A stretch of 64,000 nt of DNA. It comes from Neofusicoccum parvum. Taxonomy: Eukaryota > Ascomycota > Dothideomycetes > Botryosphaeriales > Botryosphaeriaceae. The stretch is taken from contig CP087207.1 in assembly GCA_020912385.1 (NCBI GenBank), positions 2,790,001 to 2,854,000 of the forward strand, given 5' to 3'. Both the position numbers and the translations under genes were made by a program. Under the pieces are notes generated by a model that ran no database searches, had not been told where the DNA came from, and saw only the letters and a list, made by a program, of their open reading frames with translations. Below, piece after piece: positions 1 to 64,000 of this stretch (position 1 is its first letter; each line of letters begins with the position of its first letter).

Positions 1-1230
1 CCGGTAAATCCGTGGATAAGGAGTTTGCTTCAAAAATCACGGCAGTAATGGACTTGGGTCCCTCCGCTGCAGAAAAGTTAGTCAACCCTCAACTTATGCG
101 GGAGTTGAGACTTCATACCGCTCTTCGCTCTTCTCTCTTCTCTCTCTTCTCTAGTTAGCTTGAGGTGGGATCTAATCGCCTCCAGATGTGCATCACTCGG
201 CCTGTCCTTTTCTTTCGTTTTCTCGGTCTTGGAAGCCTGCTTCTGTAGTTCAGAGGCATCCCATGCAAGAACGGTGGAGATAATCCTAAAATGTTTAGCT
301 GTAGCTAAGGAACAAAAACGTCCAACGAAATCAACTTACGATTGCAACAGGTTCATTCCCTCGTCTGCATTTTTACTAATACCAACCCAGTTCGTGAGCG
401 TGCTGACGCTGAATTTCGCAAGAACTAGCCTGACCATTCCATTGATCATGGTGGCTGCATTGCCGACTTTGAGCGTCTGGCGGATGATGCTGTACGGGAC
501 AAGCTTGTGGAGATTGGCGAGAATCCGCAACATGGCCTGGCCGTCTGGCGAAACAACCAGAATATGGTGCATGAGAGAAGCTAGGCTACGATTATGTCAG
601 CTTGAGGACTTCGGTTTAAAAATAGAGAGGCGGGTTCGGCGCGTACTTGACAAGAATAAATTCGTGGGCTGCCTGAACCAGCGGAGAGTGGTCTTCCAGG
701 TTGTCGGTCTCTGCGCACGTGGTGAACAGCTCGTCGATCATGCCGCCGTAGACGAGCTGCTGGAGGAAGTCGTCCCAGGCCTGCATCACGTCGTCGGGCT
801 TCGACGTGTCATAGCTGCGGGCGGCGTCGACATCCTTCATGGGAAAGCCGCCGAGCGCGCCCTTGGCGGGATACTCGATCAGCGCGGAAATGGCGGTTGC
901 CAGGGTCTTCCGCATGCCCACGGAGCCCTTATCGTAGCTCTCGGAAAGCTCTGCCGCGCCGAGTTTCTCGACGATGGTCTGGATCCGCTCCTTCCAGAAG
1001 ACATCGGCCACGCTGGACAGGCCGGGCAGGGTCAGGGCAAACTTGGAGAGCAGGGCGCGCAGGATGGGCGAGGTGCAAGGCTGGGCGGCGTCCTTCGCGA
1101 AGGGGTGGCCGTATTGGTGGATGGCATCGGGCCACTTGAAATTTTCGATCTCGCTGTAGACCTCATGGTGGGTCAGGACGTCGAAGAGAGCGTGCGCCTG
1201 GCGGGGCGAGAGCTCGGGGCTGGAAGACAT
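1..1230 (-). CDS. PX domain-associated (DUF3818/PXB) protein, 3' part outside window
   Basis: N-terminal part of a fungal PX-domain protein with the PX-associated and DUF3818 regions, a family implicated in phosphoinositide-dependent membrane and endosomal sorting. Exons read 1230-647, 585-340, 285-119 and 66-1 (continuing beyond the window). The three introns are 61, 54 and 52 nt, with donors GTACGC, GTAAGT and GTATGA. The frame stays open across every junction. The start MSSSPELSPRQAHALFDVLT is the first ATG and matches how family members begin. The family-typical block SPDGQAMLRILANLHKLVP lies just after intron 1, followed by a charged K/E/R-rich linker in exon 3. The PX domain proper would lie in the missing C-terminal part. 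The assignment rests on remembered family similarity; the exon structure is seen directly. Confidence 0.82.
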
Positions 1231-2212
1231 GGAGGTTGGTTGTGGAGCAGCGCATGGTGGCAGCGGGCGAGAGTCGTGCTCGGTGTCGTGGCTGGTCGCG
1301 CCTGCGGCTGCGGCTGCGGCTGCGCCTGCGCCAACACCGCCATGACGTTGATGAGACGCCCGCCGCTAGGCCGAGAAGAGCCCGACGGGGGGCACGTGCG
1401 GCTGCGCTCTGCCAGTGACGGCCCGCCCAGCATCGCTCTTCCGCAACGTCTGGTCTGGATGGCTGCGGCACACATGCCCGCGCATCATGGGGCTGTTCTG
1501 CGAGCGCGGGTTCCGCAGGCCCCGGATGCACGCGACTCAGGCTCCACGCAGACGACCCGAGAAATTCGGCATCCCACGGCTTCCCAGTCACGTGCCGGCA
1601 CCCACAGCAGATCTCCTCTCTCCGCGCGCCACCTCCTTAGTTTCATCACTCCATCAACCCTGAAGCAACCGTGACGATCCTCACATGTCACCTTCTGTCT
1701 CGAAACTATGTCGTGGCAGCTTCTGAACCGCCTGCCACCCAGCGCAACCTTTGCCCTTGAGCCGTGCAGACTTTCGTCGTGACCGACTCACTCTCAACAC
1801 GGCAACTGCACGTACGGAATCGACGTCTTACTCCAGATCAAGATCGCGCATCACTTCCTCACCTCCGTGTCCAGACCTGTGTGTCAACCACCTGCAATAC
1901 TGGAGGCCTCTCGTGTCACAATCCTGACAGCTGCGGTGTGAACACTATGGTCTCAACCTTAGCACCCGCACTCAAAAATTCGGGTCCTGTGCTAAAATCT
2001 GAATATCAGTCACAGTATCAGTACCGTCAGTATTCTCATCATCCGGGTTGTCTCCTAGTTGTCGTCGCCTACCATCCGAACAGCATCGTGATTTTCACCA
2101 GGCTGGCTCTGGAGGATTTCCTGGCGCGATCCAGCATTATCCAGACGCTGTTTTCAAACAATACTTTTCTGTATATGGCACGCTTGCACCTGGCCATCGC
2201 TCACTTCCTAGA

Positions 2213-2892
2213 TTCCTGCAGCTCTTCGCGCTCATAATGCTCTCGCGAGGCTTCGGCATCACCACTCTTTCTACTTTCGCGACAACCGGGGGATCCGGAT
2301 GCCATCATTTTCTGTTGGTCTCTGTAAACGTTCTCCCCGTTTTGTTGCCCCGGCTTGGACTACCCCTTGCAGCACAGCATCGAGCTCACCTCCAGCCTTT
2401 GATGTTGTCCGGAAAACCGCTGGATCCGCTCAGAGTCAAAAAGCGTACCATGATTCTCGACCGAGACGGTTGTGTGATCAGTCTGGAAATTACGGTTGAC
2501 TGCTCGGAGAATGCGTTTCAGAAAGCCTCGACCTCCTCGACTACCAGCAGGATCCAGCCTGTACCAAGGTGTCCGTTGATCGCCTCCGCGAGTTCGTCGG
2601 CTTCGTGGGACATGTTCAGCTCATCTCGCGGACCGTGGGTATGATGTTCAGGTTGCGGGACGGCGACAGCCTGAGAATACCAGCCTCGCGATTTGCCTTT
2701 CCGGCGCACAGCTCTACCGTATTCCCTGTAGGTCTCATCGAAGGCTGCGGACCAGCGTGTTCCGGCGGCTGAAGGGCGCGTCTACTTGCATGAAGTCCAT
2801 TCCAAAGGATGTCCCAGTCGCTGGGAAGTTGGTGACACTAAGAATGACCATGTCCATCGGTTCCGGGTGCTCGGGTTATGTGCGGGTTTCTG
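2213..2892 (+). pseudogene. Possible decayed protein-coding remnant, family unknown
   Basis: One frame is open from about 2213, is stopped by TGA at 2497-2499, and then continues open in the same frame to a second stop at 2772. The part after the TGA has protein-like composition (for example CTKVSVDRLREFVGFVGHVQ). From about 2730 a +1-shifted frame carries another protein-like tail (RVYLHEVHSKGCPSRWEVGD) ending at about 2892. This could be a pseudogene with one nonsense codon and one frameshift. A CTGTAG acceptor near 2728 could explain the frame change as an intron, but no intron explains the TGA. The family is not recognised, and the reverse strand is also partly open, so chance cannot be excluded. 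Confidence 0.25.
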
Positions 2893-5216
2893 AATCTAAG
2901 GCTAAGTATGAATTTGTTTTACGGTATGCGGTGACGCGTTGCACACGGTCGCTTAGGCTCCCTGTCTATGTTTCGTTAACTGTGGTTGCGGTTTCGTTAT
3001 CTCTGGTTTCCTACGTGCTAAGGTTCACGAAAGGCTTGACCAGCACCCAAGGAAATCACCCGAGGACAAGGACTCGACGATCTGGTACTCCTCGTGTAAC
3101 CTCGATTTGAAGGCTCGCATCTTCGCGTAAGAAGGCGCACAATATCTTGTGAGGAAGCAAGGGGAGGACAAAGAAGAACAGGGGTGCCATTGTGTCATTC
3201 AGTAGGGGTATTCTCGGACAAACATGGATGCGGCATCAGTGCAAGTGCGCGGCAGAAATACAGAGGTGAGGTGGTGGAAAAGGACAGAGCGGGTGAGAAG
3301 ACGGGGACTGAGGAAGAGAATAGAGGAAATCAACAGATGCGAAGCTGAGGACGGTGATGAGAGACACGAATCTTGCCCGCAGAGCTGCTCGAAGGGAGGG
3401 AAGCACGAAAGGATAGGGAAAGGATCCACTTCGGCCTCCAGACCCCAGCCGTCCGTCCTCCACAAACATACCAAGTGGACCCAGTCCCCCTCGATAATCG
3501 AGCGCGGGGAGCAGGCGACCCACGCACGACAAGGACGACACAAAAAGTGGGACGAGTGCGGCTGGGGAAGATAGTCTCGAACCGCGGAGGTGGGGATGGA
3601 CGCATGATTCCGCACATGGTCCAAGCACGGCACCTTTCCCCCAACAGTCACCATCGCCGGTTTCCTGATCTAGCAGCGCCGAGAAGGTGTGGCGGGACAG
3701 AAAAAAAAAGGATAAGGTTGGAGCGTTCGAGCCTCATCGCGCCGTTGACGCGCGTATACTTGTAAAGGGGAAATCCGGTGTGCGCGAGAGGCGTAGGGCC
3801 AGCGAACCAGCATGGGAAGAGCAAGGCGCATCGGCATCCTCCATGTCCCATCACGCGGCGCGGCGTCTCAACAGCACCCAGTGGCTGACAACAAGCTTGA
3901 TTTGGACAACGCGTCGTCCCGCTCGGCGGGGTCGGCCAGCGGGTTGCAGTCGGTAATTATCAACCGCCCTTCAGACGGGCCGGTATCTCAACACCGACCG
4001 CCGCGGGCGTGGTGGAGAGTCCCGAGCCGGCCTCGGCGCCCCGTCGGACCATTGCAGTAGCGGACCTCCCAAGCGACCGCACCGTCCACGAGACCGCGAA
4101 GGCCAGCGTGGTGTTTCTGGCCCAGGAAAAGGCGTGGCCGGGCGCGCCTGCCCTCGTGCGGCTCACCCGAGCCTCACACGCGGCTTCGGCGCGGCTTCTA
4201 GGGCGGCCGCTAGAAGCAGCCGGCCTGCAAATTCTGCTGCCGTCCGGCCTCTTGCCCCCAGCCGTCGACACCAATTACCTCACGCGTGCCGGCAGCGGCG
4301 CGAGCTGGGCACAAGCCACTCCGGCGACTTATCAACACCAAGGAGTGCATTTCTGCGAAGATCCCCCGCCATTTTCGCCGACGCCAGCTTGGCCCCAATC
4401 AAGACTCCTGGGCGACGTCGCGCCCACGCTCGGCGCCGCATAGAACTGCGCGTTTCCCAAGCAGCTGGCTTCTAGCGCGCATCTGACGGGCTCTGCCGCG
4501 CTGTCCTGGTCGTCGGATCTCTTGCAGTCAGCTCTCCGCCGCTCGTGGTAGGTTGCTCGCGCGCAGAGTTGAGAGACCTGGTGCGCAGCCGCTCAGAGAT
4601 AGCTATCGCAGCTGTATGGAAGGCGCGCTGAATGCGCGATTATCGCAGCACCATGCCGTGATGTTGTTGGTGTTGGGGGCCCCGAGCGTGCACTTGGCAG
4701 CGTCGCCACAGCAGGGCAAGAGCAGGGTGGCGTTCCAGCAAGAGTGCTTGACGACAAGCTTGTGAGTCGTGAACTTCAGCTCCCCTCAAGAAGGCCCGCA
4801 GAGCTCTGACTAGCGAAGTCAGTAGCGTCGTCACGGCAGTCGAAGCACAGCGCAGCCGCATGCCTGAGAGCCGGCAGGCGTTGTGGGCGTTGTCACGGCC
4901 ATGTGCCGCATGTCAGCCGCGACCTTCAGCACGACCGTGGTTCTGGACTCGGCCAGCTCGCGCTGGGCTCTGGTTGGCCGCTGTTAGCTCCCTCCGCGCG
5001 CCATGACGACTCCACAGTTGCTAAAGTAGTGCGGCTTTTGAGTAAGCGGCTACAGCTCTAGTTCGGGCCACGCCGAAGCGCCCAATCGAGAGCCGGACCC
5101 AGACGCCTCCAGATTCTCTGTCGCTCGCCTGCTGGCCTTACCCCATGGGCATCTTCTCCGTGATGTGGCTCGTGCTCGCTATACACCTGAGTTTCGACTC
5201 TTCCCCAGCTCGACTG

Positions 5217-5224
5217 TATTTAAG
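5217..5224 (+). promoter_or_regulatory. TATA-like element of the sugar permease gene
   Basis: TATTTAAG lies 138 bp upstream of the permease ATG at 5362, a plausible distance for a core promoter with a short 5' leader. This is inference from the motif and its position. Confidence 0.35.
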
Positions 5225-5361
5225 CCGCGCATCTCCCGCAGCAACCATGTCTCTCACCATCGAGTCAGCTCTTCCTTCCTCTCTCGCCTGGGCATTGGGA
5301 AGAATCGCTGGATTTACCTTCGCCAACTTCCATCAATCCTCTCCGCACTATCTCGGTCAAG

Positions 5362-6859
5362 ATGGCTGGTGGTGGTTTGCCCATTACAACCCAGACCGTC
5401 GAGGGTGGATACCTCACGGGTCGCAAGCTCATCTATCCCCTTTCCCTGGTCATCTCCCTCTTCTTCCTCTGTAAGCTGCACTCCCAGTAACATGTCGTCA
5501 ACACCGCTCTAACAACGATCAGGGGGTTTCTCTTACGGCCTTCTCGATGTCCTCAACAAGCATTTCCAGACCGTTCTCGGCGTCACGAAGCTCCAGTCCA
5601 CTGGTCTTCAGGTTGTCTACTTCGGCGGTGGTTACCTTCTGTTCTCCCCCATCGCTGCTGAGGTCATGAAGCGCAAGGGCTACAAGATCACCATCCTCAT
5701 GGGTCTGGCTCTCTACTCCCTCGGCGCTGTCATGTTCTGGCCCACTGCCCACTTCTCGAAGCCTGGCAACGAGAAGGCTTCCTTCGGAGGTTTCTGCGCC
5801 TGCACTCTCGTCATCGCTTGCGGTCTCGCAACGCTTGAGACTGCCGCCAACTCGTATGCCGTGGTCATTGGCAACCCCGCCAGTGCCTCTGCGCGCCTCC
5901 AGTTCTGCCAGTCCTGGAACGGTGTCGCCTCGTTCATCGGCCCCTTGATCGCCTCCAAGTTCTTCTTCAGCGGCTCCAACGCGAACAACCTGACCAATGT
6001 CCAATTCGTCTACCTCGCCGTGGCCTGTGCTGGTGTCGCCGTCGCAATCCTTTTCGCTGTCTCCAAGCTCCCTGAGGTCACTGAGGAGCAGCTCATGGGC
6101 AAGACGGTCGCCAACCTCGCCACTGACGAGTTCGGCCAGGAGATCGGCTCGGGCCCGCTCTACAAGCAGTACAACATGATCTTCGCCTTCATCGCGCAGT
6201 TCTGCTACGTCGGCGCGCAGGTCACCATCGCGTCCTTCTTCATCAACTACGCCACGGAGAACGCGACCTTCACCTCGGCGCAGGCCTCGAACATGCTCTC
6301 GTACGCGCTCATCACCTTCACCGTCGGCCGCTTCATCGCCACCGCGCTTGCGACCGTCTTCGCGTCCGACTTCATCCTCGTGGTGTACGCGTCCATCGCC
6401 ATCGCGCTGAACGCGTACGTCTGCGCGGGGCACGGCACGGCGGCGGTCGCGATCCTGATCGTCATCTTCTTCTTCGAGGCGCCCATGTACCCGACCATCT
6501 TCACGCTGGGCACGGCCAACCTGGGGCGGCACACGCGGCGCGGCGCCGGCATCCTGGTCATGGGCGTGTCGGGCGGCGCCATCTTCCCGCCCATCCAGGG
6601 CGCCATCGCCGACGCCGCCGGCACCCGCATCTCCTACGTCGTCCCGCTCGTCGGCTTCGTCTACGTCCTCGGCTACGTCGCCTTCCACTGGATGCGCCAC
6701 GGCTTCGTCGTCATGCGCCAGAAGAACGCCGTCCTCGAGAGCCAGCCCGTCGGCGGCGCCCTCGGCGGCGTCGCCGAGACCATCCACTACGACGCCGACA
6801 AGCTGCAGGCCACCCACGTCGAGAAGCAGGGCAGCATTTCGGTTTCGCGCGTCGAGTAG
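5362..6859 (+). CDS. MFS sugar permease, FucP (L-fucose/glucose-galactose) type
   Basis: Membrane proton-sugar symporter of the FucP branch of the major facilitator superfamily. Exons are 5362-5470 and 5523-6859 (481 aa). The 52-nt GT-AG intron falls in the codon for the Trp of the first membrane segment (SLVISLFFLW-GFSYGLLDVLN), the family's characteristic start. About twelve hydrophobic segments are readable. The ones near residues 190-210, 255-280 and 340-400 are strongest (for example LIVIFFFEAPMYPTIFTLG). The GGAIFPPIQGAIAD segment is typical of FucP-like carriers. The start is chosen because GTCAAG-ATG-GCT gives a good initiation context and the intron joins in frame. GC content at third codon positions rises sharply in the second half. 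The substrate cannot be told from sequence. Confidence 0.88.
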
Positions 6860-7275
6860 GAGGCTGGAGATGGTGGAAGTTTTCCTAATTGCGGGTTCAG
6901 GGTTCGAATTGAGGGGGTGTTACGCTGGATATGATTAGATGATGATACCTTTTTCCATTTTTCTCTTTCTTAGATCTACCCGCGTAGATTACGAAATAGA
7001 CCTGATGAACTCAAACCTCAATCTGTTCGCAATGCCTTCTGAACTGTGCATGGGTGGTACGGCATTCATTCTCCACCGAGGTCATTCCTGTGTACGGTGG
7101 TAGGGCTAACGACGGACCCACGATCTCCAGAGATCGCAATCGATGGAGCGAACAGATATTGCTGGCCGAGACGACAACCACTCCGAGCTCCCCAACATAT
7201 TTCCCAAACCCCAGCATCCCCCCCTCCCGAACTCCCACCGCGAAAGACACGCAAGAACACACCGGGTATATATCA
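6860..7275. other. Convergent 3' intergenic region
   Basis: This 416-bp stretch separates the 3' ends of the sugar permease (+) and the PTH11-like receptor (-). No open frame with recognisable content was found, so it most likely holds the two 3' untranslated regions. Confidence 0.6.
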
Positions 7276-8761
7276 TCAGCACGGCTCCCTCCTCTCCCCG
7301 CTATCCTCCGAATCTTGCTGTGAGACCCCGTCAGCCAGACCAACACCACCCCCCTCTCCGCAGAAACTCACCCGTATGCTCCTCGTCACGTAGATCCCCG
7401 ACTTCCCCGCCCCCGGCGCCAGCTCCTCCTGGCTGCTGTTCGCCTCGTCCCAGTACGTGCTCGCCGTCTTCCCGGCGGCGCCGCCGCCGCTCTTCCTCGG
7501 ACTCCTGTTTCCTTCTCTGCTGCTGCTGCCGCCGCTGGTGCAGGCCGTCATGCACTGCAGTGCGACGCCGGCCGCGACCTCGTCATCGCGGCGGCCGTTG
7601 TTGCTGCTGTGCGAGTGGGCCGACGGCCCGCTGCGGTTGCTGGCGTCTTTGGGTTTGGAGTAGCCGCGCGAGGTGTTGCGCTTGGTGCGGTAGAAGGCGG
7701 CGAAGGCGGGGCAGCAGCCGATGAAGACGGCTGTGGGAGGATTTGTTAGTTTGAAAAAAAAATTTTATCTTTTTTTTCTTCAAAACGGATGGAAGGGTGG
7801 GAGTGCGAACCTATGGCTGCCTCAACTTCGGCCCATAACGCTAACCAGGAACTGCTGGGGGTGCTGTTGTTGGCTTTGACGCCGATCTGGACGACGCGGA
7901 GGATGGCGACGGTGATGCAGATGAAGCCGGAGCAGAAGAGCGCGCCGATGCCGAGTTTTTCGGCGCGGGGCATTTGGAGGTTCCAGATGAGGCGGATGGG
8001 AAGGGCCATGACTGCTTCCGTTTTAGCGTCCGAGTTGGAGATAATGGAATATAAGATCTGCTCCATACTCAGGAGGTCGGTCAGGACATCAACGGCGAAG
8101 GCGTAGTAAAGACTCGCGATTTGAGCCTTGACATCGCGGGGCGTTGCGCAAAGACCTGGGACAGGGGGTCAGAAACGTGCCATTGGTGGCGAATGGTGAG
8201 GCGAACCAGGCGTGAACCAGGCGTGCATGCTGCTGCAAGATGTGAGATTTGAGATGATGGCTCCGATGAATGTCTGATGGATTGTCATCAGCATCAATTG
8301 GTCTTGCTGTGGGTTCACGGGCTCACCAATGCACAGAAAACCACTAAAATCCACCACAGGACGATGTACGCGCGAAGGCCAGTCATTAGTCGTCGGTACA
8401 AGGCAAGCAGAGAGAACTTGACTGCCCAGAGCGTCGCCCAAAGCAGCATTGTGTTGTAGAAGAAAACTTTAATGAGCAGATTTGCATCATCCATCATCTC
8501 CGGGTAAGGTGCTGCCTCGCCACCAGTCACAGCATACAGACGATACATCGGTGGGGTGATTACGATGTAACTGACAGTGAGCGCGAGAAAGGACGCCCAG
8601 GCAAGCGCGACAAGGAAGTCCTCGACCTGGAAAGGCTTGCGCTTCCATATCCGGATGGAGAAACGCGTGATGACGGTGGCTGAAGTAATGACGATCAAAG
8701 CGGCGCCGGTGTTGGTCAAGACATTGGCAGTGAAGTAGTTCTGACTTGCCGAATCGGCCAT
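7276..8761 (-). CDS. PTH11-like rhodopsin-domain integral membrane protein
   Basis: Fungal seven-transmembrane receptor-like protein of the rhodopsin-domain (SAT4/PTH11-like) family, presumed at the plasma membrane. Exons are 8761-8327, 8273-8207, 8155-8069, 8011-7811, 7730-7372 and 7317-7276, and all junctions join in frame (396 aa). Family landmarks are RFSIRIWKRKPFQVEDFLVA near the N terminus, LTSCSSMHAWFTPG-LCATPRD across intron 2 and LPIRLIWNLQMPRAEKLGI after intron 3. The last two exons encode a hydrophilic Ser/Gly-rich cytoplasmic tail. The start at 8761 (MADSASQNYFTA) fits family N termini, although an in-frame ATG exists at 8875. The ligand is unknown. Confidence 0.85.
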
Positions 8762-9820
8762 GCTGAAGCAGGAGTGCAGAGGAGCGCGAAAAAGCAGGCG
8801 GCGAGAGGGGGGACAATGACTATTCTTTGAGCGCTGGGGAGGATTGGAATGGCCGGCGGCATCGAGGATCTCCACGAGGCGTCGATCACGTCGACCAAAC
8901 CTGGAATTGGCCGTCCAGCGAAACGGCGGCGCAATCCTGGGTCGCGGTTTGCTATATGCGTGCCGCCAAGTAGGAGGGCATCGGCTGTGTCATGCTCCAG
9001 CGAGGACATTTGATCGAGGCCTGCATTCTGGGCTGCGAGGACGCCGTTGTGCACCGGACGAACAGCGTGTGGTGCTGGCGCTGGCAGCACCGGGCGGCAA
9101 GGACTGCATCTCCCTCGCTGGTGGCGTGCGTAGCGTGGTGGTGCAAGACGCAGAGGCCAGCAAACCAAGCAGACGGTGCCACGGCGAGTTACTAAGCGCG
9201 GCCAAAGCGAGCGAGCGACATGCGAGTCATCTCAGGGCATTGGTGCAAGGGAGCAGCAAGACACGCGAGCCAGGCTGGCTGAAGAGCGCACACAGCACCT
9301 TGCATTGCGCGGGCGTGTGAACCCATGGTCCGTGGCACGGCGGATGGAATGCTTGCCGGCGGTGATATAGGAATCCTGGGCGGGCCGCAGGGCGAGCCGC
9401 CGCGTCGAAACAAAGACGGCGCGGGAGTGCGGTGCAGGCAGTGGGTGGCGGCGGTGGTGGAGGTGAAGGTGAGAGCATCGCAGCGGCAGCGGCAGCGCGC
9501 GGAAGGGCGGGGAAGCCGCGATGGCGCCGCCACCACCGTCGCCCCCAACGAGACCCATGCTCCTTTGCTCGCCATCCTGGCACGGCTCGCCCACTCTCCT
9601 TGCGGGTCCACCACAGATCCTTTGTTTACCTGCCCGTTCGACTCCGGCGGGCGCTGTGGGCTCTGCTCCTGTGCGCAATCTCTCTGAGCCGGGCGAGTCG
9701 TGCCTTCCTGGGCTGCCCGCGTTATGAAGACCCCAGAATGTCGCCCTCCAATATGACATTTCCGCTAATTTATCGCCTTCCCCCCGCTCCGTGGTACTCG
9801 CTGTTCTCCCCTGCTTCATC
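8762..9820. other. Divergent intergenic region
   Basis: About 1.06 kb between the start of the PTH11-like receptor (-) and the FAD oxidase (+). It should hold both promoters. Several overlapping open frames exist on both strands, but none has recognisable content. Confidence 0.55.
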
Positions 9821-11886
9821 ATGCGATTTCCGTTGCTTTTGGCGCTCGTTGTTGCCGCCCTGCTCGTCCAGTGTGGCCTGAGCGACACCTGGGAGCCGCC
9901 CGGCCGCAATGTCCGAGAGGCGCTTGCATCGCTGCTGGGCGCACCGCTCGATCAGCTTCCAGAAGCTCAGCTCGTCGCCGCTCTTGATGCCGGCACAACC
10001 TCTGGCTATGCCTGTTCCTTTGCTGTATGTCTCGAATCCCCGTCCCGCCTCTGATCTCTGCTTACATCCAATTGCTGTATTAGTGCTATGCTCTGGCCCT
10101 GCGCTATGGCGAGAGAGTTGCCCAGCCGGGCAGCCAGGGCTACAACTACTTCGAGGCCGAATTCTGGTCCGTTCAGCAGGCCAGCGCCCGTCCGTCATGC
10201 ATTTTCCAGCCGTCTTCTGCCAACGAGGTTTCCGTGGCCGTCCAGCTGTCCCGTCTTTTGCAATGTCCTTTTGCGGTCAAAAGTGGCGGCCATGCCGCTT
10301 TTGCTGGTGCTTCCAACATACAGGGAGGCATCACAATAGACATGAAACTGATGAACCAAGTCGATCTTCTGCCCAACAAAACCCTGGCCTCGCTCGGCCC
10401 GGGTGCCAAATGGTTCGATGTCTACACTGCACTCGAGCCGGAGGGCCTCGCCGTCGTTGGAGGCCGTGTCTCTGCCATCGGCGTTGGCGGCTTGACTCTG
10501 GGAGGTAAGGTTTCGCAATTGCTTCTTTCGTTAGGCCGTTCATATGGGCTAACCATCGCGCAGGTGGGATTTCTTTCTTCTCCGGCCTTTTCGGCTGGGC
10601 GTGCGATAACGTCGTTGACTACGAGGTATGTGGTTACGCATTTCTTTTTTCTCGTTCCGATGTTGCACATGGATTGGTATTCTGCAAGTGTCAGATCCGT
10701 CGACAGCGCATCGACTACCCGGTCACGTCGGATGGATCGGGGTGGCTAGAGATCTTCCGCTCATCTACGGCAAACGGAATGCACGGCAATTCGTGGTTAA
10801 ATACGCCACGATTATGCAGGCTCGCTTGTTCGCATTCCGTGGCTGACGATTCAAGCATTTTGTGAAGCCTTGTTTCTACATCAAGCTCCTCGAGGCTGAC
10901 CGTGTCTTGGACAGGTTGTCACTGCAAATGGGTCCGTCATCAATGTCAATCACGGAGCGGAGCCGGATCTATTTTGGGCCCTCCGAGGCGGTGGCAACAA
11001 CTTCGGGATCGTCACCCGCTTCACTGTTTCGACTTTTCCTCAGGGCCTCATGTGGGGTGGAGGACGTACCCACAGGCTGGATGAGAGGGAAAGCATCATC
11101 GATGCTTTTGCGCACTTCGGATCCAATTCTGTTCAGGACCCCAAAGCAGCCATGATATTGTCCTTCGCCTACTCTCAGGGGCAGTATGTCGCGCAGATTG
11201 ACATGCAATATGCGGAGCCTGTTTGCGACCCTCCAATCTTCGAAAACTTCACGACGACTGCGATGCCTGATGTTGTGGTTGATACGACGATGGTTCGGAC
11301 GCTCTCAAACCTCACGCAGCTGTTCAACGAATCCAACCCCAATGGCTTGCGGGAGACCTACTGGACCGCAACATATAGAAACGATGCAGATCTAGTTTCG
11401 TTCATACTGGACACTTATATGGAGGAGGTTGAGCCTATCCGCAACTGCTCCGGTCTTTTGCCCGCGTGCACTTTGCAGTTCATCACTCCGCCAATGCTCA
11501 GGCACATGGAAGAGAACGGCGGCAACGCGCTCGGACTAGAAAATGAAGACGAGCCGCTTCTACTGCTGAACCTCAACACCATGTGGCACGACGAGGCAGA
11601 CGATGATGCTGTGTTGGCCGCTGCTGCTAACATCGTCCGGAAGGTAAACGAGAAGGCCAAGACTGTGGGTCTTGATCACGAGTACGTCTACATGAACTAT
11701 GCCAGCCAGTACCAGGATCCAATAGCGGGCTATGGCCAGGCGAACAAGGAGCGATTGACAGCCATCGCGGAACGCTACGATCCGGAGAAGGTTTTCCAGA
11801 AGTTGCAACCGGGGTACTTCAAGCTTGCTAACGCACCGAAGAGTCCTTGTGTTGGTTCGATGACATGCTTCGGTAGGGATCCCTGA
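9821..11886 (+). CDS. Secreted berberine-bridge-type FAD-linked oxidoreductase
   Basis: Flavin oxidase of the VAO/BBE family, likely oxidising a carbohydrate or secondary-metabolite alcohol outside the cell. Exons are 9821-10024, 10084-10504, 10564-10625 and 10915-11886 (552 aa). It starts with a signal peptide (MRFPLLLALVVAALLVQCGL). The FAD-binding PCMH region has AVKSGGHAAF, with His138 as expected for the 8-alpha covalent FAD link, and later GVGGLTLGGGISFFSG. The Cys used by bicovalent family members is not in that second motif, so attachment is probably through His only. The BBE C-terminal domain shows YMNYASQYQDPIAGYG and the usual YDPEKVFQKLQPGYF ending. Intron 3 is 289 nt, far longer than the others. 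Confidence 0.88.
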
Positions 11887-12271
11887 TACTGTGGGTGTGT
11901 GTAAGATGGAGAGGCTGTTGTTTCTGTCTTTTCTTCTTCCTGAGTATACTTTTTGCGGCTCCATGCATGCAGCCGTGCGACCCACGTCAGAGTACATATA
12001 GCTGTTGTTGAAAAGGAATCAAGCCCATCAGCGCACTATTGGGCGAGCTCCTCAAGCTTGATCCCCTTTGATATCGTATACGAGAGCGGTTCGCGTCTAC
12101 TGTGGTGATTGGATGAAGTCTCGCGGGACTGGATAACGTCCGAGAACGACCTTCCGGCAGCTTGCGTATTACCGAGCTTGCTTCGTGGATCCAGATGCTA
12201 CGACAGCATATACTCCGGACCCAGTGGGATGTCCATTGGCTTGCAGGTTGCATTTTCTCTTCCAAGCCAGC
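11887..12271. other. Convergent 3' intergenic region
   Basis: This 385-bp stretch lies between the stops of the FAD oxidase (+) and SEN15 (-). No recognisable gene or RNA was found, and it presumably carries both 3' untranslated regions. Confidence 0.6.
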
Positions 12272-12838
12272 TCAATTCTGCCTTGGCTTGACCAGGCCAT
12301 CGTGCACCAGATAGTACACCACAGTGCTGTCGTCTTCCAAAATGCCCAACATAACCCTCTTCGTCGTCCTCCACCTGTTCACCTTATCCTCTACACGCAC
12401 ATCCTCTGGCAGCGGCGGAACCTCGCCAATGGCATCGAACACCTCGCCCATGCGGCGCAGACTCCACTTCTCGCGCAGATGGCTTGGCAACACCCACTCG
12501 CGCTCGGGCGACGGATCCTCAGGCTGCTCGCCCTTCTTCTTCCTCCGCGCCTCTTCCTTCAGCAGCTCGATCTGCTCGTCCGGGTGGACGTAGAGGCGGC
12601 GCGGCGGCAGGCCAGACACGAGCGGGCGCGGGAGCGGGGCGTGCGGCGGCAGCGGCGAGTGTGTGTGCAGCTGGAGGGAGGTCCACTGGTGCTGGTGCTG
12701 CAGGTTGTGCTGGACCTGCAGGGCCAGCGCGTGGTGGGCAACGGTCTGCGGGGCGGGCGGTGGTCTGCGTGGGAGAGCGGTTTGGATGTGCGTCGCGAGC
12801 GCTGAGAGCGCGGGCGAGTCGTCGTGGGCGGCGCTCAT
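12272..12838 (-). CDS. SEN15: tRNA-splicing endonuclease subunit Sen15
   Basis: Structural subunit of the nuclear or mitochondrial-surface tRNA-splicing endonuclease (Sen2-Sen34-Sen15-Sen54), which excises introns from pre-tRNAs. It is a single-exon gene of 188 aa. Residues 1-95 are Ala/Pro/His/Gln-rich. The conserved Sen15 fold then shows RRLYVHPDEQIELLK, EWVLPSHLREKWSLRRMGEV and the C-terminal DDSTVVYYLVHDGLVKPRQN, the hallmark ending of fungal Sen15. Sen15 lacks catalytic residues and pairs with Sen34. The ATG at 12838 is the first in frame. It is transcribed divergently from the DUF2985 gene across about 710 bp. Confidence 0.9.
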   Translation of the reverse strand: MSAAHDDSPALSALATHIQTALPRRPPPAPQTVAHHALALQVQHNLQHQHQWTSLQLHTHSPLPPHAPLPRPLVSGLPPRRLYVHPDEQIELLKEEARRKKKGEQPEDPSPEREWVLPSHLREKWSLRRMGEVFDAIGEVPPLPEDVRVEDKVNRWRTTKRVMLGILEDDSTVVYYLVHDGLVKPRQN

Positions 12839-13551
12839 AGCCGATGCTGAAGAGGCTGGATAGCAAGGGCGATAGCGTCAAGTAAGGTTTGTTGGCGTGC
12901 TGATCGATAGAGGTGGACTGTTCGTAGTCGGTCCACAGCAGCGCTGGTCGACTTTTTGCAGTGAGGACCGAATACGATTCACGAAAATGCGGCGGCTTGC
13001 TGACTCGCACGGCGCAGCGGCCACCCCAAATGGCCGCCCAAGTCGCGCCGCGCACCCCGCAGACCCTGCCGTTGATCGCAGCTGCTCCCGGCCTGGACCA
13101 TTTGCACCCACTCCCGCCTCCCTGTGCGCGCGCAGCTGAACGCGAATACGACGTGACGACTCTCAACGAGATATCCTCCGCTAATGACAGCCGCGACCCG
13201 TCTTGGCCTGCGTGGCAAGCTGCTACTTATTCTCCCTTCCGTCCCTGTTTCTGCCGCTTGGCTCTGCTGCACCACTGTGTGATGCCAGCGACGGCCCAAT
13301 TCGCCTCTACTGCTCGCCCGTCACACCTATCCCGTGGCGCAGTCCAGCTGCCATCGACGTGATTCGTCCCCAGCGACGCGCCAGCCACCAAGGCACGTAG
13401 GTGCGCCGCTCCCCGTGTTTCAGCGCAAGCAAGTAACTCACCCGGCTAACATGTGTTGATATAGGCCAAGCAACAATCCCTACACTACTTTTTGCCTCCT
13501 CCGCCCTATTTCCCTCCTACCTCCCAAACGGAAGCCTTCCCTCCCTTCACC
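12839..13551. other. Divergent promoter region, SEN15 / DUF2985 gene
   Basis: This 713-bp region lies between two divergent starts. Open frames here are fragments with no recognisable content. A GTAGGTGCG...ATATAG pair near 13399-13466 could be a 5' leader intron of the DUF2985 gene, because the second half looks like a polypyrimidine-rich leader; this is inference only. Confidence 0.45.
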
Positions 13552-15161
13552 ATGGCTTCCCCCCAGCAGAACGACGCTGGGTCCGCGCCTCCTCCCACTA
13601 CAGCCGTCGAATCGTCGTCCTCCCCCACTTCGCCGAGCTCTGCTTCGCCTGCCGCGAACAGACCAGCATTACCGGCCGTCGCCCGCTCTTCGACCGCGTC
13701 GCTCGCCTCAAACGCGACCAGCCGCCTGCGTAGCGCCTCGCTCAAGCTGCTCGATACGGACTTGCCGCCAGGCTTCATGGCCGCGACGGGCGGCGCGGCG
13801 GCGCGCATGCACTCGGTTTCCGACATCCGGCGCGGCAGTCTAGGCGGTGGCAGTCCGATCAGCCCCGTCAGCAGGCGCGACAGCGACCTGTCCAGCGGGC
13901 GACGGAAGTTTAGCAGGACGGGGACAGGACTCAGCATAAAAGCGCAGGAAGAGCCGTTGAAGGAGGAAGAGAGGACATCCGATGGGAAACTCATGGCTGG
14001 CGGAACGGAGCTCGAGACGCTCAAATCCGTGACGAACGAGTCCGCGGCGGGTGGGAACAGCAATAATGGTGGCGCGGAGATTGAGCGTGCGAAAGACTCG
14101 TCTGCGTCGAGCGCTACCAGGACCGTCACGGTGGACACGGAGACGCCTGTCACGTACGACAATGGGTACCTGCCTCCTCCGACGCTACCCTGGACCACTT
14201 CTACGGCTCTGGCCCTTAAAGCGTACGGGAAATGGGTTCTGACTATCCCTGGTTTCTTGATAACGCTCTACGTAAGTTCAGACTCTTTGTACACATCAAT
14301 TGCAGCTTAGCCCAGGACTAACAAAAACACCAGGGTCTCAACGTCGTCGCCTGGGGCGGCATGCTCTTCCTCCTCCTCTGCAACGCCGCACCCGCCATGT
14401 GCGTGCCCACCTGCAACGACATCAACTCCCCCCGCCGCATCTGGATCGAGATCGACAGCCAGATCCTCAACGCGCTGTTCTGCGTGACAGGTTTCGGCCT
14501 GATCCCGTGGCGCTTCCGCGACTGGTGGTGGTGGGGCGTGTGGCGGCTCGGCTACGGCAAGGCCTCGTGGGGCGCGACGCGCGCCGACCGCAAGCTGTAC
14601 GGCCTGCGCGTCCTGGCCGGCATCAACCGCGGCTGGTTCAGGCTGGCGGGCAGCCAGGAGCTCCCGCCGCTCTACCCGGAGCACGCCGACCCGCAGAACC
14701 CCCAGAAGCCCAAGAAGCCAAAGGAGAAGGCCGCGCAGGCGACCGTGAGGGAGGAGCTGCCGACCGGCATCGAGCTGAACGCCCTGCCGTGGCCCGTCTA
14801 CAAGACGCCCGACCCCCCGCCTACGGGCAAGCGCGCCCCGCCGACGAGGCACTGGAAGATGGATTTCGTGGTGTGGTGTAATGTGGCGAATACGTTCCTG
14901 CAGGGCTGCTTGTCGGGGTTCATGTGGGGGTTGAACCGGTACGATCGGCCGTCGTGGTCGACGGGGTTGTTCGTCGCGCTGGCGTGTATCGTCGCGGCGA
15001 TGGGTGGCCTTTGCATGTTTTTGGAGGGGAAGGCGGTCAAGAAGATCGAGGGCGTGCCGATGGAGTCGTGGAAGGGCGATGGGTGGGAGGCGGATGAGGA
15101 GAAACGGACGGGAGCGATGCCTGGGGATGCGACGAAGGCTTTTGAGCCACCGAAGAAGTAA
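13552..15161 (+). CDS. DUF2985 family membrane protein
   Basis: Fungal multi-pass membrane protein of the DUF2985 family, function unknown. Exons are 13552-14271 and 14334-15161 (515 aa), and the intron has a GGACTAAC branch site. Residues 1-210 are a low-complexity Ser/Ala/Thr-rich, probably cytosolic region with likely phosphorylation sites. The conserved part begins at LPWTTSTALALKAYGKWVLT and continues with VVAWGGMLFLLLCNAAPAMC and CNDINSPRRIWIEIDSQILN, both family hallmarks. Two more hydrophobic segments occur late (LFVALACIVAAMGGLCMFLE). The Trp/Arg-rich block around FRDWWWWGVWRLGYGK is also typical. The start is placed at CACC-ATG-GC. An in-frame ATG at 13492 would add 20 residues. Confidence 0.85.
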
Positions 15162-15466
15162 AGTGAAATAGTGTAGTTGGCACTTGATGAAATTCGAAAG
15201 ATACCCCGTTTTCTTCTTTAGGAATCATTGTGTGGTGTAATTGCTTGTGGTATAGACGAGGTGTTGATAGAAACTTGTAGTTTGCCGGATATATTAAGAC
15301 TTGCACTGTAGATAACGATCTATGCCACTACCTCATCCTTGCGCATACTCCTACGCGTACCCAAAGACTCTATGTTGTCTTCAATACGAACAGTTTGCCG
15401 CGTGCCTGACCAAGGTCTTGCCCAAATCCTCAACATATACAGTTAGATACTCCCCGCGGAGTGACA
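15162..15466. other. Convergent 3' intergenic region
   Basis: This 305-bp stretch lies between the stops of the DUF2985 gene (+) and the HET gene (-). No coding or RNA feature was seen. Confidence 0.55.
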
Positions 15467-17641
15467 TCACACAAGACATATATCTCTTTCAGGAATATCC
15501 ACGTTATCCACCATCTCGCCGTTCATGATCTCATCGACGTAGCAGTAACCCACAAGAAGAAAGTTGTTGCCATGAGGTCTCAGGACAAATGGCCAACCGG
15601 CTCCATATATGATGCTGATCACATCGCCCTCCTTGATGCGTCCAGGCCCTATTCCACCATGCCCATCATCTGTGGCAAATAATCTCCGCCCACGGCAAGC
15701 CAAGCCGGCTCCTGCACGAAAGTCCTTAAACCTCGGCTCGTATTGAGACAAGTCCACGGCTTCCTGCGCGATGCTATCTTCTTGGGAAATATACTGAGTG
15801 TAGATCTTGTAAGCCTCCCAGGCGTTGGCGAACGTCGAGAACCCGTCACGGGCCCCTTTGGCCACATGCCTCGAGGTCTCCCCGAAGTCGATGTTGGCGC
15901 AGAGCGTCCTCGCGATGCGGCCTTCGCGCAGCGGCCCGTCCTCCAGCCGGCCTCTCAGGTACTCCCCGGCGCGCAGGATCCACTCGTCCAGGCTCCTCGC
16001 CTTCCGGGACTCGCCGAAGCCGCGCGAGAGCGGCCACCACTCCTCGTCGGGCCGCCCTTCCTCCACGTAGCCGTGGCCGAAGACGCCGGTCAGGACGCTG
16101 CCCTCGCCGGTCGAGGCGACCCTGGCGCAGACCTTCCCGCGGAGAACCAGCCCGCGCGGGACCTCGGCGGAGAACCTCAGGCTCTGGGTCCTGCCGCCGG
16201 CGGCGGCCATCTTGCCGCTGTTGTGGTCGGCGTAGTCCCACCAGAGGTCGTTGTAGGTCAGGGGCAGCGTCCAGTCCGGTATCCAGGACGGCCGGCGGAC
16301 GGCGTCGGGGTCGCTGTTGACGAGCGCGAGGACGCCGAGCGCGTTCCAGGCGCACGACGACGGCAGCGGGCACGTCGGGTGGTCTTTGGTGAGCAGCTTG
16401 ACCGCCATTTCCCGGTACACTTGGTCTTCGGCCGCGTTGTAGTCGACGTCCGGCATCTCTTCTTGACGGCACAGCGCGCCCATGGCGAAGATTTTGTCCC
16501 TCGGGTTCGTGGCTTTCAAGGGGCGGCAGAGGCGGAGTAGATTTTTCGTTCCGTTGACTTTGGAGCACGAGAGGGAAGCGTTCTTCTCTGCGCCCATCCA
16601 AGAGGTGATTTTGAGGTTGTAGAACAGCCTAGCCGTGTGGACTTTTGGTTGCCACGGGTTCTCCGGTGTATGGAAGTCTCGAAATATAGTGCGAAGAAAC
16701 CCAATCTCGTCAAGATCTTCGAGGAAAGAGCAGAGTATCGTGAAGTCTTCGTGCAGTCTCTTGTTATCATGGCCAGTATTGCTGAATTCATCGCTCCCAC
16801 AAAGAACCATCGGGTCATGGGAAAGTGAGGCTTCTTGCACCACCCAAGTGCGGGTAAACCACGGGGCTGAGAGGATGGCAACAAGAGCAGATATGGTTCC
16901 TACGGACTGTTTCTGCATGATCGGCCTCAAAGTTGTCTTTTTTATACCTGCGTTTGGCATCCCACTCGTATTGGCTTGGTCAAGAAACTCTGAGAAAAGC
17001 GTAAAAGCGTTGGAAAAGTACTCCTCGCACTTGGGTCCTCGAGGTACGCCGAGGAAGATGATCGCTGTTGAGGCTTTAGAGAAAATGGCTCCCATCTGAG
17101 GCACTTGGTGGTTCATTTCGTCCAGGTCAGATTGCTGGATACAAAACTGGTCGATCCAGAATCGGAAATGACGATCTTTCTGGTCTTTCTGGTCTTGCAG
17201 ATCGAGATAAGCCCTGACTGCTACCAGGGGACCTCCGCTGATATCAAGCCAGAGTCCCTTGAATTTCTCTGGCTCCTCGACTTCTTTCCCATTTGGCCAT
17301 CGGTAAGACAGTGCGCAATACGGAGGAGCGTCATCGAGGAGTACATGCTGGACTCTAAAGCCGGGAGAGCCGGTAGGCTCCAGAGAGGCAACGGGTTCGA
17401 ATTCGATCAGTCGTATTTCGCCTTCCTTCAGCGGAGAGTAGGTGATGTCAAGAGATGTACATTCCCACCAGGGTGCCATCTTTTGAAGCGATGTCGTTGG
17501 TGCAAGGCTGAGAGCATGCCCCACAGCTGAGGTGAATAAAGCGGGGTGGTTGGCCCCCAAAGCGTGGCTTGCAGAACAATCAGCCTTGTTTATACTTGGA
17601 TTAGCTTCCAAATGCCCTGACTCGTTGTTGCACAATGTCAT
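15467..17641 (-). CDS. Heterokaryon incompatibility (HET) domain protein
   Basis: HET-domain protein of the large fungal family involved in non-self recognition and programmed cell death. It is an intronless 724-codon frame. The HET domain begins near residue 108 with PPYCALSYRW and continues with FWIDQFCIQQSDLDEMNHQV and MGAIFSKASTAIIFLG, the three classic blocks. The C-terminal YCYVDEIMNGE motif is also typical. A small DQKDQKD duplication sits in the domain. The start is uncertain: a TATA-like ATATTTAAAG lies only about 30 bp upstream of the ATG at 17641, so the in-frame ATG at 17479 (MAPWWECTSLDITYSPL) may be the true initiator. The trigger or partner is unknown. Confidence 0.86.
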   Translation of the reverse strand: MTLCNNESGHLEANPSINKADCSASHALGANHPALFTSAVGHALSLAPTTSLQKMAPWWECTSLDITYSPLKEGEIRLIEFEPVASLEPTGSPGFRVQHVLLDDAPPYCALSYRWPNGKEVEEPEKFKGLWLDISGGPLVAVRAYLDLQDQKDQKDRHFRFWIDQFCIQQSDLDEMNHQVPQMGAIFSKASTAIIFLGVPRGPKCEEYFSNAFTLFSEFLDQANTSGMPNAGIKKTTLRPIMQKQSVGTISALVAILSAPWFTRTWVVQEASLSHDPMVLCGSDEFSNTGHDNKRLHEDFTILCSFLEDLDEIGFLRTIFRDFHTPENPWQPKVHTARLFYNLKITSWMGAEKNASLSCSKVNGTKNLLRLCRPLKATNPRDKIFAMGALCRQEEMPDVDYNAAEDQVYREMAVKLLTKDHPTCPLPSSCAWNALGVLALVNSDPDAVRRPSWIPDWTLPLTYNDLWWDYADHNSGKMAAAGGRTQSLRFSAEVPRGLVLRGKVCARVASTGEGSVLTGVFGHGYVEEGRPDEEWWPLSRGFGESRKARSLDEWILRAGEYLRGRLEDGPLREGRIARTLCANIDFGETSRHVAKGARDGFSTFANAWEAYKIYTQYISQEDSIAQEAVDLSQYEPRFKDFRAGAGLACRGRRLFATDDGHGGIGPGRIKEGDVISIIYGAGWPFVLRPHGNNFLLVGYCYVDEIMNGEMVDNVDIPERDICLV

Positions 17642-18760
17642 ATCCTCGAATCTGACTTCCTCACTGGCGCCTTTAAATATGTCCTCAAAAGGACAGTGAT
17701 TTATGGGTTAGTACTTGAACTACCCATGCCACCTGCCTCTAAAGCCTACCTCTGACTTGCACAAAATTAGCCTCTTCTCACCTTCATCCCCTCATGAAAC
17801 CACTCTCCATGCTCAGATATTCCGCATTAAACAACGGCTGCATCGTAAATAGAGTTGGTATACTCTCCACAGGCCTAATCTCCTCCCTCTCGCCTATTGC
17901 ACGGAGCTAGCTCAACAGTGCCAGCGTCATCTTGTGGGTGGGCCTACACGTCAGCATGTAGGTGGATACCTACGCCATGAAGTGCGTCAATGAGGGGAGA
18001 AGGGTAGTCCTCGTCTCGGTGAAAAAGTCAAAGAGCTCAGCATCGCGGGCTAGAGTCGGTGAGTAGTGTAGCTAGGGTACGGGCGGTATGAGCGAAGATG
18101 ATAGTGATATAGAAAATGAGCGCTTGGTGGGGCTTGCTGTACACTATCGGGGTAAATAGTAGGGAGGCATAAGCGAGAATGAAAGTACGAGAAAGAAGAG
18201 GAAGGAACAAGCCAGCCAACAAGAGAAGCAAAAAGGTAACGACGAACCCAATAACAAAACTATCGCTGACAGAATGCAGTGGTCTTACAACATCTGTCTG
18301 CCGGATCCTGACTTACAACTACGATAGAACAGACTCTAATAGGCACCGTCTGTTTTTCCACGACATGGTTCGAACACAGAATCACCCGTGTTAGGACCTC
18401 ATCCCTATATGAGATCCGCCCGGCTTACTGCATCCGCGATGCGGGCTTCCACGACGTGGTGCTGAGGGATTTTCCGCTGGATGGGCTTATAAACCGAACC
18501 GAAGGGCCATCTGGTCAGTCACGCACTTGCACGAGAAACTGGTAGAAGGAGCGGATGCCGACAAGACACACGCGGTAGGCATGCGCCTCAACGCAAGTGA
18601 AGCGAACGCGCCCCAGACGCGTCCCAATACGTCACCGTTACTCGCCGGGCACACCCTCCCACAACACCCGCCTGCTCAACACACAGCCACCACCTGCGCG
18701 GCCTCTCTCCGCGGCAGCAAAGCAGCCCGCGTCTCACTCCAGCAACCCACACCCCCCACG
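17642..18760. other. Divergent intergenic region with a possible small membrane frame
   Basis: About 1.1 kb between the HET gene (-) and the DUF7918 gene (+). A TATA-like ATATTTAAAG on the minus strand (17671-17680) belongs to the HET promoter. On the minus strand about 18037-18310, a frame encodes two hydrophobic stretches (LLLLAGLFLPLLSRTF and ALIFYITIIFAHTARTLATL). It may be a small membrane protein or remnant, but no gene model could be completed. Confidence 0.4.
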
Positions 18761-20185
18761 ATGCCAACCTACAAGAACGTCACGCTCTCCCTCCGCTCGT
18801 CCGCGCACGAGACGGCGCCGCTCCTCGAATTCCCGCCGCCGCCGCACCTGCCCATCCGCGTCGAGGACGTCGCGTCCGCCACCGCCGCCGTCTACGTGCT
18901 CGCGTCGCCGGGCCTTGGCTTCTGGATCGCGTACCACGTCAAGCCGCCGGTGCCGCCGGACACGCGCTTCTTCGTGTTCAAGCTGTTCATGGACGGGCGC
19001 CACGTCGTCTCCTGGGCCGTGGGCGAGGAGGACGAGTGGAAGGGCAAGACCATGTTCGGGCTGTTTGAGAACCACGAGTGGCGCGGCGGCGTGGAGAAGA
19101 GGGCGTTTGCGTTTGCGTGCAAGCCGGAGAGGGATGTGGATGCGGTGACGGATCATGAGAGTAGGGTGTTGGAGGTCAGGGTGTTCCGCGCAGGTGCGAG
19201 GAAGAGGATTCAGAGGGAGGCGCCGGAGCTGATGGAGACGGAGGTGGGGAAGGACGGGGCGGGAGGCATTGAGTGAGTGTGCCCTTTCCAGTTCGGGTTC
19301 TCTCTTTTTCTTTTTTTTCTGTCCTTTCTTGGAAGATGAAGATGATAAACTGACGGGCAATCCAGTCTCGTCAATGCCGGATGCCTCAAGAAGGAGAACC
19401 CGAAGCGCTTCTACAGATTCGCTCTCATAGACAGTCTGAAGAAGCCGTATGTGACGTTTCGATACTACTACCGCTCTCTTGGTATGTTTAGCGCAAACGT
19501 CACATACTTGGTACATGACTAACCGCTTGCAGAACAGCTCAAGACCCTGGGCGTCGTTATCGAGGGGGGAGATGGCGAAGACGAGGCCGTTACCGATAGT
19601 GGAAACGGCTTCCAGGATCTGGATCTCTCCTTCCTCAGCAACGGTGACGCTAATTCTCCTTCGACCATTGTTGAGCAACCCACAACTTTGGATCGCGAAT
19701 CTCCACCGCTGGTAGCTCAGGAGAGCCTCAACTCGGCCGTTTCAAGTCACAATGGCGACCCCGAGGCTAATGTTCCTAGTGCTCCGACATCCATCACGGA
19801 GGCTGCCGACCTCATGAGGCATGTTGGTTTCTCTGCCGATATTGAGCCTCCGCACACTCCGAGCCCGTCGACGCCAGCGACAAGGCGCAACTCGTCGAAA
19901 TCTTCGCCTTGGAGTCCGCCGAAGAGTGCTACAATGGCGATGAGGAATTCGGCAGTGATTCCGATGAGGGTACCGGACAGTCCGACGAAGGGTTCGGTGG
20001 CGGACATGGCGGTGGTTGGGGCCCTGACCGGGCAGGACTGGCTCAAGCGCACTCCCAGCCCCGACCGAAGTATGTACAGGGAATTCGACTCGCCTGCGCC
20101 GGGTGCGAGTCGGCAGGGCAGGAAGTCGCCCACGGGCAAGCTCAAGGACATCCTGAGAAGGGCATTGCGGCGCGGAGATCCGTGA
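18761..20185 (+). CDS. DUF7918 domain protein
   Basis: Fungus-specific protein with an N-terminal DUF7918 beta-rich domain, function unknown. Exons are 18761-19272, 19366-19481 and 19533-20185 (426 aa). The introns end at TCCAG and TTGCAG and join in frame. The domain runs from MPTYKNVTLSLRSSAHET through FFVFKLFMDGRHVVSWAVGE and KTMFGLFENHEW to VLEVRVFRAGARKRI and, after intron 1, RFYRFALIDSLKKPYVTFRY. The C-terminal 200 residues are Ser/Pro/Thr-rich and likely disordered, ending in a basic segment (KLKDILRRALRRGDP). The ATG at 18761 is chosen because upstream in-frame sequence lacks domain similarity. No catalytic motif is seen. Confidence 0.82.
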
Positions 20186-20580
20186 GAGACGGGAGCGAAG
20201 GCCTCTGGAGGGGTAGGAGAAGATCGCGAAGGCTTCCACGGTTCTCGAAGGCGCTAGGGTAGTGTGGGGAAAAAGGCCGAGGGTGGAGCGTGTTTGGCCC
20301 CGGGATTTCAGAAAAGCGGAGAATGCAAGGCACGGCGCAGCGATTGGCTTTCATCCTGCGACGTCACTTTGAGTTGTCAGCTGGGGGGCCCACCTGACGA
20401 ACATGACACTGGCTTGCGCCCGGGGAAAGCTCGAGCGGAAGGTTGTCTCAGTCTCTCCACCTCTTCTCACGGCCTACCCGCTATAGACCCTTTTCGACAT
20501 TCTTTCACCTAATAGACATCTTCAAGCATCGTTACAGAGCGCAGCGTCGCCAAGTTCCCTGCCGGTACCTTCCTGACGCA
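20186..20580. other. Intergenic region upstream of the glutaminase A-like gene
   Basis: This 395-bp stretch between two plus-strand genes should hold the DUF7918 3' end and the promoter of the secreted enzyme. No other feature was recognised. Confidence 0.5.
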
Positions 20581-23403
20581 ATGCGGACTCCCGCAGCCGC
20601 GTGTGCGGCCGCCGCGGCGATGCTGACAGGCATCGTCACGGCGTCGTCGCTGACCCCGCCTGTGCTGCCGCTCACGGTGCGCACGCCGTACATGAGTACC
20701 TGGTTGAACAATGCCAGGGACGAGCCGTGGAGCAAATGGCCGATGTTCTGGACGGGGGACGAGGTATGCAGCCCCGGAATCCGGCAGCGCGTTGAGGGGA
20801 GCTATGCCTCGTTCTCCTCATCCGCATGCAGACAACCCCGGCTTCACGCACGCTGACCACGCGACAATTCCCAACAGATCGGCTTCTCGCTGCTTGCCGC
20901 GGTCCCGGACACGCATACCGTCTACCCGCTGTTGGGTCGCCCGCACGACTCCCTGGATCCGAGCGGCCACGGAGAGGGGTAAGACAGCCCTATCACCACC
21001 TCAGCCTTGCGGAATGCAGCAGCAAGCTAACCCATTGGCCGCGGCAGGTACAACGTCTCGCGCGCCATCTACAAGGGCGCCAAATACGATGCCTCGACCA
21101 CCAACCTGACGTACTCCATCCCCGCTCCGTCCCACAAGCACGAGCCGCTCGAGCTGGTGTTGTCCTTCCTCTCGCCCATCACCCCGACCTCAACCTTGCG
21201 CCAGTCCATTCCCGCCTCGTACGTATCGGTACATGTCACGGGTACCTTCGACATTGATGTGTACATTGATGTGAACGGACAATGGGTCAGCGGACACCGG
21301 GATGCGCGCATTGTGTGGGACTTCTCGCACAACGCCCTGGACGAGCAGCACCGCCTGAAGACATTCAAGGTGACCAGGGAGGAGGAGCTGCTCTTCACCG
21401 AGAACCGCTTCGGTGGAAATGCTCAGGCTGAATGGGGCTCGCTGTACTTCACGGCGCCTTCGGTACGTTCGGAAGACGCGGATGCAGGGGATTTGAACGC
21501 TGACAGTAGGCTAGGACGTCCGCCACGAGTGCGGTACATCTGCCATCCTCCGCCAGCGCTTCTCTGCCACGGGAACACTGGAGAACGTGGTGGATGATGC
21601 CTTCCGCAGCATCATGGACGAGGAGCCCGTATTTGCCTTCTCCAAGTCGTTCAGGCTTTCCGGAAACAGCTCCGAGCCCGCCAGCGACAGCGTTGTGTTT
21701 ACCATGGCTCACATCCAGGACGAAGTCGTCCAGTTTGCCTCCGCACGGGGCCTGACGTACATGCGTCCTCTCTGGAAGTCGTGGTTTGGCGATGTTGAGA
21801 AGCTTCTCACGTACCACTACCTCGATTTTGCCAATGCTGTGGCCCTCGCCGACAAGTACTCGGCCCAGCTCGCCATTGATGCCTACCAGTCGGGTTCGGA
21901 GAACTATGTAGACATTGTCGCTCTCAGCGCTCGCCAGGTCATGGGTGCCACCAGCTTCTCAGGCACTCCCGAAAATCCGGTCCTCTTCCTGAAGGAGATT
22001 TCTTCCAACGGCAACTCGCAAACCGTAGACGTCATCTTCCCAGCTTGGCCGTTCTTCCTGTACACCAACCCTCGCTGGGGTGCGTGGCTTCTCGAGCCGC
22101 TTATTGAGCACATGAACAGCGGGCAGTACCCCAATGACTACTCGATGCACGACCTCGGCTCACATTTCCCCAACATGACGGGCTACCCTGACGGCAATGA
22201 CGAGTACATGCCCGTCGAGGAGTGCGGAGACATGTTGATTATGGGCCTGTCGCTCGTCAATTCTCTTACTTATGGCAACGGCCACGAGTCTCAATCCATC
22301 TGGGCTACTATGGGCAGCACTCACTACGACGAGGAGGCCGAGAACCCGTTCCACTTGACCACAAGCGAGTACGATGGTTTCGAGCACATTGATAGCACGT
22401 GGGGCGGTGGCGCGAAGGGTGCTAAGCAGGCTCAGAAGTGGCTGAGTAAGAGCTACAATCTCTGGCAGCAGTGGACGGGCTATCTGGTTGAATTCAGCTT
22501 GAGACCCCACAACCAGCGTAAGTGCTCTTACCCCAGCACGTCAGACGGAACAATACTGACTAGCGTAACTAGTTTCCACCGATGACTTTGCTGGCTGGCT
22601 TGCTCTTCATTCCAACCTTGCCCTCAAGGGTATCGTTGGTATCAAGGCTATGAGCGAAATGGCAGCTACCCTAGAGAACGACGAGGACGTCAAGTACTAC
22701 CAGGCAAGTTCCCATTCGGGTGAAAGAAACGAATGAATGACTAACCGTCATGCAGAACATTTCCGAGGTGTACGTTGAGAAGTGGCAGGGATATGCCATC
22801 TCGCGTGACGGCTCGCATGTCAAGCTCGCCTACGACTGGTACGGCAGCTGGACGACGATCTACTCGCTCTACGCCGACGCCCTCCTCTGCTTCCACCCGA
22901 CCATCACCAACACCAGCGCCGCCTCGGCCCACCACAACGAGGAGCCCTACGTGCCCGACCAGAAGGGCAGCGGCTCGCAGTCGCCGCTCAAGCACCACCA
23001 CGACCCGTCCAGCCAGCTGCCGGGCTCCCGCAAGGCCATCACCTCGGACTTCATCCCGCACCACGTGTACAAGATCCAGTCGGACTGGTACGCGGCGGTG
23101 ATGCAGGAGTACGGGCTGCCGCTGGACTCGCGGCACCTGTACACCAAGTCGGACTGGGAGTTCGAGGCGGCGGCGGTCACGTCCAAGAAGGTGCGCAGCG
23201 ACCTGCTCAACCGCGTCGCCACCTGGCTCAACGAGACCGGCACCGACCGCCCCTTCACCGACCTCTACGAGACCGAGTCCGGCGAGTTCCCCGGCCCGCA
23301 CTTCTTCGCCCGGCCCGTCGTCGGCGGCCACTTTGCTTTCCTGGCGCTCGAGCGCGCGTGCGGCGGCACCGGCATGGCGCCGTTTGATGCGTGGGAGGAG
23401 TGA
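20581..23403 (+). CDS. Secreted glutaminase A-like protein (DUF5127/DUF4965/DUF1793)
   Basis: Extracellular protein of the fungal glutaminase A (GtaA) family; characterised members hydrolyse L-glutamine. Exons are 20581-20763, 20878-20978, 21048-21462, 21515-22517, 22573-22703 and 22756-23403 (826 aa). A signal peptide is followed by the family opening LTPPVLPLTVRTPYMSTWL and FWTGDE-IGFSLLAAVPDT. The central region contains TVDVIFPAWPFFLYTNPRWG and the DUF4965 block DLGSHFPNMTGYPDGNDEYM with EECGDMLIM. The DUF1793 end carries GDWYGSW-like YDWYGSWTTIYSLYADALL and RPVVGGHFAFLAL. Many N-glycosylation sequons are present. Intron 5 must use a GC donor (CAG|GCAAGT) to keep the frame. Confidence 0.88.
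22704..22755 (+). other. GC-AG intron
   Basis: This 52-nt intron starts GCAAGTT directly after CAG and ends GACTAAC...ATGCAG. The only nearby GT donor shifts the frame, while the GC donor joins YYQ to NISEVY in frame. CAG|GCAAGT is the strong consensus known for U2-type GC-AG introns. Confidence 0.8.
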
Positions 23404-24134
23404 GTGGGTTTTCGGTAGATGGTGGGTAGAGGGTTACATCGAAGACGGGCTGGCTCGGGCCGCGGATGGTGGGGGTTCTTTGACGCTTTTTACGTTGGAT
23501 GATGTGGAAAGTAACGCGCCATGGGTAGGTAGGGTTTTGGTACCGAACACTGGCACGGCCCTTATGTAGGTTTGGGATGTTCTCATACTGGACGACCACT
23601 TTGCCGGTGCGTGCGTGGCCACGTGAAATCGATTTGATGACTTTCAGCTTTCCCAATCCATTGCATTTGAGAAGCGCAGATGTGCTCTCTTCTTGTTCCC
23701 GGACTGTCTAGGCGCGCTCTCGCAGTACTACAGCGAGGTAGCAATCAGGCTGTGTACGACCATATTTGCTGCAACGCGCCTGGACGAGTCTGAATGTAAG
23801 CGCACCTCCCAACACGCACCACTTTGTCATGCATCCAATGATGAGTCTGTCCGACTCAGTTAGGTAGAATCACTGGCAAGAGCCTTGAGCGCATGCATAT
23901 GCAGGTCGCCACCTGGCTGTGATCCGGCAGAAGTTCGCCTTGCGACGTGGCTGCATAGCGCCTGCAGTCTTTGGAACAAGTCAGCCTTGCCATCTCTCCC
24001 GCTGCCTAACACCTTGCGGATGTCAATACCAATTGTTTCTGAAGCCCCGCGTAGGCTCATCTGATCCGCAGCCAGTACCTTCTCTCGCTCGCTCCCGACC
24101 GACCGGAAGACCTTTGGAATCGCTCCGACGCGTT
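23404..24134. other. Intergenic region
   Basis: This 731-bp stretch between the glutaminase A-like gene and the HET remnant has no recognisable gene. The frame of the HET gene is open upstream to an ATG at 23919, but that extension has no HET-like content. Confidence 0.5.
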
Positions 24135-26228
24135 ATGGCAGACAGCCCGGTAATACATGGGACCAGCCCCATGCGGAACCCAAATCTGCATCTTGACGAA
24201 CATGGCTCACAACTCACCAAACACGGCGAATGCAAACCAGCGCTTGCGACCTCGACCAGTTGTCAAGATGCCACGGCCCCGCTCTCTCCTGTGGATCAGC
24301 CCATTTTCTGTCAGCCATGCGAACAAGAGGAAATCGGGATGAAAATTATAGACTTCATTGAAGGGCGCAGAAGATTCTGTTTTCTCCTAAGCCAGGGGAA
24401 CCATCCACGGAACCTTTCCTGTCCATCGTGCCGCCTACTGGACTACGCTGAAAAGGAAAGGTCGAAAGAGTATGCATGGGAAGAAGTAGTGTATCCGGCC
24501 CACTTTTACTCCTTTCCCAATTCTGGCAAAAACTCTGCTCGTGCTGGAGGGTTGGCTGTTATTAGTCTGCTGGAGAATATAATTGACGTGAATCGGGTAC
24601 CTCGCAAGGGTCATGAGGTGGATATCAAGAAGTTTAAGCAGGCCATGGATTATAGGAAGTTTGACTGCTCGCGTCTTAAAAGAGAAACCGATAGGATCTG
24701 TCGAGCCGATCGGCCCCACCGTCAGTTCCAGGAGCGGCAGAGAGTCACCGGGTTGAGAGTCATCAACTGTCACACGCGCGAGGTCGTTCAAGCCCCCACC
24801 GATATGGATTACATCGCGCTAAGCTACGTGTGGGGTCCTCCGTCGCAACCCGTCAGCGATCTTCAACATCTTCCCAGGACCATCGAGGACGCTATATCTG
24901 TAACCTTAGCATTGGGATATCAATTCTTGTGGGTCGACAGATACTGCATCAATCAGGAATCCCACGAGGAGCGACACAGCCAAATTGGCCAAATGGGCCG
25001 GATATACAGCCAGGCCATAGTCACCATCATAGCCGCCGCAGGACAAGATCCAAGTTACGGACTTCCTGGGGTTTCACTACCTCGGAAGCAATCTTCAATT
25101 TCGTTTGGTCAATACAACTTTCATCCTCTGCCTAACCCACCACAGGAACTGGTGTCTACCTCAGTTTGGATATCTCGCGCTTGGACGTATCAGGAATACG
25201 TGCTATCAAGGCTACGGCTATTCTTCACCGATGAGTACGCGTTTCTTGAGTGCAAAGAGATGATGGTTGAGGAATGGCCGGTGACAGCCTGGAAGAACGC
25301 CTATGTATTCCCATTCGGAAGGAACGCCGATGTCCATTTTTCTGAAGGAGGCAGTGTCATAAAGAGCGGCAGCACCCTCGGAAAGATTTTGTCTTTCGAT
25401 AACGGTATCCCTGAGTACGATCAGTTCTGTGAAACCATCCGTCGCTATACAAAGAGGAGTCTGACATATTCTTCGGATTTGTTGAACGGCATCCTGGGGG
25501 TGCTATCGACATTTGAGGATTACCCAACCCCGATATACCATCTACATGGCCTCCCCTACACATTCGAAAAAAACAAAGCACAGTTACAGCTTTTGTGGTT
25601 TATTTTCTCTGAAGGCAATCTTTCAAGAGATCTTTGGGTGACTAGACGTCCTGGATTTCCTTCGTGGTCATGAACTGGCTGGAGGGAACATCCTCAACTC
25701 AACAATAAAAAGATCTCCAATTACAAAGATCTCCACTCCATTCACATACCGGTTGAAGTGGAACTAGAAAAGAGAGCTGGGACATTGAGCTTGGAAGAGT
25801 ACACATCTCGGAGATTATCTGGGGAGAAGCTACTAGCGTCTTCATGCATCTGGGTCAAAGGATGGACTCGCCCTGTAGAGATTGATCTGGCTCGTTTTAA
25901 CGAAGGATTGAGGCATACCATCCTCGTGTGGGAGACTCTGGTAAATGCTTCCTTCACTAGGGACGACTTGGCAAGCAGGAAAAGACCATTTGGCACATTC
26001 ATTGCACTTTTGGTTGGATGGTGCAGCAACTACCACTCCACCGGTGGTGAACTTCTGTTTTTGCTTATTGACAAGACTACTAAATCAGCCGAGCGCGTAG
26101 GGATCTTTCACATGAAGTTTAAATGGAGGGGTTTTGAGCAAGATCTGGTTACCAGCACTGAACAAGTCGTATCGATCTTCCGAAACCTCTTCCCTTCGTC
26201 AACTGAGGAGCATATCCTACTCTCTTGA
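24135..26228 (+). pseudogene. HET domain gene interrupted by an in-frame TGA
   Basis: HET-domain incompatibility-type gene. The frame opens at ATG 24135 and stops at TGA 25671-25673, giving 512 aa. The identical frame then runs on without a stop to TGA 26226-26228, another 184 codons. The HET blocks are intact: YIALSYVWGPP, QFLWVDRYCINQESHEER, GQMGRIYSQAIVTIIAAAG and VSTSVWISRAWTYQEYVLSR. The TGA falls inside the motif RRPGFPSWS-stop-TGW, where family members have FPSWSW followed by a short segment, so it replaces a Trp codon. The sequence after it keeps HET C-terminal character (ILVWETLVN, GWCSNYHS). N-terminal CXXC pairs (FCQPCEQ, CPSCRLLDYAEKE) are also family-like. It is probably a recent nonsense allele, or else a truncated but still domain-complete protein. 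Confidence 0.78.
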
Positions 26229-26579
26229 TATAGTAGAGGATCGCAAGTATAGTTGTTTGAACACCACGGAACCTAGAGGTTCGAGATCGGCTGCGGACAG
26301 AAGCCTTGGGGGCTATTCCAACACTTCGCTTTGTAGGCGAGGTTCTCCGTTTGGCCCCTTTATGGGTCCTGATTTTTCTTCTTCTTTGTGGCTTTCTATA
26401 CATTTTCCTGAATCTATACCGGTCGTGCTCTTGTGCCCTATACCCGCTGAGTGCGTTCCATTTCCCGGTTCGATATAGTCACTGTCTCCAACATTCCATG
26501 TAAATTTGCTTTCTAGTTGAATTTGGTGTGACTTGGTCGCAAGAGCCATCGAATGCAGCGTCCCTCTGTGTAGCAAGCA
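26229..26579. other. Convergent 3' intergenic region
   Basis: This 351-bp stretch lies between the HET remnant (+) and the photolyase gene (-). Short open frames here have no recognisable content. Confidence 0.5.
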
Positions 26580-28774
26580 TTATTTCTTCCTAGTCCTCTT
26601 TACCACCTCGTCAAGTGTTCTTTGCCCTCCATGACTATTCTGCCGTTTGTGGCTAGCTATAGCCTTCCCATCACTCTTCCTCTTCTCCTTCCTCGTCTTC
26701 TCGTTCGGATGTCCCTCACCAACCTCGAAGTCTTCCTCCCCGTGATTGTCCTTCTCTCCACCTTCTGTTGTGCTTTCTCCGTCAGCATCGAGCAACTCCT
26801 TCCAGGTCCCGTCCAGAACCTTAGAGTCATCTCCATACAGGCCCACCGAATACGCCTGCTTCATCGCATCGATGCAAACCTTCCTCCTCTCCGCAAAGTC
26901 AAACATCGGCTTCGGATAAGTCTTCATTCCCCCATCACCCGACTTCTCCTCTTCCCCACCATCTGCCTCCTTATACTCCGTAATCAAACACCCCCACTTC
27001 TTCTGATCCGCGATGGACGCCTTCCACGGCTCGTACACAAACTTCGCGGGGTACGCCTCCAGCTCGGGACACCACCTCTTCACAAACCGGCCGTCCTTGT
27101 CCCACTTCTGCGGGAAAGCGACGGGGCTGTAGCAGCGGAAGAACTGCGCGTAGAAGGCGGCGCAGGACAGCCACATCCAGTTGCCGGCGTTGCAGGCGAC
27201 CTCGTGGTCGAGCAGGAGCTCCTCGAAGACCTCGGCGCCGCGCTCCCAGTGGACGTAGCAGCCGCCGCGCGTGAGGAAGCAGGCCAGCGCGTGGCGGCCG
27301 AGGTGCTCGACGAAGCCGGTGGCGCGCAGCTGGCGCATCAGCGCGTCGATCCAGGGGAAGCCGGTGGTGGCGGCGCGCCAGCGCTTGAACCACTGCTCCG
27401 CGAGCTGGGAGTCGACCTCGTAGTGCGGCGAAGAGCCGTGGGCGACGAGGTTGGTGGAGGGGTCGATCTTGGAGGGGAGGTGCCACGGGATGAAGCGGCA
27501 CTGCGGGTTGTTGTGTGCTTGGGCGAAGCGGTGGCCGAGAGGGGCTTGGGCGCCGAAGTACATCTCCTTCACTTGAACGTCAGGACGGGGGAATCACCAA
27601 CTCAGACAAAGGAAGCCCACTCACCCTAAACAACAACTGTCCCTCCAAATTCACCGGCGCCACACTCGCCTTCCCCTTATTCTTCCCCCTCTTCTCCCAC
27701 TTCTCAACCGCATCCTTGACCCCCCACCAAAACTCCCTCACCCCCAAACTCCCAAAGTGCAGATGCGGACTCAACACCGTCGTCGCCGGCGGATCCCACT
27801 CCGTCGGCGCCTTCGCCGGCTTCTCGAACGTCGCGACCCACTCCTCATCGGCCAGCAGCTCCCGCAGCCTCTCCAGCGCCCTGCCCTCCCCGCCGCGAAT
27901 CGGCGTCGTCGCCGCGCCCTCCTCCAGCCCCAGCTCCGCCATCCCAGGGACGCCAAAGTCGCCGCTCGGCCCCGCCAGCCCGGCCGCGTACGTCCTCTCC
28001 TGCGCGCTGCGATGGCGGGCGTTCAGGTCGGGCGCCGGGTCGGGGGCGTCGTGCGCGAGGGCCAGCAGCGCGTCGACGTCTCCGTCTCCGGCGTCCGGCA
28101 GGGCCGTCGGCGCGGGCAGGGGCCGCGGGATGGGCGGCAGCGTCTTCGCCGCCCGCTGCACCTGCGCCATCGACATGGTCGGCGCGCCGCCGTGGTTGGC
28201 CGCCGCCAGCGCGTCCGGGTCGAACAGCGTGCGCCCGGTGCGCGTGACTACCTCGACGCCGGCCGCGCGGGCGAGCTGCGCGACGTGCGCGTCGCGGTCG
28301 CGCGCGTAGGCGTCCGTGTCGCGCTCGAAGACGAGGTGCGTGGCGTTCCAGGCCTGGAAGAGCTTGGGGAGCAGGGTTTGCGGCGCCTCGCGCAGGACGA
28401 GGAGGCGGGAGGAGGGGTTGAGGGCGGTGATGGAGGCCGAGAGCGAGCGCTGGCAGTCGAGGAGGAATTGCCAGCGGTTGGGCCCGACGCTGGGGAGGGG
28501 AGGGTGAGGTTAGAGCTGGGTGCTGGCTGGGGAGGTGGGGGGTGAGGGCTGCGTTTTTCAGTACCGAGCGCGGTAGACGTAGTGGCTGTCCCAGGTCCAT
28601 ATCTGCCAGAGACATTCGGGCTTCAGGTCGAGAGCGGCATGAAGAGCTGGAGAGTCATGGAGCCGCAGATCAGTGCGGTGCCAGCTATACACGAGCGGTT
28701 AGCATTGAGCGTTGAGAGCAGGATATTGGGCGTATTGTTTACTATATCACTCTGGCAGCCTTTGACTTTGCCAT
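26580..28774 (-). CDS. Cryptochrome/(6-4) photolyase family protein
   Basis: Blue-light flavoprotein of the animal-type cryptochrome/(6-4) photolyase branch, which repairs UV (6-4) photoproducts or senses light. Exons are 28774-28743 (only 32 nt), 28684-28565, 28489-27625 and 27566-26580, all joining in frame (667 aa). The N-terminal antenna domain begins MAKSKAARVIYWHRTDLRLH with LDCQRSLSASITALNP after intron 2. The FAD-binding domain shows CRFIPWHLPSK, GFPWIDALMRQLRATGFVEH, ACNAGNWMWLSCAAFYAQFF and FVKRWCPEL. The tail of about 100 residues is Glu/Lys-rich with nuclear-localisation-like basic clusters (KTRKEKRKSD, KRTRKK). Residues 190-260 form an Ala/Pro-rich insertion. Photolyase versus pure cryptochrome cannot be decided from sequence. 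Confidence 0.88.
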
Positions 28775-29325
28775 TGCTGCGGTTTCCAAACGTCAAAACA
28801 GAATTTCACGAGAAAGCCACAAGAAGCTGCACCACGCCCTGGGGACAAGCGGGACAAAAGAGCTGAAGCTGGGACCTGAGTGCCCGTGCGCGGTACGGGA
28901 CGGCGCTGGTGCATCTCGCACGTTGGAAGTGATGACGGCATTCCGGATGCAGATCTGACCGCCTGATTCGTCGATCGGCTCACGTCTAAGATCTCGTAGA
29001 TCCGCGCCTATGTAGCCAAGAGCGTAGCGCACCAAGATACGCCCCAGGTCTGGTTGTCAACCTGATGCTTGCTGCTGCAGGGACAGGCGCCGCTCATTGC
29101 TGCGCAGAAACACCTCGACTTCTCCATCATCTTTAGGCCTCGCTGGGAATTAGCACCGAGACCGCATGAGCGTTCAGTAAACGCTACCTTCGCAGACGGC
29201 AGACGACCGACAACTATGCCAATGCTTTCAATTTCTTTGCTGGAGAAGCCGAGCTTGCTCTGAGGATTCCCTAAACGCTATCCAAATTAAACGGCCCAAA
29301 CGCCCGGTAATGCCGCATACCTCAA
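28775..29325. other. Intergenic region
   Basis: This 551-bp stretch holds the photolyase promoter on one side and the 3' end of the MRL1-like gene on the other. No gene or RNA was recognised. Confidence 0.5.
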
Positions 29326-30504
29326 TCAATCATTCCACGATTCATCGAGCTCGTCGATCAACCGGTTCTCGTCATCCGAGTCGCGCCCGCGTCCCCGGTT
29401 GCGGTCGCCGTTCAGCGAGACACGGCTGTAGCCGCGCCGGCTGGGCAAGAAGCGGGCGCACGACGACGTGAGGATGATGAACACGTCCTAGACAATATCA
29501 GTTCAAGCGGGTTACAGTCCGACCAACCGACGCGCGCGACGGCCACTCACGGTTATGAAGCGCCAGATGCTCTCCCAGAACGAGAAGTTGGGGATCTGGC
29601 GCCAGCCTCGCTGGTGCATGACGGTGCGCTGGTACACGCAGCCGCCCACAAAGTAGACGAGGAATGCGATCAGCACGATGACCCCAAACACCCCGCCGGG
29701 GCCCAGCTGCTGCGTCTCCTTCTCAATGCCTCCGCACGCAGCCTTGCTCCGGGCCTCGAAAAAGTAGGTGCACTCGTCCGGGCTGGCCGCGACGAAGGCC
29801 ACTGTTGCCTCGTCGGCCGGCGCCATTGAATCCGTCTCGCACAAGAGCGAGATCACCGTCGCCTTACGGCGCTTGCTGCCCTTCTTCGGTTTGTCCCAGT
29901 CATCGTCATCGTCGTCGTCATCTCCCTTCTTCTTTGTGCCCCAGAGATCGTCGGAGTTGTGCGCGTTCAGGTCGCGCCGGTAGTGGTCGGAGTCCTCGCC
30001 GCAGGGCGAACCGCCGGTGTAGTTAAGAATGAGCTTCCTGCCGCGGAAGACAAGCTCCGAATTCTGCTGCCTGGTATGCGCAACGGTTGTCAGCATCGCG
30101 AACCCGGGACGCGACTGGACTGGCATTGACAGCGAGGCGACTCACCCTATGGAGTAGGTCTTGCCGTGCTGGGTGTAGTAGGCGCTGACGTTCTTCGCGC
30201 TGCTGCTGCTCAGGCCGACGACGTCATGCAGCTCCTCGACGACGGGGTTGCAGAAGTTGATGGTGAAGTTGGCCGGGTAGTCGTAGCCCTTGGCGTGCCA
30301 GCTCTCCTGCGGGTGTGTCTTGCCGTCCTTGCCCTTCTTCGTGTCGTCGGGCTGCACCGAGATGGGGTTGAGGTCGAAGAAGCGGTCGCTCGGCGACTTG
30401 ATGGTGCACGGCTTGGCCTTCTTCTCCTTGGACGAGTCGGAGGCGGCGAGGCCCAGCGCGGCCCAGAGCACGGCGGCCAGCGCGCAGGTGTGTGCGAGCT
30501 TCAT
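29326..30504 (-). CDS. Cation-independent mannose-6-phosphate receptor-like (MRL1-type) protein
   Basis: Type I membrane cargo-receptor-like protein with a lumenal MRH fold, the fungal MRL1/CI-MPR-like family acting between Golgi and vacuole. Exons are 30504-30146, 30070-29551 and 29487-29326 (346 aa). The signal peptide MKLAHTCALAAVLWAALGLA precedes CTIKSPSDRFFDLNPISVQP and KNVSAYYTQHGKTYSIG, split from QQNSELVFRGRKLILNYTGG by intron 1. A lumenal linker has eight consecutive Asp and basic residues. Paired Cys (SLLCETD, DECTYFFEARSKAACGG) fit MRH disulphides. One membrane segment (GVFGVIVLIAFLVYFVGGCV) is followed by the conserved YQRTVMHQRGWRQIPN cytosolic start. The acidic tail ends DENRLIDELDESWND, a likely sorting signal. 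Confidence 0.86.
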
Positions 30505-30889
30505 GGTTGTCTGGTGTGGATGGTGTCGAGCTGCAACCTGGAACTGTCGGGTGGGATGGATGTGCCTTACGTAGGCCTCACGGGCCCTTGACTCGCGTCG
30601 CTTGCGCCAGCATGCGTGTCAGCGCAGGTTGTGGCACACGGGTGCAGGCACCGCGCGCGTCGGGTTGGTCGAGCGCGCCCAGCTTGCGACGGAGCGCGCG
30701 GGAGCCGATTTCCCGCAGGGTGCTGGAGCTAAGCTCCGCCCAGCTCGTCCATTATGACATGACTTCAGACCTCCAGCTTCCGCGTCCCGGCCCTCACTGC
30801 GGCCATAAGAAGCCCGTCGCGACCCAATGCCACTGCAGCAATAAGTCAGCGCCAGCCACCGACTCCCAGCCCGCCTCGCGACCACCGAC
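30505..30889. promoter_or_regulatory. Divergent promoter, MRL1-like / ERG24
   Basis: These 385 bp separate the start codons of two divergent membrane-protein genes, so the two core promoters must share or abut here. No individual binding site could be assigned with confidence. Confidence 0.5.
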
Positions 30890-32444
30890 ATGAGCCAGCT
30901 TAAGGAGAGAAAGCCCAGGGCTGCGCAGCCTGCTGCGCCTTCGGGCCCCCACGAGGAGCCGCATCCTATGGAGTTTGGCGGCCCGTAAGCATGCATCTGC
31001 CCCAGCAAAGCACCGATTCTAACTCGTCCAGGCTTGGAGCCTTCGGCATCTCGTTCGGCTTGCCTATCCTGTGCTTCGTCTTCGCCTTTTTCGTGAACGA
31101 CACCTCCGGCTGCCCCCCGCCCTCGCTCCTGCAACCCAAAACTTTTTCGCTTGACAAGTTGAAGGATGATGTCGGCTGGCAGGGCTTTTCAAGCCTCATC
31201 AACGTCCAGGCTTTCGCCGCCACCATCGGATACTACCTGTTCAGTCTTACCCTGAACGCCGTCCTGCCGGCTACCAAGGTTGATGGCATTGAGCTGCGCT
31301 CGGGTGGGAGACTGACGTATCGCTTTAATGGTGGGTTAAGACATCACCACGGCTGTTGCAATTGGCTGACTTTACCTTTTCTTCAGCCTTCCTATCCGCC
31401 ATTGTGACGCTTGGCCTCCTCGCTGCCGGTACCTTCGTTTACGGCGCCGAGTTCCCAGTCTGGACCTTCATCTGGGACAACTACGTCCCGATCCTCTCGT
31501 CGAACATCCTCATCTCCTACGCCTTAGCCATTTTCGTCTACGTGCGCAGCTTCCAAGTGAAGCCCGGCAACAATGAGAAGCGTGAGCTGGCAGCTGGGGG
31601 TCACAGTGGAAACATGCTCTACGACTGGTTCATCGGGCGTGAGCTGAACCCACGCGTTACTCTGCCCTTTTTCGGCGAGATCGACATCAAGACGTTCATG
31701 GAGCTGCGCCCTGGTATGCTGGGCTGGGTTATCCTGGATTTGACCTTCATGGCTCGCCAGTACCACAACTACGGCAAGATCACCGTGAGCATCCTCATCG
31801 TGACCTTTTCGCAGGCCTTCTACGTGCTAGATGCCCTATACATGGAGCCCGCTATCCTGACGACCATGGATATCATCATGGACGGCTTTGGCCTCATGCT
31901 CTCATTCGGCGATCTCGTCTGGGTGCCCTTTGCCTACTCCCTCCAGGCCCGCTACCTCGCCATTGACCCCAAGGTCCTCTCGTACCCCGAGATCGCTGCC
32001 ATTCTTGGCATTCAGGCCTTTGGATACTACATTTTCCGCTCTTCCAACAACGAGAAGAACCGCTTCCGCACCAATCCCAATGACCCCAAGATCAAGCACC
32101 TCAAGTACATGGAGACAAGGTCCGGGAGCAAACTCCTGATCTCAGGCTGGTGGGGCACCGCCAGACATATCAATTATCTCGGTGACTGGTTCATGTCCTG
32201 GGCGTACTGCCTGCCCACTGGTGTTGCCGGCTATCTCGTTGTCAACCACTCTACTCTCGAGGTCGTTCCAGGAGAGGCGCGCGGCTGGGGAACGCTAATC
32301 ACGTACTTCTACATGATCTACTTCGCCATTCTGCTCATCCACCGAGAGGGCAGAGATGAGGATAAGTGCAAGAAGAAGTACGGTAAGGACTGGGAGGCCT
32401 ACTGCAAGAAGGTTCCTTACCGCATCCTGCCGTACGTGTACTAG
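30890..32444 (+). CDS. ERG24: Delta(14)-sterol reductase
   Basis: NADPH-dependent C-14 sterol reductase of ergosterol synthesis in the endoplasmic reticulum, reducing the 14,15 double bond left by the C14-demethylase. Exons are 30890-30984, 31032-31330 and 31387-32444 (483 aa), with in-frame junctions. Multi-pass membrane protein of the ERG4/ERG24 family. Family signatures are GRELNPRVTLPFFGEIDIKT, PGMLGWVILDLTFMARQY, LLISGWWGTARHINYLGDW and WAYCLPTG, and the C-terminal DEDKCKKKYGKDWEAYC with PYRILPYVY. The short Pro-rich cytosolic N terminus is split by intron 1 (47 nt). It is the known target of morpholine fungicides. The match is strong; ERG4 is disfavoured by the overall length and motif set. 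Confidence 0.92.
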
Positions 32445-32780
32445 GATTGTGAGATCACTCACCTTCTCCAGAACGCAATGTAGTAGAAAGCATGGGTGGG
32501 CTGAAAAGGCACCTTAATATGTACAACAATGTAATCCCTCTACTTAGTATAGAGTGTTCAATTCTTTTTTCATCACTGTTTCGTGATTTCATAGTAAGCT
32601 GGAAAAATCCTCGGTCCAGATGAAGTAGTGTCTGGATGACTATAAAAGACAACACTGAAAGGTCCGTAGCCCGAAAAAGAGGAAAGTGGAATTTTATAGC
32701 GCTCGAAGCAACGTGCTCGAGGTCGTTTATTCCAACTAGCTGAGCCAGCCATGCGCCCCCTGTCACCGCGACGCTACACA
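32445..32780. other. Convergent 3' intergenic region
   Basis: This 336-bp stretch lies between ERG24 (+) and the large membrane protein gene (-). It is AT-rich after 32500, as expected for 3' untranslated sequence, and has no recognisable gene. Confidence 0.55.
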
Positions 32781-35227
32781 TCAGGGACAGGAGGAAGAGG
32801 CTGAGATAGGGGAAACAAGCTGAGCCTCTCCCATCCGTTCGCGCCGCTCTTCGACATCCGTACTCGAAGCGCTGCTGCCGCCAGACACCTCACGCACAAC
32901 AGCGGCCCCCTTCCCGTCCCTCCCATCACCACCACGCCCGCCCTCACCCGCCCGGCCCCCGCCGCCACAGCCCACGACCTCGAGGTCCGCCGGCGGCGCC
33001 TTCAGCCTCGGGTGCGCCGGGTCCGCCACGTCCAGCACGCCGAGCCGCCGGCCGCCGGCGCCCTCGGTGACGGGCACGGCGTCCGCCGCGCCCGCCCACC
33101 GCCCGCCCAGCCCGAGCTCCTCGTGCGCGAGCCGCTGCAGCTGCAGCGTCTCGTTCGTGCACCACTCGAGGCGGGCGTGCGCGTCGCGGCCGCACCGCCG
33201 CTGGATCCGGCTGACGAGCGGCTCGACGGTGTAGGAGAGGAGGATGATGAAGGTGCCGGCGGCCAGCGTGATGCAGAGGCCGAATGTGTTGAAGGATGTG
33301 TATGCCGTGCTGCGGATTTTCTGGGTGGAGGCGCGGAATGTTAGTGGGAGCTGCGAAAGGGGGAAAGGGGGGCAGTAGAGACGGTTCGGGTGGTAGTCCA
33401 AAGCGAGAATGAGAGAGTATACGCACTTGGTTCTCGCATGCGTATTTGAACTCCTTCTTGGAGCCTTGCCTGAGCCAGCTTAAGACGCTCGGGTCAGACG
33501 GCCCTGCGGCGAAGTCGAAGATGTTGCCCTGGAGGATCGACAATGTAGCAGCATGCATGCTCTCCATGTCCAGTTGCCATTGGTTATCCGGTATCGGGCC
33601 TTGGATCCCAATCCTCAGGCTGTTCCTTGACGTGAGGCTGAAGACACCCAGGAGGTCGATAAGGTCTGTCAGTTGCGTTCGGTCGCCGAGCATGAACCGC
33701 GAAAAATACCAGAACAGAGATCGCTGCCTCTGGCTTGCCCAAAAGCTTCGCGGGATCATGGTGTCGGTAAGATCTACTTTGGCCATAATGCTGGTGCAAC
33801 GTTCTTCCGGGGTTTTGGAGTTTGGGTTGCAGACTTGCATCTGCTCGGTGCAACCGACGGCGGATGCGGGTGCGTCTGCAAAGTAAAACCTCATCTCGCC
33901 CTCCAGTGTATCTTTGTTGTCGTTCTTGTAGCTGTAGGACCAGTCTGTGCCTGTGTCGGTGTGGGCCGAGTACCAGGGATCATCGGTTTCTTTCGAGAAC
34001 ATGACTGTGTTGGTTGAAAGAAAGAAGAGCATGAGTTCGTAATCAGGCCGGCCTAGCCCAGGAAGGGGTTTGAAGTTGGATGCGTTAGGACTGAAGGATC
34101 CATTGTAATACCGAGCCACAAGCGACCTGATCTCCATTAGAATTTCTCATGCATTTCCACAAAGCACATGTTGCGGGATTCCCTTACGCAATGGAATACT
34201 CAGGCGATGCACTGAACTGGTACTCCGGTTCCCATCGGCCCCCTTCGAGATCAGGATACATGTATGTGTATGGATCAGTAGGGGTGGGTGGCGAAAAGTC
34301 GGTGTCATTGAGGTTGAACGTGTAATCAAGGCTCATGCCGTAATAATGCATCATGTAGCGAACTCGATTTCCATCCGCCATCCGGATACTGGTTTGGTTT
34401 CTGAACCCATCTTTTGCCATAGGAGCGCAACGCATGATTCGTCTGAACTGGAAGCGGTCTCGTTGAGGTGAGTTGAAGCCGAAATCATCGTTACTGTCAA
34501 GGTATCCTGTGTCGAACTCGATGTTGTTCCACTCGCTGTGGCAAAAGTCTTTGGGGAAGGGACAGCTGGCATTCCTATTGATGATCGTTGGAAGCCTCTT
34601 CTGGACATACAGCCCGCAGTCCTCGGCGTTGGATGTGTTGGAATAACACTGTTGAGAATAAGTGACAAAAGTTTTCTTCCTTTGATTCTGGTAGGGAAAC
34701 AAGCTCGCGCTGACATCTTCAAACGTTGCGTTGGGGAGTGGTTGAATCGTGCCACAGTTTGGACTAGATATAAGGACTTCGGTACCCGTAGAGGTTGCAA
34801 TCTTTGATGAGAATATGCCAGCAACGGCAAATATTGCAAGGCTGGTGATGGTAAACAGCCCTAGAGGCAATAGTCGGGAATAAGGTTTGCTGGTGCTACC
34901 GCGCCACGCCCAGATAGTTTGGACCAAAGTGCAGAGTCCAGTTGCGCTGTTTGCTGAGTTTCGAAGGATGGCTTGCCGCTGGTGATATATTCCATCTCGG
35001 GGTGCCTCAGAAGCAAAGTATTGATGGAAGGCGAAACACGAAACTCTCCAGAACGCAGTTCCAACAAAGGTAACGAAAAGCGCCAGAAACGAGATGAGGA
35101 GGCCACCGTCGCGTCGGCCAAGGGTGAGCGTTGATCCCAGGAACTTTCCATGAGACCAATTGATCCAAAATCCTGTGTAGACGGCGAAACCAGGGATAGA
35201 TTCCGTCGACACGCCTGAAGAGTTCAT
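32781..35227 (-). CDS. Large membrane glycoprotein of unknown family
   Basis: Not recognised. Exons are 35227-34188, 34126-33427 and 33350-32781 (769 aa); the junctions PEYSIA|SLVARYY and CENQ|LPLTFR join in frame. Two hydrophobic segments occur early (GLLISFLALFVTFVGTAFW, then LGLFTITSLAIFAVAGIFS). A large Cys-containing domain with many N-glycosylation sequons follows (NAT, NTS, NAS, NQT, NDT, NGS). One strong segment near residue 605 (GLCITLAAGTFIILLSYT) leads to a Gly/Arg-rich cytosolic tail. This predicts a large extracytoplasmic domain held by two membrane anchors. ATG 35227 is the first ATG of the frame. The architecture resembles uncharacterised, lineage-expanded fungal membrane proteins; no enzyme motif is seen. 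Confidence 0.75.
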
Positions 35228-36581
35228 CGTCGATGAAAGTTGCAGTGTGAGAATCAATGGAAGAAGGGTGATGGGTGATGGTATAATGAATCTGACTACG
35301 ATGATATTTATCTTGAGCGAGGTGGGAGATACAGCAAGCGGCTAGTCGGGCTGGAGCTAAGACATTCCATGCTACTGCGACAGAAAGGACCCAGCTCGAT
35401 CAGTTGCCTTTCAGCTATGCATTCTCGGTAGCCTATGGTTTCTGATTTCCTATCTTTTTGATCTGCCGCCCCCACTCCAAGAATAGACGCAGACATGGAT
35501 GGGAACACAGGTTCTGCTGTCCATATAGGTGCAGATAAGCCGGGCGCCAGAGCCAGTGCCGTCAGAGATAGCAGAAGGATACCACAGCGCAGCCTTACCA
35601 AACAGTGAAAGCGGGCAAGATGGGTCAGCACCGCCTCCTGGCGGAGGCCCCTATACTTAAGCTACTACAACCACAAATGTTGCTGAGCGTGATTTTAGTG
35701 TGTGTATAACGGCGGGTGTCTTCCAGACCTCGGAGTGTCGTTGATACAGCGCGAGCAATCTTGCTTGCTGGTGCTGATCAGACACGCGCAAGTGCGTGGG
35801 TGCTAGGCAGCAAGGAAGACGGCGATGGCGAGGCTGAGCTGCTTAAAAGAGCAAATGTTCTAAATCCGGGGGTGGTACAAGGCTGCATGTGTGATGTCTA
35901 TCCCGGCCCGGTGGCGAGGCAGAGACCTGTGTGGCTACGGGCAAGTGGGGGCCGGCGCGCGTGTCGAAGCGTGGATTCGCAGAAGTGCATGCCGGTCGGC
36001 GACTGAGATGTGCGCGACGAGGAGAGCAGCTGCGTCACCCAGCTCGGCGCGGCAACTGACCAGGCCAGCCGACGCCGGTCGCTGCCCCAGCTTCCCCGCC
36101 GCCTGCCATCCCGCACCTTCCCCGCATCCACCACCGAAAAAAGTGGAAACACACCCGCCGAACACCTTTTTTCCGCCCGTCACAACACTCGGCTTTCCGC
36201 AACAAGCTCCACCGAGGCGCCTGCGAGCCTTGTTTGGGGATGCATCGCAGCCGATCCCTACGTAGCAATGCTACAGCAGCATGCGCCGGCTTTCTCGCCG
36301 GCAAGGGCCCCGACAGCAAGACTCGCAGCCATATACCGCCCGCTGACGCAGATATTGCCGGCCGCGCTCTCTCAATCTTCTTCTCCTTCCTGGCGGACGA
36401 TTGAGATACCCGGCGTTTTCAGGACGCGACTCGCCACCCCACCTCGCCCAGACGTCTTCGCCGCGCTTGGTGAAGCTTGCTGCCGCGCCTTCCGCCATCA
36501 AAAGTCTCGGCATCTGAATCCGGAAAACACTGGAGCCAGACTAAACCAGTGTTCCCAGAGCCCGGTCTCTGCTACCGCACG
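35228..36581. other. Divergent intergenic region
   Basis: About 1.35 kb between the unknown membrane protein (-) and the MFS transporter (+). Long but composition-driven frames occur at 36010-36850. Nothing recognisable was found; it most likely holds the two promoters and leaders. Confidence 0.5.
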
Positions 36582-38386
36582 ATGCGCCTTTTCAATCGTG
36601 CGAGTCCCCCCACGGACGACCCCACACCATCCTCTCCAAGCGACGAGACCTCCGACGCCGCCGCGAACAAAGATGCCGCCATCCACCAGGAAGCGATTTC
36701 TCCAACCACCACCGCAACAGCGCCGAGCAAATGGAAGCTCTCGCGCGGCGATGGCGACACCGCCACCGCGCTCTTCCGCGACCCGGCCGAAGTCCATGAG
36801 CCGATTGACCCAGAAGAGGAGAGGCGGCTGGTGCGCAAGATTGACTACATGATTCTGCCGTACCTGGCCGTCTGCTACGCCTTCTTTTACATCGACAAGA
36901 CAACGCTATCGTATGCAGCCATCTTCGGCATCAGGGAAGACCTCGAGCTGGAGGGGACTGAATATAACTGGCTTTCCAGTACGTGTGGCCTCGCTTTGCT
37001 GAAACTGGCTGGTTGCCGGAGTGCTGACGATCGTCACAGGCATCTTCTACTTTGGCTTCCTGGCATGGGCGTTCCCCACGAATTTCATGTTGCAGAAGTT
37101 TCCGGTGGGGAAGTATCTGGGACTAAACATCTTTTTGTGGGGTGTACTTTTGATGGCGCAAGCAGGTGCTAAGGTGAGTCCTCCAGGATCTCCTGCTAAT
37201 CCATTTTAGACAAGAGCCTTTTGCTGATTGTTATGCAGAATTTTGGCACCCTTGCAGCTCTCCGCGCGCTCTCAGGAGCGGCAGAAGCTTGTGCTGATCC
37301 CGCTTTCATGCTGATCACTAGCATGTGGTACACCAGAAGACAACAGCCTGTCCGGATTGGTCTCTGGTACACGGCAAACGGGTTTGGTATCGCGTTGGGT
37401 GGCCTTCTTGGTTATGGGATTGGGCAGATCAAAGGCGCTCTGCCGTCCTGGAAGTACGAGTTCTTGATTATCGGAGGTAAGTAACTTCACACTTGGCCCG
37501 TCGCTTGCATCACTGAACAGTCAAAGCTCTCTGCTGCACCTGGGGAATCGTCATGTTCATCTTTCTTCCCGACAGCCCCGTGACCGCCCCCATGCTCAGC
37601 CAAAAAGAGAAACGGCTTGCCGTCGAGCGCCTACGCGAGAACCAAACCGGCGTGGAAAACAAGCACTTCAAGGCCTACCAAGCGGCCGAGGCCTTCAAAG
37701 ACCCCAAGACCTACATCTTCTTCGTCATCGGCCTCGTCTGCAATGCGCCCAACGGCGGCATCTCCAACTTCGGCACCATCATCATCAAAGGCTTCGGCTA
37801 CTCCACCCTCGTCACCACAATCCTCCAGATCCCGTACGGTGTGCTGATCGCGCTCTCCATCCTGTCCTGCGTCTACCTCAACGACTACTACGCCACCAAG
37901 CTCAAGAAGAACACGCGCTGCTGGTTCATCCTGCTCTACCTGATCCCCAACATCGCGGGCACCTTCGGCCTGCGCTACGTCCCCACGGAGCACCACGTCG
38001 GCCGCCTGTGGTGCTACTACCTGACGGGCCCGTACAACGCCGCCTTCGTCCTCGTCCTCTCCCTCAGCATCGGCAACACCGCCGGCCACACGAAGAAGGT
38101 CGTCACCAACGCCTGCTTGTTCCTGGGCTACTGCACCGGCAACATCGCCGGCCCGTTCTTCTTCAAGACCGACCAGCAGCCGACCTACCCGCTGGGCATC
38201 TGGATGATGGTAGTGAGCCACTTGCTGGAGGTGTGTCTGATCCTGGTGCTGCGGACGATGCTGAGCTGGGAGAACAAGAAGAGGGATAGGAAGTTTGGGG
38301 AGGGCGCGACGACGCAGGATTTGGATGAGACGGCGTTTGGAGACTTGACGGATTGGGAGAACGAGAACTTTAGGTATGTGTACTGA
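36582..38386 (+). CDS. MFS transporter, Dal5/allantoate permease (anion:cation symporter) family
   Basis: Plasma-membrane proton-coupled carrier of organic anions or vitamins in the Dal5-like branch of the major facilitator superfamily. Exons are 36582-36978, 37040-37173, 37239-37476 and 37521-38386 (544 aa), all in frame. A hydrophilic Ser/Thr-rich N terminus of about 80 residues precedes RRLVRKIDYMILPYLAVCYA and FFYIDKTTLSYAAIFGIRED, typical of the family. Further landmarks are LRALSGAAEACADPAFMLIT, SMWYTRRQQPVRIGLWYTAN, FIFLPDSPVTAPMLSQKEK and GNTAGHTKKVVTNACLFLGY. The ATG at 36582 begins MRLFNRASPP; an in-frame ATG at 36477 lies in leader-like sequence. The substrate cannot be inferred. 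Confidence 0.88.
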
Positions 38387-38819
38387 TGTTCTCTTGGAGG
38401 TGATGGTGTGGTGAAGAGAATTGGTTAAGGGCGGGGGCTATGTGGTAGTTCGAGATGGTTCGAGGGGGAATCAATGAAATTACGAACGTTCAAGACAGTC
38501 TTTGGGAGTGGATTGAGGCCCTTCTTAATGCAGTTTCACAGATTTTGTCTTGCCGCGTCACTCTGGAGCTCTGAGATAATTGTCTCAAGCCGAAGATAAG
38601 AGAAAATTGGCGTAATGCACAAAGAGTGACGTTTCCTCTGATATCTGAGGTTCAACTGGCAAGTTTCCTCGTTATTCCGCTTGTTTCACCAAAATACGAG
38701 CATTCACAAACCCGATGGGCATACTGGAAAGTCTTCAAATCATGAAATACTCCTGAACTTGACGTTCCAACCACAAGTCCACCCCTGAACAACGGCAACA
38801 ACTTCTCATCCTTCCCTTT

Positions 38820-39162
38820 CTATTCATCGTATTTCTTCATGGCCAAGTTCCAGTAAACTCCGCTCCACCTCTTCACTGCGGCACCCCCCTCGGTTGGCCC
38901 GTTCTGGATCTCAGCCAACGAGCTCGCGGCAACAGGCAGCGTGCTGCGGTCCAGCATGTTGCCGCGTGTGTCGAGCGGGGAGTGCGTGCGGGACCAGTGT
39001 CGGAGAGAGTCTGGTGAACGCGGCTTTGGGGACGGAGGAGATGGTGTGGGTTTGTGGCGGTGGTCTTTCGGGTAATGGCGATTTGAGGGTCGTGGAGGAG
39101 GGGCTACTTCTCGTTGTTCATCATGCGGAGGAGGGGAGTAGTTGGTTCTATTGAGAATGACA
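38820..39162 (-). pseudogene. Gene remnant with protein-like C terminus
   Basis: Not recognised. On the minus strand one frame is open for more than 110 codons and ends with TAG at 38820-38822. Its last 50 residues have strongly protein-like content (NMLDRSTLPVAASSLAEIQN, then VKRWSGVYWNLAMKKYDE). No usable ATG precedes it; the only internal ATG (38957) would give 45 aa. An ATG in a different frame at 39162 opens MSFSIEPTTPLLRMMNNEK, then a TAG, and then a further protein-like stretch (SSVPKAAFTRLSPTLVPHAL) that would need a frameshift to reach the terminal frame. A gene broken by a nonsense codon and a frameshift is the simplest reading; a 3' exon with unseen introns is possible. Confidence 0.4.
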
Positions 39163-39273
39163 TGTTCACCCTGATGTAGGTTAGAAAGTTTAGTTGTGTG
39201 AAGAGTAGGGAGAAATGCCTTGTGAAAGGATAGTTGGACTGCATTAGAGCTGTATGGTGGATCATACGGGAGG

Positions 39274-39281
39274 GTCTATGG
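39274..39281. repeat. Target site duplication, left copy
   Basis: GTCTATGG immediately left of the MITE; identical to 39691-39698. Confidence 0.88.
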
Positions 39282-39690
39282 CAGGGCTCTGAATTGGCAA
39301 GCACAGACAAGCCAAGCGGGTCTCAAAACCCGCTTGCCAAGCAGAGGCCTCAAAAGGTGATTGATTGATCAAGCCCATTTTTCAGGCCCGCTTGGCAAGC
39401 ATGTGCAATATGCGTTCCATATCCGCTTGGTTCGTTTAATTTACCTAAGTAGGCTTAGCGTATCCTATTATAGCTCTATAAGCGAATTACGCTAATTACT
39501 ACGTATCTATTTTATAATACTAACGTAACGTAGACTGCTTTTATAGCCAAGTAGACCTTATATTTAGTATTATATAAGTTAAAATAGCTGAAATTACGCT
39601 AAATCAAGACTTTCTAATACCGCTTGGTACCCGCTTGAATATCAAGCGCTTGATCAAGCGCTTGAATCCGCTTGCCAATTCAGAGCCCTG
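39282..39690. mobile_element. hAT-type MITE, non-autonomous
   Basis: A 409-bp element with perfect 21-bp terminal inverted repeats beginning CAGGGCTCTGAATTGG at 39282-39302 and, as reverse complement, at 39670-39690. It is flanked on both sides by the 8-bp direct repeat GTCTATGG (39274-39281 and 39691-39698). CAGGG-type termini and 8-bp target duplications are established hAT-superfamily traits. The interior is AT-rich with no transposase frame. The ends are packed with GCTTG/CAAGC copies in both orientations, as expected for subterminal transposase-binding repeats. Intact ends and an exact duplication point to a fairly recent insertion, about 120 bp upstream of the remnant at 39162. Confidence 0.9.
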
Positions 39691-39698
39691 GTCTATGG
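39691..39698. repeat. Target site duplication, right copy
   Basis: GTCTATGG immediately right of the MITE; identical to 39274-39281. Confidence 0.88.
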
Positions 39699-40082
39699 GG
39701 AGAAAGAGCTAGCGTTGGACGGAGCCAAAGAGGATTTACATAGGGGGCGAAGGCGAGCCTCGCAGTTTCCGAAGCTCAGATCCCTTTCTCAGGGCTATTC
39801 AGTCACATTAAGCTCTAATAATTGGCAAGAGCACGGGCAGGCAAATATTTGTGTGGTGTTTGATACCCTCGCTTGGCTTCTTACGTTTTACGCTCATGGC
39901 TTTGCACGTGCTCGTGATCATTTCTGTCAGTGCTTGATGGGGTTGTCCGCACAAACTCGTATCCTGGGAAAATCGAGCTGTTATATTGAACTTTAGGCTA
40001 GGCTTGATAACTGACGGTCGCGCTTGATACCGTATCAGCAGCCAGTGGGTGCTACTATAAGCGAACTTCCCTCCCGCCCTCA

Positions 40083-40090
40083 TATATAAA
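40083..40090 (+). promoter_or_regulatory. TATA box of the first BTB-like gene
   Basis: A perfect TATATAAA lies 261 bp upstream of ATG 40351. The distance suggests a leader of about 230 nt, possibly containing an intron with its donor at 40234. Confidence 0.55.
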
Positions 40091-40350
40091 CTCGGCATCT
40101 ACTGCCAGAGCCACTCCTTCTACTCATCTTCTCATTCCACTAGAACTTCTAAGTGCAGCTCCCGAGAACTAAGGCAATTCAGGAAACCCACATCCAACAA
40201 CAACACACTCCCCTTACCAACTCGCCAACCAATGTAAGCTTTGAAGTCTCAATTCTCCCTCTTTTACCTGTCAATGATCGACCCACCCTTCTTGACCCTC
40301 TGATTATCCACCAGCTTACCAGAGTCCCGTATACTCAGATACTAAACAAC

Positions 40351-41244
40351 ATGTCACCCCCTCGCATCAACCCCAAGTCTCCCATCGCCGGGATGCAGCT
40401 CTACGAGAAGAAGACTCTCTTTGAGACAAGCAACAAAATCACCCTCAAGTGGACCGACCCCGCCACCAAGCAGGTCTTCCAGGTCACCGACATCCCCAAG
40501 CCGATGTTCCTGAAGTTCAGCCCCTCGGCCGCCTCCCACTACGCCTCCCACAACGCCCACAAGCGCACCAAGCACTCCGAGCACGTCTACGACCTAGGCC
40601 CCACCGCACACCTCAATCCGGCCGCCGTCCGCTACCTCCTCAACGAGATGACCACCGCCTGCCGCACCCAAGGCATCTACCTGCCAGCGCCCTACCCGCA
40701 GCCCAACGTGCAGCGCCACCTCCAGGCCCTCATCGCGGCCCAGCAGCTCGACGTGCGCTGCGTGGTGCACGCGTGGCGCGGCAAGCTGATGGACGCCGTG
40801 CGCGACGCCGGCGTGACGCGCGACGCGCTCGCGCTGCTCCACGCGCACTTTGGCGACGAGGCCGAGCCCGCGGTGCTGCGCCACATGCTCAACAGCGCCG
40901 TCTACGCCGAGCTGCGCGCCGGCGACGCCGACCCGCACCCGGAGACCGTGGCGCTCAACCGCTACGTCTACGCTGAGGGCAACCCGGGCCTGGCCGTTAT
41001 GAAGAAGGCGGTCGAGATCGAGGTCGCGGGCAAGATGGCCGCGAGGGCCGGGAAGGAGGAGAAGAGGGCCCGCCGGGTGGAGGCCCGGAAGAGGTTCTTC
41101 CAGAAGAGGCAGAGAGAGCAGGAGAAGCATGAGATGCTCGATAGGGCCAGGGATGGTGACAGGATCTTGTCGGAGATGGAGGTGGATGCTCTGGGCAAGC
41201 ATGCGGGCCCTACCACGGCCTTTGTCTCGAACAAGCTTCGTTGA
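40351..41244 (+). CDS. BTB/POZ-like fungal protein, paralogue 1
   Basis: Uncharacterised fungal protein of 297 aa, single exon, probably with a BTB/POZ-like N-terminal fold. The layout is a beta segment (NKITLKWTDPATKQVFQVTD), IPKPMFLKFSPSA, a charged stretch, then LNPAAVRYLLNEMTTACRTQ and helices to about residue 230. The C-terminal 60 residues form a very basic Lys/Arg/Glu helix (EEKRARRVEARKRFFQKRQR) that could bind nucleic acid or form a coiled coil. The same order of elements recurs in the genes at 42693 and 44321, so the three are read as diverged paralogues. BTB modules usually mediate dimerisation or Cullin3 binding; this function is inference. A TATA box is at 40083. Confidence 0.7.
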   Translation: MSPPRINPKSPIAGMQLYEKKTLFETSNKITLKWTDPATKQVFQVTDIPKPMFLKFSPSAASHYASHNAHKRTKHSEHVYDLGPTAHLNPAAVRYLLNEMTTACRTQGIYLPAPYPQPNVQRHLQALIAAQQLDVRCVVHAWRGKLMDAVRDAGVTRDALALLHAHFGDEAEPAVLRHMLNSAVYAELRAGDADPHPETVALNRYVYAEGNPGLAVMKKAVEIEVAGKMAARAGKEEKRARRVEARKRFFQKRQREQEKHEMLDRARDGDRILSEMEVDALGKHAGPTTAFVSNKLR

Positions 41245-42439
41245 GAGGCTGGGTCTGGAAGGTGGAGGGCGTCAGATGTGCTGGTTGGTTTTGCGGGATT
41301 GGTCCTGCGCTTGACGGCGAAAAAGTCTTGTTTGACCGTGAGAAATGGTGGATTCTCGAATTGGGAGTACTTTGGAGGAACATGATTTGGGGGCTTGGCG
41401 GTCAGAGAAAGGATTAAATAAGCATTCACTGGGGCTCACGGGATTCTTGGGGTAAGATGATAGAGTCTGGGCTCGCGTTCTGGTCTTTGATTCACAGAAA
41501 ACGTGCTTGAGTAAAAGGTTTCGAGATTTCATGAGCCGTCCATAACACACAAGCTATTATGTAGGAACCAGAACGGAAAGAGTTATAACACCGACTTGCT
41601 CATGGTTTATGTTGAGCTAAGCTCCCAATTCGTCGCAATGCCGTTACACAATACATACAAACACTTGGTCTACTTTCAAGTGTCCACAGTAGTAACTTAT
41701 TAAGTCTGTTTGGCAGGCTCAGTAACAAGGGAAAGTTGTGATAAGCAAATACTCCGCCAGTAGAATCCCGTGGATTACAAAAATAAAGTACTTTTGTGTT
41801 TCATTTTGAATGGATACGGAGGTTGAGCGAGAGAGGGGAAAGGGGGCGGAGCCGGATGAGCGACTCCAGTAGGTAACACTATGACCTATCCTCTTTCAAG
41901 AGAATTAAGTTTTGATTCTAGTCAAGCTCAAATCTATTCAGTTTTCCTGGCTGGCAGATTCTCCTCATGAATGCCCATTGTGTAAACTCATCCAATCATT
42001 TAACCCTATTAAGCTCATTAGAGAGGAAAAAGACATCTTCCAATACTTAGCCACATGAGGTGGCTTCCTCATGGCCAGTATTAAATTTTTGGAGACACAG
42101 GACACTTCACGAGAGAACTTTACACAGGGTATGTTGCGGTTCGTCGGAGCTTCTTTGGCTTCCAGAAAGCTATCCATAGCTTTTCCAGCTTTTTTGTTCG
42201 AGCTCAGATATCCCGAATGGTAGTCAATTGACCATTGGATGTGTTTGCTTGGAGTATTTGCGTTGCATAGTCAGCTGCAAATGCCCAGTGACAGCCACGC
42301 GGTAACATAAATACGTTGTCCTTGCCCTTGGTCTTACACTCTAGACCACGAAGTGCATCTCTTAACACCTGATCAGGGCCATGATGGCTCGCTTAGAACT
42401 GTTAACATTCGCCGGTCGTCACGTTCCATCTCTCTGGCA

Positions 42440-42447
42440 CATATAAA
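42440..42447 (+). promoter_or_regulatory. TATA box of the second BTB-like gene
   Basis: CATATAAA lies about 250 bp upstream of ATG 42693, with two GTAAGT donors between, consistent with a spliced leader. Confidence 0.5.
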
Positions 42448-42560
42448 CCCCCACAGATTCCCATCATCGCCGAAGCACTCTTCCTTCTACAACCCACTTC
42501 TGAAGGGAGCCCGAGCTACTATTGGTATAACAGCTTTCGACACACGCTTTACACCCAGCC

Positions 42561-42664
42561 GTAAGTTGCTTTACTCGTTCATCGCATCCACCTTCGAGCC
42601 AACACTTTCTAGCCGTAAGTGCCACTGACCTCCACGGAGAAGGAAGACCTCCATCCACTGACAG
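42561..42664 (+). other. Probable 5' leader intron(s) of the second BTB-like gene
   Basis: Two perfect donors in identical context (AGCC|GTAAGT) occur at 42561 and 42615. Possible acceptors are TTCTAG (ending 42612) and, after a CACTGAC branch-like site, ACAG (ending 42664). One long or one short leader intron, chosen alternatively, is the simplest reading. Confidence 0.45.
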
Positions 42665-42692
42665 GTTTTACGACCCAAGAAATATCCTCATC

Positions 42693-43562
42693 ATGTCGCC
42701 AGCCGGTGGCCATATCATGCCTTCCGCCAGCAACAATACCATTGCCGTCAACACTCCGCTCAGGGGTCTGACCCTTGATGAGGGTATCCAGCTTACACAG
42801 GGACGCTATATCATTCTGACTTGGAACAACACCATGAACGGCCAGAAGGAGCAGATCTCCGGCGTATCCCTCCCAATGCTTGAGAGGTTCTCGCCGAAGA
42901 TCCGCACCTTCTTTGACCCTCGCAAGTTGCAGAACCAGCGCGCCAATCCAATCGACGCCATTTCCATGGGCTCCTTCCCGCTCGAGAAGAATGCTGTCCT
43001 CTTCGTGGTCAACCAGATCCTGCAGGCCTGCACGGCAGCCGAGCTGAAGAACCTGGACCTGCCCGCCGGCGATTTCTACCGTATGCTGAAGGTCTATGCC
43101 GCCGCCATCATCCTCGGCATTCACCGCCCCACCGTCCAGCAGTGGCGCACCAAGATCCTGGACCAATTCAACCATACGTTCACCGTCAACGAAATCATGG
43201 CCGTCTGGGAGTGCTTGGCCGACGACGCTGGCCTTGTCAACCACATGATCCACATCGTCACCCGCAGCATACTCATGAAGACTCTTCCGGATGCCGGTGC
43301 CAATGCCATCGACCAGTACCTCGGCCTGGAGAAAAACAAACAACTTCGTGCGAAGTTCGATGCTGTACTTGCGGAGAAGCAGGCCAAGGCCGATTTGCGG
43401 AAGGCGGAGAAGACGGCAGCGTGGGAGGCACGCGGTGCCAAGAGGCAGGAGTGCTGGTACAACACCACGCAGGCTAAGCAGGAACGCCGTCTGGAGGCGG
43501 CGCGGAATGGCGAGCGTGCTCTGACTCCATATGACCTTCACATTATGGGATTCAGCCTCTGA
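42693..43562 (+). CDS. BTB/POZ-like fungal protein, paralogue 2
   Basis: Uncharacterised 289-aa protein, single coding exon. The shared layout is GRYIILTWNNTMNGQKEQIS, GVSLPMLERFSPKIRTFF, a polar stretch, then MGSFPLEKNAVLFVVNQIL and a helical half (MLKVYAAAIILGIHRPTVQQ; VNEIMAVWECLADDAGLVNH). The C terminus is a Lys/Ala/Arg/Gln-rich helix (AEKQAKADLRKAEKTAAWEA). The P-x-x-x-x-x-FSP motif after a beta hairpin and the placement of helices match the flanking paralogues. The leader is probably spliced. Its function may be protein-protein interaction through a BTB-like dimer, but this is not shown by sequence alone. Confidence 0.7.
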   Translation: MSPAGGHIMPSASNNTIAVNTPLRGLTLDEGIQLTQGRYIILTWNNTMNGQKEQISGVSLPMLERFSPKIRTFFDPRKLQNQRANPIDAISMGSFPLEKNAVLFVVNQILQACTAAELKNLDLPAGDFYRMLKVYAAAIILGIHRPTVQQWRTKILDQFNHTFTVNEIMAVWECLADDAGLVNHMIHIVTRSILMKTLPDAGANAIDQYLGLEKNKQLRAKFDAVLAEKQAKADLRKAEKTAAWEARGAKRQECWYNTTQAKQERRLEAARNGERALTPYDLHIMGFSL

Positions 43563-44320
43563 GCCACCTGAAGGAAGGGGGGAAGGAAGGAGAGGGCGAG
43601 TGAGGCTTTCTTTGCTTTACTGTTCTGGATATCACTTGACTCGTTGCAGAAGCCGTCCAATAACAGACAAAGCTCAAGAGGTATTCCTTATGTATAGATT
43701 TGGCGGTATTGCGGGCTTGGGTTAACTGAGGTGGTAATCTCAACTAGCAGGGTTGATAATAAAATGAAAAGTTTGCTCCTGGAGCTGTCGTTTCTTTGAA
43801 CACTCGTAGATATCCACCAGAGGCAGTTCTGGCTGAAATGAGAGATTTTGAAATGTCAGTATTGACGTGAATATCCTCTGGGAAAATATTTGCCTTGCTT
43901 TGCAAGACCTCTTCGTACCCAGCCTGACCTTACTACCTTCCCTCGCGTCTCATGCCACCACCATGAACTCAAATCCACTTTTTAGTGCACCTAAAGTACT
44001 ACTGTAGTCTCTATATCCGAAATTTCTGATGGGCATACGTAAAATCTCGATTGGCCGTATGGTGCAGATTGAGGGCGATGGCGAGTATTCGAACCAGAGC
44101 GGAATGGAGAACAGGAGAGTGACGGGTGGCTTCTTATTCAGTAAGCACCACTATCCTACCTACTTTAAGAGCATTATTTACTGCAATTGTTCTGGCAAGT
44201 CTCTTGTTTAAGTCATAGCTGCTAGCATTCGTACGTACTATGTTCCTGCAAAAATGTTGGCAGCTCTGTGGAAAGGACTGGACGTGTTTGGTATGGTTAA
44301 ACCTTCAAAAAGAAATGGTC
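43563..44320. other. Convergent intergenic region
   Basis: This 758-bp stretch lies between the 3' ends of BTB-like genes 2 (+) and 3 (-). No recognisable gene or RNA was found. Confidence 0.5.
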
Positions 44321-45352
44321 CTAAGAGGCTGTAAAATCCTTCACTGCAGTGGATTTGGGGCTCCCATTTTCATATTGTTCCGCATCTCCGGATTCCAGCT
44401 CACAAGCATTTGTTTCCTCATCGACGGTGTTTCGCGTGTGCGCGGTCTCAAACATTTCGCCGGCATCCTCAAACTCCATCCTCCAAACCTTTTGGCGCTC
44501 GGATCTCTGGCGCTCAGCCCCTGGCCGCAATGCATCCTGGATCCCAACCCATTTCTGCCTCCACAACTTGGTGAGATGGTTCCCTCCAGACACCAGATCA
44601 TCTAAGTTCTTACCGGTATAATTCTTCGTGGATCCAGGATTATAATCCTTTTCGTACTGTGGATCATCCAACAGAGCCTTAAAAACTATCTTCCCCGCAG
44701 CAACGAGATCCACATCCGTCTTGAACTTCGGGTGGTCTTCCAGATACCTCTTTACACTCTCACTCAACCTCCCTTCACTTCGCCTTCTCTCTACATTCAC
44801 GAGAAGGTGCTGCTTAAGCAACGACCACCCGTTAAACAGCTCATCAAAAGCCTCAAGCGCGCGGTAGTCTAGCGCATAATTCTCAATTCCGAATGTCAGG
44901 TGCCGTTCCAGCGTCTCAACCGCATCCTCAATCTCGAGGTCACATGCAGTCCTGAAAAGCCAGAGGTCCGAGAGGAGGTCCAAGCGTGGCTTTATAGCAC
45001 GCGGCTTTTTGTCCTTGCAGACTGCCGTCATCCAGTCGACGAGGTAGTTGACGGCGCTGCGGTCGAGGTCGTAGGTGATTTTGACGACTTCGTCACCGTC
45101 ACCGACCTGCCTGGCGAAGAGGGGGGAGAAGGCGGCGAGCATGCGGCGAGGCAGGTTTTCTTTGCGCCTGTATTCATTTTCGGACCAGTCCATGTAGTAT
45201 TTGTACTCGAGGGTTATTTTCGTACCATCGAGGAGGTAGCGGCGGTTGCCCGCGTTGCGGTAGCGGGGGTTTACGCGGCCGCTGGGGGCGAGGAGGCGGT
45301 GGAGCTCCTTGTGGACCCAGGGCGTGAATTTCTCCGTGGATTTTGGAGACAT
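44321..45352 (-). CDS. BTB/POZ-like fungal protein, paralogue 3
   Basis: Uncharacterised 343-aa protein, single exon. The first true ATG of the frame is 45352 (MSPKSTEKFTPWVHKEL). The shared layout is GTKITLEYKYYMDWSENEY, LPRRMLAAFSPLFARQVG, then EVVKITYDLDRSAVNYLVDW-MTAVCKDKK and a helical region with CDLEIEDAVETLERHLTF typical of BTB-associated sequences in fungi. The C-terminal third is hydrophilic and acidic rather than basic, unlike the other two copies. It is the most BTB-like of the three in its FSP...ITYDLD...YLVDWM spacing. The three copies lie within 5 kb, consistent with old local duplication. Confidence 0.68.
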   Translation of the reverse strand: MSPKSTEKFTPWVHKELHRLLAPSGRVNPRYRNAGNRRYLLDGTKITLEYKYYMDWSENEYRRKENLPRRMLAAFSPLFARQVGDGDEVVKITYDLDRSAVNYLVDWMTAVCKDKKPRAIKPRLDLLSDLWLFRTACDLEIEDAVETLERHLTFGIENYALDYRALEAFDELFNGWSLLKQHLLVNVERRRSEGRLSESVKRYLEDHPKFKTDVDLVAAGKIVFKALLDDPQYEKDYNPGSTKNYTGKNLDDLVSGGNHLTKLWRQKWVGIQDALRPGAERQRSERQKVWRMEFEDAGEMFETAHTRNTVDEETNACELESGDAEQYENGSPKSTAVKDFTAS

Positions 45353-46490
45353 GGATAACAATGCATAGGAGTACCGGTCTTGCAGATTGTTGCAATGATG
45401 TTACTGTGAGGGTATTCTTGGGCGTGTAATTATACATCCAGCAAAAATGATGAGCAAGAGACATGTTTTTTGATCATACAAAGCCCAGAAGGTCCTCCGT
45501 TCAGTATTCATGACTCAGTCATGTTAATAAGGGAAGTTTTTCGTACATGAATGTGGATGTATCGGCGTCTTTGTGTGTTGTACACTTCGCTGGCATAGCC
45601 AATCACCACGAAAAGACGTACTGATTCTAACCCACCGCTGTCAATTGAGTAGTAGACAACACACGTCTGGTAGATCCATGTGAGGTATTTAAGGATGCTT
45701 GTAAACAGTCTAGTCTGATATACATGAAAACGGATGGAGAAAGAGAAATGATATGCATAGTGGTCTTCTGCCTGCGCCAACCAAGAACTACAAGGACGAA
45801 GCCTGCTCAAGCTCAAGTACACTGGCGGATCTAACAGTAGAATAGAGATCGTGATATTAAAGGATCGACATCGGCGCAATCAGGTTGGCAAAGAAAAACG
45901 CAGATGCATGAAAGAAAAAAAGGCAGGCGATATGAACGAATTACCCCAATGTTTGACTTGGAACAGTTGGCACGAAAACATCCGTCCAGCAGGCGCCAGC
46001 TTCGATGCGAGATAGCGGAGAACCCCTATCTGGATAGGGAGCTCAAAGAAGCCATCCCTCTCGCCTCACGTTTACATATTTGTTGACCGGTGAGCAGTCA
46101 AGCACGCCGCGCCGGGCCAGCAGGAAGGACAGGGCATCGTGCACGCACGGGACAAGCAGAGCGGTCTGCAGCGTCGATCCTACAGCCCTATTTCGTGACC
46201 AGCGCACCTCCGTGTCTCGGGAGCCGGGTAACCGTAATCCGCTCCGATATAGGCAATCCACCGCAATCACTTTGGGAGTCAGTGGGCCTGCGGAGAAACA
46301 GAAAACAAAAATAACCCTCCAAGCAGCGAACACAGCACACAATTCGAGGCCTCAGCGAGTGTTTGGATTGTAATGATTCTTCGCCGAGCTATTATCTACA
46401 GCGGCCAACCAAGTCTAATCCTCGGCCAAAGACCATCCGATCTCTTTCCGGGCGCATTCCCTTGCGTATCATCGAGTGGTATTTAAACAT
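45353..46490. other. Intergenic region
   Basis: About 1.14 kb holding the promoter of BTB-like gene 3 and the 3' side of ATP8. Short frames show no recognisable content, and no tRNA was found. Confidence 0.5.
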
Positions 46491-47004
46491 TTAGAGCTTG
46501 CTGATGAAGACGCGGGCGCACATGCGGCGGACGTCCTGGGGGAGGAAGTACTTGGAGAGGAAGTAGACGAAGGTGGGGATGATGGCGAAGGCGAAGGTGG
46601 TCTCGTTGACCCAGAAGAAGGGGACGAGCTGGGGCATGCCGGCGTAGAGCATCGTCTGCTGTAGTGCCCCGAAGAAACAACCCGTTAGCAATCCATGCAA
46701 CCATCAATCAACCATCAATTGCTATCCTCCGAGGAAGACGGCCGCGGTTTGCATCGTGTCTCCAGCGTGAGGCTCGACGCAGGGCCGTGGCGGAAGTGCG
46801 GCCGGCCGTCGCAAGCAATTGCAGGCGGGGACGGGTGCTGCGTACCATCTTGGCGTCGGCCTTCTGGGCGACGGTGTACTTCTGGCCGTTGTACGAGGGC
46901 GTGAAGGGGGCGACCTTGGCGGCGGTGCGCATGCTCATGGGAGCAGCGAAGGCCTGGCGCTCGACGGCGCGGGCGAGGGGGCGGAAGAGGCGTGCGGAAG
47001 ACAT
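46491..47004 (-). CDS. ATP8: Nuclear-encoded mitochondrial ATP synthase subunit 8
   Basis: Subunit 8 of the F1Fo ATP synthase (peripheral stalk, inner membrane), normally encoded in mtDNA. Exon 1 (47004-46846) encodes 53 residues rich in Arg/Ala/Ser without acidic residues in its first 13 positions (MSSARLFRPLARA), a typical mitochondrial presequence. Exon 2 (46658-46491) encodes the mature protein: MPQLVPFFWVNETTF at residue 61, a membrane helix (AFAIIPTFVYFLSKYFLP), a basic tail and the diagnostic ending RVFISKL. The intron is 187 nt with a TAAC branch site and a tandem CAGCAG acceptor, so one Gln may be included or skipped. The total is about 108 aa against about 48-55 for mtDNA copies. 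This fits established reports that some Dothideomycete mtDNAs lack atp8. Confidence 0.87.
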
Positions 47005-48180
47005 CGTGGGCCCTGTAGTTCTCTCGCTATCTGCGTCAGAGCTTGTTGGGGTTGAGGAGGCGCCGGGGTCGCGGAAATAGCGTCTTCGCGCTTGTCGGGC
47101 CGGGGCGCACGTACGATTGAGTCGAATTGGGTCGAGACCGGCGATGGGGGTGGGATGGAGTTTGGTTGCGCTGGGACTGCGTCTGCGCGAACTCCGACGT
47201 CGTTGTTGCAGAGCTGCGAGGGCGCCCGTCACGTGCTGGCCGCGCTATTCCCGAACTGTCACCATCCACTCCGCCGATGCTTCCTCTCAATAATTCAACA
47301 CTGCTTCACCGCCGAGCATGGAGCAAAGACTATAGACGCGTCATGCATAGAGCAAATTTGCAATCGGTGCGCCAGATATCATGGCCATCACCATCCCGCA
47401 TGATGTAGGCCGTCACGTATTGGTGCGCTGTATGGCCGCGCCATGGTATATCCTCTGATTTTTGCTTGGAACCTTTCTTCCATCCTTGTAAATGTCGTCT
47501 GTAGCGACGACGTACCGCTCTTCTGGCCGCCGATACGAGGAACCCTGGTGTGTTGATAAGCTCCGGGGACAACGGCTGTCTCGAATTCTCCGAGGGAACA
47601 TAAGCGATAGCATAACGGCGGGTCAGAACGCGCCCTTCGACAAACGTTGGGCAAGATTGAGACGGAGAGACAGTCGTGAGGAATTCATGCAGATCTCTTG
47701 TTCGGGACAGTCGCTATCCTGCGAGGCAGAGATTAGATGCTTGATAAGCGCATGATTCGCTGAGTCGTCGAGCTGTTGTCGCTGTGTTCCTTTTGTCCGC
47801 TAAAAATTCTGAAGCGTTTGCGGACGCAGCCACATTCACCCGTATTTAGGCAGAAGCTGGAAAAGCAAAACAGTGGACCTGCGCAGCGGATTTCTAATGT
47901 CGAAAAGAGAACTCGATGGGAAGCAGAGTGCAGCCGCAGGGGACCAAGAGACCATTTGATCAGCGGACGAAAACCGGTTTTTGCCGGTTTCGCCCGGCCT
48001 CATGTTCGTCCGCCCAAAAAGGCAATTTCTCGCCAAACAACCTGCCTTAAACCCGGCACGGCACTTGGATTCAAGCCTCAGTCAACGTAAACTTTGTGTT
48101 CTCTGCGAATGATTTGATAGCGTCTAGGTCTATGTCGTATGCAATAAGTCGTGATTCCTGGATGTTGATCCCGTTCCCAT
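47005..48180. other. Intergenic region with a nested hairpin
   Basis: About 1.18 kb between ATP8 (-) and the 3' end of the hydrolase gene (-). No gene was recognised. A nested inverted repeat is present at 47963-48013 (listed separately). Confidence 0.5.
47963..48013. repeat. Nested inverted repeat (hairpin)
   Basis: An outer 9-bp perfect arm pair, GCGGACGAA (47963-47971) and TTCGTCCGC (48005-48013), encloses an inner pair AAACCGG/CCGGTTT (47971-47977 and 47984-47990) around a T-rich loop. Its role is unknown. Confidence 0.6.
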
Positions 48181-49626
48181 TTATGCCCTGCTCTTGTTTA
48201 GCTCCTCGCCCCGCGCGATCAAACCCTCGAGCCAAGTCTTGAACTCGCCTCTCATCTCGATTGGGATGCAGTGGCCTTGTCCGTCAATCAGGTGCTTCTC
48301 CACCTCTCCTTTCTTCTGATCACCGATGCCCTCCAGCCCCTCTACCAGTACCTGGGCATGTGGGTACGTAATCATGCGGTCCTCGGTGCCATGCACGACC
48401 ATGATCCGCTCACGTCCTACCTGGTCTGCAAGTTGACGCAGTTGCTCCGCGCTCTTGTAATGCCAGCCGGCGGCAATGGCTTGAGCCATGAATCCTGTCC
48501 GGTTGAAGGAGGCTGGATCCTTGCGCTTACTAATTTCACCCGCGGCGAATCGGTCGCAATTGGTGGGAAAGGGCTCCTTCGTGTACTCGGAAGGGTCGGG
48601 CGATTCCAGCCACTTGTTCGTGAAGAGGTTGTGCTTGACGTGCACCAGCTGATCGTCAATGCTGCGGGGGACGAAGAGGTTAATGCGGTTGCGAAGATTC
48701 TCGACGAAACCGACGGTATTGAAGAGCCCGGAGGCAGTGGATACCAGCGACAGCGTCGCAATGCGTTCAGGGATGAGTAGCGCCTGTGGCTTGTCGGTAA
48801 GCGGCGGGGCGAGAGGTGTGGTGGCCGGCGCATGGCGGGCTTAAACGGACTTACCAGCTCCTGGGCAATCATGCCGCCCATGCTAATTCCGACCACGTGC
48901 AGCTGGCGCTTCTCGGTCCAGTCGATGTGGTCGAGGACTTCTGACACGTCGCGGGCCATTTCGGAGGTCGAGTAGCGCATCAGCGGCTTGTCAGACTCGC
49001 CTACACCACGATTGTCGATGATCAGCGAGGAGTACCGGTCGGCTTGGGTGTGCGAGAAGTCCTTCGTCTGCCTCTGCCACGCCGTCTTGAGGCCGCCGAG
49101 GCCCATAATCCACTGTGTTAAGATTGATCAGCCAATGTGGTCGGAGGCGACGTAAGCCTTTTAGACGTTGAGATTGAGTTGTGAGAGAATGAGCTTGTCT
49201 GGAACACAGGCCGGGCGGGTAGGATGCTCTGGTGTCTCAGGCTTCCCTTTGCGGCCGCTCGTCTCGAAACCGAAGTTGCACGGGATTCGTGAGGACGAGC
49301 AAAGAGGAAAGTGGTGGAGCAGGCTTCATGCTGGCACTAGGCCGGATGCAAAACATGAAATACTTGGCGAGAACAGGCCTCAGACTCGCAATGTAGGACG
49401 GCAGAAACGAGGAAATTGGAATTGCCGCAAGCGGACTCACCACGACGTGGACGGGGCCATGGCCGTGGACCTCGTAGGCGATGTTGAGCGGGCCGCCGCG
49501 GCCGGCAGCAACGGGGACCTTGCCCTTGCGCGCGGGCTCGAGGCGCCAGGTGACGTGCGGGAACTCGGGATGGGCCTCGACCTCCGCGGCGGTCAGCGGG
49601 CGGGGCGGCGGTGCAGCACTCGACAT
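48181..49626 (-). CDS. Alpha/beta hydrolase fold protein
   Basis: Predicted serine hydrolase (esterase/lipase-like), substrate unknown. Exons are 49626-49441, 49112-48855 and 48783-48181 (348 aa). The N terminus MSSAAPPPRPLTAAEVEAHP leads to the strand NIAYEVHGHGPVHVV|WIMGLGGLKTAW across intron 1. The nucleophile elbow is GISMGG with Ser139. The acid is probably Asp283 in VVHGTEDRMITYPHA, and the base His319 in LIDGQGHCIPIEM. The conserved IIDNRGVGESDKP block is typical of this subfamily. Intron 1 is 328 nt, unusually long for this window, but the splice is supported by exact frame and family continuity. No signal peptide is present, so it is probably intracellular. Confidence 0.86.
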
Positions 49627-50458
49627 GCTGGGCGTGGGTGTTAGCGGACCGGGGCCCCGGGCGCGGTGGTGGGAAGAGCAAACCGTACATGACGTTTCGC
49701 GGGTGCCTGATACACGCCTGCAGCGAGGGTTGCGAAGTGCAAGGGAACAGCAGTGGCGCTCGTACGAGGAGGCGGCTGTCACGGAGGTGGCTCAGCTGCT
49801 CCAGTGCTCGCGCTGGCACTTGGCGGGTACGCGGCCACTTTCGGCAGCGGGACGCGCGGGTGCCGAGCAACGCCTGAGGCCTGCGGGTGTCGGGCTCTCC
49901 AGGCGCGCTGGCAGCGCCGGCTGGCGGCGCGCCTTTAAGCTGCGATGCGGCGAGCGCACCGAGGCGGCGGGCGTGCAAGCGTGAGCGCGTGAGCAGGCGC
50001 CGCTCCAGCTCCGGCAGCAGGGCACCGTGGCCGCCACAGCGTGGAGCGGACAGACGGCGGGACGAGCCAGTGCTGACCAATTGACGATCCCGCCCCGTCT
50101 GGCGTTCGAGAATCGCGCAGGATCGCGCGCCAGTCTTCCGCAACATCCTCTCCCCAGGCCACCGCAGCCGCAGCCACCGAAAAGGCCCGCTGCTCTCGCC
50201 TCTTCCCGCCGGCCGTGCTTCCAAGCTGCCATGTCCGCACCCTCCAGCGCCTGCGACACACCCGGGGACTGTGAATCAACAGGCCAGTGAATGCGTTTCA
50301 GCTGTGCAGTACGTCACACGCCGCTTACATACCGTCCGCCAACCCCACGCCCCGTCGACTCCGCGCCCGCCAGTCCACCACCACCACCGCGCGCCTGAGG
50401 CCCAACGCCCTTTGTTTTTTCGTAGCCCGCGTCGAGACGACTGCGCACCCGATCCGCC
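49627..50458. promoter_or_regulatory. Divergent promoter region, hydrolase / Zn2Cys6 factor
   Basis: This 832-bp GC-rich region lies between two divergent start codons. Several long frames on both strands reflect composition; none has recognisable content. Confidence 0.45.
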
Positions 50459-53400
50459 ATGGACAGCTCCTCGCACAACTTCCTTCCGCAGCCTCCGCCG
50501 CTGGTCAATCAGCCGCCTCAGATCTTCGGCAGCTACAGCGCCGACGGCTCGCCCATCCAGGCCCAGCTGCCCGGCAATCTCTTCGACGATGGCCTGGGCT
50601 TGGGCCCGCAGGATGGCGGCGACGATGGGCAGGGTGACCCCAAGAGGAGGCGCATTGCAAGGGTACGCCGCGCGAGAGGACGCGCTGCCGCTGATTCTCC
50701 ATGCTAATGCTGCCTGCGTAGGCTTGTGACATGTGTCGCAAGAAGAAAATCAAGTGCGACGGCAAGATGCCTGCTTGCACCCACTGCACGAATTACAAGA
50801 CGGAATGCGTCTTTACACAGGTGGAGAAGAAGCGCCAGCCGCCGAAGGGGTGAGTCGCCCTGAGTCCAGGCACGCTCAACTCCGCTGACAATGAACTGCA
50901 GCGCGAAGTACATCGAAGGACTTGAGAACCGCCTCGGCCGCATGGAGAGCTTGCTCAGGCTGTCAGGGCTCCTCTCAGAGGATGATGACGGCCGGACAGA
51001 TTTGGGCACGCTAGAAAAGCGCCTCTCGGAGAAGCGTGCGAGTACCAATACCGGTGCGAACTCCTCGCGGACATCTATGGACGGTGGCTCTACACGGCAG
51101 CCCGAGGAAGACACGCCTTCGCAACGAGAAACTCCGCAGCAGGCTGGTGAGCTGCCGAGCCCGCACAGCCCTGCTACATCTCCGGCACCTTCCCGTAGAG
51201 AGAGGACCACCACCCAGGAGCCTACGAGGAACGAAGAAGAAGTCGAATCACTCTCCGATATGATGTGCTCCCTGGTAACCAACAACTGTGGCGAGACAAG
51301 ATACATTGGTAGGTGCATTCTTCAATTTCGTTGGTGCCTGGAGACTAACTGGCGCTTTTAGGGTCCTCGTCTGGTTTCTCCATTTTCTCGCCCAAGGGTA
51401 TTCAATGGGTCAACGACAAAACCGGCGATACGTCTTTCCAGGACATGATCACCAATGCCGCAGTTGACGACAACAAATGGATACATTGGAAGCCCGACAT
51501 CTTCCGCGACATATTCTCCCGCCGTGTATTCAAGCCGCTGCCACCCAAGGACGAGGCTCTTTCTCTCCTGAAGGACTACTTCGCAAACTTCAACTGCATG
51601 TTCCCGCTATTCCATGAGCCGACGTTCATGCACCTCGTCGACAAGCATTATTCGAGAGATCCGTACGAGGGCTCAGGATGGTGGGCAAGCTTGAACGTGG
51701 CATTAGCCATCGCTCACAGGCTTCGCGTCATGAGCAATTTGGTACCCCAAGAGGAAGACCAGAAGGCTTGGGGATACCTCAAGAATGCTCTTGCTGTGCA
51801 GACGGAGCTCACGATCCGCAACACCGATCTCTTGAGCGTCCAAGCTCTTCTTGGAATGGTAGGTGCTCTCGTGACAAATACCTAATCGATAAAGCTAATC
51901 AAAAGTAGGCCCTTTTCCTTCAAGGCACGCCAAACCCGCAGCCGTCATTCTTCCTTGTTGCAGCTGCCATTAGGCTGTCGCACAGCATTGGCCTCCACAA
52001 GCGGGGTTCGGGCTTCAACCTGAACCCGGCTGAAATTGAGCAACGAAAAAGAGTGTTCTGGATCGCTTACATGCTGGACAGAGAGTAAGTTTAGGCAACC
52101 ATATTTCTTTCTTGGCAGTACGTACCTAACGGGTGACAGCATCTGCCTTCGGTCTGGCCGTCCACCAATCCAAGATGACGACGACATGAATGTGGAATTA
52201 CCAAGCGAAAATCCTCCGGACAACATTGGCAACATCCCTCTTGCTGACGGCAAGAGCAAGGTCAACCTCTTCCGGCTCATGTGCACATTTGCTGTCATTG
52301 AGAGCAAGGTATACAAGCAGCTCTATTCCGTCAAGGCTTCCAAGCAGTCCGATGGCGAACTGCTTAACACGATCGGCGAGCTGGACCGAGAGCTTGAGGA
52401 ATGGAAAGACAGCATCCCGATTGATTTCCGGCCCGAGCACGAGATCAAAGCCTCCCACACACCGCTCATCTTGCATGTCGTTGTCCTCCACTTCGCTTAC
52501 TACAACTGCCTCACTACCATCCATCGAATGTCAGTCCATCACGGGTACTGGACCAGCAGACTTTCGAATTTTGCTATTCAGGGTCTGAACGCTAGGCCAC
52601 TAAACCCCAGAGTATTTTCGTCTGCGGCGTTGTGTGTTCAGGCAGCTCGTGCCTCGATCAACCTTATCAAGTATATTCCGCAGGGTGATTACGCTTGTGT
52701 CTGGTATAGCTCATTTGTCTTCCCTATTTTTCTCTCCCTTCAGGTGCTAATTTCTACCAGGCTAATCCTATACTATCCTGTCTCTTCGCTCGTGACCCTG
52801 TTCGCCAACATCCTCCAAAATCCCCAAGATACTCGCGCCAGGTCTGACCTCAAGCTGATGAATCTTGTGGTCAACTTCCTTTCCAACCTTTGCTCCGACG
52901 AAGAGAACGGCAGCGTTCGCCGCATGCTGAGCATTTGCTCCGAGTTTGAACGAATTGCAAGGGTTGTCTTGGAGAAGGCCGACAAAGAGTCGTCGTCTAA
53001 AAGGAAGAGACGGCAACAAGAAGATCAGACCCCTTCAAAGGATGGGCAGCAGCAGGCCGCTCAGATGCTCAATCAGGCGCAACAGCAGCAGCAACAAGCA
53101 CAAAGCCGGCGTTCATCGGCTATTGCGCCGGGTACTAATGGAAACGTTGGCGGAAACTTTGCACAATTCACGTCAAATTTTACAGATCCAGTGGGTACAT
53201 GCATTCGTTTTCTTCTCGGATGGTGGCTAACAGTGCGTCAATTAAAGGGCTTCAACTTTTCGCCTTCAATGCCACATGCATCTCTCCAGCAAGGCTCATG
53301 GCTGCCTGACCTCTCCTCACCGCAAACAGTCCCGGCTTTCCTACCACAACAGACCTTCCCACACTCGCAACCCGGAACAGATGCTCCAAACACTACAGCG

Positions 53401-53727
53401 GCTTTCTCCACTGCGCCCGGGGTTCAACCCACGACCGAAGGAGCAAACGGGCCTACTGCACTAAATGCCGGCCACTTGGCTGGGTTCGATATGGGCCACA
53501 CATTCTCACAACCGTTTGTTCCTCAGGACCTTTGGCAGATGCCGATGACACTTGAGTGGGATTGGGCAGATATGACTGGTTACGGTGGCATCGAGGATGG
53601 CATGGGAGGCATGAGCATGAGCGGAGTCATCAACAACATGAACGCTACCAATGGCCACACCCAAGATGTCCATGATGGAGAGCATCAGGGACAACATCAA
53701 AGACATGAATCGGTGCCGTCCTCGTGA
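50459..53727 (+). CDS. Zn2Cys6 fungal-specific transcription factor
   Basis: Nuclear sequence-specific regulator. Exons are 50459-50662, 50722-50849, 50902-51308, 51362-51858, 51909-52084, 52140-53190 and 53248-53727 (980 aa). The binuclear zinc cluster has Cys70, 73, 80, 87, 90 and 97 ([19 protein letters not shown]), and an intron falls exactly one codon before the first Cys. The linker [20 protein letters not shown] is a dimerisation coiled coil. The Fungal_trans middle homology region follows ([57 protein letters not shown]). The C terminus is Gln-rich and then Met/Gly/His-rich. The last intron (57 nt, GTGGGT...AAAG with GCTAAC branch) is a multiple of three and may be retained. Regulated genes are unknown. 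Confidence 0.88.
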
Positions 53728-55468
53728 AAGCGGGATGAGTAACGATAAATAAAAAGTTGGTAAACAACGTGGCAATGGGCAGTTCTCGGCGTCGGTGAGC
53801 ATCTTGGCTCTTTGAGCTTTCAGGCATAGACTACGGGTGTGGCTTCGATGCCGTACAGCGAGCCCCCCGGGTGTCCCGGTTTCTAATTGTTTATTGTCTT
53901 TTCTTTCATTCTTCTCCAACTTGAACCTTTCGGCGATCGGATTGGAGCCTCTTCTGTTACGATATCCAACAAGGATCCTTTATCTTTCGCTTCTTCTTCT
54001 TCTTACATCCTTTTTTTTTTCTAACGTAATGCGGCTACGATTAATGGCGTCTGGCGGACAGGTGGAATCCTCTTCCCACAAACATTTCCAGTTTGATTCG
54101 GGTAAGATTTGGATCCCAAACATTTCATCAAAACTGGCTAGGTGGCGGAAAGGGGATTGTGGTACGAGGCTGAGTTAGTTGGAGTTTTTGTCACCATTCA
54201 CAAAGAAACTTCGGACTATCACCTGTACTATAAAAAAACTTCTCGTCTCATACAAAATACTGACTAAATCAAATGATCACTGCTAAGTTTTCAATTGCGA
54301 GGCCCTAGCGCATGGGTGTTTATCCGCGGTTGCTGCTAACTGTTTCTCAAGTCCCCCGTCATGTTGATTGAGGTTTCGCGATGCACTCCAAACCTCTTCT
54401 GGCCCGTCTTCTTTATCTGGAAAAAGCGCTTGTGCTTTTTGAGTTTTCCACCCTCTCCTTCGGTTGCCTCATTTTCCTCATTGATTGCTTCTCCTTCGCC
54501 GCCTCTAACCGATTCGAGCGCGCCACAGCCGTCAATATGACTGCACATTCCCGTATGCACGTCGTATCTCGTATTCTCCTCCAGCCATGTGGAGGAGTGG
54601 CCGGGCAGGTGGGGCAAACCGCGCTTAAGGTTCGACCCGTCGCGGAGTCCCTCGCATATGCGCGCCGTACAGCCACCCCGGCCATTGGCTCATCTATACG
54701 AAGCGCACCCCGTTACAGCACGCGATTGCGTGCACCAGAAGTAGCGAGTGCGTCATCTGCCATCCTGCCATACGCCAGCGCTGCGCGTGAGCCTCATGCT
54801 CGTTCTCGTCTTCTCTTTCGTTTGAGGTTTAAATACGAGCGAGGGCTTAAGTTCTCAAGTCTCGGGGGACTGGGGACGGGCGTGGGGTTGCTGGGCTCGC
54901 TCGTTCGACATGCTGTCCAGCAATGCGCTTGTCGGTGGGGTAGATAACGCTCTCACTGGGGGTTGGGGTTGCGAGCCGGATTTGGTGTGGATTCCGGTAA
55001 ATGCAGAAAGGCGATGCGGGCGTGCAGCATTCTGAGTTACTGATGGAAGTTGTCAACAATCAAAATGGATTGGAAGGTATGGCTATCTGAAGTGGTGAAG
55101 GTCAGTTGAGGATTGATGAAGCAATGCCTTGATGTGAGAGGCAGCGCGGAGGTGTTACCAGTAGAAAGTGAAATAGAAAACACAGAAACACCAACACGCT
55201 AGTTACTAAGTAACCGATAGTGAACCCTTACCTTCCTTTTTCTTTCTCTTTCCCCTACCATAGAGGTTATTCCGTAATATTTACCTTGACTCCACGTTTA
55301 GCTAGTAAAGAATGCCCTCACTTTGATATATACCTTACATATGCGAAGGTTGATATGATATTGAATATATCAGTGGTACAGTTGTAAATATAGTTGCTGT
55401 AGATTTGATATAAAATACACAATTACCGGTAAGGGTGGTCTATGGTAGTCCTGTAGACAAGCCTTCTA
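53728..55468. other. Intergenic region
   Basis: About 1.74 kb with no recognisable gene. It contains frames of up to 188 codons at 54381-54947 without family content, a CTCCTCC/GGAGGAG hairpin (54576-54597) and an AT-rich block bounded by a 9-bp inverted repeat (55224-55436). Confidence 0.45.
55224..55436. repeat. AT-rich block bounded by a short inverted repeat
   Basis: ACCCTTACC at 55224-55232 and GGTAAGGGT at 55428-55436 are exact reverse complements enclosing AT-rich sequence. No convincing target duplication was seen, so a mobile origin is only a possibility. Confidence 0.3.
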
Positions 55469-56594
55469 TTAAATGGAAACCCTCGTGTCAACAATTTCGA
55501 CAAGTCCGTAGGCGGCTTCATTTCCGAGAACAGTTCCGGTTACCTCGACGAAGCCTTCGTACGCGATCTGCACCTCACCACAGAGCTCCTGGTCAGGCCT
55601 GATACTCTTGGCAACAAGCTTCTCGCCATTCTGGAACTCAAGCGTCCACGCAAGCGGATAGGTTTCGTTTGAGCAAGAGCTGTACCACGTAGTGCTGTAG
55701 TCCGGGCTGAGGGTATACGTAAGGACATGGGTGCCATCGGGCGTGCGGACACTCGCAAAACGTGAAGTGTTCTTGGGCTCCGTGTTCTCATCGATGGCCC
55801 AAATACTCGCCTTAATCAAGGGATCCTGGAAGTGCAACTCGAACCAGGTCCAGTTTCCAAGGGTGGGACTGCTGTCTTGCCACTGGCGGTCGTACCACGT
55901 GAACGAGTTGGTGGTGTCGAAGAGGACCTCAGTGCCATTCAGCGTGAGGGAGCCGTTTGTCTTGCCGGCCGGCATGCTCCACTGGTTGGCGGGAAGAGGA
56001 CCGAAGCTGAAGGTTCCGGTGCCACCGTTGTATATCACGACGGAGCTGGACTCCCAGGTGATGTCGTACGAGATTCCATCCGTCTGGCCGGTGGTGTGCA
56101 TCACGCTCACACTGTCAGATGATACTCCGTCGAAGGTGACGTGTTCGAAATCAAGAGCGAGCTTGGTGTCCATCGTGGTGTTTGGTGCTGTCACCGCAGT
56201 GGTAAATGCCCAATAGTTGTCGTCAGGCTCTGTGAGATCCAGGACCGAGAACCGAGTGATTGAAGTGTTGGTAGCAGTCCCGGAGTATTTTGACAGGAGA
56301 ACGTGTGATAAGATCAAGTATTGGTGTTCATTCGATCCCGTGACGTAGCTGCTCGTCCAGAAAGAACTGCCGAGTCCTTGAGCGAGCTGAGACTCGCTCA
56401 ACGAGTACTGAACTGGTAACGCGGACTTCGCAATATTGGTCAGAGGTTCAGGAGATAGGGTAGTTACATTTAGTCTCACTTACACTTTCGAACACGACCG
56501 CGTCATCCGCAACAAAACTCCATTCTCGTGAGGTAGCCTGTGCGACTCCGCAAACGAGGGCGACAGGGGCCCCAACGTTACGTATGAAGTGCAT
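55469..56594 (-). CDS. Secreted kievitone hydratase/AttH-like (CrtC lipocalin-like) protein
   Basis: Secreted protein of the AttH/CrtC lipocalin-like superfamily, which includes fungal kievitone hydratase, a phytoalexin-detoxifying enzyme; the exact reaction here is unknown. Exons are 56594-56484 and 56425-55469 (355 aa). The signal peptide (MHFIRNVGAPVALVCGVAQA) lies in exon 1, and the intron has GTAAGT and CTGACC signals. Family landmarks are FWTSSYVTGSNEHQYLILSH near the start, FTWYDRQWQDSSP and GNWTWFELHFQDP in the second barrel. Many N-glycosylation sequons fit secretion. A TATA box lies about 80 bp upstream. Confidence 0.75.
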
Positions 56595-58264
56595 CGTTTC
56601 GAGGTCCTAACAAGTTTTTCAAGCTCTCGTTGACAGTTGATGATGTCGAACGAAGCCAGTCATCCCTTGACTTATATACGAGAAAGCCTCCAATGCTCAA
56701 GGGCTTCTACAATGGCATTATGCAAGGCGGAATCCGCTGTGACCTCGGTGACGGGCCGAGTCTGAGAACGGGATTACTCGGTTGTAACCGGAGTAGGATA
56801 TAACCGGAGAGGACCAAAGCAAGGTCACATCGTCTTCTTCTATGTAAGTGAGCGAATTAGAACTTCATAATCTACCTAAAAGTGGAGCGACACGCCAAGT
56901 CGCGGAACACGTTCTTGACTATAGACTCGGGTATTACCGCTTATCGAAGGGCGCCTCGTGTTGAAAGTCGTAAGTCACTAACAAGGATGTAGTTCAATTA
57001 GGAGATACAAAAGTACTTGAGCGTATGCTTGAGTCCATTAGATAGCAGCTTTCTGACGAGGCCCGTTAGAAGGACAATCCGTCAAGTTCGGACATCTCGC
57101 GCACAAACCATTTGAAGAATTCGGGTTCGAGGATGAGTCTACCGGACCGACTGGAATCCACTTTGTACTCAGAAACGGCAAGACTATTCAATGACTTTGC
57201 AAACAATGTCAAATTATTATCAGAGCATACAAGTTCTGGCCGTGGAGTAATCATTGGCTACGGTACATATCTCAGAACCGTTCCGACCGCTCCGCGCAGG
57301 CGAGGCGCAGAACCTGCCTGGGTGCTGTGGTGCTCGATGTGGGCCGTTCTTTAGTCGGTGGCGTGAGTCACGCCTGATGTTACGGCGCGGCCTTCACAGG
57401 ACCAAGGGGAACGGGGTGAAGGCAAGCGTCTCGGAAGATCTACTAGGAAGTGTCACGGGAACCACGTGATTCCCAACCACCTCACCAGTTCATAAGGGCT
57501 TGGTAGAATGAACTACTGAACTCCAGTACGTTCAGTTCGGACCAGCCCAACAACATATAAAGTGATGCCAGTGGACAATGCTATGTCCGGCATTATAACT
57601 ACTATAACCTACCATATTGCTGTTGTGGGAGCAGGCAACTTACTTCAAAATTTTCAAAAGATTTTCAGGGCAACAATCTCAGCTTCCTCGAAAGTTTCCT
57701 GAGGCTTTCAATACATCAAGGCATGGGTTCAATCCCTCAACTCGGTCTCATCGGCATGGCTTTCAAGATAACGAGATACCGGAGCACACGTCATGACCTG
57801 GGAGCGTTGTGGGGTACATTCAAACCCTGGCCGGACGGATGACCACTCGATGCCCCTGTGCTCCTTTAGCATGTGATGAAAAGTTTCCTATCAGAAAAGG
57901 ATACGCTAGTGCTTACAGCTAAATGAGTCACTCAGAGGAATGTTTCGGATAGTAGGCAGGTGATTCGGAGCTCTCCAGCGAAAGTGTGCGCTTTTCCCAC
58001 CCTGCCTTGTTTGGTAATGAACTAAATAAAAGACATTTTTGATCATGATCTTACAGGTCACATGGGGTTCCTTCGCGGATTTTACAGCTTGTTGAGACAT
58101 TAAAAACAAAGTGGGATGTGGCTACGCTTGGTTTAGTAAGGTAATCGGGCCCAGTGCCTAGATCCTCCGTATAGTGTTTCCATTCTAAACAGCTTAATAT
58201 TTAAGTGTGTTATCTACCCAGTTCCCCAAGAGACGCAATTCAGATCAAGTTCTCGGAGAACAAA
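56595..58264. other. Intergenic region
   Basis: About 1.67 kb with no complete gene. A short frame at 57583 begins MSGIITTITYHIAVVGAGN, which resembles a Rossmann-fold start, preceded by a TATA-like CATATAAAG (57554). It stops after about 40 codons and no continuation was found. Confidence 0.4.
56671..56678 (-). promoter_or_regulatory. TATA box of the kievitone hydratase-like gene
   Basis: TATATAAG on the minus strand, about 80 bp upstream of ATG 56594. Confidence 0.55.
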
Positions 58265-58880
58265 ATGACGAAGAATCCAACCACGTCTACAGATGCTTCT
58301 CGTGCAATGGAAACCTCATCGCCAACGGGAACACCACGAACACTACCACCTGCGTATTCTGCTCATTCGACTAGTCCTACGTCGTCATCTCAAGTACCCC
58401 ACCAAGCCTGCTCCTGTGATTGTGGGACTGGCAGAAAATGCCACCGACGACGTAAACAGAAAAGAAGACGGATCCAGGGTAAGATCATTCTGAAAATCCT
58501 GCCTCTGCCCGCATGCGTTAACATAATCTCCAGCCTCTACATGGTTATCCCCAAATATTGAGGCGGATATCTATTTGTTTCTCAGGCTGGAAGCTGTTGG
58601 ATGGGCAATAGCGTCACTATGCATGACCGCCGTGATGGCCGTAATCCTTCGGACCAGAAGGGATGAAAATGCTGCCGGAATCGCGCCTCTTTGGCGGTTC
58701 TCTGTGATACTGACGGCTTTTTCGTACCTACTTCTCGGTACAAGTACCATCAGACTGTGTATACAGGGGCGATCAGCGTGGTGGGGGCTGTTGGGCCTTG
58801 TACCGTGGGCGGTTGTTTCAGGGCTCTTTTTGTATCTCGAAGAGGTGCGTACTACCAAGAGTGCACCTCAAGGTATCTGA
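58265..58880 (+). CDS. Small orphan membrane protein
   Basis: Not recognised. Exons are 58265-58478 and 58534-58880 (186 aa). The 55-nt intron (GTAAGA...CTCCAG, branch GTTAACAT) joins the frames exactly. Residues 1-50 are Ser/Thr/Pro-rich. A short Cys-rich then strongly basic patch follows (ACSCDCGTGRKCH, RRRKQKRRR). The C-terminal half has three hydrophobic segments: AVGWAIASLCMTAVMAVIL, FSVILTAFSYLLLG and WWGLLGLVPWAVVSGLFLYL. A small multi-pass membrane protein with a basic cytosolic side is predicted. It could be lineage-specific, and the function is unknown. Confidence 0.55.
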
Positions 58881-61800
58881 TGCGAGCGTATTTACAACTC
58901 CAACGTATCCGGATGTGTTTGTTGTAAACGGGAGTGAGTCCTTCAGTACAGCATCACGAGTGAGAGCTCCGTAATTATGACCACCAATTCCCATGGGCCA
59001 TAGACCATACCTCATCCTGTTACTTCCTCATACAAATTTTTAGTAGCTATGAAAGGCAATTATTTGGCAATGATCCAGCCAAAAACATTTCTTAACGCCA
59101 AAACTACATTATGAGGTCGCGTACAGAGCTTCACCGAAAATTTGCGACATATTGAACGTGTTATAGGCACGACGGAGAGGATGCACGTGTCAAGTACTTC
59201 CATCTATACTAATATGCAACTGGCAGAAGACTTAAATCAGAGATGCGGGAAACGTTTCCAGAGATGGAGACTTTCTGACAATCCACTGAAAATGCATTTC
59301 AGTCTAGATCAGATTGCCTGTCCACTGTCCAGCATTATAGGCAGTGCAATGCGTCTATCACAATTTGAACAAAACGCATGAATGCACAATAACACTATGC
59401 AAAATTTATCCAGGAGAAAGCTTCAATTGACTTTTTCTCTTTCTTCGTGTCCATCCATTTTTGAACTTAGGGTTACTATGATACAAAGATGGTAGTAGGT
59501 CATTCTAGTAATAGGGGGCCTATGTTGGGACTTTTTGAGGCCCTGAAGAAATGATAAACACTGACTTCAAACTGCCGCAGGTTACTCAAAACGCCTCTAC
59601 GACCCTCTAAACCACGGCGGTTCTTGACTTCTCAAGTATTCTCACCGCATTTCTTACCAGCAGAATCCCACTCCTCCAGATTTTGAAACTGCACATGAAA
59701 GGCCCTGGGACCGTGGCCGCCCTCACAAGATGGGAGAAGTGAACATTTGATGGCTCACTTGCCTTGCCAGGGAACTGGAACCCCAGAACCCTTCCCCGCC
59801 TCCTTTTCGGTTACATCCAACCACTATCCCATGCTGCACGACGCCATCATTGAGACCTTGGGACTTCCCCCCTTAGCAATACCATTTCTTCAGGCAGGCG
59901 GCTGATCCATAACACCAGACACTGTTTCTCTGAGCCTCTGTCCTTCCGAAACCAGAGTTACATCGGATCCATGCAAACCAAACGGAAGGACGTCATTGCC
60001 CTCTCGACAAAGAAACAGTTTCAGACCTGGCCGGGTCATAGCAGATCTGTTCATCATGTTGTCGTGCCCGTTGTTACCCATGGCATACGCGTTGTGGCAT
60101 AGAATGCTGTTGATGCGGTAAAATGGAGGGCTGCAGCCAAGATTCCATCATTCCAAGAATCTAGGCGGAGAAAAAGATCATGCAGTAAGAAAAAGCTTGC
60201 GGGCGGGAAACCCATGCTGCCCAGCCAAAGCCGTCTCAGCCAAGACAGAGCCCGTCGGATCCTCTTCTCGTCCACAATGATTGTCTCAGCCCAGTCTTAC
60301 CAGAGGAACTCTATCTCAATGCCGGTACAATGATCGAAAGACTGTCAGTCCAGAAGGATTTTTCTCAATCGCAAAATACGACCATAAGTTCGAAGGGGTC
60401 TTCCCAAGCCGTCTCACTGCTGAGTGAGGAGTCCACCCTTCCGATAAGGCGCCATTGAAGTCCAACAGGATATTTTACTGCCCGAGATAACCGCATCGCC
60501 TGGGCGGACGACCCTTGCAGCCCTGCGGACAAGGCCCAGAGCCGCCTGCACCACACATCTTGCCCGGCCAGTGAGAAGAGGCCTATCTACCCAGCTCCAA
60601 GACTCCTCGCCCAGCAGCAAAAGACCCGTCCAGCCCTACGAAAATTACCGACTGCCTAAAAAGACATCTCTGCATATATGCGACCCAGAAACACCGTCTC
60701 CAACGCTACATCAGCCCACCGACCCGGAAAGCCACGCACCCGTTGACCTCATCAAGACAAGCCCCCACGTGTACTATTCAAGAATGCCTCGCACAAGCTT
60801 ACCCAAGAGATTCAGCGCAAAGCATGCGTGACACGATTCTCACCCACGTGCAGACGCAGAGAAGAGAAAAGAAAGAAAGAAAAAAAAGGGATCCAACAAA
60901 CTCTCGCACGGCGCGCCGCCGCTGACTCCCCAGCAGCCCGCTCCGCGCCCTTAAAGCTGACCCGCATATGCACCTTAAACCACCCCTCCCCTCCCCCTTG
61001 CCTCCAAACTCAAAGCAATAGGCCGCGGTCAGCCTTCCCATTGGCCCTCCAACCTCGGGGATTTTCCATTGGCCCCCGCTCCCCAGCCCTTCTTTTTCAG
61101 GCCCCGACGGCACAAGCTCAAGTCGTTGACGTCACCGTCGATGCCTCTCGGCGGTACCATCCACGCCCCACCACCACCAACACTTGCCCACCAACCAACC
61201 CAACCGGTGACGCCTTGGCGCGACGAGGAAACAAGCGCAGCGGAGGGAAGAACGGAAAAAAAAAAGGAAACAAATTTTCCGCGCACCCGTTGGAGTCGTT
61301 CAGAGAGAGAAAAGGAAAGGAGGGGGTAAAAAAAAAAAAGGAATAGCCGAGACGCCGTTGTGCGCGTCCCGAGGAGCCAGCCCTCCGGACGTTGTCGTCT
61401 TGGCGCGCGTTGCAGCCGGGTGTCATTCCCCGTCGCAGCTTGGTGTTGCCAATTTGAGTTTTCTCTCTCTCTCTCTTCGTCCTCCCACACACAAACCCCC
61501 CCGGTGACAAATATTCCCGCCGGGTCGAACCACCAGGAAAAAAAATTGTTGGCGGCGGGGGGACGTTGTGACGGGAATAGCTCGAAGACAGAACACAAAC
61601 CCAACCGCCGTTAATATAACTGCTGAAGCGGAAGGGGGGGCTGGCAGGTGCGGGCGGTTTCATGCGGGTACCGAAAGAGGCGGTCGGTGGCAGGCAGCGA
61701 AAGCTGAGGGCGAGGGCTTGCTGCGTCGGTCGACCCTGCAACGCCAAGTCTGTCATACTTTTTGCGGCGACAGGTGGGCGTGCCGGGAGGGTCGCAGCGT

Positions 61801-62331
61801 GGAATCGATGTCTTCATGCTGCTTACTTGGTATAGGACTCGAGAATAGAACGGTAAGCAGGGCTGCAGTGATTACGGGTTGGATTTTGGGTGCCTGAACC
61901 CATCCTCCGATGCGGAAAGAGAAAGCGGCGAATGGCAGTACACATGTATGCACCTCGCCGAATCACCTTACACGAAGGAAGCCAAGAATAGCAATAGGTG
62001 TAAGCAAACCGAAATCATCCTCCAACCGAATGGCCGCACACACAGCGAGAATGTGTAGTCATCATGAAAGTATCTCAGTATGCAATTTGCTATCGCGCCT
62101 CTTTTTTGGTATCTCATCCCAGAAAATGCTTCGGGGCGCTTGCGCTGCACAACAATTTGATCTTCGAAATAGTAGAAAGAAAATGATATCGTTACTTTGC
62201 GTCCCGTCCTCGCGATTCCACCACCGCAAATTGCACCAATATGTCCGAAAACAATAAACTAGCTCCACCAAATGAAGATTCAAACCACTGCTCTATTTAC
62301 ACATCTCTCTTTCTCCCCAAGACTGACCCAT
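58881..62331. other. Long intergenic region
   Basis: About 3.45 kb between the orphan membrane gene (+) and the catalase 3' end (-). Only short or composition-driven frames were seen. Low-complexity runs include an A-rich tract near 60860-60890, A-runs at 61257-61265 and 61328-61340, and a (CT)n tract near 61460-61476. No tRNA, rRNA or recognisable gene was found. Confidence 0.5.
61460..61476. repeat. CT microsatellite
   Basis: A run of about eight TC dinucleotides in a non-coding stretch. Confidence 0.7.
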
Positions 62332-64000
62332 CTAGTTGTCAGTAGGGAACCTGCTGAAGTGCTTGAACACGGTCAAGCCCTCGATGATGTCATCAGCAGT
62401 GGCGTCCTTGAAAACACCGTCACCACTGGGGATGTTCAGGCTAGTGAGAGCGGAGCCAGAGCTGCCAAGAGCACCAACGGTCTTGCCGTAGCGGAAGGCG
62501 TCGAGCAGGATCTGACCGGGGCGACCGGCGGGGAAGAGAGTCGAGGTGGAGTTGCCAGAGACGATAGACGCGGCATTAGGCGCAACGAAGACGGCATCAA
62601 AGTCCGTGGCATCAGCAGCGGCGTAGGTCTGGTCGACGCCAGAAATGAGGCTCTCAGCGACGACAACAGTGTCAACGTTCTGCTCAGCAAGAGTGCTCGC
62701 GATCGTAGCGACGGAAGTATCGTTCGCGGCGTTGATGGAAGTCAGAATTCCGACCTTCAGACCATCAAGCTTCGGCAGACGATCAGAGTTGGGACGGACG
62801 CTAGCAGTGGTGTTGTCATGGTAGTAGGTCGGGTCGGCCGCAGGAGCAGACATGCCGAGGGCTTGGGCAACACGCTCGGCGATGTCATGGCTGACGCGGT
62901 TCAGCTGAATCAGAACATTGTTCTGGACGACCTTCGAGGTAAGCTTCGAAGTCTCGAAGCGGATGGCGTTGACCAAGAACTGCTGCTCGACCTTGTTCAA
63001 GCTGTTGAAGAAGAGACGAGGCTGGGACCAGACATCATTGAAAGTCGAAGACACAGCGCGGACAAGCTTGCCGGAGGTGCTGCGGTTGGGAGCAGTGAAG
63101 AAGCCACGTCCTTCCTCCTGGGTAGCTTGCTTGGGCTAATGTGAAGACGCGCAATCAGTTTCAGTGACCAATAGGGCGCAAGGTAAATAAACTTACGTAG
63201 CCGTTGTTGAGGGTGTTGGGGGAGTAAGCAGCCGTGTTCAGCGGGATGTAGTGCTGGCCAGCACCATCGCGGTTGTTGTTGTGCCACGGGACGCGCGGCT
63301 GGTTGATGGGGAGCTGCTCAAAGTTGGGGCCGCCGTGGCGGTTGAGTTGCGTGTCGAGGTATGAGTAGATGCGGCCCTGCAGAAGAGGATCATCGGAGAA
63401 GTCAACACCGCGAACGATGTGGCCGGGTTGGAACTATTTTGATGTTAGCGCTTACTCAATTACTGTCTCGGGAAATCAGCTTACCATGACCTGCTCGGTC
63501 TCGGCAAAGTAGTTCCTGGGGTTGCGGTTCAAGGTCATCTTTCCGAGAGGGGTAACAGGGACGTATTCCTCGGGGATGATCTTGGTGGGGTCGAGCACGT
63601 CAAAGCCGAAGCGGAGATCATCGCCCTCATCCACGATTTGCACACCAAGCTGCAAGCCATGTCAGCATACACGTATTTTCTTGGCATTGTAATTTCAATT
63701 GGTCACTTACCTCCCACTCGGGGAAGCGGCCCTTCTCAATGGACTCGAACAGATCTTGGCGGTGGAAGTCGGCGTTCTTGCCAGCAGTGACTTGAGCCTC
63801 TTCCCAGGTAAGACCAGCCTTGCCCTGGAGGGACTTCCAGTGGAACTTGACGAGCTTGGAGGCGCCGTCGTCGGTGACGAAACGGAAGGTGTGCACACCG
63901 AAACCGTCCATGTGGCGGAAAGACCTGACAATACCGTGCTGAGCCATGGCCCAGAAAAGGGTATGCAGAGTGCTAGGCTGCTGGCTGAAGAAGTCCCAAG
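62332..64000 (-). CDS. Large-subunit (clade 2) catalase, 5' part outside window
   Basis: Heme catalase converting hydrogen peroxide to water and oxygen. Visible exons are 64000-63711, 63649-63485, 63433-63197 and 63135-62332; the N-terminal exon(s), with the distal His and Asn, lie beyond the window. Landmarks are [73 protein letters not shown] and the proximal heme region [15 protein letters not shown] with the ligand Tyr. The last 180 residues form the DJ-1/PfpI-like domain ([35 protein letters not shown]) that marks large-subunit catalases such as CatA/CatB and Cat-1/Cat-3. Three introns of 52-61 nt join in frame. Which paralogue it is cannot be told without the N terminus. Confidence 0.92.

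Follow-up and report, generated by a model that had tools for sequence, protein, structure and literature searches.

A two-exon nuclear gene for ATP synthase subunit 8 in Neofusicoccum parvum, most likely derived from an old transfer common to many Dothideomycetes

The DNA analysed here (the window) is a 64,000-nucleotide stretch of Neofusicoccum parvum DNA and is part of contig 2 of a 44.0-Mb assembly of 18 contigs. A nuclear gene with two exons occupies 47004-46491 of its minus strand, and its product is fungal ATP synthase subunit 8. We hold with high confidence that this is a nuclear gene for the mitochondrial subunit, that it is spliced, that its product is imported, and that it stems from an old transfer shared with related fungi. 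A reading made from the letters alone (the sequence-only reading) had proposed that ATP8 is nuclear here, with an exon for a presequence ahead of a spliceosomal intron, and homology, gene structure and orthologues all agree with that proposal. Its claim that ATP8 had moved to the nucleus also stands, but its view of the move as a special event does not, as many Dothideomycetes have nuclear copies and a nuclear atp8 with a predicted targeting peptide was published in 2017. Since nuclear atp8 in Dothideomycetes is already published, the window gene is an ordinary example. The comparison with relatives nevertheless hints at two things: the transfer may be older than published; and a proline within the membrane helix may be an adaptation to import. 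In the open-licence literature we found no description of a nuclear atp8 in Botryosphaeriales, of the shared intron or of the helix proline.

Many fungi carry the gene for this small subunit in their mtDNA. According to the available part of a review, atp8 is among the mitochondrial genes that have rarely moved to the nucleus, with fewer than six transfers (PMC10809612). An old transfer with many descendants, with relatives that use an mtDNA copy and with a difference in the helix would offer a test of what the import of a membrane protein requires, and would bear on attempts at nuclear expression of mitochondrial genes.

Gene structure and identity of the product

The features of the gene are given in Table 1, and the coordinates that the sequence-only reading assigned to the gene and its intron hold. 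The full translation of exon 1 is MSSARLFRPLARAVERQAFAAPMSMRTAAKVAPFTPSYNGQKYTVAQKADAKM, and that of exon 2 consists of QTMLYAG and then the 48 residues of the subunit, MPQLVPFFWVNETTFAFAIIPTFVYFLSKYFLPQDVRRMCARVFISKL. The GC3 values of the exons (0.92 for exon 1, 0.98 for exon 2) contrast with AT-rich mtDNA. The GCTAAC motif was read from the tail of the intron, and may serve as its branch point. Depending on which acceptor is chosen, the intron ends at 46659 (Q54 present) or at 46656 (Q54 absent), and the predicted spliced product has 108 amino acids, or 107 if the second acceptor is used. The CAGCAG acceptor may therefore give rise to two forms of the protein, one with a Gln that the other lacks. 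The Lasiodiplodia hormozganensis protein has the acceptor Q and the L. theobromae protein is without it, the two being exactly one residue apart at this place.

Table 1. Features of the window gene (positions in the window)
Feature	Position	Strand	Description
Start codon ATG	47004-47002	minus	
Exon 1	46846..47004	minus	159 nt, 53 codons; presumed mitochondrial presequence, opening MSSARLFRPLARAVERQ
Spliceosomal intron, phase 0	46659..46845	minus	187 nt, GTACGC...GCTAAC...CTACAG, GT-AG
Candidate branch-point sequence GCTAAC	46684..46689	minus	read from intron tail
Tandem acceptor CAGCAG	46656..46661	minus	products with or without Q54
Exon 2 including TAA	46491..46658	minus	168 nt: seven linker codons, ATP8 core, stop
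ATP8 core, 48 residues, MPQLVPFFW...RVFISKL	46494..46637	minus	48/48 PF05933 positions; yeast Atp8 alignment
Pro81 codon (core position 21), within membrane helix	46575..46577	minus	counts across rows

The earlier identification of exon 2 as ATP8 is borne out by a whole-length match to PF05933 and by likeness to yeast Atp8. The PF05933 model aligns with each of its 48 positions to residues 61-108 of the predicted spliced product (E 2.2e-18; 66.6 bits, cut-off 26.1), and to the exon 2 frame (window 46491-46655, minus strand) with E 3.6e-19. A search against PDB chain sequences returned three rows: yeast Atp8 at E 1.4e-8; a second ATP synthase protein 8 at E 5.9e-4; and an S-layer protein (E 0.9), which was taken as a chance match. 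Both the MPQLVPF opening and the FISKL end can be read directly in the product, and a single membrane helix was judged from hydropathy and from the alignment with yeast Atp8. The MPQLVPFFW opening noted in the sequence-only reading is indeed present, but at residue 61, seven codons into exon 2, rather than at the start of the exon, so that the exon boundary lies near, and not at, the old start codon. Full-length relatives of similar length and with a similar leader in Lasiodiplodia, Aplosporella and Phyllosticta exclude chance.

Exon 1 presumably encodes a mitochondrial presequence. The leader is basic, with nine K/R against two D/E over 53 residues, and amphipathic, with a best 18-residue helical moment of 0.66 (residues 5-22), and a comparable leader is found in Lasiodiplodia and other Dothideomycetes. 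When used as a query against its own genome, it matched only itself (E <= 1). No donor locus for a borrowed presequence thus appeared in this genome, within the limited sensitivity of a 53-residue query.

The PF05933 family has one match across the 44-Mb assembly (G000:C2:2836494-2836637). No tandem repeats were found between positions 40000 and 54000 of the window. A Pfam scan of 10 long frames of the window gave matches in two: a fungal transcription factor domain (PF04082) at 52036-53727 on the plus strand; and lipocalin-like/CrtC domains (PF17186, PF07143) at 55469-56479 on the minus strand.

Orthologues and the position of the intron

A search with the full-length product returned 15 proteins at E <= 0.01. 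The nearest complete orthologues are those of L. hormozganensis (93% identity) and L. theobromae (92%) over the whole length, followed by those of Aplosporella (70%) and Phyllosticta (66% and 62%). Going by these nearest orthologues, the window would belong to Botryosphaeriales. An ATP8 profile search gave 274 matches, and the counts below are drawn from the 120 listed together with rows of the other searches. The comparison set comprises 123 rows: 65 with a taxon name, mostly Pleosporales as judged by the names; 46 without one, treated as nuclear-type by likeness only; 11 of mtDNA type; and the window gene. Nine of the mtDNA-type rows came from the profile search, and the others are P0126 and yeast Atp8; ten of the 11 were picked by upstream composition and core signature. 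P0126 is the one mtDNA-type row among the five returned when the 48-residue core alone was searched against proteins, the other four being nuclear-type. Five further frames (P0008-P0012) have no core and were excluded from the core counts.

The predicted intron of the window gene lies at a boundary six to seven codons before the old start, as it appears to do in relatives. The frames P0008-P0012 are exon-1 frames of five relatives that have the KM|V donor boundary in common with the window and read VR from the donor on, and their likeness to the window fades over about 10 residues past the donor. Two exon-2 frames (P0006, P0007) agree with the window from LQ|QTMLYAG onwards, that is, from the same acceptor. 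Five frames appear to read through the intron: P0040, which is Ascochyta clinopodiicola by name, and P0049, P0071, P0105 and P0110, which have no taxon name. In each, M is the last residue before the presumed intron, a V codon opens it, and the frame leaves it at a Q that stands seven residues ahead of the old start Met. The leader of P0110 is Extremaceae-like, an assignment made by likeness to the Vermiconidia and Extremus rows (P0101, P0104). In P0072, P0088 and P0097, the presumed intron is entered after L and left at Q, at the identical place.

Among the matches listed, Q stands at position -7 relative to the old start in 34 of the 46 rows without a taxon name; the remaining 12 comprise five complete leaders, two later starts and five of other kinds. 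As a control, the rows with a taxon name (again among the matches listed) have Q at this position in 5/65 and M in 46/65, the M being what a spliced product would show, and Q occurs in one of the nine mtDNA-type rows with sufficient upstream sequence. We infer that each Q at -7 represents the CAG of the intron acceptor. Intron position in other Dothideomycetes, to which the sequence-only reading had pointed as a check, thus seems to converge on one codon boundary that recurs in several groups, and this boundary appears to be common to Botryosphaeriales, Pleosporales and others.

Helix proline, number of transfers and mtDNA copies

Proline occupies core position 21 in 64 of the 65 rows with a taxon name and in 41 of the 46 without, among the matches listed. 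It was seen in none of the 11 mtDNA-type rows and in neither of two further copies (0/13 in total), which come from the IMG/VR contigs L007 (32.8% GC) and L008 (28.4% GC). Both contigs carry atp8, and in L008 an ATP6 frame (E 5e-36) adjoins it. These contigs are filed as viral and look like fungal mtDNA, with homing-endonuclease-like frames recognised by eye.

The helix also tends to be less hydrophobic in the nuclear-type copies. Over core residues 13-31, the mean Kyte-Doolittle value is 1.53 for the rows with a taxon name (n=65) versus 2.00 for the mtDNA-type rows (n=11; Mann-Whitney p 6e-7, for rows that are not independent), and 1.70 versus 1.90 when position 21 is left out; the window gene scores 1.24. 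The groups overlap, L008 having 1.51 and L007 2.59. Hydrophobicity as the sole difference between nuclear and mtDNA copies was rejected, as the L008 copy beside atp6 falls within the nuclear range. Some nuclear-looking rows lack the proline at position 21, and their hydropathy values are 1.40 (P0086), 1.13 (P0107), 1.40 (P0108) and 1.55 (P0120); in P0109 (1.95) a proline stands one place further on, and P0123, another row with neither a taxon name nor the proline, scores 1.32.

Because the rows are related by descent, the proline may reflect a single event. It could be a marker of the lineage, already present in the mtDNA copy of the ancestor and unrelated to import, and to this we give not quite an even chance. 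Descent alone would yield identical proline counts. Two observations argue against it: none of the 13 mtDNA-type copies has the proline, in a comparison that leaves the mtDNA copies of Zymoseptoria and Pseudocercospora outside; and a proline together with lower hydrophobicity is the kind of feature described for conservatively sorted proteins in the accessible text of PMC11452304.

The age of the transfer can be approached from the distribution of the copies. As given in the available part of PMC5626475, published in 2017, Stemphylium lycopersici has nuclear atp8 and atp9, both with predicted targeting peptides, the mtDNAs of Zasmidium and Zymoseptoria keep both genes, and the loss from mtDNA was suggested, in view of these mtDNA copies, to have followed the split between Dothideomycetidae and Pleosporomycetidae. 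Nuclear-type ATP8 is found here in Vermiconidia calcicola and Extremus antarcticus, which are Extremaceae (Mycosphaerellales, Dothideomycetidae) and so belong to the same order as Zymoseptoria. Further nuclear-type copies come, by name, from Venturiales, Trypetheliales, Phaeotrichales and Coniosporium. Should the common intron reflect common ancestry, the transfer would predate the split, and mtDNA copies would have been lost more than once. Most likely, the window gene goes back to one old transfer common to many Dothideomycetes.

A fuller scenario, which we put forward tentatively and would not favour as a whole, runs as follows: a single transfer before the split, with leader and intron; a long coexistence of nuclear and mtDNA copies; retention of the mtDNA copy in Mycosphaerellaceae and use of the nuclear one in Extremaceae and many others; and the gain, once the gene had become nuclear, of a helix proline that enabled passage through TIM23 and correct insertion from the matrix. 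If true, the helix proline would show the proline rule of conservative sorting at work in nature.

Several independent atp8 transfers within Dothideomycetes, such as a separate one for Extremaceae alone, seem to us less likely than a single one. They would be in line with the report, in the part of PMC5626475 at hand, of mtDNA atp8 in Mycosphaerellaceae, which share their order with Extremaceae, and with the distribution of a loose leader motif. This motif fits 56 of the 65 rows with a taxon name, among the matches listed, and the nine rows that miss it include both Extremaceae rows (P0101, P0104), three Trypetheliales-type rows (P0091, P0092, P0100) and two short models (P0077, P0078); a stricter motif fits 55/65, with P0104 fitting solely through an internal stretch. 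The leader is therefore a weaker guide to descent than the intron. Against separate transfers, the Extremaceae-like frame P0110 has the same intron place and the same helix proline.

A few rows stand apart from this pattern. P0086 (Pyrenula ochraceoflavens by name, Eurotiomycetes) has a dothideomycete-like leader without the helix proline, and P0118 (Xylariaceae sp. FL0804 by name) has an Extremaceae-like leader with it; named from outside Dothideomycetes, both could represent contamination or separate transfers. P0107, P0108, P0109 and P0120, all without a taxon name, have long N-terminal parts and no proline at core position 21, and are possibly separate nuclear transfers.

The COX1 and ATP6 families, both markers of fungal mtDNA, gave no match in the 44-Mb assembly, and the mtDNA of the strain is therefore probably missing from it. 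For relatives, published accounts are mixed. In the accessible portion of PMC8451660, atp6 and atp9 are listed for Macrophomina phaseolina mtDNA and atp8 is not; a figure legend of the same paper nonetheless includes atp8 among 15 concatenated genes. A Shiraia bambusicola paper, in the part available, found atp8 and atp9 together only in M. graminicola and credited N. parvum with atp9 (PMC4366305); by implication, N. parvum mtDNA is without atp8, for an mtDNA built from a public contig of unverified assembly. A later Shiraia paper, in its available text, describes atp8 and atp9 as both relocated to the nucleus (PMC11881002). In the consulted sections of PMC7225605, atp8 is missing from 9/20 mtDNAs, and its tables place 10 Pleosporales and two Botryosphaeria among the 20; of these 12, one at the least and as many as three would thus have been counted as having mtDNA atp8. 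This count slightly lowers our confidence in the explanation we prefer and raises that in a dual state, in which a working nuclear gene and a retained mtDNA copy are both expressed.

We consider such a dual state improbable. The 9/20 count would allow Botryosphaeria to have atp8 in its mtDNA, and the part of PMC3420929 seen reports that ATP9 is distributed between nucleus and mtDNA in several ways; on the other hand, Macrophomina mtDNA, and by implication that of N. parvum, are reported without atp8 in the available text of PMC8451660 and PMC4366305. The genome analysed here offers a possible parallel for ATP9, a subunit with two membrane helices. A 118-residue frame (L005 1486-1842, minus strand; G000:C5:2188069-2188251) has a leader-like start followed by a subunit c match (PF00137), and is a probable nuclear ATP9. 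Since the mtDNA of two related Botryosphaeriales is reported to keep atp9, nuclear and mitochondrial copies of atp9 may coexist in this order, which would fit a dual state for atp8 as well. That the window gene is a NUMT or functionless pseudogene beside a working mtDNA atp8 is very improbable. The strain's mtDNA escaped the COX1 and ATP6 searches of the assembly, which makes an mtDNA copy conceivable; the open frame, the high GC3 of both exons, the leader, the intron and a protein that is conserved among orthologues while intron likeness fades all speak against this reading.

Import route and comparison with known systems

For the nuclear, spliced and imported ATP8 that we prefer, the following route can be proposed. 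The mRNA would be spliced, and a precursor of 107-108 amino acids made on cytosolic ribosomes. Its arginine-rich leader would take it through TOM and TIM23 and be removed in the matrix; the ATP8 helix would then enter the inner membrane from the matrix, probably via Oxa1, leaving the N-terminus in the intermembrane space and the basic C-terminus in the matrix. This is the topology given for ATP8 in the accessible part of PMC4505582. A precursor arrested in TIM23 should take the opposite orientation, and import via the matrix with insertion from there is therefore most likely, by analogy with nuclear-encoded Atp9, which is imported through the matrix and inserted from there according to the available text of PMC11452304. 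Passage through TIM23, as opposed to arrest there in the wrong orientation, may be helped by the proline in the helix and by its lower hydrophobicity. Recoded yeast Atp8 with a leader functions from the nucleus, as stated in the part of PMC3420929 at hand, and some defects remain in all such rescued strains according to an accessible section of a review (PMC10809612). Since yeast Atp8, which has no such proline, can be imported, the proline would be a refinement and not a requirement.

The closest known counterparts are the Lasiodiplodia ATP synthase protein 8 sequences (P0001, P0002), which have the same leader and ATP8 core as the window gene, with few residues differing, in a comparison of the proteins. 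Stemphylium lycopersici atp8 (TW65_04673, Pleosporales) is of the same kind, being nuclear, with a predicted mitochondrial N-terminal extension and with an mtDNA without atp8. It differs in its setting, as atp9 is also absent from Stemphylium mtDNA, whereas two Botryosphaeriales mtDNAs are reported with atp9; the available part of the Stemphylium paper (PMC5626475) mentions neither an intron nor a helix proline. Nuclear ATP9 of Podospora and other filamentous fungi is, like the gene described here, a nuclear-encoded membrane subunit of ATP synthase with a leader, and it is conservatively sorted (accessible text of PMC3420929 and PMC11452304). It is, however, a different subunit, for which two separate early transfers are reported in the same portion of PMC3420929. 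The mtDNA-encoded ATP8 of fungi (yeast Atp8; L008) has the same 48-residue core as the window gene but, unlike it, has no leader and no helix proline.
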